Source: Aquimarina sp. MAR_2010_214 (GTDB taxonomy: Bacteria; Bacteroidota; Bacteroidia; Flavobacteriales; Flavobacteriaceae). Taken from it: a stretch of 64,000 nt of DNA. Within the stretch, counting starts at the first letter, position 1, and each line of letters opens with the position of its first letter. Below, in pieces: positions 1 to 64,000 of the stretch. The notes under the pieces were generated by a model. The model was given only the letters and a program-made list of their open reading frames with translations, did not search any database and was not told where the DNA came from. Location of the stretch: NCBI RefSeq assembly GCF_002846555.1, contig NZ_PJMS01000001.1:4981501-5045500 (forward strand), given 5' to 3'. The position numbers were made by a program, and so were the translations under genes.

Positions 1-1
1 A

Positions 2-283
2 AAAAGTAATGCAAGAGCTTTTGAAACCTTTAATTCTAAATTGAATATGCTAACTAATATGAGTACGTTTCAATATCCAAAAGATTATGTTACACAACGA
101 GAGGCAATTGTAAATAATATGACCATAGATGAGATTAAAAAACTAACAGGTACTTATCTTGACCCTAACAAAATGATTTATCTCGTAGTAGGTGATGCTA
201 AAACACAACTTAAAAAACTAGAACAGTTAGGTTTTGGTACTCCTGTTTTGTTGAATGAAGAAAATACAGTAGTTAAAGATTAA
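2..283 (+). CDS. M16-family zinc peptidase, C-terminal fragment
   Basis: This is the last 93 residues of a gene that begins before the window; the frame is open from base 2, so the ATG at 41 is internal. The end of the protein, with VVGDAKTQLKKLEQLGFG about 20 residues before the stop, matches what I know of the C-terminal, non-catalytic module of insulinase-like (M16) peptidases in Bacteroidota. These are usually periplasmic or outer-membrane processing proteases, often encoded as a pair. The HxxEH catalytic motif would lie outside the window, so activity cannot be judged. A strong inverted repeat follows the stop codon. Confidence 0.75.
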   Translation, partial: KSNARAFETFNSKLNMLTNMSTFQYPKDYVTQREAIVNNMTIDEIKKLTGTYLDPNKMIYLVVGDAKTQLKKLEQLGFGTPVLLNEENTVVKD

Positions 284-304
284 AGGTTCTGATTTATTTC
301 TTAA

Positions 305-360
305 AATAACAACACAGACCTATTCTAAAAATAAGTTCAAAATAGGCCTGTGTTGTTATT
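305..360. terminator. 20-bp inverted repeat after the M16 gene
   Basis: Arms at 305-324 and 341-360 pair over 20 bases with a single mismatch around a 16-base loop. It starts 21 bases after the peptidase stop. There is no long T run, so it may act as a transcript-stabilising or weak bidirectional terminator. Confidence 0.6.
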
Positions 361-635
361 GATATGAATAGTGAGAATCTATATTTACCAGCTACAATGC
401 AATCCATAGCACTTTATCATAGAACAGCTAAGAAGGCATTGTTGGTAAAACAATTTTTTAATATAGATCCAAAAACCTTAGAAATATAATTAACTAAACT
501 TTATCAGTACCCATCAGAGAAATGCCTCTAATTAACTAAATGATTTTGTACTTTTAATTTAAGAAAATAGAAGTTTCTAAAAAGACTTTAGCTCGAACGC
601 TATTGCAGCATTATTTCTATAATTTTTATACCGAA
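361..635. other. Intergenic stretch with one doubtful 41-codon ORF
   Basis: Together with the hairpin before it, this is a gap of about 350 bases. It holds a plus-strand ORF at 364-489 (41 residues, starting MNSENLYLPATM) that starts right at the foot of the hairpin and has no visible signal or family resemblance. It may be the stump of a decayed gene. I see no promoter match to TAnnTTTG. Confidence 0.3.
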
Positions 636-1415
636 ATGAAACGAATACACGCATTTGAATTTGAGGATTTACATTGGTTTCCTAAGAACTTACGAAACTA
701 TATGACTGATTTTTTACAATTTGGATCAAATACATTTGATATCTATAAAAGTGTTATTCCTATTCTTGATAAAGGGGTCAAAAGCACAGGAAATAACAAA
801 ATAATTGATATTGCTTCTGGCGGTGGTGGTGGTTTAATTAAACTTGCAGAACACCTAAAAAAGAATAATCCAACGTTAAAAATCACTCTTTCTGACTATT
901 ACCCCAATATAGATGCCTTTAAGAGAACAAAATCAAAGATGCCGGATATGTTTGATTTTATTGACTATCCAGTGGATGCTATGAATGTTCCTTCAGAATT
1001 AAAAGGGTTTAGGACTCAATTTATATCTCTACATCATTTTAAGCCAGAAAATGCAAAAGCCATTTTTCAAAATGCTATAGATACCAATCAGCCCATTGGA
1101 GTTTTTGAACCGCAACAAAGAAATATCAAAAGCATGATTCCTATGCTCCTATCCCCTATTACGGTTATATTAATGACTCCTTTTATAAGACCTTTTAAGC
1201 TAGGTAGGATATTATTTACCTATCTCATTCCGATATTACCACTGTTCATACTTTGGGACGGAGTGGTTTCTGTATTGAGAACATACACGGTTCCCGAGTT
1301 GAAAGAAATGATTTCTGAGTTAAACAACAGTAATAATTTTGATTGGGAAATTGAAGTAAAAAAAGGAAAGCCCAGTGAAATTTTATATGTATTAGGTCTT
1401 CCAAAAGAAAATTAA
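636..1415 (+). CDS. Class I SAM-dependent methyltransferase-like protein
   Basis: A 259-residue protein with a Rossmann-type methyltransferase core. The glycine-rich motif I is IIDIASGGGGG (about residues 55-66), followed by an acidic turn (LSDYYPN) and a FEPQQR segment. A hydrophobic stretch at about residues 166-209 suggests that the C-terminal half sits against the membrane. I chose the ATG at 636 because MKRIHAFEFEDLHWFP is the usual beginning of this Bacteroidota family; an ATG at 603 would add 11 residues. It is followed after 12 bases by the pirin gene, so the two may be co-transcribed. The substrate is unknown. Confidence 0.7.
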   Translation: MKRIHAFEFEDLHWFPKNLRNYMTDFLQFGSNTFDIYKSVIPILDKGVKSTGNNKIIDIASGGGGGLIKLAEHLKKNNPTLKITLSDYYPNIDAFKRTKSKMPDMFDFIDYPVDAMNVPSELKGFRTQFISLHHFKPENAKAIFQNAIDTNQPIGVFEPQQRNIKSMIPMLLSPITVILMTPFIRPFKLGRILFTYLIPILPLFILWDGVVSVLRTYTVPELKEMISELNNSNNFDWEIEVKKGKPSEILYVLGLPKEN

Positions 1416-1427
1416 CTATTCATATCA

Positions 1428-2147
1428 ATGACTATGAAAACAATTGTACATAAATCAAATACCAGAGGAAAAGCAGAACACGGATGGTTAAATTCTCATC
1501 ACTCTTTTAGTTTTGCAAATTATTACGATCCAAAGAGAATGAATTTTGGCGCATTACGTGTACTTAATGATGATATAGTGGCACCAGGTATGGGTTTTGG
1601 AAAACATCCACATGATAATATGGAAATTATATCTATTCCTTTAGAAGGTGATCTGGAGCATAAAGACAGTATGGGGAACACTGCAGTTATAAAGCAAGGT
1701 GACATACAAGTGATGAGTGCAGGTACAGGAATATTTCATAGTGAGTATAATAAAAATACTGATCAAGAAGTAAAATTTCTACAGATTTGGGTTATTCCTA
1801 ATAAACGAGATGTTGAACCCAGGTATGATCAAATTACATTGCACACCAAAAACTTAAAAAATCAATTATATCAGATTCTCTCTCCCAACACAGATGATTC
1901 GGGAGTATGGATACATCAAAAAGCCTGGTTTTATATGGGTGAATTAGAAAAAGGAAACACCCAGAATTATATGCTAAAAGATCCGAAAAATGGAGTGTAT
2001 GCATTTATACTAGATGGTGATGTTACTGTAGAGGGCCAAAATCTAAATAAAAGAGATGGGGTTGGTTTATGGGAAACAGATCGTATTAAAATTAAGGCCG
2101 ATAATGATTCAAAAATATTACTGATGGAAGTGCCAATGACTAGCTAA
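1428..2147 (+). CDS. Pirin family protein (quercetin dioxygenase-like bicupin)
   Basis: This 239-residue bicupin has the pirin metal site: HPH at residues 60-62 and GIFHSEYN with His104 and Glu106, matching the two-His, His, Glu set of human pirin and E. coli YhhW. The N-terminus with RGKAEHGWLNSHHSFSFANY is diagnostic of the family. Bacterial pirins bind Fe or another divalent metal; some oxidise quercetin and others modulate enzymes, so the physiological role here is open. The ATG at 1434 (MKTIVHKS) is an equally good start. It may form a two-gene unit with the preceding methyltransferase. Confidence 0.88.
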   Translation: MTMKTIVHKSNTRGKAEHGWLNSHHSFSFANYYDPKRMNFGALRVLNDDIVAPGMGFGKHPHDNMEIISIPLEGDLEHKDSMGNTAVIKQGDIQVMSAGTGIFHSEYNKNTDQEVKFLQIWVIPNKRDVEPRYDQITLHTKNLKNQLYQILSPNTDDSGVWIHQKAWFYMGELEKGNTQNYMLKDPKNGVYAFILDGDVTVEGQNLNKRDGVGLWETDRIKIKADNDSKILLMEVPMTS

Positions 2148-2786
2148 TTTGGATCATAATGCGTGTATAAAAGCTTCATTTTTAAACAAAAAGACATTAT
2201 AATCAACAAAAACTGATTATTGATGATTTTTCAATAACAAACACCTTTAAAAACCCAGTTAACATTATCAAATTGTTAATTATTAATCTTATTAGAACAG
2301 CTTCAGAGTTAGCAAATTTTCAATAAAATAGTCTAAAAACTGATAAAATCATTCTTGTTTTAATAAGGTAGTGGTAATTAAGAATTCTCCCTGCATTTTG
2401 ATTGAAAAGTTCATAATCTATTCTTTTCAAAACTTCTGATTATCAAACAATTCGTTAGTGAAATTTTAATATTTCCTACCATTTTTTTAGATACATTTGC
2501 CGGCGATTCAAATACCCAAAATAAAATTTATAGAGTTAGCCAAAAAACAACAAATTTTGTTTTTAAAAAGAAGCCCAAATGGGCTTTTTTTTATTAGATA
2601 AATCAAAATAGTATCCCAAAAACACATTGAAATGAATCATCTAAACAGAATATTTTTCATTTTTTATAGGTCTTGTATCCGTCAATAAGGTATTTACAAG
2701 AAAAACCTGATCATAAATACGAAGAATTTGATTTTTGGATAAGAGAATAAAATGTGTAAAACACAATACAAATCAATAAAAAGGAA
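2148..2786. other. 640-bp gene-free stretch between pirin and rimO
   Basis: No reading frame here looks coding on either strand. The region is about 75 percent A+T by eye and contains one recognisable transcription-like unit at about 2492-2592 (listed separately). The stretch after it, 2600-2786, shows nothing I can name. Confidence 0.6.
2506..2592 (+). ncRNA. Candidate small RNA with its own promoter element and terminator
   Basis: A perfect -7 element of the Bacteroidota consensus, TACATTTG, lies at 2492-2499, although no clear -33 TTG is present. Downstream there is a hairpin with arms AAAACAA (2544-2550) and TTGTTTT (2557-2563). A terminator follows: AAGCCC/GGGCTT (2571-2576, 2581-2586) with a T run to 2592. 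The unit would give an RNA of about 87 bases and has no ORF. It resembles the unit near 8 kb in design. It could belong to a known Bacteroidota RNA family such as Flavo-1, which I cannot test here. Confidence 0.4.
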
Positions 2787-4088
2787 TTAAATCACCTCGC
2801 CATATAAATCAAAATCTTCTGCTTCATTTATTTTAACTGTCGCAAAATCACCTGTTTTAAGATAATACTTAGATGCATCTATTAATACTTCATTATCTAC
2901 ATCTGGAGAATCAAACTCAGTACGACCCACAAAATAATTTCCTTCTTTACGATCCACAACGATTTTAAACTCCTGTCCTATTTTTTGTTGGTTTAGTTCC
3001 CAGGAGATTTGTGATTGGATTTCCATGATTTCATTTGCCCTTTCCATTTTCAGTTCTTCAGGCACATCATCTTCGAGATTAAAAGCATGAGTATTCTCTT
3101 CATGAGAATAGGTAAAGCATCCTAAGCGTTCAAAACGCATTTCTTTCACCCATGCTCTCAAGGTTTCAAAATCTTCTTGTGTCTCTCCAGGATATCCAAC
3201 GATAAGCGTGGTACGAATTGCCATTTCAGGAACAGCTTCTCTAAATTCTTCGAGAAGTTTTGTTGTTTTTGCCTTGGTAGTTCCTCGTCGCATTGATTTC
3301 AGTATCGGGTCAGATATATGCTGTAAAGGTATATCAATATAATTGCACACTTTTGGTTCTTCTTTCATTACTTTAAGCACTTCCATAGGAAAACCAGTCG
3401 GAAATGCATAATGTAAACGTATCCATTCGATACCATCAACTTTTACTAATGCTCTTAGTAAATCAGCTAATTTCCTTTCTTTATAGAGGTCTAGCCCATA
3501 GTATGTTAAATCCTGAGCAATCAAAACCAATTCTTTTACTCCATCCGCTGCTAATTTTTGTGCCTCTATTACTAATTCCTCGATAGGTGTAGATTTATGA
3601 GTCCCCCTCATTAAAGGAATTGCACAGAAAGAGCAAGGACGATCGCATCCTTCTGCTATTTTGAGATATGCATAATTTTTTGGAGTTGTAGTTAATCTTT
3701 CTCCAATCAATTCGTGTTTATAATCCGCTCCCAATGCTTTTAATAATCCTGGGAGTTCTGTAGTTCCAAAGTATTGATCTACATCAGGAATTTCCTCTTC
3801 AAGATCTGGCTTATATCGTTCTGATAAACAACCAGTAACGAAAATTTTATCAACTGCCCCATCCTCTTTTTTCTGTACATACTCTAAAATAGTATTTACA
3901 GATTCTTCTTTGGCATTGGCTATAAAACCACACGTATTAATGACAACTATATTTCCTTCCTCTTCATGAACAACTTCTTTGTTATTAGCTCGCAATTGCC
4001 CCATCAACACCTCACTATCATATACATTTTTGCTGCATCCTAGTGTAACTACATTGATTTTGTTCTTCTTTAATGTCTTTGTTCTCAT
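2787..4088 (-). CDS. rimO: Ribosomal protein S12 methylthiotransferase RimO
   Basis: RimO is a radical-SAM enzyme that adds a methylthio group to an aspartate of ribosomal protein S12. In the 433-residue form, the N-terminal cluster cysteines are Cys18 (TLGCSKN), Cys53 (INTCGF) and Cys87 (VTGCLSERY). The radical-SAM triad CDRPCSFC is at residues 148-155, and a TRAM domain fills about the last 65 residues. The frame is open 35 codons further upstream, but I chose the start at 4088: MRTKTLKKNKINVVTLGCSKN fits the family. A -7 element (TATCTTTG on the minus strand, 4109-4116) lies inside the longer frame and would start transcription about 14 bases before this ATG. Confidence 0.95.
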   Translation of the reverse strand: MRTKTLKKNKINVVTLGCSKNVYDSEVLMGQLRANNKEVVHEEEGNIVVINTCGFIANAKEESVNTILEYVQKKEDGAVDKIFVTGCLSERYKPDLEEEIPDVDQYFGTTELPGLLKALGADYKHELIGERLTTTPKNYAYLKIAEGCDRPCSFCAIPLMRGTHKSTPIEELVIEAQKLAADGVKELVLIAQDLTYYGLDLYKERKLADLLRALVKVDGIEWIRLHYAFPTGFPMEVLKVMKEEPKVCNYIDIPLQHISDPILKSMRRGTTKAKTTKLLEEFREAVPEMAIRTTLIVGYPGETQEDFETLRAWVKEMRFERLGCFTYSHEENTHAFNLEDDVPEELKMERANEIMEIQSQISWELNQQKIGQEFKIVVDRKEGNYFVGRTEFDSPDVDNEVLIDASKYYLKTGDFATVKINEAEDFDLYGEVI

Positions 4089-4295
4089 ATCTTCTGGATA
4101 AAGGTGTGCAAAGATACAAGGATTAACTAAAGTATACGATATAAATTCAATAACTATATAAGTCAGATCAAGATTATACGATAAACCATCCATTTAACCT
4201 TTTGCAGGCATAAGGTTCAAGTTTACAAAACTCAACATATGAAAAAGAATCCTATACTTTTTCTAGTTTTAATATTGTGTTTTTTTACCTTGTTC

Positions 4296-5969
4296 TCAAT
4301 CCACATAATTAGCTGGTGCTTTCCTTTCTTTTGTAGCTCGCTCGTAGGCATAACCAAGCTGTAATAATAAAACTTCAGAAAAAGGTTTAGCTATAAACGT
4401 AAGTCCTTTTGGCTCACCTTTACCTGTATATCCCATAGGAACTGTAAGGGCTGGATATTTAGCTACAGCAGCATAACCTGCATGATAATTATTTATAGAT
4501 AGTATCGCATCCAGTTGACGTGTATCAATATGAGTATCAAAATAGTTACGTGCAATTGTTTTTAGGTTTTCTTTTATTGTATCCAATTCTTCAGTAGTAG
4601 TACCATCAGCAAGAATACCTTCGAACAGTTGTTGACCGTAAGGTATTTTAATAATACTATCTTCTCTATTAAATGTAATTGCATCTTCAACATTTTTAAT
4701 AGTAACACTATTTCCTGCCTGACTATTTATATATGCTGGCAAATCATTTTTCATGTCAATATTTAAAATACTTAGAAAACCTGGTAATCCAACTTGTTCT
4801 GGCTCAATTTCTATTAAGGTTCCTCCTGCTTTCTTTATCTTTTCTATAGCACTATTATAGATAGAATCATCTAAAAATTCTTTAATTACTCCAAAACGTT
4901 TATCCTTTAAAGAACTCTTCTGAATTGAATCTACAAAATTTATATTTACAGCTACAGAAACACTATCATCACTATCTTTACCAACAATCGCATTAAGTAA
5001 AATAGCATTATCGATTACATTCTTAGTCATTGGACCAGGAGTATCTAATGTACTAGAAATAGGTACTATTCCTGCTCTACTTAATACACCAATGGTTGGT
5101 TTGAGGCCAACTACAGAATTTTGACTAGAAGGAGACAAAATAGATCCGCTGGTTTCTGTTCCTATTGCAGCCACGCAAAAATTGGCTGCTACAGTAACAC
5201 CACTACCAGAACTCGAGCCTCCAGTCTCAAAAATCATTCTACCATAAGGATTAAGTGTTTGCCCTCCTATCGCACTATATCCAACCGGACACCCAGAACA
5301 TAGAAAATATGCCCATTCACTCAAATTAGCTTTACCAAGAATTAATGCGTTTTTATCCAATAATCGCTCTGTAATAAATGCACTTTTAGCATTGTTATTT
5401 TGAAATGCTACAGCTCCTGCTGTAGTTACCATATCTTTTGTTCCTATATTATCTTTTAGCAAAATCGGCATTCCGAAAACAGAATAGATATCAATATTGC
5501 TTTTATCCGTTTTATCCAAAATTCTAGCTTGCTCCACTACTTTTGGGTTTAAAGAAATCACCGAGTTTAAAGATAAAGCATTATCACTTTCGTATTTTCT
5601 GATACGATAGATATAGAAAAGCGTTAATTCTTCATACGAAAGTTTACCCTCTTTTATTTGCTGTTGAATGGTTGGAATATCTTTTTCAAGAATAAACTCT
5701 TTTAAATTGTTATATTTTTTTTCAGAAAAGAAATCCAATTCAGGCTCCAAAGTTTTCCAAATATCATTTTTATCTAGCACTTTAGAGTTTATTAGCTTTA
5801 AATGCATTCTGCTTTGTTCAAGCATTTGTGTAGCTGCCAAATCTGCGGTTTCATCATATGGCTGCCAAACTACCTTAGGTTCTTTTTTTAGTTGTGATTC
5901 AGTTTTTTCTTGTTTTTTACAGGAAACAAAAACAGTAATTACAACTAAAACCAATAGTATCTTTCTCAT
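4296..5969 (-). CDS. Amidase-signature family hydrolase, lipoprotein
   Basis: This is a 557-residue amidase-signature enzyme with the Ser-cisSer-Lys triad: Lys172 in MPILLKDNIGT, the GGSSSGSG loop at about 250-257, and nucleophile Ser276 in GTETSGS. The N-terminus MRKILLVLVVITVFVSCKK is a lipoprotein signal with the acylated Cys at residue 17. It is therefore a periplasmic or outer-membrane-anchored amide hydrolase rather than the GatA subunit, which is cytoplasmic. The start at 5969 gives the cleanest signal peptide; ATGs at 5981 and 6005 are also in frame. The substrate is unknown. It lies between rimO and ftsY with terminator signals upstream, so it is probably transcribed alone. Confidence 0.85.
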   Translation of the reverse strand: MRKILLVLVVITVFVSCKKQEKTESQLKKEPKVVWQPYDETADLAATQMLEQSRMHLKLINSKVLDKNDIWKTLEPELDFFSEKKYNNLKEFILEKDIPTIQQQIKEGKLSYEELTLFYIYRIRKYESDNALSLNSVISLNPKVVEQARILDKTDKSNIDIYSVFGMPILLKDNIGTKDMVTTAGAVAFQNNNAKSAFITERLLDKNALILGKANLSEWAYFLCSGCPVGYSAIGGQTLNPYGRMIFETGGSSSGSGVTVAANFCVAAIGTETSGSILSPSSQNSVVGLKPTIGVLSRAGIVPISSTLDTPGPMTKNVIDNAILLNAIVGKDSDDSVSVAVNINFVDSIQKSSLKDKRFGVIKEFLDDSIYNSAIEKIKKAGGTLIEIEPEQVGLPGFLSILNIDMKNDLPAYINSQAGNSVTIKNVEDAITFNREDSIIKIPYGQQLFEGILADGTTTEELDTIKENLKTIARNYFDTHIDTRQLDAILSINNYHAGYAAVAKYPALTVPMGYTGKGEPKGLTFIAKPFSEVLLLQLGYAYERATKERKAPANYVD

Positions 5970-6081
5970 TGTAGTATGCATAAAAATTATTTTATTTAAA
6001 ATCATATAAATTCACACTATATCATTTTATAGTAATACAAATTGACTTAAGTGTTTTTATCCAACAATTCATTAAAATATA

Positions 6082-6118
6082 AAAAAAGGCGGTGAGAAAC
6101 ATTCTCACCGCCTTTTTT
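6082..6118 (-). terminator. Rho-independent terminator after ftsY
   Basis: Perfect 10-bp stem GGCGGTGAGA (6088-6097) and TCTCACCGCC (6103-6112) flanked by an A run on one side and a T run on the other. It can end transcription in either direction. It lies 20 bases beyond the ftsY stop, so ftsY is the likely client. Confidence 0.88.
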
Positions 6119-6138
6119 AACTATTTTGTAACAAACTG

Positions 6139-7092
6139 CTATTTAAAGAAAGAATCAACAAATTCATATTTATTAAATACCTGAAGATCTTCTATTCCTT
6201 CTCCTACGCCTATATATTTTACCGGAATCTTAAACTGATCGCTTATTCCTATAACAACTCCTCCTTTAGCAGTTCCATCAAGTTTGGTTACCGCTAATGA
6301 AGTAACTTCTGTAGCTGCGGTAAATTGTTTTGCTTGTTCAAAAGCGTTTTGACCTGTAGAACCATCTAAAACCAATAATACATCATGAGGAGCATCTCCT
6401 ATAACTTTTTGCATCACTCGTTTTACTTTTGTCAACTCATTCATTAAATTGACCTTATTATGTAATCTACCTGCTGTGTCTATAATAATGACATCTGCAT
6501 CTTGATTTACCCCAGATTGCAAGGTATCAAAAGCCACAGAAGCAGGATCACTTCCCATATCTTGTTTTATGATTGGGATATCTACACGATCTGCCCATAC
6601 TTGTAGTTGATCAATTGCTGCTGCCCTAAATGTATCTGCTGCACCTAATACTACTTTTAATCCTTTATTCTTTAATTGATAAGCCAATTTTCCGATAGTA
6701 GTTGTTTTTCCTACTCCATTCACTCCAACTACCATTACTACATAAGGTTTTTTGTCTTTTGGAATTTCAAAATCTGTAGCTTCTCCTACATTAGTTTCAG
6801 AAAGTAAACCGGCGATTTCTTCACGTAGGATGTGATTTAACTCATCGGTTCCAAGGTATTTATCCTTTGCAACCCGGTTTTCTATACGTTCGATAATCTT
6901 AATGGTAGTCTTAACACCAACATCACTTGTAACCAATATTTCTTCCAGATCATCTAAAACATCATCATCTACCTTAGATTTACCCGCTACTGCCTTACTT
7001 AATTTCGAGAAAAAGTTTGTTTTGGATTTTTCTAATCCTTTATCTAGTGTTTCTTTTTTCTCTGAAGAAAATATATTTTTTAAAAGCCCCAT
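6139..7092 (-). CDS. ftsY: Signal recognition particle receptor FtsY
   Basis: FtsY is the SRP GTPase that docks ribosome-nascent chain complexes at the inner membrane. The 317 residues hold an N domain (about 25-105) and a G domain with G1 GVNGVGKT (123-130), the DTFRAAA insertion-box region (153-159), DTAGR (205-209) and TKLDGTAKGG (269-278). The long acidic A domain of E. coli FtsY is absent; only a short Lys/Ser-rich leader precedes the N domain, as is usual in this phylum. It lies downstream of the L28/L33/DUF4295 genes, a standard flavobacterial arrangement, although a terminator-like hairpin separates them. Confidence 0.96.
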   Translation of the reverse strand: MGLLKNIFSSEKKETLDKGLEKSKTNFFSKLSKAVAGKSKVDDDVLDDLEEILVTSDVGVKTTIKIIERIENRVAKDKYLGTDELNHILREEIAGLLSETNVGEATDFEIPKDKKPYVVMVVGVNGVGKTTTIGKLAYQLKNKGLKVVLGAADTFRAAAIDQLQVWADRVDIPIIKQDMGSDPASVAFDTLQSGVNQDADVIIIDTAGRLHNKVNLMNELTKVKRVMQKVIGDAPHDVLLVLDGSTGQNAFEQAKQFTAATEVTSLAVTKLDGTAKGGVVIGISDQFKIPVKYIGVGEGIEDLQVFNKYEFVDSFFK

Positions 7093-7165
7093 TTGTACTA
7101 TTCAATATGCTAGAAATTAAAAAACTAAAATATTTAGTTATATTGTTTAAATATAAAAAGAAAGA

Positions 7166-7190
7166 GCCATTTCAATACAATTGAAACGGC
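7166..7190 (-). terminator. Terminator after the rpmB-rpmG-DUF4295 operon
   Basis: Arms at 7166-7176 and 7180-7190 pair over 11 positions on the minus strand, with one G-U wobble, and are followed by a T-rich tract. It sits just past the DUF4295 stop and before ftsY, so ftsY either depends on read-through or has its own promoter. Confidence 0.8.
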
Positions 7191-7217
7191 TTCTTTTTTA
7201 AAATATCTTGTACGGAA

Positions 7218-7370
7218 TTACTTTTTCTTTAAAAAATCATTTACCGCCTCAGGTGCCATAATTGATTCTACAAAAGTATAGGCTCCAGTTTTTGGAGATT
7301 TTACCATTTTTATGGCTTTAGTTAATCTCTTTGATCCTGTTTGTAATGATGCTACTGATTTCTTTGCCAT
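7218..7370 (-). CDS. DUF4295 small basic protein
   Basis: A 50-residue protein, MAKKSVASLQTG...NDFLKKK, that I recognise as the DUF4295 family. It is found almost only in Bacteroidota, directly after rpmG. It is rich in Lys and Ser, and its position between ribosomal proteins suggests a ribosome-associated role, but I know of no established function. The stop is at 7218-7220 and the ATG at 7368-7370, six bases after the rpmG stop, so it is co-transcribed and probably co-translated with rpmG. Confidence 0.92.
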   Translation of the reverse strand: MAKKSVASLQTGSKRLTKAIKMVKSPKTGAYTFVESIMAPEAVNDFLKKK

Positions 7371-7376
7371 CTCTTA

Positions 7377-7559
7377 TTATTTTATTTCTTTATGAACCGT
7401 CATTTTCTTTAAGATAGGATTAAATTTCTTTAATTCTATTCTATCAGGAGTGTTCTTTTTATTCTTGGTTGTAATATATCTTGATGTACCTGGTTTACCA
7501 GAAGCTTTATGCTCTGTACATTCTAAGATTACTTGTACTCTATTACCTTTCTTTGCCAT
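7377..7559 (-). CDS. rpmG: 50S ribosomal protein L33
   Basis: This is a 60-residue L33 with the family core [20 protein letters not shown] and KKFNPILKK. Only one cysteine is present, so it is the zinc-free (C-minus) form; the four-Cys zinc form is absent here. It belongs to the rpmB-rpmG-DUF4295 operon, 26 bases after rpmB and 6 bases before DUF4295. Confidence 0.96.
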
Positions 7560-7585
7560 TATAAGTATCTTTTAAAATAAAGAGA

Positions 7586-7825
7586 TTATTTATTTAAGAA
7601 ACCTTTTGCTCTTGCTTCTTTTAAAACAGCAGAGATTCCGTTCTTATTTATATTTTTTAATGCAGCGGTTGACACTTTAAGTGTTATCCAACGATCTTCT
7701 TCTGGAATATAAAAACGTTTTTTAATTAAATTCGCATTGAATTTACGTTTTGTTTTATTCATCGCGTGGGAAACATTGTTTCCTACCATTGCTTTTTTAC
7801 CTGTAAGCTCGCAAACTCTTGACAT
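7586..7825 (-). CDS. rpmB: 50S ribosomal protein L28
   Basis: This is a 79-residue L28 with the conserved start MSRVCELTGKKAMVGNNVSH and RKFNANLIKKRFYIPEE. No CxxC zinc pair is present. It is the first gene of the small ribosomal operon. Upstream is a gap of about 300 bases that is shared with a candidate RNA gene pointing the other way, so the two transcription units are divergent. Confidence 0.97.
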   Translation of the reverse strand: MSRVCELTGKKAMVGNNVSHAMNKTKRKFNANLIKKRFYIPEEDRWITLKVSTAALKNINKNGISAVLKEARAKGFLNK

Positions 7826-7962
7826 CTCTTCTTAATTTTGGTATTATTTCAAAACAGGGTGCAAATTAACGAATTATTTACCGAACCACCAATAATAGTT
7901 TCGTTATTTTTCTTCTTTTTTTTACTCCTGTAGAAAAATGAAAAAACAGGTGTTTTTACGTA

Positions 7963-7993
7963 TTTCAAAAATATGACAATACATTTATCTTTA
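7963..7993 (+). promoter_or_regulatory. Promoter-like pair ahead of the candidate RNA
   Basis: TTTC at 7963-7966, a 19-base gap, then TATCTTTA at 7986-7993. Each box is one base off the Bacteroidota consensus (TTTG, TAnnTTTG). The predicted start is near 7999, exactly where the first hairpin of the candidate RNA begins. Confidence 0.4.
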
Positions 7994-7998
7994 CATCA

Positions 7999-8088
7999 GT
8001 TAGTTTTACAATTGTAACTAACAACTTAATATGGGGTAATTAAGTAGTAAACGAAGCGGATCACCTAATAAGTGGTTCGCTTTTTTTT
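7999..8088 (+). ncRNA. Candidate structured small RNA, three consecutive hairpins
   Basis: Three hairpins follow one another in about 90 bases. The first has arms GTTAGTT (7999-8005) and AACTAAC (8016-8022) around TTACAATTGT. The second has arms CTTAAT (8025-8030) and ATTAAG (8039-8044) with an exposed ATGGGGTA loop. The third is a terminator, GCGGATCAC (8056-8064) with GTGGTTCGC (8072-8080), followed by eight T. No ORF covers the stretch. It is independent of the neighbours: rpmB points away, and the next gene starts 54 bases after the T run. A conserved Bacteroidota RNA family is possible. Confidence 0.5.
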
Positions 8089-8141
8089 ATTAAAGCACAA
8101 ATTAAAGCTTTTAAATTTTAGTTTAATATTGTACTTTAGAC

Positions 8142-8561
8142 ATGCTAAGCTTTAATATTATGCGCTGGGAAATTAACAGAAAACTAATCCAGAAATATGA
8201 ACTCGATATAGGGTCTGTTTATTTCTATGAAAATTATGTGGTTACAGAAATAAAAGAAGGTTTTGTTCTTAATTTTGAAAAAGCTGCTCAATTATTTACA
8301 CTTGGCAAAGAATATTATGGAAATAAAATTCCTTTTGTTTATATCTCTAATAGAATTCATTCATACTCTTTTGAGCCTACTGCACATTTTAAATCAAAGG
8401 AATTGTTTCCCAATTTAAAAGGAGTTGCAGTAGTAATATATAGCCCTATCAATAATCAAATAGCAGAATTAGAACAAACTTTTTTAAACAAACCCTCTCA
8501 TATTTTCAATAACTTAGAAGAAGCTATTAAATGGACAGAACAATTAATTATTCCTGATTAA
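8142..8561 (+). CDS. Hypothetical protein, possibly STAS/SpoIIAA-like
   Basis: A 139-residue protein (133 from the alternative ATG at 8160, MRWEINRKL), with no signal peptide or membrane span. The order of secondary structure, EIKEGFVLNFEKAAQLF, then PFVYISNRIHSYSFEP, then LKGVAVVIYSP, resembles the small SpoIIAA/STAS-like proteins that flavobacteria carry in many copies. I recognise no catalytic residue. It stands alone: the candidate RNA terminator lies upstream and cinA converges on it 13 bases after its stop. Confidence 0.55.
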   Translation: MLSFNIMRWEINRKLIQKYELDIGSVYFYENYVVTEIKEGFVLNFEKAAQLFTLGKEYYGNKIPFVYISNRIHSYSFEPTAHFKSKELFPNLKGVAVVIYSPINNQIAELEQTFLNKPSHIFNNLEEAIKWTEQLIIPD

Positions 8562-8574
8562 GTCAATTTATTGT

Positions 8575-9816
8575 TCATTGAAGTGCATTGAGCAAAAGTT
8601 CGAAAGATTTATTTACAGCCTTACCAATGGTTCGCTCTCTATGGTTACTAAACACATGTTTCTCTGAAAAAACACCTTTTGGAGTTGCTATTGCAATAAA
8701 AACTGTTCCCACCTCAACTTCCCCATCCCCTTTTGTTGGTCCGGCATTACCAGTAGTACCTATTGCAAAGTCTGATTTAAATTTATCTTTTGCGGCCAGA
8801 GCCATAGCTTCTGCAACTTCGATACTGGTCACTGTATATTTTTTAATAATCGCAGGATCCACACCTAAAATATCTATTTTAGATTGTGTAGCATAGGTAA
8901 CAGCACCTCCATTAAAATAAGCAGAAGCACCTGCATTGGCAGTAAATGATTGCGCTATTTTACCACCAGTACAACTTTCTGCTACCGAAAGTGTTTTACC
9001 TTGCCTCACCAACAGTTGACCAATTCTTATCTCTATAGTTTCATCTTCTTCATATCCTGTAATAATATCTCCTATTATGAGACGTAACGCTGATACTTTT
9101 TCTTCTATAGTATCTTCTAGAAGTTTTTTATCACTACCCCTTGCCGAAAGACGAAGTCTTACTCTTCCCAAATTGGGTAAATATGCTAATTTGATAAATA
9201 CCGGTAAATCATTCTCCCAATCTTCAATTTTTTCTGCTATTGCACTTTCACCCATACCATAGGTAAGTATTGTCTTATGGATGATGTATGGTCTATTAAA
9301 CCTCTTTTGCAACCTAGGCAGCACTTCATCTTTCATCAATCCTTTCATTTCAAAAGGAACTCCAGGCATAGATACAAAAACCTTGTTTTCTTTTTCTAAC
9401 CACATCCCAGGAGCTGTACCATAGAGATTCATCAAGACAGTTGATTTACTAGGTACAAGGGCCTGTTGTTTGTTTACATCAGAAATTGGTGTAGCGATAT
9501 ATTTAGCGAATAATCTTTCAACATGGGCTAGCACATCCTTGTTTTCTACTAATGTATCTTCAAAGTATTCACAAATAGTATGCTTTGTAATATCATCTTT
9601 GGTAGGGCCTAGCCCCCCTGTTATTAATACAACATCTACTCTGTTACTGGCTTCTTCTATAGCATCGAGAATATGTTGTTTATCATCTTTTATAGATGAG
9701 ATTTGATGTACATCTATACCTATTTTGTTAAGCTCTTTTCCTATAAATGCAGAGTTAGAATCAATGATTTGTCCAATCAGAATTTCGTCTCCTATAGTAA
9801 TGATTTCTGCAAGCAT
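8575..9816 (-). CDS. cinA: CinA family protein: MoCF-like domain plus PncC deamidase
   Basis: The protein has 413 residues in two parts. The N-terminal half (about 1-165) is the molybdopterin-binding-like CinA domain, with [14 protein letters not shown] and [10 protein letters not shown]. The C-terminal part (about 255-413) is the PncC nicotinamide-nucleotide amidase domain, with SCTGG and the [10 protein letters not shown] region. CinA recycles NMN by deamidation and acts on ADP-ribose, feeding the pyridine nucleotide cycle. It is the last gene of a tight minus-strand operon; the Hpt gene ends two bases before its start. Confidence 0.93.
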
Positions 9817-9818
9817 AT

Positions 9819-10157
9819 TTAGTTAAAATCTGCTTTCAGGTCTTCAATAGCCCCATTAACTGTGGATACAATATGATCCAAAATAGGTATAATTTGTTCT
9901 TTTGCTTTCTTCGTTTTTGACCAGGCTTCTATCTGTTTAATTTGCGCCAAAAGATCGATATCAAATAATTGAAGATTAGGTTTCATTTTGTGAGCATATT
10001 GATATGCCATCTGTGGATTATCAGAATTTACTGCTTGAACCATACTATCAAGATCAGGCGGTATTTCTTCTAGAAAAGTCTGTACCAGGACAGCTATAAA
10101 TTCGTTATCCCCTCCTGATAATTCATTTACATTTTTTAAACTATATCCTTTGCTCAT
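9819..10157 (-). CDS. Hpt (histidine phosphotransfer) domain protein
   Basis: This 112-residue, all-helical protein consists only of an Hpt domain. The phospho-accepting histidine is in [11 protein letters not shown] (His57), matching the HxxKP consensus. Such free Hpt proteins shuttle phosphate between hybrid sensor kinases and response regulators in the cytoplasm. No kinase or receiver gene is adjacent, so its partner is encoded elsewhere. It abuts its neighbours: the hydrolase stop is directly before its start, and cinA begins two bases after its stop. Confidence 0.88.
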
Positions 10158-10769
10158 TTATTTTACTTTTATTGAAAAAAATTGTTGGTTATCTATATAT
10201 CCGGTCAAAATATCATTTGGTTTTACGACTCCAACACCAGCTGGTGTACCTGTAAATATAATATCTCCTATCTTTAAAGTGAAATATTTTGACACATATT
10301 CTATTAATTCATTGATCTTCCATAGCATAAGTGCTGTATTACCCTGCTGTACGACACTACCATTTTTCTCTAAGTGAAAATCAATAGTATCTACATCTTC
10401 ATATGTGTCTTTAGACACCCACTTTCCTATTACCGCTGCTCCATCAAAAGCTTTCGCTTTCTCCCACGGAAGCCCTTTTTCTTTGAGTTTAGTTTGTAAA
10501 TCTCTTGCCGTAAAATCTATGCCAAGACTTATCTCGTCATAATATTTATGAGCAAATTTCTTATCAATATGCTTTCCAACTTTATTTATTTTTATCAATA
10601 CCTCAACCTCATGATGAATATCATCTGAGAAATCCGGAATAAAAAAGGGTTGCTTTTTTAATAAAATAGAAGTGTCTGGTTTTATAAAAACTACTGGATC
10701 TTTGGGTCTTTCATTTTCTAACTCCTCAATATGAGCTGTATAATTACGACCTATACAAATAAGCTTCAT
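10158..10769 (-). CDS. Fumarylacetoacetate hydrolase family protein
   Basis: A 203-residue FAH-fold enzyme. The start MKLICIGRNYTAH, the metal-binding HHEVEVLIKI (about residues 52-61) and GDIIFTGTPAGVG near the C-terminus are diagnostic of the family. Short members of this type (YcgM-like, FAHD1-like) act as acylpyruvase, oxaloacetate decarboxylase or tautomerase, so the exact substrate is not given by sequence. It lies in the exonuclease-hydrolase-Hpt-cinA operon, 24 bases after the exonuclease gene. Confidence 0.88.
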   Translation of the reverse strand: MKLICIGRNYTAHIEELENERPKDPVVFIKPDTSILLKKQPFFIPDFSDDIHHEVEVLIKINKVGKHIDKKFAHKYYDEISLGIDFTARDLQTKLKEKGLPWEKAKAFDGAAVIGKWVSKDTYEDVDTIDFHLEKNGSVVQQGNTALMLWKINELIEYVSKYFTLKIGDIIFTGTPAGVGVVKPNDILTGYIDNQQFFSIKVK

Positions 10770-10793
10770 GATTAAAAAAATAAAAAGAAATGG

Positions 10794-11573
10794 TTATAAA
10801 TTTAGGCTATTATTCAACTTACGAAGTCGAACTGCTGTAAGTACTTTTTTGGTATATAACGGAAAATCCGCATTCTGTATCCAACCAAAATATCCTGGTT
10901 CTTCTTCCATTACCTGCTCTACTAATTTGCCTTTGTGCTTACCAAAGGAAAAAACTTCTTTTTTATTATCATCATAAGCTATAAAACCGGCAAAATCTGC
11001 AAACTGTTTTCTAGAACTAAATTCTGACAAAAACTTAGCATCGTTTTCTAATTCTGGGTAACGATCTAATTGTGCTTTTAACACTTCATAGGTAGCGAGT
11101 GTATCAGCTTCAGCAGAATGTGCATCTGTTAAATCCTTATCACAATAAAATTTATATGCAGCAGATAATGTTCTCTTTTCCATTTTATGATAAATGGTTT
11201 GCACATCAATTGCAACTGTATTCTTCATATCAAAATCCAATCCTGCTCGCAATAATTCTTCTGCTAATAATGGTATATCAAACCGATTAGAATTGAAACC
11301 TCCTAAATCGCAGCCCTTTATCATCTCACTAACTTTACCAGCTAACTTATTAAAAATAGGTTCATTAGCTACCTTAGCATTATCGATACCATGCACTGCT
11401 GTAGTTTCCGGAGGTATGGGCATTTCAGGGTTAACCAACCAGGTTTTACTTTCCTGAGTGCCATTTGGAAATATTTTTAGAATAGAAATTTCTACAATAC
11501 GATCTTTAGAAATATTTATGCCGGTGGTTTCAAGATCAAAAAAACATATCGGTCTTTTTAAATTAAGCTCCAT
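10794..11573 (-). CDS. DnaQ-type 3'-5' exonuclease (DEDDh)
   Basis: The 259 residues carry all DEDDh signatures: Exo I FFDLETTG (Asp17, Glu19), Exo II GGFNSNRFDIPLL and Exo III AHSAEADTLAT with the His and Asp. The C-terminal 90 residues include FSFGKHKGKLV and GYFGWI, a small domain often found behind such exonucleases in Bacteroidota. It could be the proofreading epsilon-like subunit or a repair or RNA nuclease. No polymerase domain is present. It is the first gene of the operon; a perfect -7 element lies 20 bases before its ATG. Confidence 0.85.
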   Translation of the reverse strand: MELNLKRPICFFDLETTGINISKDRIVEISILKIFPNGTQESKTWLVNPEMPIPPETTAVHGIDNAKVANEPIFNKLAGKVSEMIKGCDLGGFNSNRFDIPLLAEELLRAGLDFDMKNTVAIDVQTIYHKMEKRTLSAAYKFYCDKDLTDAHSAEADTLATYEVLKAQLDRYPELENDAKFLSEFSSRKQFADFAGFIAYDDNKKEVFSFGKHKGKLVEQVMEEEPGYFGWIQNADFPLYTKKVLTAVRLRKLNNSLNL

Positions 11574-11592
11574 AAATTGATTGTGTGATACT

Positions 11593-11600
11593 CAAAGATA
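11593..11600 (-). promoter_or_regulatory. -7 promoter element of the exonuclease-cinA operon
   Basis: On the minus strand the sequence is TATCTTTG, an exact TAnnTTTG match, placing the transcript start near 11586 and giving a leader of about 13 bases. No clear TTG is found at the -33 position. Confidence 0.5.
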
Positions 11601-11654
11601 ACAGCTATTCTTTAACATTCTTATAGACTAGCTCTATTTTAACATTTACAAAAA

Positions 11655-12341
11655 CTATACAACCTTATTAACGAATACATTATCCGCAAATTTTCTTGTA
11701 ACCGTTTCTATTGTATTATCAAATTTAATACGAATTGATTTATCAAATTCTCTAACTTCAAGAATTTTTATTTCACTACTTAATGCTAAACCAATTTCTG
11801 ATACATATTTTAAAAAATGAACAGATCCATCATCTACAGCTACAAGCTGACAAACATCTCCTTCTGACAAAGAAGAAAGTGTGATTTTAGGTAAGATTGA
11901 ATACTCACCATTTGCACCAGGAATGATTTCTCCATGTGGATCTTTTTTAGGGAAATCCATAAATCGATCCAATTCATCTATCAGCTTATAAGATTTAATA
12001 TGTTCTAACTGCTCTGCCACATCATGAACCTCATCCCAAGTAAAATTAAGGTAGTTACACAAAAAAGTCTCCCATAATCTGTGTTTACGAATCAATCGTA
12101 CTGCAATTGATCTACCTTCTTCTGTTAAATCTAATTTACCATATTTTTCACTTACAACATAACCTTTAGCTTTCAACTTTTTAATCATGTTGTTTGTAGA
12201 AGCCGGAGAAACCTTAAGATAATCTGCTAACTGGTTATTTCCCACCTTAACTGAACTATCCTCTACAAGCAATTGAAACAAAGCTTTTAGATAATCCTCT
12301 TCACTTTTTGTTAAATTATTCAAATTTAATTTGTTAGTCAT
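11655..12341 (-). CDS. mntR: DtxR/MntR-family metal-dependent repressor
   Basis: A 228-residue repressor of the long type: winged helix (about 12-72), metal-binding dimerisation domain (73-140) and a C-terminal FeoA-like SH3 domain (about 155-228). Candidate metal ligands are Asp16, His87, Glu91, His106, Glu110, Glu113 and His114. Asp16 aligns with MntR Asp8 (Met10 in DtxR), and Glu110 with MntR Glu99 (Cys102 in DtxR). Both favour manganese over iron, but Lys19 replaces MntR Glu11. It is divergent from the TonB receptor of the import operon, and its own start codon lies inside the presumed operator, so autoregulation is likely. Confidence 0.88.
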   Translation of the reverse strand: MTNKLNLNNLTKSEEDYLKALFQLLVEDSSVKVGNNQLADYLKVSPASTNNMIKKLKAKGYVVSEKYGKLDLTEEGRSIAVRLIRKHRLWETFLCNYLNFTWDEVHDVAEQLEHIKSYKLIDELDRFMDFPKKDPHGEIIPGANGEYSILPKITLSSLSEGDVCQLVAVDDGSVHFLKYVSEIGLALSSEIKILEVREFDKSIRIKFDNTIETVTRKFADNVFVNKVV

Positions 12342-12361
12342 GGCTAACTTTTTTATTTTTG
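12331..12361 (+). promoter_or_regulatory. Promoter of the metal-import operon with an embedded operator
   Basis: TTG (12331-12333), a 20-base spacer and TATTTTTG (12354-12361) form a full Bacteroidota promoter 32 bases before the TonB receptor ATG. Inside the spacer, 12333-12348 reads GTTAGTCATGGCTAAC, a palindrome with 7 of 8 half-site matches that resembles DtxR/MntR-type operators. Metal-loaded repressor bound there would block sigma factor access. The palindrome also covers the start codon of mntR on the other strand (12339-12341). Confidence 0.7.
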
Positions 12362-12393
12362 TCTAAATAATAAAAACAAAATTACTAAACCTA

Positions 12394-14619
12394 ATGCAAT
12401 TACGTATTATAATCTTACTTGCTTTTTTAACTCATCTAACTTACAACTCATTATATTCTCAAGAACTCAATTCTACTAACACATTAAAAGGTGTAGTATA
12501 TGATGACAATGGAGTACTTCCTTTTGCTAATATTTCTATAGAAGGAACATCTTTAGGAAGTTCAAGTGATGAAAATGGAGTGTTTATTATAGAAAACATA
12601 CCTGCTGGAGATTATAAAGTAGTTGCTTCATATACTGGTTATACACCTATTAAAAAAAAGATTTCTATTACAACAGGAGAAAACAAAATAAACCTTGTTA
12701 TGTCACAAGGGTCGTCTCTAGATGAAGTGGTGATCACAGGAACATTGAAAGCAGTAAGCCGATCAGAAAGTCCCGTTCCTGTAGAAATCTACTCTCCTAC
12801 ATTTTTCAAAAAAAATCCAACACCTAATTTGTTTGAATCTTTACAAAACGTAAATGGTGTAAGACCCCAACTTAACTGTAGTATTTGTAACACTGGTGAT
12901 ATACACATTAATGGATTAGAAGGTCCCTATACACTAGTAATGATTGACGGAATGCCTATTGTAAGCGGATTATCAACCGTTTACGGATTATCAGGAATAC
13001 CTAATTCATTAATCGATAGAATTGAAGTAGTAAAAGGACCTGCTTCTTCTTTATATGGAAGTGAAGCTGTTGGAGGTCTTATCAATGTTATTACTAAAAA
13101 TCCTAACGATGCTCCTGAAGTAAGCACTAATATTTTTGCAACTAGCTGGGGTGAAACCAATATAGATTTTGGTTTTAAAACCAAATTAGGTAATGCAACA
13201 GCATTATTTGGTGCCAATTATTTTTATTATGATCAAGTCATAGATAACAACGACGATGGGTTTACCGATCTCACATTACAGGATCGTATTTCTATTTTTA
13301 ATAAATGGAATTTTAAGCGGAAAAGCGGAAAAAACTTTACACTTGCGGGTAGGTTTTATTACGAGGATAGATGGGGAGGAGAAAATGAGTGGAATTCTGA
13401 TTTTAGAGGAGGTGATCAAATATATGGTGAAAGCATATATACTGCACGATATGAAATACTGGGCAGCTATGAATTACCAGTAGAAGAACCTTTAACACTC
13501 TCTTTTTCTTATACAGATCACGATCAAGACTCGTATTATGGGATCGTATCCTACCAGGCAAAACAACGTATTGGTTTTGGGCAATTAACCTGGGATAAAA
13601 AAATAAAATCGCACGATCTACTATTTGGAGCTGCTTACAGGTATCAATATTATGACGATAACACACCAGCAACAACTTCAAACGGTCAAAACAACCCCGA
13701 AGAAACAAATACTCCCGGTATATTTTTACAAGACGAAATCACACTGGCTCCCAAACATAAACTATTATTAGGAACAAGACTAGATTACCATAATCGACAC
13801 GGAACCATTTTTACACCAAGACTTGCTTATAAATGGAGTATTAATGATAAAAATATTTTTAGATTCAATGCTGGTACAGGATTTAGAGTAGTTAATCTTT
13901 TTACAGAAGATCATGCAGCTCTCACAGGTTCTCGAGAGGTCATTATCGAAGAAGATCTTGATCCCGAAGAATCTTATAATGTAAACCTTAATTATATCAA
14001 AAAAATATTTTTTGACAACGGGACCTTTATAGGTCTGGATGCTTCAGCCTGGTATACCTATTTTACAAATGCTATCATTCCCGATTATGAAACAAATTCT
14101 TCAGAAATACGATATGGCAATTTAGATGGTCATGCAGTATCTACCGGAGTAAGCCTTAATACCAATATTAACTTTTCTAATGGATTAAAATTTACATTAG
14201 GAATGAGTGGACTTAATGTTTCGAATACAGAGAACGGAGTAACTACACGCCAGATACTCACAGAAAGTTTCACAGGAACCTGGGGAGCTACTTATAAAAT
14301 ACAATCTCTTAACCTAACATTAGACTATACAGGGAACATATATGGCCCTATGCGACTGGCAACTCAGGGACCAGACGATCCCAGAAAAGAAAAATCACCA
14401 TGGTGGAGTATTCAAAACATACAATTCTCACATAAAACCAAAAATAACATAGAAATTTACGGAGGCGTTAAAAATTTATTAGACTGGACACCTAGTCGAG
14501 GTAACCCTTTTTTAATAGCCGGAGCCGACGACCCTTTTGGACCAGATTTTGATACCACCTATATATATGCTTCTAATCAAGGAATACGAGGTTTTTTAGG
14601 GGTTCGTTATTCCTTGTAA
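12394..14619 (+). CDS. TonB-dependent outer-membrane receptor, probable metal importer
   Basis: A 741-residue receptor. A signal peptide (about 1-23, ending LYSQ) is followed by a carboxypeptidase-regulatory-like domain (about 29-112), a plug domain (about 120-235, with VVKGPASSLYGSEAVGG) and a beta-barrel to the C-terminus (GVRYSL). These take up ligands too large or too rare for porins with energy from TonB. It heads an operon with a periplasmic binding protein and ABC transporter and is controlled by an MntR-like promoter. I infer that the ligand is Mn(II), Zn(II) or a complex of one. A Cys pair (LNCSICNTGD) in the plug is a possible metal contact. Confidence 0.9.
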   Translation: MQLRIIILLAFLTHLTYNSLYSQELNSTNTLKGVVYDDNGVLPFANISIEGTSLGSSSDENGVFIIENIPAGDYKVVASYTGYTPIKKKISITTGENKINLVMSQGSSLDEVVITGTLKAVSRSESPVPVEIYSPTFFKKNPTPNLFESLQNVNGVRPQLNCSICNTGDIHINGLEGPYTLVMIDGMPIVSGLSTVYGLSGIPNSLIDRIEVVKGPASSLYGSEAVGGLINVITKNPNDAPEVSTNIFATSWGETNIDFGFKTKLGNATALFGANYFYYDQVIDNNDDGFTDLTLQDRISIFNKWNFKRKSGKNFTLAGRFYYEDRWGGENEWNSDFRGGDQIYGESIYTARYEILGSYELPVEEPLTLSFSYTDHDQDSYYGIVSYQAKQRIGFGQLTWDKKIKSHDLLFGAAYRYQYYDDNTPATTSNGQNNPEETNTPGIFLQDEITLAPKHKLLLGTRLDYHNRHGTIFTPRLAYKWSINDKNIFRFNAGTGFRVVNLFTEDHAALTGSREVIIEEDLDPEESYNVNLNYIKKIFFDNGTFIGLDASAWYTYFTNAIIPDYETNSSEIRYGNLDGHAVSTGVSLNTNINFSNGLKFTLGMSGLNVSNTENGVTTRQILTESFTGTWGATYKIQSLNLTLDYTGNIYGPMRLATQGPDDPRKEKSPWWSIQNIQFSHKTKNNIEIYGGVKNLLDWTPSRGNPFLIAGADDPFGPDFDTTYIYASNQGIRGFLGVRYSL

Positions 14620-14631
14620 ATTCAATACAAA

Positions 14632-15111
14632 ATGAAAGCTTTTAATATCATATCATTCTTTATATTATCTCTTCTATATCAAAACGTAACAGCACAGTTA
14701 CAAATTGATTCTTTTGAGTCTATAGAAAACAAAATGACTATTGCCCCAAAACCTTTGGTCGTATTTATTCATACCGATTGGTGCATGTATTGTAAAAATA
14801 TGGAAAATACAACTTTTAAGAATAATGATATTATACAACAATTAAACGAAAATTTCTATTTTGCTTCACTAAATGGAGAAAGTCGTGAAACCATACATTT
14901 CTTAAACAATTCTTTTCGTTTTCAACCTAATGGAAATAAAACCGGAGTGCATCAATTAGCCAGAGAACTTGCTACAGTTAATAACCAAATTGGCTATCCA
15001 ACATTGGCAATTCTAAATCACAAATACGAAATCATATTTCAACAGCAATCTTTTTTAAGTGCTAAAGAACTTATCAAAATATTAAATAAACTTTCTAAAA
15101 ATGATTCATAA
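14632..15111 (+). CDS. Secreted thioredoxin-like protein
   Basis: The 159 residues begin with a signal peptide (about 1-22) and have a thioredoxin-fold core with active site WCMYC (Cys51, Cys54) and the cis-Pro motif GYPT near residue 123. It should act in the periplasm as a thiol oxidoreductase or metallochaperone-like protein. It is 12 bases after the receptor and overlaps the binding-protein gene by 11 bases, so it is part of the import operon. A role in keeping the receptor or binding protein reduced, or in handling thiol-bound metal, is inference only. Confidence 0.85.
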   Translation: MKAFNIISFFILSLLYQNVTAQLQIDSFESIENKMTIAPKPLVVFIHTDWCMYCKNMENTTFKNNDIIQQLNENFYFASLNGESRETIHFLNNSFRFQPNGNKTGVHQLARELATVNNQIGYPTLAILNHKYEIIFQQQSFLSAKELIKILNKLSKNDS

Positions 15112-16018
15112 AAAATTAATGCTATTACTTCTTGTTGTCACGTTTTTCTCCTGTAAAAAAGAAGTAAAAGATAAAAATCAAAAACTACAAGTGGTCACTA
15201 CCACCTCTATGATCACTGATATGGTTAAAAATATAGGTGGAGATCTAATTGAAGTCGAGGGATTAATGGGAAGTGGTGTTGATCCCCATTTATACAAAGC
15301 CAGCGAAGGGGATGTATCCAAATTAGTGAATGCCGATGTAATTTTTTATAACGGTTTACACCTGGAAGGAAAACTGGTAGAAGTATTTGAAAAAATGAAG
15401 CATCAGGATATTAATACCATAGCTATAGGAGAAAGTTTAGACAAAAATACATTAATTGGTTCTGATTATTTTGCTTCTAATTACGATCCCCATATATGGT
15501 TTAGTGTAGAAAACTGGAAAATCATAACGACGTTCGTTACCCGCAAACTCACAGAGATAGATCCAAAAAATGCTGAAGCTTTCAAAGCTAACGGAAAAAC
15601 ATACTTAACTAAGCTTAATGAATTAGAAAACAAATTAAAAAACACCATAGCCACCTTACCAAAAGAAAAGCGAATTCTCGTTACAGCGCACGATGCTTTT
15701 AGTTATTTTGGGAAAGCATATGATTTTGATGTAGTTGGTTTACAGGGGTTGTCTACCGCTACGGAAGCTGGAGTACAGGATGTTCAAAAATTAGCTAACT
15801 TTATTATTGAGAAGAAAGTAAAAGCTATTTTTGTAGAAAGCTCTGTACCTAAACGAACTATTGAAGCCTTACAAGCTGCAGTAAAATCAAAGAATCATGA
15901 AGTAGCCATTGGTGGAACATTGTTTTCTGATGCGCTAGGTAATGCAGAAACAAAAGAAGGTACCTATATTGGGATGTTTGAATACAATGTCAATACTATT
16001 ATAAACGCATTGAAATAA
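15101..16018 (+). CDS. Metal-binding lipoprotein of an ABC importer (TroA/ZnuA type)
   Basis: The 305 residues begin with a lipoprotein signal ending FFSC (Cys18). The cluster A-I metal site can be placed at His63 (DPHLYK), His131 (DPHIWF), His197 (TAHDAF) and Asp277 (LFSDALG). Three His plus one Asp is the TroA/ZnuA pattern; strict Mn proteins such as PsaA have Glu at the third place. There is no His-rich loop of the ZnuA kind. TroA binds both Zn and Mn, so the metal is not settled. The start overlaps the thioredoxin gene; the ATPase is encoded three genes downstream. Confidence 0.9.
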   Translation: MIHKKLMLLLLVVTFFSCKKEVKDKNQKLQVVTTTSMITDMVKNIGGDLIEVEGLMGSGVDPHLYKASEGDVSKLVNADVIFYNGLHLEGKLVEVFEKMKHQDINTIAIGESLDKNTLIGSDYFASNYDPHIWFSVENWKIITTFVTRKLTEIDPKNAEAFKANGKTYLTKLNELENKLKNTIATLPKEKRILVTAHDAFSYFGKAYDFDVVGLQGLSTATEAGVQDVQKLANFIIEKKVKAIFVESSVPKRTIEALQAAVKSKNHEVAIGGTLFSDALGNAETKEGTYIGMFEYNVNTIINALK

Positions 16019-16024
16019 AATAAT

Positions 16025-17320
16025 ATGGCCGATCCAACAGGAATAATTGTTAAAGCAAAAATTAAAGAAACTGCATTAAAAAAGTTTTTAAACACAAAAC
16101 AAAAATCATTTGACGATTTTGATTGGAATACTACTATAAAAAAAGACTACAATACAGAAGAATATAGGACTAATAAAAACAAAAAAACAATTGCTTTTTT
16201 TGCCGAGCTTTTATATTCCTGTAATAATAATTCAGGTGACATTTTTCTATTTCATTACAATAATGAAAAACAAGAATTTTTCTTTTCTTTTATTCTAAAT
16301 CATGAGTATTATAGATACGAAAAATCCTTATTAACTGTATGTAGAGAGTTGGCAAACTATATAGAACCCTTATATGACGCCTATGCATTTATAGTAGCTC
16401 CGGGGCCTCCTGACATCTATAACGCTTTTTCTTTAAAACAAGAGAATATTAAGTTTAAAGCATCTGATATAATTGATAAAAACATAGCCCAAACATATCT
16501 TGATCGGTTTTGGAGTTTTAATGTGAAAGATAATTTTTCTTGTGAACCAGAAGCAGCACTAAGAAAAAGAAATTATTACTATAAGCCCCTAAAAAATGCC
16601 TATAAAAAATTAAAGAAAGAAATAGAAGAAATAGAAAAACCATCAAAAATTAAAAAAGCAACCAAAGATCATCCTTATCATCTTTTCGGTTCATTTTATA
16701 CCTATGATGGTTTTGTTTATGAAAATGAAACAAAAATAGAAAATGCCGACCCTCTTACTTTTAGAGAAATTGGACCTTTTTTTGTTGATAAAAATCATGT
16801 TTTTAAATACTCCGCAATTAATATGGTCGAGCCTTTTGATATAAGAAATTGGAGTAAAATGAAATTTGAGTACAGGATTATAGAAGGAATTGACGGAGCT
16901 ACTTTTACACATCTTAAGAAACAACATCCCAGAGAAGCAATGTATTGGAAAGATAAAAATTATATTTTTTCTAAAAATTATACAGAGTTAAAGAAAATAG
17001 AACCTGCAGATGTAAAAACTTTTGAATACTTAGATTTTGCTTATGGAAAAGATAAAAATCTTGTCTATTGCGCCGATCAAATTATTGACATAGATCCAAA
17101 ACAATATAAATTAAACAAAAATGGATTTATATCCGACAATAAAAATATCTATCACTATGGAAACAAAATCGATCTAGATGCAAATACATTTGAGGTAATA
17201 TTATATGAATCTGAAACAAATCCTTTTTTTGGACCATTTGTATTAGCTGATAAGCATGGAAAGTACAGTTATGAATATAAACATGATCAAAGCACTCAAG
17301 CTCTAGCAATAAACAATTAA
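16025..17320 (+). CDS. DKNYY-family protein inside the metal-import operon
   Basis: A 431-residue protein with no signal peptide. Its C-terminal half repeats the DKNYY theme (DKNHVFKYS, KDKNYIFSKNY, KDKNLVYCADQ, DNKNIYHYGN), and its Lys-rich N-terminal half contains FAELLYSCNNNSGD. DKNYY repeats are thought to form beta-structures of unknown function. It starts six bases after the binding-protein stop, so it is surely co-transcribed with it. It separates the binding protein from its ATPase, which is unusual for such operons. I cannot give a function; it may be an inserted gene. Confidence 0.65.
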   Translation: MADPTGIIVKAKIKETALKKFLNTKQKSFDDFDWNTTIKKDYNTEEYRTNKNKKTIAFFAELLYSCNNNSGDIFLFHYNNEKQEFFFSFILNHEYYRYEKSLLTVCRELANYIEPLYDAYAFIVAPGPPDIYNAFSLKQENIKFKASDIIDKNIAQTYLDRFWSFNVKDNFSCEPEAALRKRNYYYKPLKNAYKKLKKEIEEIEKPSKIKKATKDHPYHLFGSFYTYDGFVYENETKIENADPLTFREIGPFFVDKNHVFKYSAINMVEPFDIRNWSKMKFEYRIIEGIDGATFTHLKKQHPREAMYWKDKNYIFSKNYTELKKIEPADVKTFEYLDFAYGKDKNLVYCADQIIDIDPKQYKLNKNGFISDNKNIYHYGNKIDLDANTFEVILYESETNPFFGPFVLADKHGKYSYEYKHDQSTQALAINN

Positions 17321-17390
17321 AAATGAGACACATGAACCCTATATTTAAAATATGTTTTACTTGGAGTATCATGGTTAAATCAAAAATCAA

Positions 17391-17795
17391 ATGACTGTAG
17401 ATAATATATTAAAAATAATTGATGAAACACATTCATTAGCTATCAAATCAATGATTCAAAAAAACCTTTCGGAATATATGTCTGTATTTGCAGACGAATT
17501 GTTATATAAACAACTTAATGGAAAAATCATTAATAAAAAACAATTAACTAAAGACACAGAAAAATATTTTTCAAGAGTTTTATCTGTTAAAAGTAATTAT
17601 AAGCGTATTAATCATAAACTTGAAACTTGTAAGTTCTCTGAAACTTTAATTCAAGAGGCTGAAGTTACTATTCGTGTTTTTATTTTTTTTAGAAAAAAGT
17701 GGAAAGTTTTACGAAAAGGAATTTATAAATGGTCTATGAGTAATCAAGAGTGGAAAATTACAGAAGTAGATATATTAGAAGAACAAATAAGCTAA
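17391..17795 (+). CDS. Hypothetical protein, NTF2/SnoaL-like fold suspected
   Basis: The 134-residue protein starts with a helical segment and FADELLYKQLNGKIINKKQL, then strands ending in KWSMSNQEWKITEVDIL. That layout is typical of DUF4440/NTF2-like proteins. No catalytic residues can be named. It is 28 bases before the ATPase gene. A 23-codon ORF at 17323-17394 ends at its ATG with an ATGA overlap and might couple its translation to the gene before. Its presence in the operon is unexplained. Confidence 0.55.
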   Translation: MTVDNILKIIDETHSLAIKSMIQKNLSEYMSVFADELLYKQLNGKIINKKQLTKDTEKYFSRVLSVKSNYKRINHKLETCKFSETLIQEAEVTIRVFIFFRKKWKVLRKGIYKWSMSNQEWKITEVDILEEQIS

Positions 17796-17823
17796 ATATT
17801 ATATTATTAAATCTTAGTCTTAC

Positions 17824-18564
17824 ATGAAAGAACAAAAAATCGCAGTTCAGATAGATGATTTAACTGTAGCTTACAATTACAAACCTGTACTATGGGATAT
17901 TGATCTTGCTATACCCGAAGGTGTACTTATGGCTATTGTGGGACCAAACGGAGCAGGAAAATCTACGCTAATAAAATCAATTTTAGATATCATTAAACCC
18001 ATTGCAGGAAGTGTTCAAATCTATGGGAAACCTTATAAGAAACAACGCTCACTGGTAGCTTATGTTCCTCAAAAAGGGAGCGTAGACTGGGATTTCCCGA
18101 CTACTGCACTAGATGTAGTAATGATGGGGACTTATGGGAGTTTGGGATGGATCAAAAGACCTGGACAAAAAGAGAAAAAAGCTGCTCTCGAAGCATTAGA
18201 AAAAGTAGGTATGCTTTCTTTTAAAAGCAGACAGATAAGTCAGCTTTCGGGAGGACAGCAACAACGTATTTTTTTGGCAAGAGCTTTAGTCCAAAATGCA
18301 TCTATCTATTTTATGGATGAGCCTTTTCAAGGTGTTGATGCCACTACAGAAAAGGCAATTATTAATATCTTAAAAGAACTTAGGAAAACTGGTAAAACAG
18401 TAATTGTAGTACATCATGATTTACAAACTGTACCAGAATACTTTGATTGGGTTACTTTCCTTAATGTAAAAAAGATCGCTACCGGACCGGTAAAAGACAT
18501 TTTTAATGATGACAATTTAACCAAAACCTACGGAATTAATTACAAGGTTAGTGTACAACAATAG
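17824..18564 (+). CDS. Metal ABC transporter ATP-binding protein
   Basis: This 246-residue ATPase has Walker [10 protein letters not shown] (40-48), signature LSGGQQQR (141-148), Walker B IYFMDEP (161-167) and switch His198. It clearly belongs to the Mn/Zn/Fe-chelate (MntB/ZnuC/TroB) group. It energises the two permeases encoded downstream at the inner membrane. Between it and the first permease lies a cassette with a four-helix-bundle gene whose left inverted repeat begins one base after this stop codon. Confidence 0.94.
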
Positions 18565-18565
18565 A

Positions 18566-19031
18566 AGTTTATAGTAGTTAGAAAATAAGTTTTTAGTAGG
18601 CAGTGGAAAATTGAATTAATAAAATATGTTATGCAAGAAGTAAAATTTAATTTTGAAGATTTAATTGTATATCAAAAATCTCTTGATTTTGTTGATTTAG
18701 TATACAACACTTGCGACAAATTCCCAAAAAAGGAAACATATATTCTTGCATCTCAATATATTCGAGCAGCAAATCCTATTGCACTAAATATTTCTGAAGG
18801 AGCTGGAGCTTCTGACGCTCAATTTAACCGATATCTTCAATTGGTATTAGATTCTACTCGAGAATGTGTAGTGTGTTCAACAATAGCTACAAGAAGAAAA
18901 TACATTTCGAATGATCAGAATAAAAATGCCAGAATTAAATTAGCTGAGCTTTCAAAAATGATAATCAGTTTACAAAAACATTTAAAAAACAAGAAAAAAA
19001 CTAACCACTAACCACTATTCATCTATAAACT
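18566..19031 (+). mobile_element. Probable S23-gene cassette with 9-bp terminal inverted repeats
   Basis: The segment begins with AGTTTATAG (18566-18574) and ends with the exact inverse CTATAAACT (19023-19031). Next to these ends lie matching TAGTTAG-like motifs inside the left end and CTAACCACTAACCACTA inside the right end. It contains one gene, the four-helix-bundle protein. It fills the space between the ATPase stop and the ATG of the first permease without breaking either frame. No transposase or target-site duplication is visible. That it is mobile is inferred from the repeats and the odd gene content. Confidence 0.5.
18631..19011 (+). CDS. Four-helix-bundle protein (23S rRNA intervening sequence/S23 family)
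   Basis: This 126-residue helical protein shows the S23/IVP pattern: LIVYQKSLDFVDLVY at the start, IRAANPIALNISEGAGA in the middle, and FNRYLQLVLDSTRECV. Family members were first found within 23S rRNA intervening sequences and are related to the Avd accessory protein of diversity-generating retroelements, but no rRNA or reverse transcriptase is near. It sits in a cassette with terminal inverted repeats inside the metal-import operon. Its role in bacteria is not established, and I infer no role in metal transport. Confidence 0.85.
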   Translation: MQEVKFNFEDLIVYQKSLDFVDLVYNTCDKFPKKETYILASQYIRAANPIALNISEGAGASDAQFNRYLQLVLDSTRECVVCSTIATRRKYISNDQNKNARIKLAELSKMIISLQKHLKNKKKTNH

Positions 19032-20165
19032 ATGGATATAAAAGAATACATAGAACTTGTCTTTACAGATTATACCTTACGTACTATTACATTAGGAACT
19101 GCAGTACTCGGTGCTATATGTGGTATGTTAGGTAGTTTTGCTGTATTACGTAAACAAAGCCTATTAGGTGATGCAATTTCTCATGCCGCATTACCCGGTA
19201 TTGCTATCGCTTTTCTAATGATTGGCACAAAAAACAGTTCTGTATTTCTATTAGGAGCATTAATTAGTGGTTTAATTGGTACTTTTTGGATTCGTGGTAT
19301 TACTAGTAAAACACATCTTAAATCTGATACAGCTTTAGGTCTCATATTATCGTTATTCTTTGGATTTGGAATGCTACTATTAACCTATATCCAGAAAATG
19401 CCAAACGCTAATCAGGCCGGTTTAGAAAGTTATCTTTTTGGGCAGGCAGCCACACTTCTAGAGAGTGATGTATGGCTTATGATCATCGTTACCGGAATCA
19501 GCTTGGTCGTTTTATTATTATTCTGGAAAGAACTCAAAATATTATTATTCGATGCTGATTACACTAAAACATTGGGATTTAACACTAGATTCTTAGACAT
19601 TCTTATCACTACATTTATTGTAATTGCTATCGTATTAGGATTACAAACTGTTGGGGTCGTATTAATGAGTGCCATGTTATTGGCTCCAGCGGCAGCGGCC
19701 AGACAATGGACAAACAATCTATCCGTAATGGTTATTTTGGCAGCAATCTTTGGTGCATTCTCTGGAGTCTTCGGGACCGCTATCAGTGCTAGCCATAACA
19801 ACCTATCTACAGGACCTGTAATTGTATTGGTTGCTAGTGTTTTTGTGTTATTTTCTTTTATATTTTCCCCCAGTCGAGGGCTACTATTTAGAGAAATTCG
19901 ATTTAGAAAAAACAGAAATGACCTTCAGTTACATAAAACATTATCTTTTATGTATAACATCGCCAGTACACACGAAAATATTGCTCACCCACATGCAATT
20001 AAAATTTTGAATAACTTTCAAGGGTTTACCAGAAAATCACTTCAAAAACTAGAAGATAAAGATTATGTCAAAATTAACGGTAACATGTGGTCTTTGACTG
20101 AATCTGGATATAAAACTGCTTCCAATTTATATGATCAATTAATCAAAGAAGAAGAAAATGAGTAG
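19032..20165 (+). CDS. Metal ABC transporter permease with winged-helix-like tail
   Basis: The first about 285 residues are a standard ABC-3 permease (ZnuB/MntC type) with GDAISHAALPGI and about eight membrane spans. The remaining 90 residues are an extra cytoplasmic domain: HPHAIKILNNF, then FTRKSLQKLEDKDYVKING, then MWSLTESGYKTASNLY. This reads like a DtxR/MarR-type winged helix with the LTxxG wing. Family members without it are about 280 residues long. Its ATG follows the cassette's right repeat directly. The last 8 bases overlap the second permease gene. The two subunits may form a heterodimeric channel. Confidence 0.9.
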   Translation: MDIKEYIELVFTDYTLRTITLGTAVLGAICGMLGSFAVLRKQSLLGDAISHAALPGIAIAFLMIGTKNSSVFLLGALISGLIGTFWIRGITSKTHLKSDTALGLILSLFFGFGMLLLTYIQKMPNANQAGLESYLFGQAATLLESDVWLMIIVTGISLVVLLLFWKELKILLFDADYTKTLGFNTRFLDILITTFIVIAIVLGLQTVGVVLMSAMLLAPAAAARQWTNNLSVMVILAAIFGAFSGVFGTAISASHNNLSTGPVIVLVASVFVLFSFIFSPSRGLLFREIRFRKNRNDLQLHKTLSFMYNIASTHENIAHPHAIKILNNFQGFTRKSLQKLEDKDYVKINGNMWSLTESGYKTASNLYDQLIKEEENE

Positions 20166-21318
20166 TGCACAGATAGAAATACAACTAATCGCCAGCCTGG
20201 TAGCTATAGCTTGTGCTATCCCGGGTACTTTTTTAGTATTGCGAAAAATGGCATTGATCACCGATGCAATCAGTCATTCTATCTTACCAGGTATTGTAAT
20301 TGGTTTTTTTATTACTGAAGATCTATCATCTCCTTTATTGATTATCCTTGCTGCAGCAAGTGGAGTGATCACCGTCGTATTAGTAGAATTCATTCAAAAG
20401 ACAGGCTTAGTAAAAGAAGATACAGCCATAGGTCTCGTTTTTCCTGCCTTGTTTAGTATTGGGATTATACTTATTGCGCAAAATGCAAATGATGTACACT
20501 TAGATGTTGATGCCGTATTATTAGGAGAACTTGCCTTCGCCCCCTTTGACCGATTACTTATAGGAGGTACAGATGTAGGCCCTAAGTCTTTATGGATCAT
20601 CGGCACTATATTACTAATTACATTAGGGCTGTTATTTGCATTTTTTAAGGAACTAAAAGTAAGCACATTCGATGCAGGTTTAGCCTCTGCTCTTGGATTA
20701 TCTCCTGTAGTTATGCATTATGGACTAATGACTGTTTCATCAATCACTACGGTAGGTGCTTTTGACGCAGTTGGTGCTATCTTAGTCATTGCATTAATGA
20801 TTGCACCTGCAGCTACTGCTTATCTATTAACAAATGACTTAAAAAAAATGCTTCTACTATCTGTTATCTTTGGGGTTAGTAGTGCCATTATAGGGTATTG
20901 GGTAGCACATGCATTAGACACATCTATTTCTGGATCAATGACCACGGTATTAGGATTAGTTTTCTTATTCGCATATCTATTTGCTCCCGACAAAGGCTTG
21001 TTTTCTGTATTATACAGACAAAAACAACAACGTATTGAGGTTTCATTACTTACCTTTCTTCTGCACTTGGGAAACCATCAGGAAGAGGAAGAGCGCCATG
21101 TAAAACATTTAAATGAACATATTAATTGGCAGAAGGTACAATCAAAATCTGTTTTGAATCTGGCACTTAAAAACAATATGATCACTATTAATAATGATAT
21201 TGTTTCTTTAACTAAAAAAGGGAAAAATTTCACAACAGAAGCAATTGATTATATTGTAACTAATAAAAATTCTGAAATCGAAAACATGAAGGATCGGTTT
21301 TTTCTATTTAGAGGTTAA
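20158..21318 (+). CDS. Second metal ABC transporter permease, also with C-terminal tail
   Basis: This 386-residue protein has the ABC-3 permease core to about residue 285 (with TDAISHSILPGIVIGFF) followed by about 100 cytoplasmic residues: EEERHVKHLNEHI, SKSVLNLALKNNMITIN and IVSLTKKGKNFTTE. The tail has the same winged-helix-like layout as its partner but little identity to it. The start codon lies inside the end of the first permease (8-base overlap), which implies translational coupling. It is the last transporter gene; the next gene starts 28 bases later. Confidence 0.9.
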   Translation: MSSAQIEIQLIASLVAIACAIPGTFLVLRKMALITDAISHSILPGIVIGFFITEDLSSPLLIILAAASGVITVVLVEFIQKTGLVKEDTAIGLVFPALFSIGIILIAQNANDVHLDVDAVLLGELAFAPFDRLLIGGTDVGPKSLWIIGTILLITLGLLFAFFKELKVSTFDAGLASALGLSPVVMHYGLMTVSSITTVGAFDAVGAILVIALMIAPAATAYLLTNDLKKMLLLSVIFGVSSAIIGYWVAHALDTSISGSMTTVLGLVFLFAYLFAPDKGLFSVLYRQKQQRIEVSLLTFLLHLGNHQEEEERHVKHLNEHINWQKVQSKSVLNLALKNNMITINNDIVSLTKKGKNFTTEAIDYIVTNKNSEIENMKDRFFLFRG

Positions 21319-21346
21319 AACTTGTATCTTTAAAAGAAAAAGGGAA

Positions 21347-21721
21347 ATGTTCGCATCTTTAAAAAAGAATTTTATATCACTATCTATTTTATTTTTTTTA
21401 GTTAGTTGTACTTCCTATGCTCAGGAAAAACCTGTTCGCTTAGTAGAAGAAAAACAGAAAAAAAGAACAATCATATATATCCAAAATGACACGGATACAG
21501 ATAAGAGTGTATTCTTAAAAGTGAACCCTACAGGGTATCGCAGAAGTGCGCAACGACCAATTATTAAGAACATCCCTGCTAAAAGCAAAATACAAATGCT
21601 GATCCTTATTCCATTAACAGATGTTGAATCTCAGTATTCATATAACCTGATTATAAATGAAGAATTAGAAACTATAGATGTAAAGCACGGTAAAAACTTA
21701 AAAAAGAAAGGTAGTATCTAA
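21347..21721 (+). CDS. Hypothetical secreted or lipoprotein, end of the metal operon
   Basis: A 124-residue protein with a signal sequence ending either at FFLVSC (lipoprotein, Cys21) or at SYAQ (signal peptidase I). The mature part is basic and rich in beta-strand pattern (RTIIYIQNDTDTDKSVFLKV, IKNIPAKSKIQMLILIPL). I recognise no family. It follows the second permease by 28 bases and is itself followed by a perfect 15-bp hairpin, so it is probably the last gene of the operon. A periplasmic accessory role is conceivable but unsupported. Confidence 0.6.
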   Translation: MFASLKKNFISLSILFFLVSCTSYAQEKPVRLVEEKQKKRTIIYIQNDTDTDKSVFLKVNPTGYRRSAQRPIIKNIPAKSKIQMLILIPLTDVESQYSYNLIINEELETIDVKHGKNLKKKGSI

Positions 21722-21725
21722 AAAA

Positions 21726-21759
21726 AGTAAAGCTAAAGTAAAAATACTTTAGCTTTACT
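21726..21759. terminator. Perfect 15-bp hairpin after the metal-import operon
   Basis: Arms AGTAAAGCTAAAGTA (21726-21740) and TACTTTAGCTTTACT (21745-21759) with an AAAA loop, five bases after the last stop codon. A strong T run is lacking, so termination may be partial. Confidence 0.7.
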
Positions 21760-21876
21760 GCTATATTATAATTTCAATACTTCTTTATTTTTTAACATCA
21801 ACTAGTATAAGCAGGGTAAAAAACATTATGATAATATTTATCGCGGTTAATTTAAAAATCTATTGAATATATAATC

Positions 21877-22764
21877 TTATCCTTTAGACTTTAGTAATTT
21901 TTCAATTTCAGATAATCGTTTGGATAAAGATTCTAATTCCTTATTCTCATCTTCTAGTTTTTTAATCTTTTTTTCTTGAGCAATTGTATAAAGGGTTAAC
22001 TCTTCTATCTTTTTAAGAAGATTCATATTCATCTCAGCTAACATCACTCCATTTTGCGCAAATTCTTTTGCTGATGGTATCTCAGGAAGATGACTATTCT
22101 GTATGATATAATTTTCTACTTCTTCTATACTTTTAAGATTATATTCTTTTTTAAATACATAATCCGGTGCAGGTATACTAAGATCAATTTTAACTTCTTT
22201 AGCATGAATTTTTCCATTTACCGTTAGTTTCATATCTGGATTTCTTGTTCCTATTCCTACATTACCATGCATAAATGCAAATTGACTACCATCAAATTGC
22301 ATTTTTGAATACACATTAGTCGATCTATTATATGCTTGAAGACCAACTATACCTGATGGTTGACGTAAATACACTTCAAAACCTTCTGCTCCAGAGTTTG
22401 ATACAACAAAAGACTGACCTGGATTAGTTATCCCTATTCCTACATTACCATTAGATTGAACTAAAAATCTAGGGTTATTATTATTATCTTCAACAATCAA
22501 CGAGGGTGTATTATCTCCTGATGCACTTTGAATTTTTAATCCTTTTCCTTGACCGGCTCCATTTTTTATTATCGCAGCCCAATCTGCATTAGACCCCTGA
22601 TAAATATCTAACTTGGCACTTGGATTATTTCTCCCTATCCCTACATTATTGTTCTTATAATAAAAATCAGCAGCATTACTATTATCTTCTAATTTTACTT
22701 TTTGTTGTGCTTGTACAGACAAAGTGATCCCTAGTAAAGCTATAATTATTATTGTTTTTTTCAT
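21877..22764 (-). CDS. Secreted tail-fibre-like protein with coiled-coil end
   Basis: The 295 residues begin with a signal peptide (ending VQAQ, about 20). They then carry several NVGIGxxNP turns (residues about 40, 107, 171), typical of beta-helical or fibre proteins of Bacteroidota, and end in the conserved block SHLPEIPSAKEFAQNGV followed by a Lys/Glu coiled coil (about 240-292). The C-terminal third is almost identical in DNA to that of the paralogue at 25049-25972. Such proteins probably form trimeric surface fibres. There is no T9SS tail of the usual kind. It lies 33 bases after the T9SS protein gene, so it should be in one operon. Confidence 0.75.
   Translation of the reverse strand: MKKTIIIIALLGITLSVQAQQKVKLEDNSNAADFYYKNNNVGIGRNNPSAKLDIYQGSNADWAAIIKNGAGQGKGLKIQSASGDNTPSLIVEDNNNNPRFLVQSNGNVGIGITNPGQSFVVSNSGAEGFEVYLRQPSGIVGLQAYNRSTNVYSKMQFDGSQFAFMHGNVGIGTRNPDMKLTVNGKIHAKEVKIDLSIPAPDYVFKKEYNLKSIEEVENYIIQNSHLPEIPSAKEFAQNGVMLAEMNMNLLKKIEELTLYTIAQEKKIKKLEDENKELESLSKRLSEIEKLLKSKG
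22000..22232. repeat. Segment shared with the paralogous gene (25181-25413)
   Basis: About 230 bases covering the coiled-coil start, the SHLPEIPSAKEFAQ block and the preceding strand region match 25181-25413 closely. Over the first 110 bases I count only two differences. The 5' halves of the two genes are unlike each other, so the identity is confined to this module. Confidence 0.8.
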
Positions 22765-22797
22765 GTTTATTTTATTTTTTATCGTTAAAAATTTAAA

Positions 22798-24984
22798 TTA
22801 CTCTTTAACAATTATTTTATTAATTACCTTCCCATCCGAAATAGTAACATTTAGAAAATAAATTCCTAAACCTAATGTACTTGTATTGATTTTAATACTA
22901 GCTTCTTTATCATTATTACTTACTAAAACCTCCTGTCCTTGGTTGTTTCTTATTACCCAGCTTAAAACACCTTTTTTATGCACCAGATTTAAGACATCTG
23001 AAATAGGGTTTGGATAAAATAAAAAAGAATCAGATTTTTCTGAATCAGAGTCTTTTTTTGATGAAAAATTACTACTACTTACGCTAGTATTTAATGATTT
23101 TTGAACTTTAACTGGCGTAATAATATCACATGGATCTTTTTGAACCCTAAGAGTTATACTTTTTGTATTACCTGCCGGTTTTATGTGCACATTAGCTTCT
23201 CCTTTTATCAAAATCTCCTTACCAGCAACAATATCATACTTTGGATAAATCCCACCCTGAACTTCATTTACAATAGAAGGATAATCGGCTGATTTAAGCT
23301 CTAATTCATAACAAGCTCCAAATGTTTGAATATTAGAAGATGATTTTGACGGAATTACATCAACATGCTTATTCACCCTACTTGCATATAATGATTGTCT
23401 ATCTATAAGAGAATATGGACATCCTCCATATTTTTTGACACCTTTTTGAAATCTGCAAAAATCTTCATGATCCGGCACTCCATCTCCATCAGAATCTATC
23501 CCATTAGAATTCTCATCATTTAAATCTCCTTTAACAATTCTACTACCATAAATACTGCCACCATAACTACCAAATCCATATATATCAACAACAGTAACTT
23601 CATAGGTTTTAGCGTTTAACACATCTTTTGGTTTTACTTTAATCAAATCACCAAAAAAATTATCCCCATTTGTAGAAAGCTTCAATTTAAAGTTTACATC
23701 ATAAGTTTTTGAAATTCTTGAAATTCCATATTTACGCCTTTTTTCTCCATATTCTGTAAAATAAATCCCATCTGGTGTATCAATTGTCATTCCTACATTT
23801 GTATTGGCATCTTTCCCAAAAAGATCATCAAAACTTTTCCCTAGGCTTTTCAGCAAACCTTTTAATCCTTCTGAAATAAGTCTATTTATATCTTTTGGTT
23901 TTGGATTATAAGTGCTTACATAAAAATAAATTTCATAATTAAATGAGCTTGCATCAAATGGAAATGTCTCAAAAACATTACTAACCTCCTCAATACCACT
24001 ATATACAGTATTCCCATTAATATCAATAACTCTATTATAGCCATTGTCTTTTATTAAAAAATTATGGGTAAATACAGGAGGAGAAGGATACTCTATAGGG
24101 TATTTAATAACTACAGTCCTCCCCATTTCTAAATACTTGCAAAAATTATCTCTTTTCCATGTAGTAATTCCTAAAAACTTCTTCTTCTTTTGTGATTTTA
24201 CTTTAGCATAGACAGAAGAAAACAATAAATAATTCTGGTTAGAGAATTTTGTTTTAATTCTTCTATCGGAGTCAATATAATTATTACAAGTTTCAGAACT
24301 CCCTGGAAGTAATGATTCAAAAAAACCAGAATCATCAAAATTGCAATTTTCTAAAGTGTAAGGAGGTGCATAGATATCGGTATTGATTGATTTAGCATCA
24401 AAATTTTCAGGAACAACCGAGGTTTTATTATTAATAGAATTTTGATAATCAAAACTAAAAAAACTCACATTATCACCTAAGTCATATACTTTACTATTAT
24501 TTATCGTTTTAGACGGGAGATTACTATATGATTTTGCTAAGTTTTTTTTTGCACTTACTTTTTGCTTCATATCACCATTGATATCATTAGTAAAATACAA
24601 ACCATTGGATTCATATTTATAAACATTTCCGCCTACCACAATCTCTCTATTATAATTAAGCAAACGTGCCAACCTATCGTCTCCAATTAAAGGATCTTCT
24701 TCTATATTTCCATCTGGAATATCTATGAGATTTTGTTTATAGTATTCTAACTTTTTAGCTTCATTTAACAAACTTTCGAAACCTTTACTTTCTAAAGATG
24801 AAACCACATTAATCAACTGATCTTCTGAATCATCAGAGGTATGAAATTTCATAAAATCTTTCAAGTGTTTTTCTGAGCTAAAAATCAATCTTTTATTTTT
24901 CGTATCCACATTAGGAGTATCTACTTGAGAGTTCCCTAAAAATGATAACCCCATAAAGCTTACTAATAAAATAATTTTCTTCAT
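22798..24984 (-). CDS. Large secreted protein with TSP3-like repeat and T9SS sorting tail
   Basis: A 728-residue protein with a signal peptide (ending LGNSQ, 20). It has a long middle region of unknown fold, a calcium-binding thrombospondin-type-3-like repeat DSDGDGVPDHEDFC at about residue 497, and a C-terminal type A sorting domain (SFLFYPNPISDVLNLV to KIIVKE, last about 75). It is therefore exported by the type IX secretion system and probably attached to the cell surface. No enzyme motif is seen. It lies between two fibre-like paralogues in the same orientation (64 and 33 base gaps), which suggests that the three proteins work together on the surface. Confidence 0.8.
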   Translation of the reverse strand: MKKIILLVSFMGLSFLGNSQVDTPNVDTKNKRLIFSSEKHLKDFMKFHTSDDSEDQLINVVSSLESKGFESLLNEAKKLEYYKQNLIDIPDGNIEEDPLIGDDRLARLLNYNREIVVGGNVYKYESNGLYFTNDINGDMKQKVSAKKNLAKSYSNLPSKTINNSKVYDLGDNVSFFSFDYQNSINNKTSVVPENFDAKSINTDIYAPPYTLENCNFDDSGFFESLLPGSSETCNNYIDSDRRIKTKFSNQNYLLFSSVYAKVKSQKKKKFLGITTWKRDNFCKYLEMGRTVVIKYPIEYPSPPVFTHNFLIKDNGYNRVIDINGNTVYSGIEEVSNVFETFPFDASSFNYEIYFYVSTYNPKPKDINRLISEGLKGLLKSLGKSFDDLFGKDANTNVGMTIDTPDGIYFTEYGEKRRKYGISRISKTYDVNFKLKLSTNGDNFFGDLIKVKPKDVLNAKTYEVTVVDIYGFGSYGGSIYGSRIVKGDLNDENSNGIDSDGDGVPDHEDFCRFQKGVKKYGGCPYSLIDRQSLYASRVNKHVDVIPSKSSSNIQTFGACYELELKSADYPSIVNEVQGGIYPKYDIVAGKEILIKGEANVHIKPAGNTKSITLRVQKDPCDIITPVKVQKSLNTSVSSSNFSSKKDSDSEKSDSFLFYPNPISDVLNLVHKKGVLSWVIRNNQGQEVLVSNNDKEASIKINTSTLGLGIYFLNVTISDGKVINKIIVKE

Positions 24985-25048
24985 TTATACGTTCTTATTG
25001 GTTTTTATATTCTTAATTCCTAAATAGTTAAATTAATTACCTTGATTT

Positions 25049-25972
25049 TTATTTTTCAGACTCTAATTTTTCAAGTCGAGATTGTAGTTCAAGAAGTTTT
25101 TTGTTCATTGAATTTAATTCAACGTTCTTTTTTTTGAGGCTTCCTATCTCTTTTTGTTGCTGGATTGTATACAATGTTAACTCTTCTATCTTTTTAAGAA
25201 GATTCATATTCATCTCAGCTAACATCACTCCATTTTGCGCAAATTCTTTTGCTGATGGTATTTCAGGAAGATGGCTATTCTGTATGATATAATCCTCTAC
25301 TTCTTCTATACTTTTTAGATTATAATCTTTTGCAAAAACATAATCCGGCGCAGGTACACTAAGATCAATTTTAACCTCTTCTGCATGGATGTTCCCATTT
25401 ACCGTTAGTTTCATATCGGGATTTGAAGTCCCAATTCCAATATTCCCAGTACTTCCCTGAGCAAACATTATTCTTGAAGCTTTACCATTATAAACTGAGA
25501 AATCTCTATATTGAGTTATTCCTTTGTTGTAACCATAAAAATTTATTGCTATTTGAGAATTTCCATTAGTTTTCCATTCTTCAATAGAATTATCCCGCAA
25601 TACTAATCTTCTATTATTAGTTTTTACCTCCCCAACAGCATCCATATTCCCCGTACTTCCCTGAACGAACATTATTCTTGAAGCTTTACCATTATAAACT
25701 GAGAAATCCCTATATTGAGTTATTCCTTTGTTATAACCATAAAAATTTACTGCTATTTGAGAATTTCCATTAGTTTTCCATTCTTCAATAGAATTATCTC
25801 GCAATACTAATCTTCCATTATTAGTTTTCACCTCTCCAACAACATCTAATTTTGTTTGAGGCTCAGTCGTTCCAACACCAACATTACCATTTGATTGGTG
25901 AATCTGACCCTGACTAAACCCAAAATTCAGAACTCCAGCTATCAACCCTATTGCAAAAATTATTTTTTTCAT
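25049..25972 (-). CDS. Secreted tail-fibre-like protein with tandem-duplicated module
   Basis: The 307-residue protein starts at MKKIIFAIG (25972); a longer frame begins at 25999, but the signal peptide (ending FGFSQ) fits only the shorter start. After an NVGVGTTEPQTKLDV turn, a 68-residue unit (VGEVKTNNxRLVLRD to GSTGN) occurs twice in a row with very few changes. Then follow GIGTSNPDMKLTVNG, the SHLPEIPSAKEFAQNGV block and a C-terminal coiled coil. The C-terminus is paralogous to the protein at 21877-22764. A trimeric fibre or adhesin is the best guess. It is the first gene of the three-gene secreted locus. Confidence 0.75.
   Translation of the reverse strand: MKKIIFAIGLIAGVLNFGFSQGQIHQSNGNVGVGTTEPQTKLDVVGEVKTNNGRLVLRDNSIEEWKTNGNSQIAVNFYGYNKGITQYRDFSVYNGKASRIMFVQGSTGNMDAVGEVKTNNRRLVLRDNSIEEWKTNGNSQIAINFYGYNKGITQYRDFSVYNGKASRIMFAQGSTGNIGIGTSNPDMKLTVNGNIHAEEVKIDLSVPAPDYVFAKDYNLKSIEEVEDYIIQNSHLPEIPSAKEFAQNGVMLAEMNMNLLKKIEELTLYTIQQQKEIGSLKKKNVELNSMNKKLLELQSRLEKLESEK
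25442..25840 (-). repeat. 204-bp tandem duplication within the fibre gene
   Basis: Two copies, 25637-25840 and 25442-25636, encode residues 45-112 and 113-177 of the 307-residue form. They differ at only a handful of bases, so the duplication is recent. The period of 68 codons keeps the frame. Confidence 0.9.
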
Positions 25973-26080
25973 GATGTATATTATTTTTATCGTTATCAAT
26001 ACATGTCTTAAAAAGTAAAAATGTTACTATCATAAAATTTTTACACGCACAAAGGTCTAATTAATCTTGATATCATAAAA

Positions 26081-26107
26081 AAACCACGACAGCTACTGTC
26101 GTGGTTT
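26081..26107 (-). terminator. Terminator after the E2 acyltransferase gene
   Basis: Perfect 12-bp stem AAACCACGACAG (26081-26092) and CTGTCGTGGTTT (26096-26107) with a three-base loop; on the minus strand a T tract follows. It also insulates the upstream side of the fibre operon. Confidence 0.85.
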
Positions 26108-26132
26108 CTATTTATCTTAGAATTGATGTTTC

Positions 26133-27476
26133 TTAAAACTCTCTATTCACATCCCAGGCTTCCAGGTAATCTTTTACACGTTGTACAAACTGTCCTCCTA
26201 GTGCACCATTAACCACTCTGTGATCATAAGAGTGTGATAAGAACATTTTATATCGAATACCAATAAAATCTCCATCAGGTGTTTCAATTACTGCTGGCAC
26301 TTTTCTAATTGCACCAAGAGCTAGAATTGCTACTTGTGGCTGATTAATAATCGGCGTACCCATAATACTTCCAAATGTACCTACATTAGTTACTGTATAC
26401 GTACCGCCTTGTATATCATCTGGTTTTAAAGCATTATTACGTGCTCTATTGGCAAGATCGTTAACTGCTTTAGTCATTCCTACCAAATTCAATTGATCTG
26501 CATTCTTGATCACAGGTACAATCAAATTACCATCAGGTAAAGCTGCTGCCATACCTAAGTTAATATTTTTCTTTTTGATAATTGTATCTCCTGAGATAGA
26601 GATATTGATCATCGGAAAATCTCTTATAGCTTTAGCAACTGCTTCCATAAAAATAGGAGTAAACGTAAGGTTCTCTCCTTCTCTCTTCATGAAATCTCCT
26701 TTTACTTTCTTTCTCCAGTTCCAGATATTGGTTACATCGGCTTCTATAAATGACTGTACATGAGCTGAAGTCTGTACAGATTCAACCATATGATGTGCAA
26801 TAAGTTTACCCATTCTGGTCATTTCTATAATCTCATCTTCTCCTGATGCTACTACCGGTGCTGCTTTTGAAACCTCTTGTTTTTTAACAGGAGTAGCTGG
26901 TTTTGCTTGCGCTTCTTCTTTTGCAGGTTGCACAACTGGTGCTGTTTTTATTTTTCCATTTTTACGATCGTCTACAAATTGTAAAATATCATTTTTGGTA
27001 ACACGACCATCCTTACCTGTTCCCGAAATAGCTTCCAGTTCATTCAGTGAAACATTTTCTGCTGCAGCAATATTTTTTACTAATGGAGAATAAAACTTAC
27101 TACTTCCAGAAAAATCAGTTGCATTTCCTGCTACTGTTGTTTCTGTCATTTGCGCTTCTAGCACTACTGCTTCTTTTGGAGTTTTCTCAACTTTTGCAGT
27201 AGTTTCTTGTGGAGTCGAATCTACAGCTCCTTCACCTTCAGTTTCTATTACAGCTATAACTTGGCCTACTTGTACTACATCATCAACATCAAAAAGTTTT
27301 TCTACCAGTACACCTTCTACCTCACTAGGCACTTCACTATCTACCTTATCAGTTGCAATCTCAACAATCGCATCATCTAATTCAATAGTATCTCCAACCT
27401 CTTTTAACCAAGTTGTTATTGTTGCCTCTGCAACACTCTCACCCATTTTTGGAAGTTTCAGCTCAAATTTTGCCAT
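26133..27476 (-). CDS. 2-oxo acid dehydrogenase E2 (dihydrolipoamide acyltransferase)
   Basis: The 447-residue protein starts at MAKFELKLPKMGES (27476); four more codons are in frame upstream. Domains in order are a lipoyl domain with the modified Lys in EIATDKVDSEVP (about residue 43), an Ala/Pro/Lys-rich linker, an E3/E1-binding domain (PLVKNIAAAENVSL, about 133-170), a second linker, and the catalytic domain ending with SYDHRVVNGALGG, which contains the active-site His and Asp. It could serve pyruvate, 2-oxoglutarate or branched-chain oxo acids. The sequence most resembles flavobacterial branched-chain or generic E2. No E1 or E3 gene is adjacent. Confidence 0.9.
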   Translation of the reverse strand: MAKFELKLPKMGESVAEATITTWLKEVGDTIELDDAIVEIATDKVDSEVPSEVEGVLVEKLFDVDDVVQVGQVIAVIETEGEGAVDSTPQETTAKVEKTPKEAVVLEAQMTETTVAGNATDFSGSSKFYSPLVKNIAAAENVSLNELEAISGTGKDGRVTKNDILQFVDDRKNGKIKTAPVVQPAKEEAQAKPATPVKKQEVSKAAPVVASGEDEIIEMTRMGKLIAHHMVESVQTSAHVQSFIEADVTNIWNWRKKVKGDFMKREGENLTFTPIFMEAVAKAIRDFPMINISISGDTIIKKKNINLGMAAALPDGNLIVPVIKNADQLNLVGMTKAVNDLANRARNNALKPDDIQGGTYTVTNVGTFGSIMGTPIINQPQVAILALGAIRKVPAVIETPDGDFIGIRYKMFLSHSYDHRVVNGALGGQFVQRVKDYLEAWDVNREF

Positions 27477-27614
27477 ATTCTTAATCAAAAGTGTTTATAA
27501 GTTATGTTTTTTGCGAATTTAATCAAAATTCGGCTTAAAAATTATTTTTTCCGTATTAAAATTTACTTAATATCTTTATCTTCAAGTTTACAGATACTTC
27601 TAAATATATGCAAA

Positions 27615-28235
27615 TCAAGGACTTTTTAATGCATTCTCAAAAGGAATTCGATTAAGTATACTTCTTCCCAAAGTAACTTCATCTGCATATTCCAGCTCAT
27701 CATTAACACCAATTCCCCGAGCAATAGTAGAGGTTTTTATAGGTATTCCTTCTAATTGTTTATACATATAGAAATTGGTAGTATCTCCTTCCATAGTTGC
27801 GCTTAATGCAAATATCAATTCTTTTACCTCTCCAGATTTAACTTTCTCGATCAAAGAACTAATATTCAATTCTTGCGGGCCAATACCATCCAACGGGCTT
27901 ATTTTACCTCCTAAGACGTGATATAATCCTCTAAATTGACCTGTACCTTCTATCGCCATTACATCTCGTATATCTTCAACTACACAAATAATTTCACGAT
28001 TTCTAACTGGGTTACTACAGATATCACAAATATCGGTATCACTAATACTATGACATGTAGAACAAAATTTAATATCCTCACGTAATGTTCCCAAAGCTTT
28101 TGTTAAGTGCTGAGTCTGGGTTTCTGGCTGTCTAAGTAAATGTAATACCAATCGAAGAGCAGTACGTTTTCCTATCCCTGGTAATTGAGACATTTCATAA
28201 ACCGCATTCTCTAATAATTTTGAAGAAAATTCCAT
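27615..28235 (-). CDS. recR: Recombination mediator RecR
   Basis: The 206-residue protein has a helix-hairpin-helix [12 protein letters not shown] (about 18-29), a four-cysteine zinc finger ([16 protein letters not shown], about 57-72) and a Toprim domain starting [13 protein letters not shown]. RecR works with RecO and RecF to load RecA onto SSB-coated single-stranded DNA. It appears to be transcribed alone: E2 is downstream on the same strand after 138 bases, and the small plus-strand genes start 266 bases upstream. Confidence 0.96.
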
Positions 28236-28501
28236 AGCGCAACAAATTTAGCATTTTTAATGATGAACTCCGTCCAGAGTTCCACTCTTTAAACAAAAAA
28301 TTATGTTTTTATATCATAATGACATTTTTTTATCATCTAAATCTATTACTGTAGTCATAATTAGTTAAAACTGATTGAAAAATAAATATTTTATAACATC
28401 TAAGAAGACGCTACATAAATTCAATTTTGTAATATAAACTATGATAATCTTAACTATACAATTAAGGCCTTTTTGTTATTTTTACTCCAAAAGTAAAAGT
28501 A

Positions 28502-28669
28502 ATGTTAGATACTCTTTCTGAAGAAACACAACTTATTTTAATGATCATAGTCATTGCTATCTTATTCGTAGCGGTATCCTGGAATACCAAACGAAATAAA
28601 AACAAACTATATGATCGCGACAAACGTAATTTTAGACAGAATTATCAAAAAAGGAAAAAGAAGAGATAA
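28502..28669 (+). CDS. Small single-span membrane protein
   Basis: A 55-codon gene, MLDTLSEETQLILMIIVIAI..., with one hydrophobic segment (about 10-26) and a very basic tail ending QKRKKKR. The stop lies 13 bases before the start of the acetyltransferase gene, so the pair may be co-transcribed. Its N-out/C-in layout follows the positive-inside rule. No family is recognised. Confidence 0.55.
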   Translation: MLDTLSEETQLILMIIVIAILFVAVSWNTKRNKNKLYDRDKRNFRQNYQKRKKKR

Positions 28670-28682
28670 CCATATCTGTAAC

Positions 28683-29117
28683 ATGAAAAAAATATATGTT
28701 AGAAAGGCTACACCAAAAGATATAGAATGGATAAACAACACCTATCAAAGTATAGATTTTGTAGTATCAGATTTTAATGCTGAATATATTGCTATTGCAA
28801 AAATTGAAGGTGTAAAATGTGGGCTGGGAAGAGTTGTCAATATTGATAAAAACAACTTAGAATTAGGAGGAATGTATGTATTAGATCAATTTAGAGGAAT
28901 GGGAATTGCAGAAAAGATCATCCTTCATTTATTAAAAAATTATGAACAACATAAAAAAATATGGTGTCTTCCTTTTGAACATCTTCAACCATTTTATAAC
29001 AGATTTGGTTTTCTAGATCAAAAAACACATGATTACAAAATTCCTGATAAAATATACGCTAAACACAAATGGTGTAATCAAAATTATAATAAGGATGTAC
29101 TTTTATTAGTTAAGTAA
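28683..29117 (+). CDS. GNAT family N-acetyltransferase
   Basis: A 144-residue GNAT enzyme. Motif A (VLDQFRGMGIAEKIILHLL) binds the acetyl-CoA pyrophosphate, and the fold continues with PFEHLQPFYNRFGF, the usual motif B tyrosine region. I chose the ATG at 28683 (MKKIYVRKATPKD), since GNAT proteins typically begin with such a strand; upstream codons belong to the overlapping small membrane gene. The substrate (small molecule, peptide or protein N-terminus) cannot be read from sequence. Confidence 0.85.
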   Translation: MKKIYVRKATPKDIEWINNTYQSIDFVVSDFNAEYIAIAKIEGVKCGLGRVVNIDKNNLELGGMYVLDQFRGMGIAEKIILHLLKNYEQHKKIWCLPFEHLQPFYNRFGFLDQKTHDYKIPDKIYAKHKWCNQNYNKDVLLLVK

Positions 29118-29148
29118 TTATTATCCATTAAAACAAACATACATTTCA

Positions 29149-29724
29149 ATGAAAATATATACTAAAACAGGTGACAAAGGAACTACTGCTCTTTTTGGTG
29201 GTACCAGAGTACCCAAGCACCATATCCGTATTGACAGTTATGGTACTGTTGATGAACTTAATTCGCATATAGGACTTATCAGAGATCAAAAAATTGACGA
29301 GCTAAGTAAAAAAATATTAATCAATATACAGGATAAACTTTTTACAGTTGGAGCAGTTTTAGCAACTGACCCTGAAAAGGCTATATTAAAAAGCGGGCAA
29401 AAACGACTAAATATACCTACAATTTCTACAGAAGACATCGAATTACTAGAAAAAGAAATCGATAGCATGAACGAATCTTTACCGCCAATGACACATTTTG
29501 TATTGCCTGGAGGGCATCAAACCGTGTCATTCTGTCATATTGCTCGCTGTGTATGCCGAAGAGCAGAGCGTTTGGCAACAGCATTGTATGAAATAAACCC
29601 TTTTGAAGAAACAACACTGCACTACTTAAACCGACTATCTGACTATCTTTTTGTACTGGCACGAAAGTTGTCGAACGATCTTAAAGCAGAAGAAATTGAA
29701 TGGATTCCTAAAAAGAATTCTTAA
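29149..29724 (+). CDS. Cob(I)alamin adenosyltransferase, PduO type
   Basis: The 191-residue enzyme has the PduO signature at its N-terminus (KIYTKTGDKGTTALFGG) with the ATP-binding loop, and VLPGGHQTVSFCHIARCVCRRAER in the C-terminal helical region with the conserved Arg residues. It makes adenosylcobalamin from cob(I)alamin and ATP. The cofactor is needed for methylmalonyl-CoA mutase, whose chaperone MeaB is encoded 12 kb downstream in this window. It is preceded by the acetyltransferase gene after 31 bases. Confidence 0.93.
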   Translation: MKIYTKTGDKGTTALFGGTRVPKHHIRIDSYGTVDELNSHIGLIRDQKIDELSKKILINIQDKLFTVGAVLATDPEKAILKSGQKRLNIPTISTEDIELLEKEIDSMNESLPPMTHFVLPGGHQTVSFCHIARCVCRRAERLATALYEINPFEETTLHYLNRLSDYLFVLARKLSNDLKAEEIEWIPKKNS

Positions 29725-29809
29725 AATTTAATAGCTGTTAAAATTAGTAAGGGAAACCCCCTAAAAAATCACGTTCTTAAAATTATTGTTTAAATAATTA
29801 ATTTTTTAC

Positions 29810-29839
29810 TTGACTTTTTAAACTAAAAAATTATTTTTG
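29810..29839 (+). promoter_or_regulatory. Consensus promoter of the DUF2795 gene
   Basis: TTG at 29810-29812, a 19-base spacer and TATTTTTG at 29832-29839 give a perfect Bacteroidota promoter. Transcription would start near 29846, about 17 bases before the ATG. This is the cleanest promoter of the window, which suggests high expression. Confidence 0.8.
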
Positions 29840-29862
29840 CAAAAAATTAAACCAGTAAACAT

Positions 29863-30084
29863 ATGTATTGGACTTTAGAATTAGCATCTTATTTAAGTGA
29901 TGCACCTTGGCCAGCTACAAAAGACGAGTTAATAGATTATGCAATTCGTACTGGAGCACCTCTGGAGGTTGTAGAAAATCTACAAGCAATTGAAGATGAA
30001 GGAGATTCATATGACTCTATAGAGGAAATATGGCCAGATTATCCTACTGACGAAGATTATCTTTGGAATGAGGATGAATATTAA
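29863..30084 (+). CDS. DUF2795 small acidic protein
   Basis: A 73-residue protein with the DUF2795 layout: MYWTLELASYLSDAPWPATK, then a helix (DELIDYAIRTGAPLEVVENL) and an acidic tail ending WNEDEY. Flavobacteria carry this gene directly before secA. The fold is a small helix-turn-helix-like bundle, but a DNA-binding role is not established. It has its own strong promoter and its own terminator, so it is a monocistronic, probably abundant protein. Confidence 0.88.
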   Translation: MYWTLELASYLSDAPWPATKDELIDYAIRTGAPLEVVENLQAIEDEGDSYDSIEEIWPDYPTDEDYLWNEDEY

Positions 30085-30104
30085 ATAAATGAAATAGTAT
30101 TAAA

Positions 30105-30128
30105 AGTCTCGCAAGAGGCTTTTTTTTT
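30105..30128 (+). terminator. Terminator after the DUF2795 gene
   Basis: Stem AGTCTC (30105-30110) and GAGGCT (30115-30120) with a GCAA tetraloop and eight T; extension by flanking A and T pairs is possible. It separates this gene from secA. Confidence 0.85.
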
Positions 30129-30311
30129 GCGTAAATTATGCCACTTTATGGCTATTTACAGCTTAAAAGTATTGTATAATATGACCACTTAGGTCCTGAG
30201 ATAGCAATAGACTTCAGATATTGAGGTCAGATTTGAATGTTACCTTATTATAGGAAACCAATTAGTTTCGTTTTGAAACCAAAATCTCATTAAACACACA
30301 ACCATAAAATT

Positions 30312-33300
30312 ATGGGAATTTTAGATTCTGTATTAAAAGTATTTGTTGGAGATAAGTCCAAAAAAGATATCAAAGAAATTCAACCAAAGGTTGAATTGGT
30401 AAAGCAAGCAGAAAAGGCTCTTGAAGGCCTTTCTCATGATGAATTGCGTGCCAAAACTGTTGATTTTAAAAATAGAATAAATGAAGCTCGCACAGAAATC
30501 AATGCTAAAATAGAAGCGCTTACCGAGGAAGCCAACAACACAGAAGATATCGATAGAAAAGAAGATATATATGTTGAAATCGATAAGCTAAAAGAAGAAG
30601 CATATGAAACTACAGAAAAAGCATTAAACGATATTCTTCCTGAAGCTTTTGCCGTTATAAAAGAAACTGCTAAGCGTTTTGCTAATAATGAATCAATAAA
30701 AGTTACGGCTTCTGCTTATGACCGAGAACTTTCTGGCACCAGAGATCACATCACTCTTGATGATGAGCAAGCCATTTGGGCAACAAGCTGGGATGCTGCT
30801 GGTAAAGAAGTAAAATGGGATATGATCCATTACGATGTACAGCTTGTTGGTGGTATTACACTACACGAAGGAAACGTAGCAGAGATGCAAACAGGAGAAG
30901 GTAAAACTCTGGTTGCAACACTCCCGGTATACCTTAATGCTTTATCTGGTAATGGTGTTCACCTGGTAACAGTAAACGACTATCTTGCCCGTCGAGATAG
31001 TGAATGGATGGCTCCAATTTTTCAGTTCCACGGACTTACCGTAGATTGTATTGATAATCACAGACCTAATTCTGCAGAACGTAGAGCGGCCTATAATGCA
31101 GATATTACTTACGGAACCAATAATGAATTTGGTTTTGATTATCTACGTGATAATATGTCTCATGCCCCAGAAGACCTGGTACAGCGCCCTCACAATTATG
31201 CGATTATAGATGAAGTAGATTCTGTGCTAATTGATGATGCGCGTACACCATTGATTATTTCTGGACCTATACCAAAAGGAGATGTACACGAATTTGATGA
31301 GTTAAAGCCTAAAATTGCCGATATCGTTTCGGTACAACAAAAATATCTTACTACTGTTTTAGCTGAAGCAAAAAAATTAATTGCAGCAGGTGATGTCAAA
31401 GAAGGAGGGTTTAAGTTACTACAAGTATATCGAGGGATTCCTAAAAATAAAGCTTTAATTAAGTTTTTAAGTGAGGAAGGAGTAAAAATGCTACTTCAAA
31501 AGACAGAAAACTTCTATATGCAGGATAATAACAGAGAAATGCATAAGATTGATGCAGATCTGTACTACGTAATAGAAGAGAAAAACAATCAGATAGATCT
31601 TACTGATAAAGGTGTAGATTATCTTTCAGGAAAAGATGATCCGGATTTCTTCGTACTACCACAAATTGGTATGGAAATAGCTAAAATTGAAGGTTTAGAA
31701 TTATCAAAAGAAGCAGAAGCAGAAAAGAAAGAAGATCTTTTTAGAGAGTATAGTGTAAAAAGTGAACGCATTCATACCCTACGTCAACTATTAAAAGCAT
31801 ATTCTTTATTCGAAAAGGATGTAGAATATGTGGTGATGGATAATAAAGTAAAAATTGTTGACGAGCAGACGGGGCGTATTATGGATGGACGTCGATACAG
31901 TGATGGATTACACCAAGCCATTGAAGCCAAAGAAAATGTAAAGATCGAAGATGCAACGCAGACTTTTGCTACAGTAACACTTCAGAATTATTTCCGTATG
32001 TACGGTAAATTATCTGGTATGACAGGTACTGCAGTAACAGAAGCAGGAGAACTTTGGGAAATCTACAAACTGGATGTAGTAGAAATACCAACCAACCGAC
32101 CAATTGCCAGAAAGGATATGGAAGATTTGGTATACAAAACCAAACGTGAAAAATATAATGCCGTAATAGAACAAGTTACAGAATTATCCCGTGCAGGAAG
32201 ACCTGTACTAATCGGTACTACTTCTGTAGAAATTTCTGAACTATTAGGGCGAATGCTTACGATTCGTAAAGTACCTCATAATGTATTGAATGCGAAACTT
32301 CATAAAAAAGAAGCCGATATTGTTGCCGAAGCTGGTTATGCAGGTGTAGTAACTATCGCTACCAATATGGCCGGTCGTGGTACTGATATTAAATTATCTG
32401 ATGAAGTAAAAGCTGCTGGTGGACTTGCAATCGTAGGTACAGAACGTCATGATTCTCGTCGTGTAGACAGACAGTTGCGTGGTCGTGCCGGTCGACAAGG
32501 AGATCCAGGAAGCTCTCAGTTCTATGTATCACTAGAAGACAATCTAATGCGTCTATTTGGTTCTGAGCGTATTGCCAAAATGATGGACAGAATGGGGCTA
32601 AAAGAAGGTGAGGTTATACAGCATTCTATGATTTCTAAATCTATCGAAAGAGCCCAGAAAAAGGTAGAAGAAAACAACTTCGGTGTTCGTAAACGATTAT
32701 TAGAGTATGATGATGTAATGAATGCTCAGCGTGAAGTTGTATACAAACGTCGTTATCATGCATTGTTTGGAGAACGTCTGCGTGTAGATATCGCCAATAT
32801 GATCTATGACACTGTAGAAGTAATCACAGAAGGAAATAAAGCCGCTCAGGACTTTAAAAATTTCGAATTCGAATTGATTCGATATTTCTCTATGAGTAGT
32901 CCGATTTCTGCAGAAGAATTCGAAAAAATGGATTCTCTAAAAATCGCAGGAGAGATTTACAAAGTTGCATACGAGCATTATCAGGATAAAATGAAACGTA
33001 ATGCAGATGCTGCCTATCCAGTTATAAAGCAAGTATACGAAGATCCTGCCAGTAAGTATGAAAGAATTTTAGTGCCATTTACGGATGGAGTGAAAAGTAT
33101 AAATGTTGCTACCGATTTGCAAAAAGCATATGAGTCTGAAGGGAAGCAGCTAATTACCGATTTCGAGAAAAATATTACTCTTGCCATTATTGATGATGCC
33201 TGGAAAACACATCTTCGTAAAATGGATGAGTTAAAACAAAGTGTACAGCTAGCCGTTCATGAACAAAAAGATCCTTTATTAATCTATAAGTTTGAAGCTT

Positions 33301-33668
33301 TTGAATTGTTCAAAGCCATGATCGAAGAGGTGAATAAAGATGTTATTTCATTTTTATTTAAAGGAGAATTACCTACAGGTGATACACAAGATATTTCTGA
33401 AGCTCGCCAAGTACGAAGAAAAGAGAATCTCGAAACTTCTAAAGAAGAAATTCCTAATATGGATGAGCGTGCGGCACAAAATAGAGCTGCAGGACAAACA
33501 CAAGATAGGCCTCAGGTTACTGAAACTATTGTACGAGAGCAACCAAAAATTGGACGTAATGATAGAGTAACCATCAAACATGTAATGAGTGGAGAAAATA
33601 AAACCGTGAAATACAAACAAGCAATCCCACTAATCGAAAAAGGAGAATGGGTGCTTGTGAATGAATAA
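30312..33668 (+). CDS. secA: Preprotein translocase ATPase SecA
   Basis: SecA drives preproteins through SecYEG. The 1,118 residues are about 200 longer than E. coli SecA, which is usual in Bacteroidota: an added helical stretch of about 50 residues comes early (near 60-110) and another insertion splits the motor domain. Walker A is MQTGEGKTLVA; the DEAD-like box is AIIDEVDSVLIDDARTPL; motif VI contains GRAGRQGDPGSS. The C-terminal CxCx8CH zinc motif that binds SecB in Proteobacteria is missing; the protein ends in a basic linker and YKQAIPLIEKGEWVLV. It is followed by a strong terminator. Confidence 0.97.
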   Translation: MGILDSVLKVFVGDKSKKDIKEIQPKVELVKQAEKALEGLSHDELRAKTVDFKNRINEARTEINAKIEALTEEANNTEDIDRKEDIYVEIDKLKEEAYETTEKALNDILPEAFAVIKETAKRFANNESIKVTASAYDRELSGTRDHITLDDEQAIWATSWDAAGKEVKWDMIHYDVQLVGGITLHEGNVAEMQTGEGKTLVATLPVYLNALSGNGVHLVTVNDYLARRDSEWMAPIFQFHGLTVDCIDNHRPNSAERRAAYNADITYGTNNEFGFDYLRDNMSHAPEDLVQRPHNYAIIDEVDSVLIDDARTPLIISGPIPKGDVHEFDELKPKIADIVSVQQKYLTTVLAEAKKLIAAGDVKEGGFKLLQVYRGIPKNKALIKFLSEEGVKMLLQKTENFYMQDNNREMHKIDADLYYVIEEKNNQIDLTDKGVDYLSGKDDPDFFVLPQIGMEIAKIEGLELSKEAEAEKKEDLFREYSVKSERIHTLRQLLKAYSLFEKDVEYVVMDNKVKIVDEQTGRIMDGRRYSDGLHQAIEAKENVKIEDATQTFATVTLQNYFRMYGKLSGMTGTAVTEAGELWEIYKLDVVEIPTNRPIARKDMEDLVYKTKREKYNAVIEQVTELSRAGRPVLIGTTSVEISELLGRMLTIRKVPHNVLNAKLHKKEADIVAEAGYAGVVTIATNMAGRGTDIKLSDEVKAAGGLAIVGTERHDSRRVDRQLRGRAGRQGDPGSSQFYVSLEDNLMRLFGSERIAKMMDRMGLKEGEVIQHSMISKSIERAQKKVEENNFGVRKRLLEYDDVMNAQREVVYKRRYHALFGERLRVDIANMIYDTVEVITEGNKAAQDFKNFEFELIRYFSMSSPISAEEFEKMDSLKIAGEIYKVAYEHYQDKMKRNADAAYPVIKQVYEDPASKYERILVPFTDGVKSINVATDLQKAYESEGKQLITDFEKNITLAIIDDAWKTHLRKMDELKQSVQLAVHEQKDPLLIYKFEAFELFKAMIEEVNKDVISFLFKGELPTGDTQDISEARQVRRKENLETSKEEIPNMDERAAQNRAAGQTQDRPQVTETIVREQPKIGRNDRVTIKHVMSGENKTVKYKQAIPLIEKGEWVLVNE

Positions 33669-33689
33669 TCCTTTCTTATACAATAACAC

Positions 33690-33720
33690 AAAAGCCGGAA
33701 GAATAAACTTCCGGCTTTTT
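33690..33720. terminator. Terminator after secA
   Basis: Perfect 12-bp stem AAAAGCCGGAAG (33690-33701) and CTTCCGGCTTTT (33708-33719) with T runs on either side. It can also end the convergent PilJ-like gene. Confidence 0.9.
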
Positions 33721-33747
33721 ATTTATAGCTTATTCACTAATATTATT

Positions 33748-34620
33748 TTATATTTTTACTTTCTCGTACATATATGTTATATCATTGAATAATCGGGTAA
33801 GTTCGTTACTCATTTTATAGATTTCTTCACCCTTAAACTCTTGATTACTTAATTTACCTCTATTTTTTTTGATCATGTTCCATTGAGAAAAAGTCAATCC
33901 AATTTTTTCATCAATTTCTGGAGTATTAAACTTAGATATCAAAAGCTTGTTAATTGCTCCATCTAATTCATGGAAAGCGTTATTAAGCATTTGAGAAGAG
34001 TTCTTATTTTTTAATTCCATTTGATTCGCATAATAATAAAACGCCAATCGTTGTGAAAGCATTCGCTGTCTTCCTGATATATTTATAACCTTCTCTAATT
34101 CTAATTTATCTTCAATTAAATGAGATTCACTCATATCTCCTTTCATACTTTGAAAAGAGTTTTTAGATTCCAAAATAATAGAAGACACCACCGCATTGGT
34201 AGCTTTAAGAAGTTCTGTATTTGTTTCTATTATTTTTTTTGCTTTTTCATAACTCGGTTGCGCTTCTAGCAGTGCTTTAAACTTTTTCCATAATTCATTA
34301 ACTTTAGTTAACTTTTCAATAGTCCCTTTAAACTTGGTATTCTGTAAAAGAACACGATTTTGTTCTTCAAAAATAACCTTACTCGACAATAGGTCTCTTT
34401 TTACCTTCATATCATCAGCATTATTAAGTAAAAATAAATATGCTTTAGACATTTTTTGAGTAAGCATACGTTGCTTACCTGAAACATTAATAGCGTTGTT
34501 AAATGATAATGATCCATATTTATCGTTGAGTTGCGCATGAAGGCTTAATGTACTAGTATACACTAATCCTATCACAAATAAAATCATTATTGATCTGGGG
34601 GTTTTTCTTTTGTTTTTCAT
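33748..34620 (-). CDS. Secreted protein with two PilJ-type sensor modules
   Basis: A 290-residue protein with a signal peptide (ending SLHAQ, about 30) and no further membrane span. It contains two copies of the PilJ/NarX-type N-terminal sensor motif: NVSGKQRMLTQKMSKAYL (about 45-62) and NISGRQRMLSQRLAFYY (about 181-197). In known proteins this all-helical module is the periplasmic input domain of chemoreceptors and nitrate sensors. Here it stands free, with no transmembrane or signalling part, so it may be a periplasmic binding or adaptor protein. The ligand is unknown. Confidence 0.75.
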   Translation of the reverse strand: MKNKRKTPRSIMILFVIGLVYTSTLSLHAQLNDKYGSLSFNNAINVSGKQRMLTQKMSKAYLFLLNNADDMKVKRDLLSSKVIFEEQNRVLLQNTKFKGTIEKLTKVNELWKKFKALLEAQPSYEKAKKIIETNTELLKATNAVVSSIILESKNSFQSMKGDMSESHLIEDKLELEKVINISGRQRMLSQRLAFYYYANQMELKNKNSSQMLNNAFHELDGAINKLLISKFNTPEIDEKIGLTFSQWNMIKKNRGKLSNQEFKGEEIYKMSNELTRLFNDITYMYEKVKI

Positions 34621-34946
34621 CTAGTAATGGTTTTAAGGTTTTGTTATTTAGTTTACGATTTTTAAACAAATCATGAGAAGTTAATTTACCTTCATTTTTT
34701 TGGGATTTCCTTATTGATTTGCCGTGCAAAAGTATTTCAGACTATGTTCCAGAAATATGATTTTTATCAGTTCATAAACACTTCTAAATAGGTAAGAAGA
34801 TTAAAAAAACATCCAGAATTATTACACTATAAGAACAATCTATTCTCATAGTATAGAAGATCAAAACCGATTATCTCTAATTATGAGGTAATCGGTTTTT
34901 TTATATAAAAAATATATACTTTATAAATCTATTGATAACAAAATAG
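34621..34946. other. Gene-free stretch between two minus-strand genes
   Basis: About 325 A+T-rich bases. The only structure I see is the long hairpin at 34863-34902, listed as a terminator. Nothing in the rest (34621-34860) looks coding. Confidence 0.6.
34863..34902. terminator. 15-bp hairpin with T run beyond the anti-sigma-like gene
   Basis: Arms 34863-34877 and 34885-34899 pair fully, with one wobble, around TAATTAT. A run of seven T follows on the plus strand and TTTTG on the minus strand. It lies 45 bases past the stop of the minus-strand membrane gene, its most likely client, although the better T run points the other way. Confidence 0.75.
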
Positions 34947-35342
34947 TTATGAAGAAAATCGTTTGTCAATCCTTCTTTTCAAAATAGTTATTTGTATAAA
35001 GAATAGAAGAGCAAGAAATGAAATACCGTATATCGTAGTTTTATGAAAAGTAAAGTTAGAAAATGGATTTTTAATACTTAGTTTATTTAAAAAAGAAAAA
35101 TTAACATTATTTAAGATAGATTCTTTACCATCTGATAAAAATGGTATCATACATAGCAATACAGCAACAATTACCCCAATAATGAACCAAACTTTCTTAG
35201 AAATCAAAGGTTTGTATGTCGGTGATATTTCAATAGTTGAAAGTTCTACTTGCTCCATGACATTTTTCAGAAAATTTTCTGAAGGAGTCTCTAATCCAGC
35301 TTCCTTAATTAAATACTTAACATCTTTATATGGCTCTTCCAT
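34947..35342 (-). CDS. Two-span membrane protein, probable anti-sigma partner
   Basis: A 131-residue protein with an N-terminal cytoplasmic part of about 48 residues and two membrane spans (about 50-69 and 104-121). Its start overlaps the end of the sigma factor gene by 17 bases, which is the usual arrangement of an ECF sigma factor and its membrane regulator. It lacks the HxxxCxxC zinc anti-sigma motif, so its identification rests on position and topology alone. Confidence 0.6.
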   Translation of the reverse strand: MEEPYKDVKYLIKEAGLETPSENFLKNVMEQVELSTIEISPTYKPLISKKVWFIIGVIVAVLLCMIPFLSDGKESILNNVNFSFLNKLSIKNPFSNFTFHKTTIYGISFLALLFFIQITILKRRIDKRFSS

Positions 35343-35931
35343 TTTTACTACTAATTTCTGGAGAAATGTGATGCTTTAATACCGAATATAGTTTTTTTCT
35401 ACTGCGATATAATTTTATTTTCACATTATCTGCTGTTAAATTTACAATTTCTACAATTTCTTTTACACTTTTTTCCTCAAAATAGTATAGTGTAATAATA
35501 GCGGCTTCATCTTCGGGGAGCTTCATTATACTATCTGATATGATTTTTTTTCTTTCTTTTACCTGTAGATAGTTCAATGCATCACCAACCAGTTCCATTT
35601 CTCCTTCACTTACCTCTTCTATAAGTTCAGACGTTATCATTCTTTTACTTGCTTTGATTGCATCTAAACTTTTTCGATATGCAATAGTGTACAACCAGGT
35701 AGAAAACTTAGCATCACCCCTATAATTTTTTAAGGATTTATATGCTTTGACAAAAGAATCCTGAGCAACTTCTTCTGCCTGTTCCTTATTCTTAACCATA
35801 CGATACACTATTGTGTACACCAAACCCTGGTAGCGCTCTACTAAAACAGAAAAAGCATTCACCCGCCCTTCTAGCACTTTATTGATATAATATTGATCTG
35901 ATTGATGGTTCATTTCCTCATAGGACGACAT
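35326..35931 (-). CDS. ECF-type RNA polymerase sigma factor
   Basis: The 201-residue sigma-70-family protein shows region 2 (FSVLVERYQGLVYTIVYRMV, AEEVAQDSFVKAYKSL, FSTWLYTIAYRKSLD) and region 4 (LPEDEAAIITLYYFEEKSVKEI, followed by NVKIKLYRSRKKL). It directs polymerase to a small stress or envelope regulon. It is followed by a membrane protein gene with a 17-base overlap and is divergent from a DUF6249 gene. An inverted TGGTTACA pair lies in the shared upstream region and may be part of its regulation. Confidence 0.92.
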   Translation of the reverse strand: MSSYEEMNHQSDQYYINKVLEGRVNAFSVLVERYQGLVYTIVYRMVKNKEQAEEVAQDSFVKAYKSLKNYRGDAKFSTWLYTIAYRKSLDAIKASKRMITSELIEEVSEGEMELVGDALNYLQVKERKKIISDSIMKLPEDEAAIITLYYFEEKSVKEIVEIVNLTADNVKIKLYRSRKKLYSVLKHHISPEISSKNGRAI

Positions 35932-35942
35932 TATATAATTGA

Positions 35943-35999
35943 TGGTTACATAATTTCAACTAAAAAATACAAAATATTTTTTTACTCTTTTTGTAACCA
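35943..35999. promoter_or_regulatory. 8-bp inverted repeat between sigma factor and DUF6249 genes
   Basis: TGGTTACA (35943-35950) and its exact inverse TGTAACCA (35992-35999) flank 41 A+T-rich bases, 12 bases upstream of the sigma factor start. The layout suits a divergent regulatory region, but I know of no factor with this site. Confidence 0.35.
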
Positions 36000-36059
36000 C
36001 TTCAGATTACTCTTCGTCTTAATTAAAAAACGAACAGTATTAATCTTTTAAATTAAAAC

Positions 36060-36410
36060 ATGATGGGATCAGAAATAGTTATAATACCCGCAATCTTTGG
36101 AGTATTTTTTGGAATTATTTATTTATTTATTTCAGCTAGAAATAAGGAACGTATGGCCCTTATAGAAAAAGGCGCAGATGCTTCTATATTCTATAGCAGT
36201 AAAGAAAAAAGAGTTACTCCAATATGGAAAGTGCTTATTCTAAATTTATCTTTATTACTAATGGGTATTGGAATCGGGATTTTTATAGCTGGTATTCTAC
36301 ACTTATCAATAGGCGTAGATGAAGAAATAGCTTATCCTGGCACCATCTTCTTAATGGCAGGAATTGGCTTATTCACTGGCTTTACTATGACAAAGAATCT
36401 GGAAAAATAA
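36060..36410 (+). CDS. DUF6249-type small membrane protein
   Basis: A 116-residue protein (ATG at 36060 or 36063) with three hydrophobic segments (about 5-24, 56-82 and 92-110) and the cytoplasmic motif RNKERMALIEKGAD between the first two. That motif is typical of the DUF6249 membrane proteins that Bacteroidota encode next to ECF sigma factor/anti-sigma pairs, as here. Its function is unknown; co-location suggests a part in the same envelope signalling module. A strong terminator follows 20 bases after the stop. Confidence 0.75.
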   Translation: MMGSEIVIIPAIFGVFFGIIYLFISARNKERMALIEKGADASIFYSSKEKRVTPIWKVLILNLSLLLMGIGIGIFIAGILHLSIGVDEEIAYPGTIFLMAGIGLFTGFTMTKNLEK

Positions 36411-36430
36411 ACGAAAGTATTACTTGATAA

Positions 36431-36463
36431 AAAATATCCTGATGGTTATCAGGATATTTTTTT
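36431..36463 (+). terminator. Terminator after the DUF6249 gene
   Basis: Perfect 13-bp stem AAAATATCCTGAT (36431-36443) and ATCAGGATATTTT (36448-36460) with a GGTT loop and T run. Confidence 0.88.
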
Positions 36464-36646
36464 ATTTACATTTTCACTACTTTATAGATGATAAAAACTT
36501 GATATAAGAAACCTATAATCAAATTTAGACGTGCTGTCTATCAGTATTAGAGGGGAATCACAATATACAGGCAAAATACCCTAAAAGCTTCTTAAACGTC
36601 TCCTTACTACCTCAAATTCTATACTTTCATAAATAAAATCACAAAA

Positions 36647-36672
36647 AAAGCCTTCCAAATTTGGAAGGCTTT
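36647..36672 (-). terminator. Terminator after the duplicated-domain secreted gene
   Basis: Perfect stem AAAGCCTTCC (36647-36656) and GGAAGGCTTT (36663-36672); on the minus strand a run of seven T follows. It lies 21 bases beyond the stop of the gene at 36694. Between this and the terminator at 36431 no gene is seen. Confidence 0.88.
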
Positions 36673-36693
36673 ATATAGTAGTCAAAATTTTTA

Positions 36694-37335
36694 TTACATA
36701 TCTGCTACGAGATCGTCATTATTTACAAATTTTTCAACAACAACAGATTCTCCTTTATTGTTTTCCAAAACATAAACTCCAGCTGGTAATTGACTAAGGT
36801 CAACAAAATTTGTCGTTTTTGATAAGATATGTACTGTATTTTTTACTTCAAATAATTTGATCTTGTCTCCTTCTTCAAAACCAACTACAGTTACAAAATC
36901 TCCTTCTCTGGTTATTTCTAAAAGATTGGTCTCTGCATTTTCATAATAGTGAACAAATTCTTGCTCTACATCAATCTCTGCAGGTATAAGCGCTCTTTTG
37001 CTATCATTTTCTAAAACAAAATCAGCTTCTACATTCTCCAATGCCCCTGCGATATTAATTGCTTCTTCCAAACGTTCTATAACAATAGACTCTCCTTCAC
37101 TGTTTTCTAATAAGTAAGACCCTATAGGTAATTGACTAAGGTCAACCTCTCCATGAGTTTTTGATAAAATATGATCTCCACTTTCTACTTCGAACAATTT
37201 AATTTTATCTCCATCCTGAAAATCTACAACTACCACAACAAGACCTTCCATTTCTACTTCTAGAATTTGGCCCAAGTCATTTGCATAACTACTCAAGAAT
37301 AAAAATAAGCTAAAAAAACACGCTACTGATTTCAT
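36694..37335 (-). CDS. Secreted protein made of two T9SS-tail-like repeats
   Basis: The 213 residues start with a signal peptide (ending SYAND, about 19). Two homologous units of about 70 residues follow, each with GDKIKLFEVxxxxHILSKT and then VDLSQLPxGxYxLEN and a closing strand. The layout resembles the type A sorting domain of the T9SS (LPxGxY followed by a final strand). The second unit is 15 residues short of a normal end and finishes with the acidic NNDDLVADM. It could be a T9SS cargo with no functional domain other than two tail-like repeats, or a small scaffold. It is single-gene and carries its own terminator. Confidence 0.6.
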   Translation of the reverse strand: MKSVACFFSLFLFLSSYANDLGQILEVEMEGLVVVVVDFQDGDKIKLFEVESGDHILSKTHGEVDLSQLPIGSYLLENSEGESIVIERLEEAINIAGALENVEADFVLENDSKRALIPAEIDVEQEFVHYYENAETNLLEITREGDFVTVVGFEEGDKIKLFEVKNTVHILSKTTNFVDLSQLPAGVYVLENNKGESVVVEKFVNNDDLVADM

Positions 37336-37856
37336 CTTTACAAACTTTATAGGTGGGGTTGTTATTATTTTATTACGGTTTTACCATACAATGATATTAC
37401 TTAATTACAGTTAAACAAATTAAAAGCCAGACTTTTAGATCAAATGTTTTCGATATTCGACAAATGACACAAAAAATGTTAAATTAAACCAAATTCAATG
37501 TTAAAACACTGATAATCAGTATTTTGATTTTTATAAATTGTTAAAAAATCAGATGAAGAGCAAAAATCAACAGATTAAAAGACTTATTCTATAATATACC
37601 TACATTTTTTTTCAAAAAAACAGAAAGAAAACACGGTATGTTAAGTTAGAGTTGATCTAAGGTAAATTTAAAAATCAAACCAATTGCTTAGAACAATTGG
37701 TTTAAAATTCTTTGACTCTTTAGAATAAAGAATCTTAGTTATATAAAGTATTGAGCATATTTAAATTAAAGCTTATAACATGCTACTAAAAAAGCCCTAT
37801 CAGTCTAAACCGATAGAGCTTTTCTATAATTAACACTACATTACTATGAAAAAATT
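37336..37856. other. 520-bp gene-free stretch with two adjacent hairpins
   Basis: No convincing reading frame on either strand. Arms AAACCAATTG (37677-37686) and CAATTGGTTT (37694-37703) form one hairpin, and 37712-37720 with 37724-37732 form a second. On the minus strand the first hairpin is followed by GATTTTT, which could end a short RNA. The terminator for the next gene (37790-37823) closes the stretch. Confidence 0.45.
37790..37823 (-). terminator. Terminator after the adhesin-like gene
   Basis: Arms 37790-37801 and 37812-37823 (AAAAGCCCTATC and GATAGAGCTTTT) pair with one wobble on the minus strand and are followed by six T. It lies 33 bases past the stop. Confidence 0.82.
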
Positions 37857-39233
37857 TTATTTATTATTTAATACAACTTCGCTATACTTAGCATTAATTG
37901 TAATCATTTTATCTGTACTACGCGTATTCTGAAATCCATTAACAAATACATTTCCAAAATTCTTTCTTGTATTTATTTCTAAAGTTTTAGGTAAAGAAAT
38001 TATACTTTGTGCCCCAGTGTAGGATAAGTTAAATGCTGTTTTTGGTAAATTTAATTTAAAATCACTGTTTTGAACTGCCAAATCTAAGGTAGAAAAAGAC
38101 TCTCCAAGATTAGCGATAGTAATTACTCCAAAACTTCCTGAGATCGCTCCATTTTCATCAAGTTGCTGAATAAAAACATTACTAGAATCTGCATTAACAA
38201 GAAGGTTTTTAGCATTTTGTATTCTACAATTTTTTACATAATTAATCACCAATCTACCGTTGTTCCACTGTCGAACAAAAACAGGAGAATACGAAGCCTT
38301 AATAAAGGTTTGTTTACCATCTATAACATTAGCCGAGAGCTTGGTATGAGATAAAGAAGCTCTAATATTATTGGATTTTTCTGCTAATTGCACATCCCCA
38401 TGACGAATACTAAGTCTTAATTTAGCTTCTTTAGGAATACGCACCTTAATAATTTTACTTGTGCTATTAGTATTAACTCTACTAGCACTGTATCTATATA
38501 CTGTAACATTAGCTGTTCCGGCCTGTTGCTTATCGACATCTTGTACTAACTTTGATGCCCATGCATTCATTTTTCTTCCATATTGTTCATCCCAGGTTTC
38601 TAAACGAATTTGCATCTGACCAGATGGTGTTACTTTTGTTGTACTATTTTCAAACTGCTTTGCCCATTTTTGTTTTTCCTTCCCTTCTTCTTTAAATTTT
38701 TCACGTATCTGGCTCTCCCATTGCTTAATATATTTTTCATCATTTTCTTTATGAATCCCGTTATTATAAGTAACGTTAGCTTGATTTTGAGAAAGCGTAC
38801 TTGGCATAGGGTTTTTAGCCATGTTTTCCATAAGCGGCCCTAACATATCAGTAATCATAGGACTTAACATCCTTAATTCCTGTAAGCTCTTTCTATCCAT
38901 TGTAATACTAGAAGCGGTAACATTTCTACTCCATAAATTTCCTGCGGTAGAATTAATTGTAACTTTCTGACTATCTCCCATGACATCGACTTGCCAACTA
39001 TCGAGTATGCGTTTACTGTTTTCATCAGAAAGATCACCTTCTAAATAAGCCTCTACCTCGATTGTGTTTTTATTCCAGGTTTCAAAAACAATATTTGTAT
39101 GACTCGTATTAAGAACGACAGTAACATCTTCATTTACCGCGAGCTTTTTATTTAATTTGTCTTGTCTGTCCTGTGCAAATAAGCCTGCACAACACAACAA
39201 ACCAAGAGTCGCTACATTAAGCCTGTACTTCAT
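37857..39233 (-). CDS. Secreted DUF4097-like putative adhesin, third gene of a sigma operon
   Basis: The 458-residue protein starts at MKYRLNVATLGLLCC (39233); a start at 39251 would only lengthen the leader. A signal peptide ends at GLFAQ. The N-terminal part (VVLNTSHTNIVFETWNKNTIEVEAYLEG) and the C-terminal half (RIPKEAKLRLSIRHGDVQL and repeated short strands) resemble the single-stranded beta-helix of DUF4097 proteins. The middle (about 95-225) is Lys/Gln-rich. It overlaps the anti-sigma-like gene by 17 bases, so it is in the same operon and may report envelope status to it. Function is unproven. Confidence 0.65.
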   Translation of the reverse strand: MKYRLNVATLGLLCCAGLFAQDRQDKLNKKLAVNEDVTVVLNTSHTNIVFETWNKNTIEVEAYLEGDLSDENSKRILDSWQVDVMGDSQKVTINSTAGNLWSRNVTASSITMDRKSLQELRMLSPMITDMLGPLMENMAKNPMPSTLSQNQANVTYNNGIHKENDEKYIKQWESQIREKFKEEGKEKQKWAKQFENSTTKVTPSGQMQIRLETWDEQYGRKMNAWASKLVQDVDKQQAGTANVTVYRYSASRVNTNSTSKIIKVRIPKEAKLRLSIRHGDVQLAEKSNNIRASLSHTKLSANVIDGKQTFIKASYSPVFVRQWNNGRLVINYVKNCRIQNAKNLLVNADSSNVFIQQLDENGAISGSFGVITIANLGESFSTLDLAVQNSDFKLNLPKTAFNLSYTGAQSIISLPKTLEINTRKNFGNVFVNGFQNTRSTDKMITINAKYSEVVLNNK

Positions 39234-39828
39234 TGTAATTTTCGTTTTCAATTCTCTCTAATTCTTTTAGTTTGTCTTTTAGTCTATTTAAAAGAGATAA
39301 CCTTATAGTTAAATTCTCCATCATAGCTTCTACACTTTGAACATTAGGTCCAACTTCTATCAATTCTTTATTAAGTTTTTGGTACTCTTTATCAAGATTA
39401 TCCAATCTGCTCATAAAGCTTTCTACCAGTTCTCTATTCGTATCATCAATTGTAATCTGGGATAATTGAAATTTGATACTGGTTAGTATACTATTTTCTA
39501 CTTCTTGATACTCAGGGGATATTTCTGCCAAAGGGGAAGATTGTTTTGTTAATATCACAGAGGAATTTTTCACAGGAGCAGTACTAGAATCTACTATATC
39601 AGATTCTTCGTTGCTATTACTACCAAGTTGGTTATATGTTAGTAATGAAACCGAAAAGATAACAACAATACTAGCAGCAATATTAAGCCATCTATAATCA
39701 AACCCTCTGGTTTTTTTAGGCAATTCATTCTCCAACCTAGACATAAATCTTTGTTGATGCCCTTTTCTTATTTGCTCAGCAGGAATCTGTTTATCCTGCT
39801 TTAATAGTTCTCTAATATCCTGTGCCAT
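39217..39828 (-). CDS. Single-span membrane protein, probable anti-sigma factor
   Basis: A 203-residue protein with a cytoplasmic N-terminus containing KGHQQRFMSRLENELP, one membrane span (about 47-64) and a periplasmic coiled-coil tail (about 105-200). It overlaps the ECF sigma factor gene by 17 bases. In Bacteroidota such proteins are annotated only as hypothetical or anti-sigma; topology and gene order make it the likely membrane regulator of that sigma factor. No zinc motif is visible. Confidence 0.65.
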   Translation of the reverse strand: MAQDIRELLKQDKQIPAEQIRKGHQQRFMSRLENELPKKTRGFDYRWLNIAASIVVIFSVSLLTYNQLGSNSNEESDIVDSSTAPVKNSSVILTKQSSPLAEISPEYQEVENSILTSIKFQLSQITIDDTNRELVESFMSRLDNLDKEYQKLNKELIEVGPNVQSVEAMMENLTIRLSLLNRLKDKLKELERIENENYNEVQA

Positions 39829-40357
39829 GTCTCAAATGTTTTAATTCTTCCTGTAGCTGTTTTTTCCCCCTATGTACCAATGTTCTTGAAGAAACTGGTG
39901 TGATATCCAGCACTTCACTAATTTCATTATGATCATACCCTTCTATCAAAAACAGCATGACAGCATATTTATATTTCTCTGGTAATTTTTCGATTGCTTT
40001 TTTTACTTCATCTACAGTAACAGAATCTGACACTGACCAATCGTTCTGTTCTTCTACACTAGTCATCACCTGTTCATTAATTGCTACCATATTCATTTTC
40101 TTAGCTTTTAGCATATCTATGCTTTTATTTATAACAATTCGCTTAAGCCAAGCACCAAAAGTAACATCTCCCGTAAATTGGTGAAGTCGTGTAAATGCTT
40201 TGATGAAAGATTCTTGCATAGCTTCTTCTGCCTCAAATGGATCTTTAAGAAAACGCAATGCTACATAATACATACCATCACAGTATTTATTATAGAGTTT
40301 CATCTGCGCTCTACGATCGTTAGCCCTACATTGTTCTATTAGCTCGCTTTGTAACAA
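39812..40357 (-). CDS. ECF-type RNA polymerase sigma factor
   Basis: The 181-residue sigma factor has region 2 (DGMYYVALRFLKDPFEAEEA, MQESFIKAFTRL, FGAWLKRIVINKSID) and region 4 (LPEKYKYAVMLFLIEGYDHNEI, then SSRTLVHRGKKQL). It heads a three-gene unit with a membrane regulator and a secreted beta-helical protein, each overlapping the next by about 17 bases. It is the second such module within 5 kb; the two sigma factors are not close paralogues. Confidence 0.92.
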   Translation of the reverse strand: MLQSELIEQCRANDRRAQMKLYNKYCDGMYYVALRFLKDPFEAEEAMQESFIKAFTRLHQFTGDVTFGAWLKRIVINKSIDMLKAKKMNMVAINEQVMTSVEEQNDWSVSDSVTVDEVKKAIEKLPEKYKYAVMLFLIEGYDHNEISEVLDITPVSSRTLVHRGKKQLQEELKHLRHGTGY

Positions 40358-40651
40358 ACTTTCTTAACTTTATGGTTAGTGATTATTTTTTAAAACTGTT
40401 TTAAATCGTATTCATCTATATAGACGAAAACATATATTCCATGTTGCAAAATTATGCATAAAAATCATAGAATACCAAACAATATACTGTATATCAAATA
40501 ATTAACAAAACAATGTGTGCTTATGATTTCTATATCACAATTCTATTTCTAGTAGAACTAATGTAAATATTACTCTTCTACTTATTTTTATGAATACTTA
40601 AACATAGACTTAAGTTTTAAAAGCGGTATATTTAGAATTAAAAAAATCATT

Positions 40652-41206
40652 ATGCCAAAACTTTTAAAGCGAACGATGTTTATTTTATTAGGGTTAGTAT
40701 TGATTGGATTTGCAGGAATGTATTTCATGAAGCAAAGTACCAAAAAACATAGCCCTGAAGAAATCGTTACTCACACAGCAAAAGATGCTACTTTCACTGT
40801 TTTTTACAACAGGCCATACAAAAAGGATAGAGCAATTTTTGGTAACCTGGTTCCATATAATCAAGTATGGAGAACCGGAGCTAATGAAGCCACTACATTT
40901 ACAACAGATAAAAATCTTCTTGTTGATGGCACCATACTTAAAGCAGGAACCTATACATTATGGACAATCCCAAATCCCAAATCTTGGAAAGTAATTTTTA
41001 ATAGTAAAGAATATGGTTGGGGAGTACATATGGATGGTACTGCAAAACGAGATGCTTCATATGATGTGCTCACTGTAGAAGTACCTGTTCAACCCTTATT
41101 AAATGTAGTAGAACAATTTTCTATTTATTTTGAAAATGCAAATGACTTCACCATATTATATCTTGCATGGGATAGAACTGCAGTTGCTGTTCCTATAAAA
41201 ATATAA
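40652..41206 (+). CDS. DUF2911 family membrane-anchored protein
   Basis: A 184-residue protein with an N-terminal membrane anchor (about 9-26) and a periplasmic DUF2911 domain: the diagnostic block FGNLVPYNQVWRTGANEATT (about 70-89) and LKAGTYTLWTIPNPKSWKVIFN. DUF2911 has no known activity. A -7-like element, TATATTTA (40627-40634), precedes the ATG by 17 bases. It is probably transcribed alone. Confidence 0.85.
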   Translation: MPKLLKRTMFILLGLVLIGFAGMYFMKQSTKKHSPEEIVTHTAKDATFTVFYNRPYKKDRAIFGNLVPYNQVWRTGANEATTFTTDKNLLVDGTILKAGTYTLWTIPNPKSWKVIFNSKEYGWGVHMDGTAKRDASYDVLTVEVPVQPLLNVVEQFSIYFENANDFTILYLAWDRTAVAVPIKI

Positions 41207-41318
41207 ATTCGTTTTCTTTGATAAGAATAAGTTTGCATCAATCAAAATTCATAATACCGTAAATATTTAAAATAGCAGAAGGTATATTTTTTAATTATAA
41301 GTTTCCAAAAGGAATGTA

Positions 41319-41326
41319 TAACTTTG
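41319..41326 (+). promoter_or_regulatory. -7 promoter element close to the meaB start
   Basis: TAACTTTG is an exact TAnnTTTG match. Transcription would start near 41333, only about 9 bases before the GTG start codon, so the mRNA would be almost leaderless. No good -33 box is visible. Confidence 0.45.
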
Positions 41327-41341
41327 CCATAAAGCCATTCT

Positions 41342-42415
41342 GTGTCTAAAAACTCTAATAAACATCCTACTGCGCCTTCTAGCACTAGTAGTCAAGCAAT
41401 TGATCGATTTAAAAAGTTACAGCAAAAAGAAATTGTAATTGATTCTATTTTTAAGGCAATCATTGCTCAGGACACTGCTGCTTTAAGTAAAGGGATTACA
41501 TTAATCGAGAGTACTCAACAAAACCATATTGAAAAAGCGCAACACCTTATTGAGATGTGCCTTCCTTATGCCAATAACTCTGTAAGAATAGGTATAACAG
41601 GGGTTCCTGGAGTTGGCAAAAGTACCTTTATTGAAGCCTTAGGTAATTTGTTATTACAAAAAGGGAAAAAAGTTGCAGTTTTGGCAGTAGACCCAAGCAG
41701 TACAATTTCACATGGCAGTATTCTAGGTGATAAAACCCGAATGGAATCTTTAGTACGATCCTCTATGGCTTTCATACGCCCTTCTCCATCTGGAAATTCA
41801 CTGGGAGGAGTAGCACAAAAAACACGTGAGTCTATTATTCTTTGTGAAGCTGCAGGATATGATGTTATCATTATTGAAACTGTAGGTGTAGGACAAAGTG
41901 AAACTGCTGTACATAGCATGGTAGATTTCTTTTTATTATTAAAGCTGGCAGGTGCTGGAGATGAATTACAAGGTATCAAACGAGGCATTATAGAAATGGC
42001 AGATGCTCTTGTTATCAATAAGGCAGATGGAGATAATATGATACGTGCTCGTAAAGCCAAAAATCAATTTAGAAAAGCACTCCATTTATATCCCCTTACA
42101 CAAAACAACTGGTCTCCAGAAGTACTAACCTGTAGTGCTATAGAAAATACTGGTATTGATGATATTTGGAAAATGATCCTAAAATATCTGAAAATTACCT
42201 CTGAAAATGGTTTTTTTGAAGAAAACAGAATCCAACAAAACAAATTCTGGTTATTACAAACTATTGAAGAGCAACTAAAGAACTCTTTTTATAACAACCC
42301 CAAAGTTAAAGCTGCTTTAGATTCAAAAATTGAAGCCGTTCAACAGCACAAAATCACTCCCTTTGCTGCTGCCAGGTATCTGTTAAACATTCATAAACAA
42401 GATAAGAAAGAATAA
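41342..42415 (+). CDS. meaB: Methylmalonyl-CoA mutase-associated GTPase MeaB
   Basis: The 357-residue G3E-family GTPase has Walker A GITGVPGVGKSTFIEAL (about 80-96), VDPSS, Walker B region IIIETVGVGQSE and NKADGDN as the base-specifying motif. MeaB protects and reactivates B12-dependent methylmalonyl-CoA mutase and gates cofactor loading. The start codon is GTG at 41342; an in-frame stop at 41330 excludes a longer protein, and the next ATG would cut the helical N-terminus. The cofactor enzyme PduO is encoded at 29149-29724. The mutase itself is not in the window. Confidence 0.93.
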   Translation: MSKNSNKHPTAPSSTSSQAIDRFKKLQQKEIVIDSIFKAIIAQDTAALSKGITLIESTQQNHIEKAQHLIEMCLPYANNSVRIGITGVPGVGKSTFIEALGNLLLQKGKKVAVLAVDPSSTISHGSILGDKTRMESLVRSSMAFIRPSPSGNSLGGVAQKTRESIILCEAAGYDVIIIETVGVGQSETAVHSMVDFFLLLKLAGAGDELQGIKRGIIEMADALVINKADGDNMIRARKAKNQFRKALHLYPLTQNNWSPEVLTCSAIENTGIDDIWKMILKYLKITSENGFFEENRIQQNKFWLLQTIEEQLKNSFYNNPKVKAALDSKIEAVQQHKITPFAAARYLLNIHKQDKKE

Positions 42416-42420
42416 ATATA

Positions 42421-43689
42421 TTAGTTTGAATACTCTTTTTTTCTTTCTTTCAAATTAAAACGGTATACATATCCTAAACTAAGTTCAGAAAAGTCAGCCT
42501 GACCTAAATTTGCATTAATATTGGCTCCAAGAAAAATATTATTTTTGGGTAAAGCATGCATATTAAATAAATAATATTTCACTCCTAACCTACTAGAAAT
42601 CGCTCGTTTTATTTCGTAATACCAATTCAACTCTCCCAAAACATATTCATCCCCACGTGTTTCTCCTTGACTAAGCTGCCACTCTATTTTATAAAACGGC
42701 TTATATACATTAAGTCCAAGTTCAAACTCTACACCAATATGCCCGATAAAAACTTCTGTACTAGTAAAGAAACCATAATTACTTGCATATGCTACAGGTT
42801 TTTCTTTAAAAAAAGGAACTTGCTGTTGTATTAGCATTTCATCATTTTTAATATAATCATAGTAATGTTCATAGAATCTACCATAAAAACCTATTCCAAA
42901 CTTAAAAATCCTATTGACAACTTTACCCATTGATAATGCAACAGAATACACTTCTTTTTTATCATTAAATACCTCAGAAAGTACATTCTGACCTATGCCG
43001 CTGCGAAATGAAAAATAGTTTTGTGAGGATTTTACTCTTTCTTTTCTTAAAGATATTATATCATCCTCAAGGATGGTTTGAGGTTCTCCAAAAGATGAAG
43101 AAGCACTTATCAAAAAAGAGTTCAGCCCTTGATTAGGCAACTTCGTATGTCCATTAGAATAATGCCCATACCCTAGTCCTAAGCGCCATTGCGCTGATTT
43201 ATTAACTAGAACATCATAATACAGAAAAGTCTTATAAGACCAATTAAGACTTGTTGTAACCGCCTTATTAAGTGGGTTCGTTTCTGAATCATACTTTGTG
43301 TCAAGATAAGATGCGCCAAAGCCCATATTAAGGTGCCATCTATTTGATTTTTTTTGAAACAATCCAATTTCAACAAAAGGCATTACTACATAGGCTTTAC
43401 CCACTTTTTCTATATTTCCGAAATCAGTAACTCCAAATGCCAATCCAGTTTTTGGATATCCCAACCTGGAACTCCATTGTGTATCTACCTTTTTGTTATA
43501 GCTTCCTATACTAACAAAAATAGATTTAAGCATTTTTGTTTCGGGAAAACCAGTATTAGGCTCTGTCGTTTTTCCTATTATTATTTCTGGTGAAATAAAA
43601 AATGAATTTTTGTTTTCGTTGCTTGATGTTTGTCCTCTTAATTGTATTCCAATAAAAAACAGGAACAGATAGTATTCTATTTTCCTCAT
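42421..43689 (-). CDS. PagL-like lipid A 3-O-deacylase (acyloxyacyl hydrolase)
   Basis: A 422-residue outer-membrane protein with a signal peptide (ending LRGQ, about 20). The block GYGHYSNGHTKLPNQGLN (about 173-190) matches the catalytic region of PagL, with His176 and Ser178 as the expected His-Ser pair. PagL removes the 3-O-linked acyl chain from lipid A. The protein is more than twice the length of Pseudomonas PagL (about 170 residues), and the long C-terminal half carries further beta-strands ending LGYVYRFNL. Activity is inferred from this motif only. It converges on meaB with a five-base gap. Confidence 0.7.
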   Translation of the reverse strand: MRKIEYYLFLFFIGIQLRGQTSSNENKNSFFISPEIIIGKTTEPNTGFPETKMLKSIFVSIGSYNKKVDTQWSSRLGYPKTGLAFGVTDFGNIEKVGKAYVVMPFVEIGLFQKKSNRWHLNMGFGASYLDTKYDSETNPLNKAVTTSLNWSYKTFLYYDVLVNKSAQWRLGLGYGHYSNGHTKLPNQGLNSFLISASSSFGEPQTILEDDIISLRKERVKSSQNYFSFRSGIGQNVLSEVFNDKKEVYSVALSMGKVVNRIFKFGIGFYGRFYEHYYDYIKNDEMLIQQQVPFFKEKPVAYASNYGFFTSTEVFIGHIGVEFELGLNVYKPFYKIEWQLSQGETRGDEYVLGELNWYYEIKRAISSRLGVKYYLFNMHALPKNNIFLGANINANLGQADFSELSLGYVYRFNLKERKKEYSN

Positions 43690-43827
43690 TTACTTTTTTC
43701 AAGTATTTGGTTTGATTTTCTCTTCTTCTTGATCATGCAAAATAGAACTTTTAAAATAAAAGAGCATATTCTTCATTAATCACAACCTCATCAAATAAAA
43801 AATTAACTAAGATTACAATGTTTAATA

Positions 43828-44019
43828 ATGGATCCCTCAAGCAAGAAAACAAGTATTGATCATGTAGTTACTCAAGCAAAACGATTACTGTTCAATAGCC
43901 AAATCAGTTCGAAAGAAATTTCTTTTACACAAGGATTTGAAAGCCTTTCATGCTTTAGCAGGCTTTTAAAAAATAAAACTGGAGAATTCCTAATTTACAT
44001 AAAAAAGTATCAGAAGTAA
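43828..44019 (+). CDS. Lone AraC-type helix-turn-helix half-domain
   Basis: A 63-residue protein that matches only the second HTH of the AraC/XylS family: AKRLLFNSQISSKEIS then GFESLSCFSRLLKNKTG. Normal AraC domains contain two HTHs in about 100 residues behind a sensor domain; here both the first HTH and the sensor are absent, and upstream codons in this frame hit a stop at 43804. It may be a decayed gene or a minimal regulator. Flanking DNA gives no sign of the missing part. Confidence 0.5.
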   Translation: MDPSSKKTSIDHVVTQAKRLLFNSQISSKEISFTQGFESLSCFSRLLKNKTGEFLIYIKKYQK

Positions 44020-44099
44020 AGAGAATGTATATTTCAAAAAAATACTTCTTATTCATGCATTATTCTATCTAAAAATAATAACACAAATAGTCTAAAAAA

Positions 44100-44393
44100 T
44101 CATTTACCCTCAATATCTCCTACTTCTTCTTTACTCACTTCTTTAGGAATTTTAGTATCAACAATACTATTGTCATCTTCTTCAAAACTTTGCATTGTAT
44201 CAGCCAAACGTTTACTTATTTTAACTAAATAAACAGTTTCTTCTGTTCGCACCTCTACGGCTTCAATCGCTTCGTTATGCTGATTTCTAAATGATATAAT
44301 ATCTTCATCATTATATCCATCAGGAAATTTCTCTACAAGTTGGTTTAAAATATTTTTATTCAATTTTTTGTAGTCAACAATTACTCTTTTCAT
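44100..44393 (-). CDS. Hypothetical acidic protein
   Basis: A 97-residue cytoplasmic protein, MKRVIVDYKKLNKNILNQLV..., with a strand-helix start, then VEVRTEETVYLVKISKRLAD and a Glu/Asp-rich tail. I recall similar conserved hypothetical proteins in flavobacteria, without known function. It is single, minus-strand, and separated from the BCCT gene by a 347-base gap. Confidence 0.65.
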   Translation of the reverse strand: MKRVIVDYKKLNKNILNQLVEKFPDGYNDEDIISFRNQHNEAIEAVEVRTEETVYLVKISKRLADTMQSFEEDDNSIVDTKIPKEVSKEEVGDIEGK

Positions 44394-44740
44394 AAGGCGT
44401 GAGGTTTAAGAATTAATTCTATACGTATACATTTCAAATAACACTTTTTTAAATGCTATCATCTCTACTATAAATCTTGGAGTATTTTTTACTAACTTAC
44501 TCCAAGTAATTTTCAATTAATCGTATATTATTTCACTGAGTAATTTGTTACTACAAGTCTAAATAAAAAAATTGAAACTTTTAAGAAATCAACTTTAAAA
44601 ATCAATTATTTTTTTGCAATTTTTACTTGTTAAAAATTTTAAATTCTTTATGTAAGAATAATCTGTTTTCAAGAAATATATATTTACAATACATTCTATC
44701 TTATACCAAAATTCGAATCTAAAGAAGGAAAAGGCACTAT
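44394..44740. other. Divergent intergenic region before the BCCT gene
   Basis: About 347 bases of A+T-rich DNA between two divergent genes. It must hold both promoters, but I find no full TTTG/TAnnTTTG pair; TATATTTA (44688-44695) is the nearest approach. No hairpins of note. Confidence 0.5.
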
Positions 44741-46261
44741 ATGAAACTTGATTTTAAGAAAAATGGTTTACTATATATTTCTCTGGGAATTTTAATCTTC
44801 TTTTCAATTTTTTTATATGTTTTCACTTTGGAAACTTATGAGGGTATAGAATCGTTCTCGGTGTATATTCGCAAGCGATTTGGGAGATTTTACCTTTGGT
44901 TAGGATTGCTTTGTGTTTTACTCCTACTTATTTTAGCACTCTCTTCCTGGGGGAAACGGCGATTAGGAAAAGATACTGATCGACCTCAATTTTCGAGGTT
45001 AGCCTGGATATCTATGTTATATAGTGCTGGAATGGGTGCTGGAATATTATTACGCGCAGTGCAGGAACCTGTTTTTATGATGCATAATTCACCTATTAGT
45101 AACCAAGTCGATTCAAAAACTCTTGCTTTAGAATATACTTTTTATCAATGGGGATTTACTGCCTGGGCATTTTATGCTATTTTTGCTATTGCTGTGGGAT
45201 ATTATCTATTTGTGCAATCCAAAAAAGTACTCTCCAGCAGTGCTTTTTCTTCTATAGAACATCTGGTAACTTCTAAAAGACCTCGAAATATCATTTTTGG
45301 AAGTATTGACATTCTGGCTATTCTTACTACAGTGTTTGGCCTAGTCGCTGCAATAGGTCTAGGAACTACACAGATCGAAGGCGGTTTAAATCATATATTT
45401 AATGAAGATTTTGGGCTTAAAGGGACTATTATTGTACTTATCCTTATTTCAATTTTAGCGTTTATCTCTGTATTTAGAGGAGTTAACAAAGGGATTAAAA
45501 TCATTTCTACCTGGAATATCTATATCACGATAGGTCTTTTGTTTTTTGTCTTTCTGCAAAGTGATACTGTATCGATCATCTCACAATTCTTTACTTCATT
45601 ATATCATTACATAATTGACTTTATTCCTCTTAGTTTGGCCTATGGCCAATATGATCCGGGAGAGGCATTTTTAACTGACTGGACATACTACTATTGGGCT
45701 TTTTGGTTAGCTTGGGCTCCATTTACAGGTATTTTTATTGCACGTATCTCAAAAGGGCGTACCATGAGAGAAATTATATTGGGTGTCCTTCTTGTACCTT
45801 CTCTGGGCACTTTTTTCTGGTTTACTACTTTTGGACAATCCGCTTTTCAGATTATTGAAAATTTTGGAGTGTATCAAGGACAGTTTGATAATGTATTTAG
45901 TTCTATTTTTATTTTCTTTGAAAACTATCCTTTTCAAGCATTCATAAATATATTAACCATCTTACTTCTTATAAGTTTTTTAGTAACTTCTCTGGATTCT
46001 GCAATTTTTGTACTAAGTATGTTTACCGATAACGGAAAACAAGAACCATCAAAGAAGCATCGGCTTATGTGGAGTATTATACTTACTATCTTTTCTATAG
46101 GCATCATTCTATTAGGAAATGCCAAATCAGATATCAATATTCTAATTGCAATGCAAAAACTCCTTATTATTACTTCACTACCTTTTTCATTACTTATGAT
46201 AATAATGATTGTGCTATTCATTAGAGATTTTAGAAAAAAACAAGAAACTCATATCTCCTAA
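44741..46261 (+). CDS. BCCT family betaine/choline/carnitine transporter
   Basis: A 506-residue inner-membrane transporter with about 12 spans. BCCT signatures are AGMGAGILLRAVQEP (about 90-104; the usual GMGIG motif here reads GMGAG) and the tryptophan-rich DWTYYYWAFWLAWAPFTG, followed by ISKGRTMREI. Members import glycine betaine, choline or carnitine with Na+ or H+, mostly for osmoprotection. The long C-terminal osmosensing tail of BetP is absent (the last span ends near the C-terminus). Its stop is 36 bases before the penicillin-binding protein gene. Confidence 0.92.
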   Translation: MKLDFKKNGLLYISLGILIFFSIFLYVFTLETYEGIESFSVYIRKRFGRFYLWLGLLCVLLLLILALSSWGKRRLGKDTDRPQFSRLAWISMLYSAGMGAGILLRAVQEPVFMMHNSPISNQVDSKTLALEYTFYQWGFTAWAFYAIFAIAVGYYLFVQSKKVLSSSAFSSIEHLVTSKRPRNIIFGSIDILAILTTVFGLVAAIGLGTTQIEGGLNHIFNEDFGLKGTIIVLILISILAFISVFRGVNKGIKIISTWNIYITIGLLFFVFLQSDTVSIISQFFTSLYHYIIDFIPLSLAYGQYDPGEAFLTDWTYYYWAFWLAWAPFTGIFIARISKGRTMREIILGVLLVPSLGTFFWFTTFGQSAFQIIENFGVYQGQFDNVFSSIFIFFENYPFQAFINILTILLLISFLVTSLDSAIFVLSMFTDNGKQEPSKKHRLMWSIILTIFSIGIILLGNAKSDINILIAMQKLLIITSLPFSLLMIIMIVLFIRDFRKKQETHIS

Positions 46262-46303
46262 TAATATGGTATTTTCAACGTTATATATGTCGTTATTATG
46301 ATT

Positions 46304-48550
46304 ATGATAAAGAAGATATTTCAAAAAAAATGGGTAAAATGGCTATTATATGCTATTGGTGGGTCAATTTTCTTCAGCATTTGCTTTTATGCTAGTATTT
46401 ATTTTGGTTTTTGGGGTAAATTACCCAGCAAAGAAGAATTAAGTTCTTTAAAACAAGCAGAGGCTACTCAGGTCTTGGATAAAGATGGTCATATGATTGG
46501 TAAATATTACATCTATGACAGACAACCTATATCTTACGAAGATCTACCTCAGCACCTTATAGATGCACTAGTGGCTACAGAAGATATACGGTTCTACGAA
46601 CATGATGGCGTAGATAACACTAGCCTGTTACGTGTGTTTTTTAAAACCATTTTGCTTAGAGATAAATCTTCGGGAGGAGGAAGTACTATAACGTTACAAT
46701 TGGCAAAAAATCTCTTCGGAAGAAAAAAATATAAATTATTTAGCACCGTAATTAATAAACTAAAAGAATCTTTTGTTGCCAAAAGAATAGAAGATATCTA
46801 TACAAAAAAGGAGATTCTTACACTATACTTTAATACCGTTCCGTTTCCAGACAATACCTATGGAATTGAGAGTGCTGCCCAGAAATTCTTTAATAAATCT
46901 ACTCATCAATTAACACTATCAGAAGCAGCGACACTTATAGGAACATTAAAAGCCAACCATAGTTATAATCCACGACTTTTTCCTGAAAGAAGCCAGCTAA
47001 GAAGGGATGTTGTACTTCAACAGATGGTTAAATACGAGTATCTAAGCGCTCATCGATCAAATCAAACAATGAGCCAGCATATCATTATGGATTATCAGTA
47101 TTTTAATCACGATCTTGGATTGGCACCTTATTTCAGAGAAGAAGTAAAAAAAGAATTGATCAACATCTTAGAAACGTATAAAAAACCAGATAGTACTGTT
47201 TATGATATCTATAATGATGGCCTGATTGTGCATACCACCTTGAATTACAAAATGCAAGTCTTAGCAGAAGAGGCTATGAAAGAACATATGCAAGTATTAC
47301 AAAACGACTACGAAAAATCTTTTGGTAATAATGCCCCTTGGAAAAACAATAAAGATCTTGTCAATCATGCCATCAAAAATCTTGGGATCTATACTACATA
47401 CAAAGAACAAGGGTTGACAGAAGCACAAATTAAAGATTCTCTTTCTGTAAAAAAAGACATTGAACTATTCGAATGGGATGGTAACATCACTAAAAAAACA
47501 TCTACTCTGGATAGCATACAACATTATCTAAAATTTCTTAATACAGGAATGATTGCTATCGAACCAACAACGGGTGCAGTACAAGCATATCTGGGAGGGA
47601 TTGATTATCGTTATTTTAAATATGACCATGTTTCGCAAAGCGAAAGACAGGTTGGATCGACCTTTAAACCATTTGTATATACTACTGCTATAGAAAATGG
47701 AATGAAGCCTTGTTCTTACTTTTCAACAAAAGAAATTACTTATACTAATTTGGAAAACTGGACACCTAAAAATGCATCAGAAGAAAATGACCCTTATCTT
47801 AATTTCACATTAGAAAAAGCATTAAGCAACTCTGTTAATACTATTGCTGTAAAAGTACTTAATGAGGTTGGTATTCCCAAAGTTGTAGATCAGGTAAAAA
47901 AACTTGGAATCACCGCTATACTATCTAAAGAACCGGCAATGGCACTAGGCACAGATGGTATTAAATTAAAAGAATTGGCAGGAGCATATGCCAGTTATGT
48001 AAATGAGAGCAAAAATGTGAAACCTTTTTATATATCAAGAATTGAGGATAAAGATGGACATTTAATTGCTTCTTTCGAACCCGAAATAGCCGAGGTTCCT
48101 GCTTATAGTGCTTACACTAAACAAGTGCTTTTAGAAATGATGAAATCTACCGTAGAACAAGGCACTGCAACCAGACTTAGGACTACCTATAAACTTAAAA
48201 ATGATATTGCAGGTAAAACAGGAACTACTCAAGACAATAAGGATGGCTGGTTTGTAGGAATCACCCCAAATTTAGTGACAGTTACTTGGGTAGGAAATGA
48301 CAACTACAACATTGGTTTTAAAACTACTGCTTTGGGACAAGGAGCTAATACTGCGTTACCGATTTTTGCCAAATTGTACCAAAAAATGAATCTGGATAGC
48401 ACATTTGACCCTATTACAAAAAGTAAATTTAAAGAGAGCTCAAAAGAAATTTTAAAAGACTTGGATTGTAAACCCGAAAAAAGAGATAATTTCCTTAAAC
48501 GTCTTTTTGGCAAAAAGAAGAAAAAGAAAGAGTTTAAGAAGAATTCTTGA
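46304..48550 (+). CDS. Bifunctional class A penicillin-binding protein
   Basis: The 748-residue protein (ATG at 46304; 46298 is possible) has a cytoplasmic start and one span (about 13-32). The glycosyltransferase domain contains TEDIRFYEHDGVD, the catalytic Glu region, and GGGSTITLQLAKN. The transpeptidase domain has SxxK in GSTFKPFVY, SxN in SNSVN and KTGT in AGKTGTTQDNKDGW. It polymerises and cross-links peptidoglycan in the periplasm. The C-terminus is very basic (KKKKKKEFKKNS). It belongs to the PBP1A-like group. Being 36-42 bases after the BCCT gene it is likely co-transcribed with it. Confidence 0.93.
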   Translation: MIKKIFQKKWVKWLLYAIGGSIFFSICFYASIYFGFWGKLPSKEELSSLKQAEATQVLDKDGHMIGKYYIYDRQPISYEDLPQHLIDALVATEDIRFYEHDGVDNTSLLRVFFKTILLRDKSSGGGSTITLQLAKNLFGRKKYKLFSTVINKLKESFVAKRIEDIYTKKEILTLYFNTVPFPDNTYGIESAAQKFFNKSTHQLTLSEAATLIGTLKANHSYNPRLFPERSQLRRDVVLQQMVKYEYLSAHRSNQTMSQHIIMDYQYFNHDLGLAPYFREEVKKELINILETYKKPDSTVYDIYNDGLIVHTTLNYKMQVLAEEAMKEHMQVLQNDYEKSFGNNAPWKNNKDLVNHAIKNLGIYTTYKEQGLTEAQIKDSLSVKKDIELFEWDGNITKKTSTLDSIQHYLKFLNTGMIAIEPTTGAVQAYLGGIDYRYFKYDHVSQSERQVGSTFKPFVYTTAIENGMKPCSYFSTKEITYTNLENWTPKNASEENDPYLNFTLEKALSNSVNTIAVKVLNEVGIPKVVDQVKKLGITAILSKEPAMALGTDGIKLKELAGAYASYVNESKNVKPFYISRIEDKDGHLIASFEPEIAEVPAYSAYTKQVLLEMMKSTVEQGTATRLRTTYKLKNDIAGKTGTTQDNKDGWFVGITPNLVTVTWVGNDNYNIGFKTTALGQGANTALPIFAKLYQKMNLDSTFDPITKSKFKESSKEILKDLDCKPEKRDNFLKRLFGKKKKKKEFKKNS

Positions 48551-48569
48551 TAATATAGGAGTAGATTAT

Positions 48570-48704
48570 TTACCCATTGTATTTTGATAGTGATAGTACA
48601 TCCTTAATTTCTTCGTCTGCATTTCCTTCTGGCACAGGCGTTTCCTGTGAACGTCCAGAAAACAATAGAAATAACATAAATACGAGCGTGAATGATTTTT
48701 TCAT
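48570..48704 (-). CDS. Very small secreted peptide
   Basis: A 44-codon gene with a convincing signal peptide (MKKSFTLVFMLFLLFSGRSQ) and a mature acidic part of only about 24 residues. Its stop is 17 bases from that of the convergent penicillin-binding protein gene. Short length leaves doubt, but the clean signal sequence supports it. The downstream gene of the pair with 48799 might be co-expressed. No family known. Confidence 0.5.
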   Translation of the reverse strand: MKKSFTLVFMLFLLFSGRSQETPVPEGNADEEIKDVLSLSKYNG

Positions 48705-48798
48705 AAATTATCATTTTTTATAAAGAATAAACACTACCTAATCAGTTTCTTATTCTAAAACCTTGTTTATTATTAAGAATTGCTAACCAAAAAATTCT

Positions 48799-49140
48799 TC
48801 ATTCTGGTAATTTCATGGGGTGTTCATGCCAAATCATTTCTATTTTCCCTGTTTTTTTATACAGTGTATACCCTTCCGCTCCTCCGGTATAATCTTTTTT
48901 TTCCTGATGATGAGTTACTGTTAATTCGAAATAATTTGGAAGTTCTATAACTGAAATATCATCTTCTTCTTGACTGTTTTTTTTAAAATTAACAAGCATT
49001 TTCTGTTGCCTTTTATCATTCTTTTTCAGTTTTATAAGTTCTTTAATATCGAAAATATTATCACTAACTGATGTTTGTCCGTAACATTCTCTTTGAATTT
49101 GACCTATAAAAATAAATATTATGGTTATTGTTCTAATCAT
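48799..49140 (-). CDS. Hypothetical secreted protein
   Basis: A 113-residue protein with a hydrophobic signal (MIRTITIIFIFIGQI, cut probably after CYGQ). The mature part is Lys/Asp-rich and carries the pattern YFELTVTHHQEKKDYTGGAEGYTLY, which could be a small beta-domain. No family recognised. It precedes the very small secreted peptide gene by 94 bases on the same strand. Confidence 0.55.
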   Translation of the reverse strand: MIRTITIIFIFIGQIQRECYGQTSVSDNIFDIKELIKLKKNDKRQQKMLVNFKKNSQEEDDISVIELPNYFELTVTHHQEKKDYTGGAEGYTLYKKTGKIEMIWHEHPMKLPE

Positions 49141-49327
49141 TATGATTTACACTCTAATACATTGGTGCTTCATCAAAAGTATATAAAATGTTTTATGGGT
49201 ATTACACTGTTTTCAGTGAAAGTATGAAGTATACCTGTTTTCAAACTTTAATGACATATTAAAGTTTTTGGTAAAAAGAAGATGTTTTAGATTAAAACAC
49301 ACCTAGATTTATGAGTTATCACCTAGC

Positions 49328-49891
49328 TTATCCATATTTCTTTACCAGAAATGTATGTAGTTTAAAAGCCCCTACTCCTAATAAAATACTTATTGCCATA
49401 CCAGTAACTATATCTCCTGGGTAGTGTACTCCCAAATAGATTCTACTATAACTTACAATAATTGACCATACTACCATAAATGGGAAGATATATTTTAGAT
49501 GTTTTCGTAGAGTCAATCCTGTAAAAAAGGCTAATGCCATGGAGCTAGCTGCATGACCCGAAAAATACCCATGTCTCCCACAGCGTTCTGCAATAAAACG
49601 TGTAAACTCTGCCACTCCATCTGCCCTACATGGTCGTGGTCTCATAAAAAGTACGTTTTTGAATAGATTTGATAGTTGGTCGGTAGCAGTAATTAGTAAT
49701 GCAACAACTATCAAGGTGATGACAGTACCTCTAATTCCAAAATATTTATAGAAAAAAACCAGTAATACCATATAGAGAGGAATTTGGTATAATTTCTCTG
49801 TCATGAATAACCAAAATCCATCCCATGCAGGTGAGCCCAGATTATTGAGATATAAAAAAAGATCTTTATCTAATTGTATAAGTTCTTCCAT
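49328..49891 (-). CDS. PAP2-family membrane phosphatase
   Basis: The 187-residue integral membrane protein has about five spans and all three PAP2 motifs: KNVLFMRPRP, YFSGHAASS (variant of PSGH, with a catalytic His) and SRIYLGVHYPGD. Such enzymes dephosphorylate lipid phosphates, for example undecaprenyl pyrophosphate (PgpB/BacA-like) or phosphatidylglycerophosphate; lipid A 1-phosphatases (LpxE) have the same motifs. The 17 bases before its start contain nothing but the intergene to the small acidic protein, so they form an operon. Confidence 0.9.
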   Translation of the reverse strand: MEELIQLDKDLFLYLNNLGSPAWDGFWLFMTEKLYQIPLYMVLLVFFYKYFGIRGTVITLIVVALLITATDQLSNLFKNVLFMRPRPCRADGVAEFTRFIAERCGRHGYFSGHAASSMALAFFTGLTLRKHLKYIFPFMVVWSIIVSYSRIYLGVHYPGDIVTGMAISILLGVGAFKLHTFLVKKYG

Positions 49892-49908
49892 TCTTAAGAT
49901 TTACTATT

Positions 49909-50136
49909 TTATTGGTCGTAACGTTCTATCTCACGATCATAAAAGTCATTAGCTGCTTGAAAAAGATTTTCTGCTTCTTCAAGTAATTCTTTTTCTTCAC
50001 TTTTATCAAATTCTTCAAGCCATTCTACTTCATCATTTTCGAGATTGATAATAAACCTCGGAAACTCGGTATGAATTACAAAAATGGCATCTGGATAATC
50101 AGTATTATCACCTAATAAGAATTTTGGAAAGTCCAT
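49909..50136 (-). CDS. Hypothetical small acidic protein
   Basis: A 75-residue cytoplasmic protein: MDFPKFLLGDNTDYPDAIFVIHTEFPRF, then a Glu-rich helix (WLEEFDKSEEKELLEEAENLF). It looks like a conserved flavobacterial hypothetical protein of strand-then-helix form. It lies 17 bases before the PAP2 phosphatase gene and is likely co-transcribed. Function unknown. Confidence 0.7.
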   Translation of the reverse strand: MDFPKFLLGDNTDYPDAIFVIHTEFPRFIINLENDEVEWLEEFDKSEEKELLEEAENLFQAANDFYDREIERYDQ

Positions 50137-50210
50137 AATGAATACTTAAAATTACAAAGCTTCAAAGGTACTATCTTTTTTAGGGAAATCAGAAAATTAT
50201 TATGCAACTA

Positions 50211-51296
50211 CTATTCAATCTTAATTTCTACTCTGTTGTTTGATTCTGGATCCAAATTAGAATCTGCGGTAACAACAGGCATAGTATCTCCAGCCGCTAT
50301 TATTTCGATTAAGGATTCGTCTATACCTTTTTCTACAAAATACTTTTTCACATTACTTGCCCTCATTGCAGACATGATTTCGTTTTCAAAAGATGAACCG
50401 GCATCATCTGCATGACCAATAATTTTAACGGTGCTTACTTTAAAAATAGTTACATATTGGATATAAGAATCTAATGCTTTTTTAATTTCTTTATATGCTT
50501 CACTTTCACCTACCAAAAATTCTACTGGCGAAAAATCAAGAGCCATATCACACACCTGATTAGATGTTAGATTTTTGGTATTCCTCATTTCCATTAATAA
50601 AACATCATCTACAAAATAGTAAGCTGTATCAAATCCTCCTCCTTTCACAGATTTTCCTTTTGGACTATCTGAGAAATACCCTAAAGAAATATATTTTTCT
50701 GTCCCTTTTGCTCTATATACTCCACAAACTTTAGTCCATCCTTTGGTATTACATACCAATTTTGAAGATTCTATATTTAGAGGAAATCTAGAGGTGGTGG
50801 TTATTTTTGGTCTTCTGGCTGTAAAATATGATCCAATGGATGAAGTACAGGAATTTGAGATTCCTTCTCCTAAAGAAACATACATATGAAAATAGTAATA
50901 TTTACCTTTGGATAAGGGCTTTTTTAATTTGGCTGTTACTCCTTCTTTATAAGGTCCTCCAGCAATATACATTCCTACTTTACCCTCTCCTGTCCTAGGC
51001 TCTTGTGCCCCAAATTGCTTTAAGAAATTAGGTGCTTTATGAATAAATCTAATATCATCTAACCTTGGGTGGTAAGCATCTGGAGAGTTAATTGCAGGTT
51101 TCCAATCTTTAATAATTCCAAAATTTTGCATCTCCATATCTAATCGTGCAATGGCAGCATTTGTAGCTTCAAAACTAGGATTAGGAATAAGGTTTTGATT
51201 TTTACTATGAACAAAGTTTTGACTTATACTACTCTGGGTAACCAATATGGTAAGAACTACGAGCAGTAGACAAAATCTAGAATTTGGGACTCTCAT
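50211..51296 (-). CDS. OmpA-family outer-membrane/peptidoglycan-binding protein
   Basis: A 361-residue protein with a signal peptide (ending SSISQ, about 26). An N-terminal jelly-roll-like domain (NLIPNPSFEATNAAI start, about 36-240) carries many aromatic strands of a carbohydrate-binding type. The C-terminal OmpA domain (about 250-361) has VKIIGHADDAGSS and NNRVEIKIE, which bind diaminopimelate in peptidoglycan. It may anchor a surface or glycan-recognising domain to the cell wall. A good promoter lies 22 bases upstream. Confidence 0.85.
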   Translation of the reverse strand: MRVPNSRFCLLLVVLTILVTQSSISQNFVHSKNQNLIPNPSFEATNAAIARLDMEMQNFGIIKDWKPAINSPDAYHPRLDDIRFIHKAPNFLKQFGAQEPRTGEGKVGMYIAGGPYKEGVTAKLKKPLSKGKYYYFHMYVSLGEGISNSCTSSIGSYFTARRPKITTTSRFPLNIESSKLVCNTKGWTKVCGVYRAKGTEKYISLGYFSDSPKGKSVKGGGFDTAYYFVDDVLLMEMRNTKNLTSNQVCDMALDFSPVEFLVGESEAYKEIKKALDSYIQYVTIFKVSTVKIIGHADDAGSSFENEIMSAMRASNVKKYFVEKGIDESLIEIIAAGDTMPVVTADSNLDPESNNRVEIKIE

Positions 51297-51317
51297 ATTT
51301 TGTATTCTGTTTTTTTG

Positions 51318-51348
51318 GAAAGATAGTTAATTATTCGTTAATACCAAA
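51318..51348 (-). promoter_or_regulatory. Promoter of the OmpA-family gene
   Basis: Read on the minus strand: TTTG (51345-51348), 19 bases, then TATCTTTC (51318-51325), which is one base off TAnnTTTG. The start would fall near 51311, a leader of about 15 bases. Confidence 0.6.
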
Positions 51349-51446
51349 TAAACGTAATAAGTATAAAAATGGTATTTGGTATTTGTTTTTATTTAAAAAC
51401 TCACTTATAAACACCTGATTTTCAACACAAAAAAGAGGATGAAATT

Positions 51447-52817
51447 TTAGTTTTTTTGAATTAAATCTTTGGTCAAAGCATTAAATCTAAGATATAGTAG
51501 TAATGCAGAAACAGAAAGACCTACCAGCAATCCTATCCAAATCCCTGAGCTTTTATATTCGGTATATAATCCCAAATAATAACTAATAGGAAACCCTACT
51601 ACCCAGTATGCGAAAAATGTAATTAAAGTAGGAATTTTAACGTCCTGTAGACCTCTCAAAGCTCCTAGTACGGTAACTTGTATCCCATCAGAAATCTGAA
51701 ATAATGCAGCGATAATCAATAGTTTTGCTGCAATAGTAATCACCTCTGTATTATCTGCAAGGTTTTCAATATCTTTTACATCCAGATATATTCGAGGAAG
51801 TAAATCACTAAACAGAATAAAAAGTAAAGCAAACACAACTGCTAATAAAAAGGTTAGCAAAAATATTGAAATCGCTATTCTTCTTAGATCCTTAAAATGC
51901 TGAAGTCCTTTTTGATTACCCACTCGCACCATAGCAGCCACACTTAATCCCATAGCTACCATAAAAGTCATAGAAGATAAGTTTAATGCAATTTGATTAG
52001 CTGCCTGTGGGTTTTTTCCTAAAATACCTGATAACCATATCGCTGCGGTAAAAATAGCTACTTCAAAAAACATTTGTAATGCAGAAGGAAACCCTAGTGC
52101 TATTATTTTATTTATCATCTTGCTTTCTAAAGTAAAAAATTTGATACGGGTAACATAAGGTTTAGATTTTTCTTTATTCTTAAGAAAAATCCATAAAAAG
52201 AAAACCATCACAAACCTTGAGGCTAATGTCCCTACAGCTGCCCCAACTATTCCCATTTGCGGAAAGCCAAATTTCCCAAAAATCAATACGTAATTCAGAG
52301 CTACATTGACTAGGTTTGCCACCAACGTAGCATACATAGGATATTTGGTCATAGACAGCCCATCAGAGAATTGTTTTAATGCTTGAAAACTTACTAATGG
52401 AATTAAAGAAAAAGCAACCAGATCCAGATATGGTATTGCAAGTTCTACCACTTCGGGAGGTTGTTTCATTAAATACATTAGTGGTTTTGCTACCAATATC
52501 ATTAAAAACAGAACTATTCCTAATGTAGTACATAAAAACAATCCATGCTTAAATGCTGATTTACCAGTCACAAAGTTATTTTCTCCATCTGCTTCTGCTA
52601 CCAATGGTGTAATTGCAGTAGAAAATCCTATCCCTAAGGACATAGCTATAAACATAAAGCTATTTCCTAGAGATACTGCTGCTAATTCTGCTGTACCCAA
52701 CTGCCCCACCATGATATTATCGACCAATCCTACAAAGGTATGTCCCAGCATACCAAGCATTACTGGTGTGGCCAGCTTTAGATTATATCGAAATTCTTTG
52801 GTGTATTGTTGTAGCAT
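51447..52817 (-). CDS. MATE-family multidrug/Na+ antiporter
   Basis: The 456-residue transporter has 12 membrane spans in two homologous halves with PVMLGMLGHTFVGLVDNIMVGQLG at the start. MATE proteins expel cationic drugs or metabolites with Na+ or H+. I chose the ATG at 52817 (MLQQYTKEF): an upstream ATG at 52838 is in frame but would lie upstream of the predicted transcript start given by the -7 element at 52836-52843. It is transcribed alone. Confidence 0.92.
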   Translation of the reverse strand: MLQQYTKEFRYNLKLATPVMLGMLGHTFVGLVDNIMVGQLGTAELAAVSLGNSFMFIAMSLGIGFSTAITPLVAEADGENNFVTGKSAFKHGLFLCTTLGIVLFLMILVAKPLMYLMKQPPEVVELAIPYLDLVAFSLIPLVSFQALKQFSDGLSMTKYPMYATLVANLVNVALNYVLIFGKFGFPQMGIVGAAVGTLASRFVMVFFLWIFLKNKEKSKPYVTRIKFFTLESKMINKIIALGFPSALQMFFEVAIFTAAIWLSGILGKNPQAANQIALNLSSMTFMVAMGLSVAAMVRVGNQKGLQHFKDLRRIAISIFLLTFLLAVVFALLFILFSDLLPRIYLDVKDIENLADNTEVITIAAKLLIIAALFQISDGIQVTVLGALRGLQDVKIPTLITFFAYWVVGFPISYYLGLYTEYKSSGIWIGLLVGLSVSALLLYLRFNALTKDLIQKN

Positions 52818-52835
52818 TTTACAATTTTGAAGACG

Positions 52836-52843
52836 CAAAGGTA
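52836..52843 (-). promoter_or_regulatory. -7 promoter element of the MATE gene
   Basis: TACCTTTG on the minus strand, an exact TAnnTTTG match. Transcription would start near 52829, about 12 bases before the ATG at 52817. No -33 TTG is seen. Confidence 0.45.
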
Positions 52844-53076
52844 TTAGAAACTAAATGACTCTTATCGTATATTTAACGTTATTTAATTTTTTCTAAACGA
52901 GAAGTATGTAGAAAATTATAAGAAATCAAATAAAGAAATGACATTACGTAATCTTTCTATTATTATATACCCTTCAATACTAACATTCTCACTATTGTTT
53001 CAGCTATTCGCTTGCGATATGTTTTAGGTAAATATTTATTTTACTCTAAAAAGAGAATCTCTTAATCATCAATATT

Positions 53077-53619
53077 TTAATTAATTAACGATAATTCATT
53101 ATCATTTGGGATATTATACTCATCGCAAGAGACCCTTTTACTTGCATATGATTCTGGTGTAATTTCTATCCAATAATCATCACCAAAAAAGTTAAAGAAA
53201 TAACGATTATCGATATACACTTCAAACACTTCTACTACTTTATAATCCCTATCATTTTCAATTTGAGAATTAGTAGTGTCTCTATCCTGAATTGAAACAT
53301 ATTTTTCTTTAAGATAATGAAGATAAATCGAGTCTTTGCAAAAAAGAATATGCTTTGGTTCTCCGCTTCCTCCTTTCCAATTTACATCCCCTCTATCTAT
53401 AGTAAATTCATACTCATAATGATGAGTTGTCCCATAGTTATGTTTTGATAAAATCCCTACATGATTAGTGGTTTTATTCATTTTTTGAACCACCAGATGT
53501 TTCTCATTACCTAATAAAATATTAGTATTATCAATATTTGTTTCAGTTTTTGAAGTACAATTACTGAATATACCTACAATTAACGTAAAACATAATGCTT
53601 TATATATTAAATTTCTCAT
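53077..53619 (-). CDS. Hypothetical lipoprotein
   Basis: A 180-residue protein starting at MRNLIYKALCFTLIVGIFSNC (53619), a lipoprotein signal with Cys21. A longer frame (to 53745) adds 42 residues with no function and hides the signal, so I reject it. The mature part has patterned strands (HHYEYEFTIDRGDVNW, YKVVEVFEVYIDNRYFFNFFGDDYWIEI) and may be a small beta-sandwich. No family recognised. Confidence 0.6.
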   Translation of the reverse strand: MRNLIYKALCFTLIVGIFSNCTSKTETNIDNTNILLGNEKHLVVQKMNKTTNHVGILSKHNYGTTHHYEYEFTIDRGDVNWKGGSGEPKHILFCKDSIYLHYLKEKYVSIQDRDTTNSQIENDRDYKVVEVFEVYIDNRYFFNFFGDDYWIEITPESYASKRVSCDEYNIPNDNELSLIN

Positions 53620-53800
53620 TCTATTATTTCTCACCTTTATGACAGTGATGTAAAAACATTTATATACGTCACTTAAGCATTTCTTTTTTGGTATTTTTTC
53701 TATCTTGTTTATTAATATCTTGAAACCGATATTAATAAATACCATTAGGAAGCCATATTCATCTATACGATCAAGTAATCTTTAAAACTTCTATAAAAAC

Positions 53801-55189
53801 CTATTTCATTCCATACTTATCAAAAAGATATATCAAACTGGTCATTGTAGCAGCACCTAGTTCGAGTTCTCGTTTATTAACGGCATCAAAAGTATCATTT
53901 TTAGCATGGTGATAATCAAAGTAACGTTGTGAATCTGGTCGTAATCCAGCAAGTACGATTCCTTCTTTTTTAAGTGGGCCTATATCCGCACCACTTCCAC
54001 CTTGAGTGAAAGAATGTATCAGATAGGGCTCAAAAAGAGGTTTCCAACTTAGCACTTGAGCAAAATTAGCATCGTCACAATCAAACGAAAAACCTCTGGG
54101 AGTAAACCCTCCTGAGTCGCTTTCCAGAGCGAAAACATGATTTTCTCCTTTATTTTTGGCTACTTTTGCATATTTTTTACCTCCACGTAGTCCATTCTCT
54201 TCATTCATAAACATTACCACGCGAATGGATCGTTTTGGTTTGTATCCAATTTCTTTAAATAATCGAAGTACCTCCATAGATTGTACTATTCCTGCTCCAT
54301 CATCATGAGAACCATCTCCCAAATCCCAAGAATCTAAATGCCCACCAACTACCATATATTCTTTAGGAAATTCACTTCCTGTAATTTCACCAATCACATT
54401 GTATGATTGTACATCTTTCCAGGTACGGCAGTTCATATTAATATGAAATTTAATTTTAGGATTTAATGTTAACATAGAGCTTAACAAATCTGCTCCATTG
54501 GTACTTATTGCAGCAGCAGGGATTTTATCATTATCTTCAAGTTTGCCATAGCTCATTGCTCCAGTATGTGGGAAATCATCTAGCCTAAGATTCATAGAGC
54601 GTACAATTACTCCTACAGCACCAAACTTAGCTGCTTCTGCCGCTCCAGAATATCGCTGATCTACACACCCTCCATATGCCCTAAATGTTTCAATAAGATC
54701 TGCTTGCATGGGCCTGTTAAAAAATACTATTTTCCCTTCAATCTTAGCTGTCCCTAATTTTTTGAGTTCTTCTAATCCTTTAACTTCGATAATAGGGGCT
54801 TTAATCCCCCCTATTGGCGTCGGCACAGAACCTCCTAATGCACAAATTGGTACATTAGTCGTTACGCCTGGTTCTGTTTCGATATAGGCAAATTCTGTTA
54901 CCCCACGAGTCCATTTGGGTACCATTACAGGTTGTAACCATACTTTATCCAAACCTAGCTTTTTTAATTCTTTTTCTCCCCATTCTACAGCTAGTTGTGC
55001 ATTTACAGATCCCGAAAGTCTTCCTCCGATCTGATTGGAAAGATAATCCAGCCATGCATAACTTTTACCATTAAGTAGTGAGGTGTCGTATATTTTTTTT
55101 AATGTAGCGGCATCTTCTTTTGCTTCATTTTGTGCAAAACCATTAAATGATAAAATTGCAAAAATGACAGGGATTATAATTCTTACCAT
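53801..55189 (-). CDS. Secreted M28-family metallopeptidase
   Basis: The 462-residue zinc exopeptidase has a signal peptide (ending FNGFAQ, about 19) and a PA-like domain in the middle (about 100-240). The M28 zinc ligands follow: VGGHLDSWDLGDGSHDDGAG with His and the bridging Asp, EENGLRGG with the catalytic Glu pair, and DYHHAKNDTFD with the last His. It resembles carboxypeptidase Q (plasma glutamate carboxypeptidase), which cuts dipeptides. It acts in the periplasm or outside the cell. It lies 17 bases after the polyphosphate kinase gene and is probably in one operon. Confidence 0.92.
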   Translation of the reverse strand: MVRIIIPVIFAILSFNGFAQNEAKEDAATLKKIYDTSLLNGKSYAWLDYLSNQIGGRLSGSVNAQLAVEWGEKELKKLGLDKVWLQPVMVPKWTRGVTEFAYIETEPGVTTNVPICALGGSVPTPIGGIKAPIIEVKGLEELKKLGTAKIEGKIVFFNRPMQADLIETFRAYGGCVDQRYSGAAEAAKFGAVGVIVRSMNLRLDDFPHTGAMSYGKLEDNDKIPAAAISTNGADLLSSMLTLNPKIKFHINMNCRTWKDVQSYNVIGEITGSEFPKEYMVVGGHLDSWDLGDGSHDDGAGIVQSMEVLRLFKEIGYKPKRSIRVVMFMNEENGLRGGKKYAKVAKNKGENHVFALESDSGGFTPRGFSFDCDDANFAQVLSWKPLFEPYLIHSFTQGGSGADIGPLKKEGIVLAGLRPDSQRYFDYHHAKNDTFDAVNKRELELGAATMTSLIYLFDKYGMK

Positions 55190-55206
55190 AGTATTTTTAA
55201 ACTTTT

Positions 55207-56085
55207 TTATTCGTTCTCTAATTCTTGTTTATATAGATCCAGGTTAGCTTTTGTCTTATTATCTAATTCTGGCTCTTGTATATCTTCATATTCTTTTAGC
55301 GTAGTATACAAAGTTTTTGCTACAATATATCTTGCTACGGGTTTATTATCTGCAGGAATCACATACCAAGGAGCATGTGGTAAAGAAGTTTTATTTATAG
55401 CATCCTGATAACAATCTTGATATTGATCCCAAAGTTTGCGTTCTTTTAGATCTCCAGCAGAAAACTTCCAATTCTTTTCTTTCTTCTCTAGCCTGCGAAG
55501 CAATCTATTCTTTTGCTCTTCTTTTGATAAATGTAAATAGAATTTATAAATCAAAGTGCCATTTTCTGCAATGTGTTTTTCAAAATTTCGAATTTGTTCA
55601 AAACGTTTATCCCAGAATGTATCATTAATATCTTCAACTGTATTGATATGAGGAATATTTTCTCCCATTATATATTCTGGATGCACTCGTGTTACCAAAA
55701 CATTTTCATAATGTGTTCTATTGAAGACTCCAAACTTTCCTCGTTGTGGCAGAGCAATATAATGTCTCCATAAATAATCATGACCTAATTCTAATGCTGT
55801 GGGTACTTTAAAACTATGAACGATAATGCCGCGAGTATTAAAATCTTTAAATACTTCTCTTATCAAACTATCTTTACCCGCAGTATCCATACCTTGAAGA
55901 CAAACTAGCACAGCATATTTGCCATGTGCGTATAAGGTATCCTGAAGTTTTCCTAATTTCTCTCGTGTTTCTTCGAGTGCTGCCTCGATTTTTTTTTCGC
56001 TTTCATCAAGATCAAAAGTGGTTGGGATTTTGGATAATTCTATGGCATTAGACACCATAAAATCTTCGTGATGTATCTTCTTCAT
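55207..56085 (-). CDS. Polyphosphate kinase 2 (PPK2) family protein
   Basis: This 292-residue kinase has Walker A GMDTAGKDSLIRE (about 64-76), the lid Arg motif HYIALPQRGKFGVFNRTHYENV (in part) and Walker B-like positions after that. PPK2 moves phosphate between polyphosphate and nucleotides; class I acts on diphosphates, class III (AMP and ADP) is another option. It should act in the cytoplasm. It starts the two-gene unit with the M28 peptidase. Confidence 0.9.
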   Translation of the reverse strand: MKKIHHEDFMVSNAIELSKIPTTFDLDESEKKIEAALEETREKLGKLQDTLYAHGKYAVLVCLQGMDTAGKDSLIREVFKDFNTRGIIVHSFKVPTALELGHDYLWRHYIALPQRGKFGVFNRTHYENVLVTRVHPEYIMGENIPHINTVEDINDTFWDKRFEQIRNFEKHIAENGTLIYKFYLHLSKEEQKNRLLRRLEKKEKNWKFSAGDLKERKLWDQYQDCYQDAINKTSLPHAPWYVIPADNKPVARYIVAKTLYTTLKEYEDIQEPELDNKTKANLDLYKQELENE

Positions 56086-56217
56086 ACTATGATTTGTGTT
56101 ATCACCCGAAAGATACTAAAGTTTTGGGTTTGTAGGAAGATAGTTTACTATTCCCTTCTTTTTGCTTTATTTTTTAACAATTTATATGGGGTAGGTAATC
56201 CGAAAAGGTAAGAAAAT

Positions 56218-56739
56218 CTATCTAGCATAGAAATCGTAGCTAAAACCTATCATAAAAGTATCATATCTTCGTCCTAAGCTCTTAATATTAAGCTCTGCAA
56301 AAATGTGAACAGGTATAGAAATCTGATGTAAAGCTCTTATTTTAATTTGTGCTCCGTGATTAAAACTTCCTGTTCTAAATCCCAAGAAAGCATCATCTTC
56401 AATTGCTTCAAATTCATCCGAATCATTACCTAAATATCCTATACCTGCAGTTATAGTAGTAGGATACCAATTAAATAGAATTAAATTTACTCCAATCGCC
56501 AGTTCATTATATCCTTCATACTCCTCATCAGCACCTATAGCAAATGAACGATTATATTCGCCTATAAAAGTAGTGTAGCAATTAAAAGCATATTCTATCC
56601 TGGCTCCTAATGCTAATTCATTTTCAAGTCCAAAGTTTTTTGCAGCGGCAAATCCATAATTAGTTGCTCCCGGATCATATTGAGCAAAAGACACATAAGG
56701 TATACACGACAATAAAATCAAAAATAAAGCTTTTCTCAT
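56218..56739 (-). CDS. Small outer-membrane beta-barrel-like protein
   Basis: A 173-residue protein with a signal peptide (ending SFAQ, about 19) and alternating strands (RIEYAFNCYTTFIGEYNRSF, GVNLILFNWYPTTITAGIGYLG), ending in FSYDFYAR with an aromatic at the end. This is the profile of an eight-stranded outer-membrane barrel of unknown function. It lies downstream of the operon of the response regulator after 112 bases. Confidence 0.6.
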   Translation of the reverse strand: MRKALFLILLSCIPYVSFAQYDPGATNYGFAAAKNFGLENELALGARIEYAFNCYTTFIGEYNRSFAIGADEEYEGYNELAIGVNLILFNWYPTTITAGIGYLGNDSDEFEAIEDDAFLGFRTGSFNHGAQIKIRALHQISIPVHIFAELNIKSLGRRYDTFMIGFSYDFYAR

Positions 56740-56851
56740 TATTTAGAACATATACTAGAATTGGTCGTAATATAAGACGTATTAATTACAATAATTCTTC
56801 GAATAAAAAACACAATCAACACTATCTATAAATAAGATCAAATACTTATGA

Positions 56852-58015
56852 TTATTTAGCTGCGAAAAGTTTTACATCTTCTTCGCTTACTTCATTACCT
56901 CCAAGAATAATCAGACGCTCAACCACATTGCGTAGCTCTCTGATATTACCTGTCCAATCATATTGCTGTAATTGCTTTATAGCTTTAGCTGAAAATGTTT
57001 TAACTGGTGATCCTTGTTCTTTTGATATTTTTTTGGCAAAATATCCTATCAATAAAGGAATATCCTCTCTTCTATCATTTAACGCAGGTACTTTTACCAA
57101 AATCACTGCCAATCTATGATACAGATCTTCTCTAAATCTATTTTCTGATATTTCTTTCTTCAAATCTTTGTTAGTTGCAGCAACTACACGTACATCTACT
57201 TTGATATCCTTATCACTACCTACTCTTTGTATTTTATTTTCTTGTAATGCTCTAAGCACTTTTGCTTGTGCAGAAAGGCTCATATCTCCAATTTCGTCAA
57301 GAAATATGGTTCCTCCATTAGCTGCTTCAAACTTACCTGCTCGGTCTTTATTAGCTGATGTAAATGCTCCTTTTACATGCCCAAAAAGTTCACTTTCTAT
57401 CAATTCTCCAGGTATTGCCGCACAATTCACTTCTATCATTGGTCCTTTTGAGCGCTCACTTTTTTGGTGAATCCAGTGGGCTACTAGCTCTTTACCCGTA
57501 CCATTGGAACCTGTAATTAAAACTCTTGCATCTGTCGCAGCAACTTTTTCGATTATGTTTTTGATATCAGAAATAGCTTTTGATTCTCCTATCATCTCAT
57601 AATTTTTGGAGACTTTTTTCTTAAGCATCTTATTCTCTACGACCAATTCCTTGCGATCTAAGGCGTTACGTACTGTATTAAGTAAACGGTTAAGATCTGG
57701 CGGTTTAGAAATATAGTCAAAAGCACCTAACCTCATTGTATTTACAGCGGTATCGAGATCTCCATGGCCAGAAATCATGACAATAGGAATCTCGGGTTTT
57801 ATCTTTTTTATAGCCTCTAGCACTTCTACTCCATCCATTTTTGGCATTTTGATATCGCAGAGTACAAGATCATAATCATCTGTTTTAATTTTTTCTATTC
57901 CAGAAAGGCCATCTTCGGCTTCAAAGACTTCATATTTATCATTCTCTTCAGATAGAATTTTCACTAGGACTCTACGGATTGCTGCTTCGTCTTCGATTAC
58001 TAATATTTTTGCCAT
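56852..58015 (-). CDS. Receiver-AAA+ sigma-54-type regulator without DNA-binding domain
   Basis: The 387 residues consist of a receiver (phospho-acceptor Asp54 in LVLCDIKMPKMDG, Lys in the SKPPDLNRL loop) and a sigma-54-activator AAA+ domain. The latter has Walker A GSNGTGKE, GAFTSA, which touches sigma-54, Walker B GTIFLDEIGD and Arg fingers near the end. Usual family members have a Fis-type helix-turn-helix of 50-60 residues behind it; here the protein ends at VSEEDVKLFAAK. It must therefore find promoters without its own DNA binding, or act as an unusual AAA+ switch. It is translationally coupled to the gene before: the stop and start share one base (TAATG). Confidence 0.88.
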   Translation of the reverse strand: MAKILVIEDEAAIRRVLVKILSEENDKYEVFEAEDGLSGIEKIKTDDYDLVLCDIKMPKMDGVEVLEAIKKIKPEIPIVMISGHGDLDTAVNTMRLGAFDYISKPPDLNRLLNTVRNALDRKELVVENKMLKKKVSKNYEMIGESKAISDIKNIIEKVAATDARVLITGSNGTGKELVAHWIHQKSERSKGPMIEVNCAAIPGELIESELFGHVKGAFTSANKDRAGKFEAANGGTIFLDEIGDMSLSAQAKVLRALQENKIQRVGSDKDIKVDVRVVAATNKDLKKEISENRFREDLYHRLAVILVKVPALNDRREDIPLLIGYFAKKISKEQGSPVKTFSAKAIKQLQQYDWTGNIRELRNVVERLIILGGNEVSEEDVKLFAAK

Positions 58016-58914
58016 TATATTTTAAATTTTATTCCACTACGAAAGTAGAGTGTATTTTTATCATTGATTATTAATACATTTTCTTGATCACGATCTCGTA
58101 AACGAATTTCGTTACTTAATGTATACCCTGCATAGGTGTAGAACAATAAATGTTCCGTAAAATAATATTCGTATCCCAATGCGCTCATAACAGTTAACAT
58201 CGAGACATTTTCTATTATTTTTGTGTTTCCATTCTCATTTACAAATGCTCTGTTATTTTGCAAATTACCATAAAAACGATCTAATCCAACAAAAGCCTGG
58301 AGCCTACTTTTTTCATTAAAAAAATATTTAAGATTTGTTTTAGGAGTCCCAATAGCATAGGACCAACTTTGGTGAAATCTTTTAAAATAATTAATGATAG
58401 GAAGCGGAAGATTAAGACTTGCTGGATTAGTATACTGCACTCCTACAACCAAACGAGCTGTTTTTGGTTTTTGTATATTTTTATATGTCTTTACAAAATA
58501 CACAGATCCTCTGTATCTAAAATCACCTCTTTCTATTCCTGATCCTTCAAAATTAGATGAAATCCCAACTCCGAATTTAGTACCAAATCGCCAATCATTT
58601 TTCATCTTAAATGTATACCCCAATTCTATCGCAGCAGTATGAAAACCATTTAAATCTTCTTGACCATCAAATCCCAACTCATCATCTATCTGTAAATTAT
58701 TAAATCTATATTGTGCACCAATTACCAGATAGGTTCCTTTATCATCCATCTTAATAGGATAATTAGCAGAAATTCTAAAACGACTATAGGTATTATCACT
58801 ATCAGCTTGGGGGACATATGTATATTCGATTCTTGCTAAATCAGTACTCTGACAACGTACGCCATTAAAGCTGTATAATAGTATGCATATAAAAATCAGG
58901 TGCTTCTTTCTCAT
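58015..58914 (-). CDS. DUF6268-type outer-membrane beta-barrel protein
   Basis: The 299-residue protein has a signal peptide (ending VRCQ, about 22) and barrel-like strands throughout (YSRFRISANYPI, YLVIGAQYRFNNL, YRGSVYFVKTYK), ending FRSGIKFKI. It matches my memory of the DUF6268 outer-membrane family. It is encoded between an MscS channel and the AAA+ regulator and overlaps the latter by one base. Its function is unknown; the setting suggests an envelope-stress or osmotic role. Confidence 0.7.
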   Translation of the reverse strand: MRKKHLIFICILLYSFNGVRCQSTDLARIEYTYVPQADSDNTYSRFRISANYPIKMDDKGTYLVIGAQYRFNNLQIDDELGFDGQEDLNGFHTAAIELGYTFKMKNDWRFGTKFGVGISSNFEGSGIERGDFRYRGSVYFVKTYKNIQKPKTARLVVGVQYTNPASLNLPLPIINYFKRFHQSWSYAIGTPKTNLKYFFNEKSRLQAFVGLDRFYGNLQNNRAFVNENGNTKIIENVSMLTVMSALGYEYYFTEHLLFYTYAGYTLSNEIRLRDRDQENVLIINDKNTLYFRSGIKFKI

Positions 58915-58952
58915 TTTTGAGGCGTATGTTGTACTTTTCTATCTATTCTACT

Positions 58953-59840
58953 TCATTCTTTTATAATGGTAACTTCGCGTTGTGGGAAAGGAATATTAAC
59001 CTTATGCTCTCTAAACAAACGATCGATTTCAAATCGTATTTCACTTTGCGGTATTACTGCTTGAAAACTATCATTGATACTAAATATTAATTTGAAATTT
59101 AATGAACTATCTGCAAAATCTGTAAAAAGAACTAATGGAGCTGGTTCTTTTAAAACATAGGTATTAGATAGTGCCGCTTTGGTTAGCAATTCTTTAACCA
59201 ACTCTGTGTCACTACCATAAGCGACGCCAACTGCTACAGACTCTCTTGTAACTTTTCCATTTTGAGTCCAATTATATAGTATCGATGTTAAATATTTATG
59301 ATTAGGAATAATTAATACCTTATTATCTATGGTTACAGCTCTGGTAGTCCTTAATTTAATTTCTTCTACTCGTCCTACTTTATCATCTAACTCTATAATA
59401 TCACCAACATGTACTGTTTGATCAATAAAAATAAAAATGCCTGATAAGATATCTTGTATAAAAGTTTGTAACGCTAGTCCTACACCAACTAATAATGCAG
59501 CAGAAGCGGCAAATATTGCTGTGATATTAAAACCGATACTATCTAATGTAAAGAAAATGACTATGAGGTAAACAAAATATTTTGAAAATGAGAATACTGA
59601 TTCAAATTTTTGCCTGTCTCCTTTATTTAATTTTCTGGTAACAATTCTTTTAAAAAACCTAAGAAAAGCAAAAGTAATAACAAGAATAAGAAGTACAAAA
59701 AGTAACAATCCGACGGTTAATTTAATCTGATGTTCTTCTCCAAAAGAAAAAATTTCATAATTAAAAAAATCTTGCAGGGTATCCCAAATATTTTTAGAAA
59801 TAACTTCTTTTACTTGCTCTGCAATTTCTTCCTGCATCAT
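58953..59840 (-). CDS. Small-conductance mechanosensitive channel (MscS family)
   Basis: A 295-residue channel with an N-terminal amphipathic part, three spans (about 37-60, 85-102 and 105-137) and the MscS pore helix (AALLVGVGLALQTFIQDILSG) with Gly/Ala packing. The beta domain (HVGDIIELDDKVGRVEEI) and the alpha/beta cage follow. MscS opens on membrane tension and releases solutes. It lies four bases after the ABC permease gene and 38 bases before the barrel gene, so it is in the same operon. Confidence 0.92.
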   Translation of the reverse strand: MMQEEIAEQVKEVISKNIWDTLQDFFNYEIFSFGEEHQIKLTVGLLLFVLLILVITFAFLRFFKRIVTRKLNKGDRQKFESVFSFSKYFVYLIVIFFTLDSIGFNITAIFAASAALLVGVGLALQTFIQDILSGIFIFIDQTVHVGDIIELDDKVGRVEEIKLRTTRAVTIDNKVLIIPNHKYLTSILYNWTQNGKVTRESVAVGVAYGSDTELVKELLTKAALSNTYVLKEPAPLVLFTDFADSSLNFKLIFSINDSFQAVIPQSEIRFEIDRLFREHKVNIPFPQREVTIIKE

Positions 59841-59844
59841 AATA

Positions 59845-61143
59845 CTAATATTTCATCCATTTAAATAACTCTTTATAACTTGGTTTTTTACCATACATGA
59901 GTATTCCTACCCTATATATTTTTCCTGCCAGCCATGTGATAAAGATAATACTTCCTACCAATAGAAGCATCGAAATCAATACTTCCCACCAGGGCACTCC
60001 AAAAGGTATACGCATTAGCATAACTATAGGAGAAGTTAAAGGAATCATAGAAAACACTGTAGATACTGTACCATGAGGATTCTCTATTACCGAAAAGAAT
60101 CCTACATAAATTCCAAGCATTAATGGTAAAATAATAGGTAACATGAATTGTTGCGAATCGGTTTCGCTATCAACTGCAGCCCCTATAGCTGCATAGATTG
60201 AGCTATATAAGAAGTATCCTCCTATGAAATAAATGAAAAAAGATACTACCAGGGTTCCCAACGGTAGCTTTATAATATCCTGAAGTATTAGCTGTATTTC
60301 TTGTTGACCATCTTCTTGTAAGATCAATGACTGATCTATACCTGCCGGTTGAGGGTCTATACCAAAAACTGATGTTGCCACAGTAAGCAATACCGATCCT
60401 AAAATTACCCAGATAAGAAACTGAAGAATCCCAGCAAAAGAAGTTCCCAAGATTTTACCCATCATAAGTTGTAATGGTTTTACAGAAGAAATAATAATCT
60501 CTATAATTCGATTAGATTTTTCTTCTATCACAGATCTCATCACCATATTACCATAAATGATAATAAACATCATTAAAAAATACCCTGCTACACCACCAAA
60601 AATCATTTTGATATAACTAGACATCTTTGATGTTTTCTCTCCAGAAAAGTTTTCTATAAGAATATTTACTTTGGCTTTAGAATTCTCTATAACATCCAGA
60701 TCCAACCCTTTTTCTTTAAAATTTTGGTTCGTTAATTTACTAGCTATAATCCCTTCAATTTTATTAATTATTGAAATACTAGGTGCTTCATCTGCGTAAA
60801 ATTGTATCGATTTGGCGAGTTCATTATTGTTACTTTTCTTTGGCACATATAATAACCCATCGAGTTTTTTGATGACCACAGAGTCTTTTGCATCGTTTAA
60901 GGTTAGATGACTATAATCTATATAATCAATATCACTAGAATCTTTAAAATCTGTACTAAATGAACCAGTTTCATCATAGAATGCTACTTTTCGAATCTCA
61001 TCATTGTTTAAAGTAGCTAACCAGGCAATTAAAGAAATCATACCCACCATGATCAAAGGACTTAAAAAGGTCATCACTACAAAGGTTCTATTACGAACAC
61101 GGGCGATAAATTCTCTTTTGATAATTAATTTCAGGTTACTCAT
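59845..61143 (-). CDS. ABC-2 type exporter permease (NatB-like)
   Basis: The 432-residue protein starts at MSNLKLIIKREFIARVRNRTF (61143); a frame open to 61194 would add 17 residues from inside the ATPase gene, and the ATG at 61143 already overlaps that gene by 8 bases. It has one span near the N-terminus, a large periplasmic domain (about 40-170) and then five to six spans, as in NatB/YhaP. With the ATPase gene it makes an exporter, perhaps for Na+, a peptide or a lipid; the substrate is unknown. Confidence 0.88.
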   Translation of the reverse strand: MSNLKLIIKREFIARVRNRTFVVMTFLSPLIMVGMISLIAWLATLNNDEIRKVAFYDETGSFSTDFKDSSDIDYIDYSHLTLNDAKDSVVIKKLDGLLYVPKKSNNNELAKSIQFYADEAPSISIINKIEGIIASKLTNQNFKEKGLDLDVIENSKAKVNILIENFSGEKTSKMSSYIKMIFGGVAGYFLMMFIIIYGNMVMRSVIEEKSNRIIEIIISSVKPLQLMMGKILGTSFAGILQFLIWVILGSVLLTVATSVFGIDPQPAGIDQSLILQEDGQQEIQLILQDIIKLPLGTLVVSFFIYFIGGYFLYSSIYAAIGAAVDSETDSQQFMLPIILPLMLGIYVGFFSVIENPHGTVSTVFSMIPLTSPIVMLMRIPFGVPWWEVLISMLLLVGSIIFITWLAGKIYRVGILMYGKKPSYKELFKWMKY

Positions 61144-62065
61144 TCTCTGTGATGGTTTTAATAAATATCTCGTTAACTCCAGGGATAACCTCATTAAATC
61201 TCATTACTTGACCTTTATCTGATAAGTACTGCAATAACTCATTTGAAGATGTAGCACTATCTATAGTTATTTTCATTTTCAACTGATCATCAATGGTTTT
61301 AAAATCTGCAGGGCTAACATCAAACTTACTTTGCAATGTGGCATACAAATCTGTATCATTTTCAGTTAAAAGACCGACTTCAAAAGTATTAGATTTATAG
61401 GCCCTTTTTATATCTGTCACTTTGCCTTCTAATATTTTTTTAGACTTATTAATTAGCGCGATATGATCACATAATTCTTCTACACTTTCCATACGGTGTG
61501 TAGAAAATATAACAGTTGCTCCTTCATCCCGTAATTGCAGAATTTCATCTTTAATAACAGTTGCATTTATAGGATCAAAACCACTAAAAGGTTCATCAAA
61601 AATAAGTAGTTTGGGTTTATGAAGTACGGTTACAATAAACTGTACTTTTTGCGCCATCCCTTTAGAAAGCTCTTGTATTTTTTTGTTCCACCAATGTGAG
61701 ATGTCAAACTTATCAAACCAATATTTTAATCGCTCTTTAGCTTCTGTTTTACTAAGTCCCTTAAGTTGTGCCAGATACAATGCTTGTTCGCCTACTTTCA
61801 TAGATTTATACAACCCTCTTTCTTCTGGTAAATAACCAATATCTCTAATATGTTGTGGTTTTAGCAGTTCATTATCCAGATACACACTTCCTTTATCAGG
61901 TAATGTAATTTGATTAATGATTCTAATTAGTGTGGTTTTACCAGCTCCGTTAGGGCCAAGTAATCCAAATATACTTCCTTTAGGTACCTGAATTGACACA
62001 TCTTGCAATGCAGTAAAATTTCCAAATTGTTTTGTGGCTTGTTGTACCTCTAAAAGATTAGCCAT
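61136..62065 (-). CDS. ABC transporter ATP-binding protein (NatA-like)
   Basis: A 309-residue ATPase with Walker A GPNGAGKTT, signature ELSKGMAQK (LSGGQ variant with KGM, common in NatA/DrrA group), Walker B LLIFDEPFSG and switch His in STHRMESVEE. The C-terminal 80 residues are the DUF4162 tail of this group. Together with the permease it forms an ABC-2 exporter. It is first in a five-gene minus-strand operon (ATPase, permease, MscS, DUF6268 barrel, AAA+ regulator). Confidence 0.92.
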   Translation of the reverse strand: MANLLEVQQATKQFGNFTALQDVSIQVPKGSIFGLLGPNGAGKTTLIRIINQITLPDKGSVYLDNELLKPQHIRDIGYLPEERGLYKSMKVGEQALYLAQLKGLSKTEAKERLKYWFDKFDISHWWNKKIQELSKGMAQKVQFIVTVLHKPKLLIFDEPFSGFDPINATVIKDEILQLRDEGATVIFSTHRMESVEELCDHIALINKSKKILEGKVTDIKRAYKSNTFEVGLLTENDTDLYATLQSKFDVSPADFKTIDDQLKMKITIDSATSSNELLQYLSDKGQVMRFNEVIPGVNEIFIKTITENE

Positions 62066-62374
62066 AGATAGTAAAATATAATTGTAGTTTAATATGAAAC
62101 CCGAATGATACGAAAACTTAAAAACTTATGCTAATTATGTTAATGATTAATGAGATAAAATGGTTTCTATTCTTTTAAACCAGATTATGTATTAGGATCA
62201 AATCATAAAACAAAACCCACCCTAAATACAAGTATTAAGGATGGGAAAAAAATTGCTATGAAAAAGAAAAATTATCACTAAATGCGCTAGTGATGTCTCA
62301 AATATACGAATTTTTCTTAATCAAACGTTAATAGAATTATAATGATTCGATCTACTTCGAATCATCAAATTTAA
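62066..62374. other. Intergenic stretch between dnaJ and the ABC operon
   Basis: About 309 bases without a reading frame of note. It holds the dnaJ terminator (62216-62245) and must hold the promoter of the ABC-MscS operon, for which I see no clear TAnnTTTG box. Confidence 0.55.
62216..62245 (-). terminator. Terminator after grpE-dnaJ
   Basis: Arms 62216-62228 and 62233-62245 pair at 12 of 13 positions (one mismatch) on the minus strand around a four-base loop, followed by TTTTGTTTT. It lies about 130 bases beyond the dnaJ stop. Confidence 0.75.
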
Positions 62375-63487
62375 CTATGTAAACATATCTTTTACTTTCT
62401 CGAAAAATGATTTATCACCACTATCAGGGCTAGGTTTAAAGTGATCATCTTTAGCCATTTTTTCAAAAAATTCTCGTTGTTCTTTGTTCAAGGCTTTTGG
62501 TGTCCATACATTAACATGTACTAAAAGATCTCCTTTCCCGTAGCCATTAAGACTCGGAATTCCTTTTCCTCTTAGCCTCAAAATCTTACCACTTTGCACT
62601 CCATCTTCTATCTTAATTCGCACTTTACCAGATACAGTATCAATTTCTCTGGATGCTCCTAAAACAGCCTCAGAAAAACTAATATATAAATCATAGTGCA
62701 AATTATTGCCTTCTCTCTGCAATTCAGAATGTTCTTGCTCTTCTATGGCAACCAAAAGATCTCCTGCAATCCCATTACCGGGGGCTTCATTACCCTTTCC
62801 TGTAACTTTGAGTTGCATCCCATCTTCTACTCCTGCAGGTATTTTTATGCTAACTGTTTCTTCAATAGCTTTTAAACCCTGAGCATCTGCATCAGCAGGT
62901 TTGTGATCTATTATTTGACCAGCTCCTCCACATGCAGGGCAAGGAGAAGACGTTTGCATTCTTCCTAATATAGTATTAGTAACCCTTGTTACTTGTCCAG
63001 CTCCATTACAGGTGCTACATGTTTTATAGGTGGTACCTGGTGCTTGTATTTTTCGCTTTACCTTAATCTTCTTTTCTACTCCGTTTGCTATCTCTTCTAA
63101 TGTAAGTCTAACACGAATACGAAGATTACTTCCTTTGGCTCTGCGTTGTCTTCCGCCTCCGCCGCCAAAGCCGCCGAAACCTCCAAAACCGCCACCAAAA
63201 ATATCACCAAACTGACTGAATATGTCGTCCATATTCATTCCGCCACCGCCACCAAAGCCGCCACCTTCAAAAGCTTGATGTCCATATTGATCATAACGTG
63301 CCTTTTTATCAGGATCACTTAAAATCTCATATGCTTCAGCTGCTTTCTTAAATTTTTCTTCGGCAGTTTTATCTCCGGGGTTTTTATCGGGGTGATATTC
63401 TATAGCTTTCTTACGGTACGCTTTTTTTATATCGGCTCCTGTAGCATTTTTACTAATGCCTAATATGTCATAAAAATCTTCCTTCAT
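62375..63487 (-). CDS. dnaJ: Molecular chaperone DnaJ with a half zinc finger
   Basis: DnaJ delivers substrates to DnaK and stimulates its ATPase. The 370-residue protein has a J domain (HPD at residues 32-34), a Gly/Phe-rich segment (about 74-113), a zinc region and the two C-terminal beta-domains. Of the four CxxCxGxG motifs of typical DnaJ only two are present (Cys157/160 and Cys183/186). The first and fourth motifs, which form zinc centre I, are lost; the site of the fourth reads KPADADAQG. Centre II (motifs 2 and 3) is intact. It starts six bases after the grpE stop. Confidence 0.96.
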   Translation of the reverse strand: MKEDFYDILGISKNATGADIKKAYRKKAIEYHPDKNPGDKTAEEKFKKAAEAYEILSDPDKKARYDQYGHQAFEGGGFGGGGGMNMDDIFSQFGDIFGGGFGGFGGFGGGGGRQRRAKGSNLRIRVRLTLEEIANGVEKKIKVKRKIQAPGTTYKTCSTCNGAGQVTRVTNTILGRMQTSSPCPACGGAGQIIDHKPADADAQGLKAIEETVSIKIPAGVEDGMQLKVTGKGNEAPGNGIAGDLLVAIEEQEHSELQREGNNLHYDLYISFSEAVLGASREIDTVSGKVRIKIEDGVQSGKILRLRGKGIPSLNGYGKGDLLVHVNVWTPKALNKEQREFFEKMAKDDHFKPSPDSGDKSFFEKVKDMFT

Positions 63488-63493
63488 AATTTC

Positions 63494-64000
63494 TTATTGA
63501 CCAGTCACAACTTTTGGAAAACGAATCACTTTATCTCCCAATTTATATCCTTTTTCTATTACGTCTACAATCTTTCCTTTTAGATCATCACTTGGAGCAG
63601 GTATTTGGGTAATTGCCTCATGATCATCAGCATTAAAAACATCTCCTGCAGACACTTCTACTTCAGATAAACCTTTACTTTTCAAAGTTTCTTTCAACTT
63701 GTTATGAATCAATTCTACTCCTTCAACAAGTGCTGTATCTTCAACTTTTTCAATTTCTTTTAATGCGCGATCAAAATCATCCAACACTGGCAACATAGAC
63801 TGTATAACATCCTGACTTGCCGTCTTAAACAATTCTAAACGTTCCTTAGACGTTCTTTTTTTATAATTTTCAAACTCTGCAAAGAGCCTCAAAAATTTGT
63901 CCTTTTCTTTTCCAAGTTCTTCTTTAAGTAGCTCTTCTGCATCTGCTACTTCTTCTATCTCTGTTTCTTCAACAGGAGTATCAAGTACTTCTTCTACTTG
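63494..64000 (-). CDS. grpE: Nucleotide exchange factor GrpE, N-terminus cut by the window edge
   Basis: The frame is open to base 64000, so the TTG-initiated shorter form at 63892 is not the true start. The visible 168 residues comprise an acidic, disordered N-terminus (EEVLDTPVEETEIEEVAD), a long helix (LRLFAEFENYKKRTSKER) and the GrpE beta-domain ending GYKLGDKVIRFPKVVTG. GrpE exchanges ADP on DnaK. It is translated together with dnaJ (six-base gap). The start codon lies beyond the window. Confidence 0.94.
   Translation of the reverse strand, partial: QVEEVLDTPVEETEIEEVADAEELLKEELGKEKDKFLRLFAEFENYKKRTSKERLELFKTASQDVIQSMLPVLDDFDRALKEIEKVEDTALVEGVELIHNKLKETLKSKGLSEVEVSAGDVFNADDHEAITQIPAPSDDLKGKIVDVIEKGYKLGDKVIRFPKVVTGQ

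Follow-up and report, generated by a model that had tools for sequence, protein, structure and literature searches.

The window, a 64,000-nucleotide stretch of the genome of Aquimarina sp. MAR_2010_214, contains a metal-transport operon with a short element between two of its genes, all on the forward (+) strand. The upstream gene (17824..18564) encodes a metal ABC transporter ATPase of the ZnuC/MntA type and the downstream gene (19032..20165) an ABC-3 family metal permease, both assigned by profile match. The element has a total length of 466 bp and consists of a 5' arm (18566..18606), a gene for a 126-aa S23 (23S_rRNA_IVP) four-helix-bundle protein (18631..19011), and a 3' arm (19001..19031). 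The S23 protein matches PF05635 with 86.2 bits (cut-off 33.8) and TIGR02436 with 84.6 bits (cut-off 24), and its relatives of solved structure are 2gsc and 2rld, with five chains listed for each.

The 5' arm starts with AGTTTATAG and is an array of degenerate heptamers containing few C (best period 7, weak at an identity of 0.48). The 3' arm is composed of the heptamers CTAACCA, CTAACCA, CTATTCA and TCTATAA followed by ACT, with a best period of 7 at an identity of 0.67. It shares bases with the last S23 codons and ends at the permease ATG. AGTTTATAG at 18566-18574 and CTATAAACT at 19023-19031 form an exact 9-bp inverted repeat, and the S23 gene is the single ORF between these ends. The ATPase stop codon occupies 18562-18564, 1 bp before the element. 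The sequence-only reading had described a cassette with exact 9-bp inverted ends around one S23 gene, placed precisely between the ATPase stop and the permease ATG. The coordinates (18564 and 19032) and the two profile matches bear out both statements. This copy sits between two protein genes and not inside a 23S rRNA gene; an Rfam scan of window positions 15000-23000 gave no matches. By eye, any target duplication at the znu site would be at most 2 bp, and there is no recent insertion from which to read it.

Two further ORFs of 431 aa and 134 aa lie at window positions 16025-17795, between the ZnuA-like binding protein and the ATPase; a Pfam scan of the 134-aa ORF returned no match. In genome G015 (locus L036), a second S23 gene is located immediately before the ATPase, after the apparent end of the binding protein, so that S23 genes stand on both sides of the ATPase.

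The arms of the window

On its own, the inverted repeat of the window is a weak feature. Of 5000 first-order Markov shuffles, 3.1% contained an exact inverted repeat of at least 9 bp in the outer 40 + 40 bases. When periods 4-12 were compared, period 7 gave the best fit on both sides. The arm-arm RNA duplex reaches -16.7 kcal/mol, which 6 of 169 foreign 3' arms equal or surpass. The plain complementarity score of 9 is equalled or beaten by 44 of the 169 foreign arms, and 108 of them are as good if 110 nt are searched. With the measure used for the class test, the duplex (-22.9) falls short of the mean for non-self pairs of the class. The arms alone constitute moderate evidence and show a moderate fit to the class described below; the finding stands above chance because of the S23 element class, not because of the window's arms by themselves. 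The ends are not a classical terminal inverted repeat (TIR) but the outer letters of degenerate heptamer arrays.

S23 copies in the same genome

The existence of further S23 copies, as had been suggested, was confirmed by eight PF05635 matches in the 5.98-Mb genome, seven of which are over the cut-off. From their ORFs, we take each of the seven longer copies to lie between genes of an operon, the places being hisH/hisA, fadB/fadA, downstream of fadA, thiH/thiG, RND pump/outer-membrane factor, mraY/murD, and the window's operon. Judged by eye, each copy carries its own end arrays of degenerate heptamers. Examples are AGTATTG units versus CTCAATA units, and AAATCGT units following the S23 gene in mraY/murD. 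The absence of other copies with similar ends had been named as an argument against mobility; ends of the same kind do exist at other copies, with a different sequence.

The end pattern of the window, at its spacing, has one occurrence in the genome, namely the window's own, and no exact-TIR copies besides it were found there. The proposed genome search for units with this end sequence accordingly leads to one place only. Among 170 elements compared, close kin of the window's S23 (72-78%) occur only in the znu operon, at the same seam and, in G015, additionally at the adjacent one; the closest sequence after these has 44%. In G261, the one same-genome pair that was followed is 68.5% identical in the gene and unalignable beyond it. 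The unique end sequence, the differing arrays, and the restriction of close kin to the znu operon leave a MITE-like unit with fixed TIRs unsupported. The same applies to the earlier proposal of a non-autonomous unit that jumps with help from elsewhere, given that the ends are unique and the arrays differ among S23 genes of the same genome. The element in the window looks like an old, site-bound resident of sporadic presence rather than a recent copy.

Arm periodicity and pairing in Bacteroidota

Within the genus, 49 of 52 genomes contain a PF05635 match, 48 over the cut-off. The genus loci comprised the best 30 by score, the loci of the window's genome, those of the znu operon, and another 100 listed stretches. 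After length filters 141 elements were obtained, and with 30 loci from a phylum search the set amounted to 170 elements. In a sample of 247 Bacteroidota genomes, 193 had a PF05635 match (183 over the cut-off), compared to none of 14 control genomes.

In the outer 110 nt of the 282 arms belonging to the 141 elements, the best period is 7 in 177 and 8 in 47, compared to 39 and 29 in the shuffled control. Arm autocorrelation in these elements is raised at lags 7, 14 and 21. Strong 7/8 periodicity was detected in 52 of 340 S23-adjacent arms versus 23 of 3357 stretches taken from elsewhere in these loci, and of the eight lags tested in the 340 arms, strong periodicity was absent at 4, 5, 6, 9, 10 and 11. 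A maximum-sum periodic run was present in 157 of the 340 arms and in none of 340 shuffled ones, with a median length of 34 nt, corresponding to 4.6 units; the other 183 arms have no clear run. Such a run is found in most members of 21 of 29 protein clusters. The unit sequences vary from element to element across the Bacteroidota class. About four positions per unit are conserved and three are variable (95 and 100 arms), a pattern that is partly selection bias, because a phase-permuted control comes close. An excess of G over C before the S23 gene together with C over G after it characterises 115 of the 170 elements, and the remaining states account for 39, 13 and 3. Degenerate arms of 7-nt, sometimes 8-nt, units are common around Bacteroidota S23 genes.

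As a class, the two arms of an element are complementary. For 43 cluster representatives, the 5' arm scores 13.77 against the reverse complement of its own 3' arm, while permuted pairing yields 9.54 (s.d. 0.34) and at most 11.43 in 10000 permutations. Over the 170 elements, the mean inverted fit is 14.57 and the mean direct fit 10.64; the inverted fit is the better one in 135, the direct fit in 31 (clearly in 13), and 4 tie. The RNA duplexes of 29 representatives average -31.8 kcal/mol for own arms versus -24.2 kcal/mol for non-self arms, with -28.9 kcal/mol as the best of 20000 permutations, and only 21% of these 29 have their best-pairing 3' arm within the same element. Pairing depends mostly on the consensus unit, since shuffling the unit order barely lowers the score (14.98 to 14.11 in 126 elements). 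In same-site orthologues with 60-75% gene identity, own arms score 15.72 versus 13.77 for swapped arms (260 pairs), an advantage which nearly vanishes above 75% gene identity. A test for the paired arms of a site changing in concert did not reach significance (p = 0.14, 22 sites).

Selection, orientation and movement

The S23 gene is under strong purifying selection, with a median dN/dS of 0.096 (quartiles 0.075 and 0.124, 69 pairs). It is co-directional with both neighbours in 161 of 170 elements, many of which are mutual orthologues, and directed against both in 1. There are 3' arms that terminate at a start codon or close to one.

Between S23 elements located at different sites, the arms are the more similar the higher the S23 identity, from 10.1 at 30-50% through 11.0 in the 50s, 13.3 in the 60s and 15.0 in the 70s to 16.5 at 80% or more (16 pairs), the random value being 10.3 (s.d. 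3.6). In the 39 different-site pairs whose DNA is at least 75% identical, the longest shared arm word is 11 versus 8 at random, and strict alignment extends a median of 14 and 4 bases past the gene. When the G001 element with its flanks served as query, the second-place match covered only base 560 to 996. In genomes lacking this element, the orthologous flanks match as far as base 559 and resume at 973-999. That related S23 genes carry related arms even where their sites differ indicates that gene and arms moved together, long ago. Movement of the element is supported for the past alone; in the present day it may still occur.

Filled and empty sites

The suggested comparison with close relatives showed that the 466 bp are missing from the same operon in G001, G002, G004, G026 and G029. 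The distance from the last ATPase codon to the permease ATG is 8-12 bp in these five genomes and 470 bp in the window, both measured with the stop codon included. The survey of this site covered 50 loci from 52 genomes. An S23 gene fills it in seven (G000, G023, G044, G015, G021, G018 and G007), with a reading frame shortened to 102 aa in G044, and is decayed in two (G028, G050). Five loci (G006, G014, G013, G005, G035) were classed as arms or arrays without S23, and G005 and G035 have another sequence between the arms. No element is present in 33, including nine with gaps of 35-79 bp that could be old scars, and 3 are unresolved. Presence of the gene at this site in all relatives had been named as evidence against mobility; orthologues are found in some relatives and are missing from others. 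The arms of the S23 elements at this site in other relatives differ from those of the window. A permease tree of 46 rows, of which 33 are empty, requires at least 11 state changes. Shuffling gave a mean of 12.6 changes and a count as low in 17 of 200 cases. These changes fit repeated loss and site-bound exchange alike.

Other sites show comparable states. At mraY/murD, where 30 of 51 matching genomes were looked at, 4 are filled, 19 have a seam of 6-7 bp (for example TAGTATG), and 7 have other spacers, some of them scar-like. In the filled examples L348, L362, L369 and L373, the 3' arm seems to provide murD with a new GTG start and a few codons. The RND/outer-membrane factor site is filled in 4 of 12 genomes, with L389 and L390 left out. 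The L065 site is filled in 3 of 12, and G023 retains both arms there without the gene. The seam at the L140 site (L425, L431-L433 and L426-L428) is a hot spot for insertions. It holds S23 in some genomes and spacers of 84-90 bp in others, some with inverted GGAATCC-type repeats, and G000, G026 and G029 carry unrelated longer inserts of 666-1140 bp.

S23 elements outside Bacteroidota

Plasmid records were matched by the window's S23 protein (10 records) and by an Azospirillum S23 protein (42 records). Eighteen hand-chosen plasmid places and 3 loci picked for their TAACTGA arrays yielded 21 non-Bacteroidota elements. Among their 42 arms, the best period is 7 in 26 and 8 in 9. Self pairing amounts to 17.6 versus 9.35 (s.d. 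0.88). An arm finds its best match within its own element in 48% of the 21, and about nine of the 21 elements pair weakly or not at all. Heptamer-armed S23 elements also occur in Cyanobacteriota and Vibrio; phages gave no S23 matches. Judged by eye, the plasmid arrays at L398, L403 and L404 are direct and not inverted, and no arms were seen around the S23 genes of plasmid loci L401 and L405. Four of the 18 elements on plasmids run antisense to the genes on either side. At L395, L396 and L398, S23 lies in CRISPR operons of cyanobacterial plasmids (cas6/cas4 twice, cas10/cmr3).

The Azospirillum lipoferum 4B plasmid p2 (L397) carries an S23 gene embedded in a 23S rRNA gene, which Rfam identifies as LSU with 2549 bits. 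Its arms are heptameric, and it is the sole rRNA-located case in this analysis. The gene table, which is incomplete, has no feature at this place. In Coxiella, the intervening sequence (IVS) of the 23S rRNA gene is excised by RNase III (PMC4990558). According to the part of that source available here, the Coxiella IVS has in common with the element of the window an S23 ORF, ends that may pair, and a similar total length (428 nt compared to 466 bp). Its stem comprises 28 bp with one mismatch and one bulge, and no heptamers are described in that part. The window's copy differs from the rRNA IVSs in its position between two protein genes and in its arms, which are degenerate and partly paired. 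Homology of the window's S23 protein to Avd of diversity-generating retroelements is weak (NF033474, 25.5 bits, below the cut-off of 80), as is homology to bAvd (PF22296, 27.5 bits, below the cut-off of 40).

TAACTGA arrays

Heptanucleotide repeats are also known from the cyanobacterial STRRs and from the P6b repeats of the tRNA-Leu intron. In the accessible part of MacGregor 2015 (PMC4679880), TAACTGA arrays are described as standing in forward orientation ahead of start codons and in reverse orientation behind stop codons; translational roles were suggested for them, and no evident mechanism was seen for their spread. The terms S23, four helix and intervening have no occurrence in the main text of that paper (PMC4679880), and literature searches in open-access PMC listed no paper whose title or abstract opening links S23 to heptamers.

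At least 111 loci have four or more TAACTGA units. Among the loci listed, an S23 ORF is present in 3, with the array beside the gene (a Nostocales MAG, a Microcystis MAG and Vibrio salinus), and absent in 108. The idea that TAACTGA arrays generally hold S23 was rejected on this count (3 of 111 among the loci listed). The 163 listed runs of at least two units include 6 inverted pairs and 1 everted pair. Of 138 listed arrays of at least three units, 52 end within 80 nt before a start and 40 stand reversed after a stop, compared to 13 and 4 in the opposite placements; these classes may overlap, and many arrays fall into none. Loci L188-L298 are TAACTGA arrays, nearly all without S23 and with marked polarity. 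TAACTGA repeats share tandem heptamers in gene seams and a fixed polarity with the S23 elements as a class. They differ in the absence of an S23 ORF at 108 of the 111 listed loci, and their unit sequence is not that of the window. Since the polarity agrees with that of S23 arms, gene-free TAACTGA arrays may be what is left of S23 elements or may be related to them.

Interpretation and alternatives

The insert is considered somewhat probable to be a member of a widespread S23 family, of the same kind as the 23S rRNA IVSs, whose arms pair in the transcript. Computed support is available for the identity of the S23 gene, for the periodicity and complementarity of the arms as a class, for purifying selection, for long-term co-movement of arms and S23, and for empty, filled and arm-only states of one site.

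One alternative, a non-autonomous MITE-like DNA transposon with TIRs cut by a transposase acting in trans, would share small size, inverted ends and empty sites in relatives with known MITEs and non-autonomous IS elements, and similar units do occur at different sites. It is nevertheless held to be very unlikely: the end sequence has a single occurrence in the genome, arms differ among elements of one genome and S23 copies share no TIR sequence, recent twin copies were not seen, and the identity of the same-genome pair is confined to the gene. Strong purifying selection on S23 and the strong bias towards sense orientation also argue against it. Selection and orientation point in the other direction for a domesticated RNA regulator, in which S23 and its arms would be kept in the host operon to control the downstream gene. 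The low dN/dS, the co-directional placement, the 3' arms at or near start codons, and the translational roles that the available part of MacGregor 2015 suggests for TAACTGA arrays (PMC4679880) are in line with such a role. The sporadic same-site presence (33 empty rows and at least 11 state changes in the 46-row tree), the several unrelated host operons, and the differing arms at the same site make this role quite unlikely.

Another possibility is that S23 is an ordinary, horizontally spread operon gene and that the arms are slippage-prone short tandem repeats of the seams it occupies. Slippage would account for changes in unit number between near relatives (L001/L129, L058/L094), for long one-sided arrays (L068, L085, L086, L087), for the heptamer arrays without S23 at 108 of the 111 listed TAACTGA loci, and for the better direct fit in 31 of 170 elements. 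It does not predict arrays that, as a class, are matched and inverted across the gene, a period confined to 7 and 8 when eight lags are compared, or the expected polarity in both arms (115 of 170). Moreover, such arrays are seldom seen in other parts of these loci (23 of 3357), and arms follow S23 to other sites. This explanation is unlikely on balance and still deserves some weight.

The plan of the family comprises a C-poor 5' array of degenerate 7-8 nt repeats, the S23 gene, and a G-poor, mostly complementary 3' array. Such elements sit in transcribed seams, between two cistrons or in rRNA, mostly in sense orientation, and are presumably transcribed together with the host operon. Within the RNA, the arms could anneal to a stem around S23, which RNase III may cut by analogy with the rRNA IVSs, the Coxiella IVS being the model for this step. 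An RNase III-cuttable stem would mean that insertion between cistrons costs little. The S23 protein may bind the arms; an oligomer may recognise the repeat spacing and help the element to persist or spread. Loss would be either clean or by internal deletion that leaves the arms behind. To our knowledge, no function has been established for S23 or its four-helix bundle.

A bolder version, speculative and rather unlikely, would make S23 a dedicated reader, or even maker, of 7-8 nt arrays. Its oligomer would bind about five units per arm and guide the renewal of the arms on moving, and the arrays of Cyanobacteria, Beggiatoaceae and Bacteroidota would be footprints of one ancient S23 family, equally at home in rRNA and operons.

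Heptamer arms whose sequence changes and which stay paired as a class provide a second diagnostic part beside the S23 gene. They tie the operon copies of S23 to the rRNA intervening sequences, and through them what S23 does can be put directly to the test. The recurrence of this plan in several phyla joins insertions and repeat arrays that have so far been treated separately. S23 elements also offer a testable origin for the heptamer arrays described in the available part of MacGregor 2015 (PMC4679880). A further candidate comes from Flavobacterium columnare, for which Table 5 of PMC5524665 places a four helix bundle gene under phage elements, with guanylate kinase and nicotinic acid mononucleotide adenylyltransferase as its neighbours. 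As far as this table goes, the gene may be an S23 element of the window's kind.
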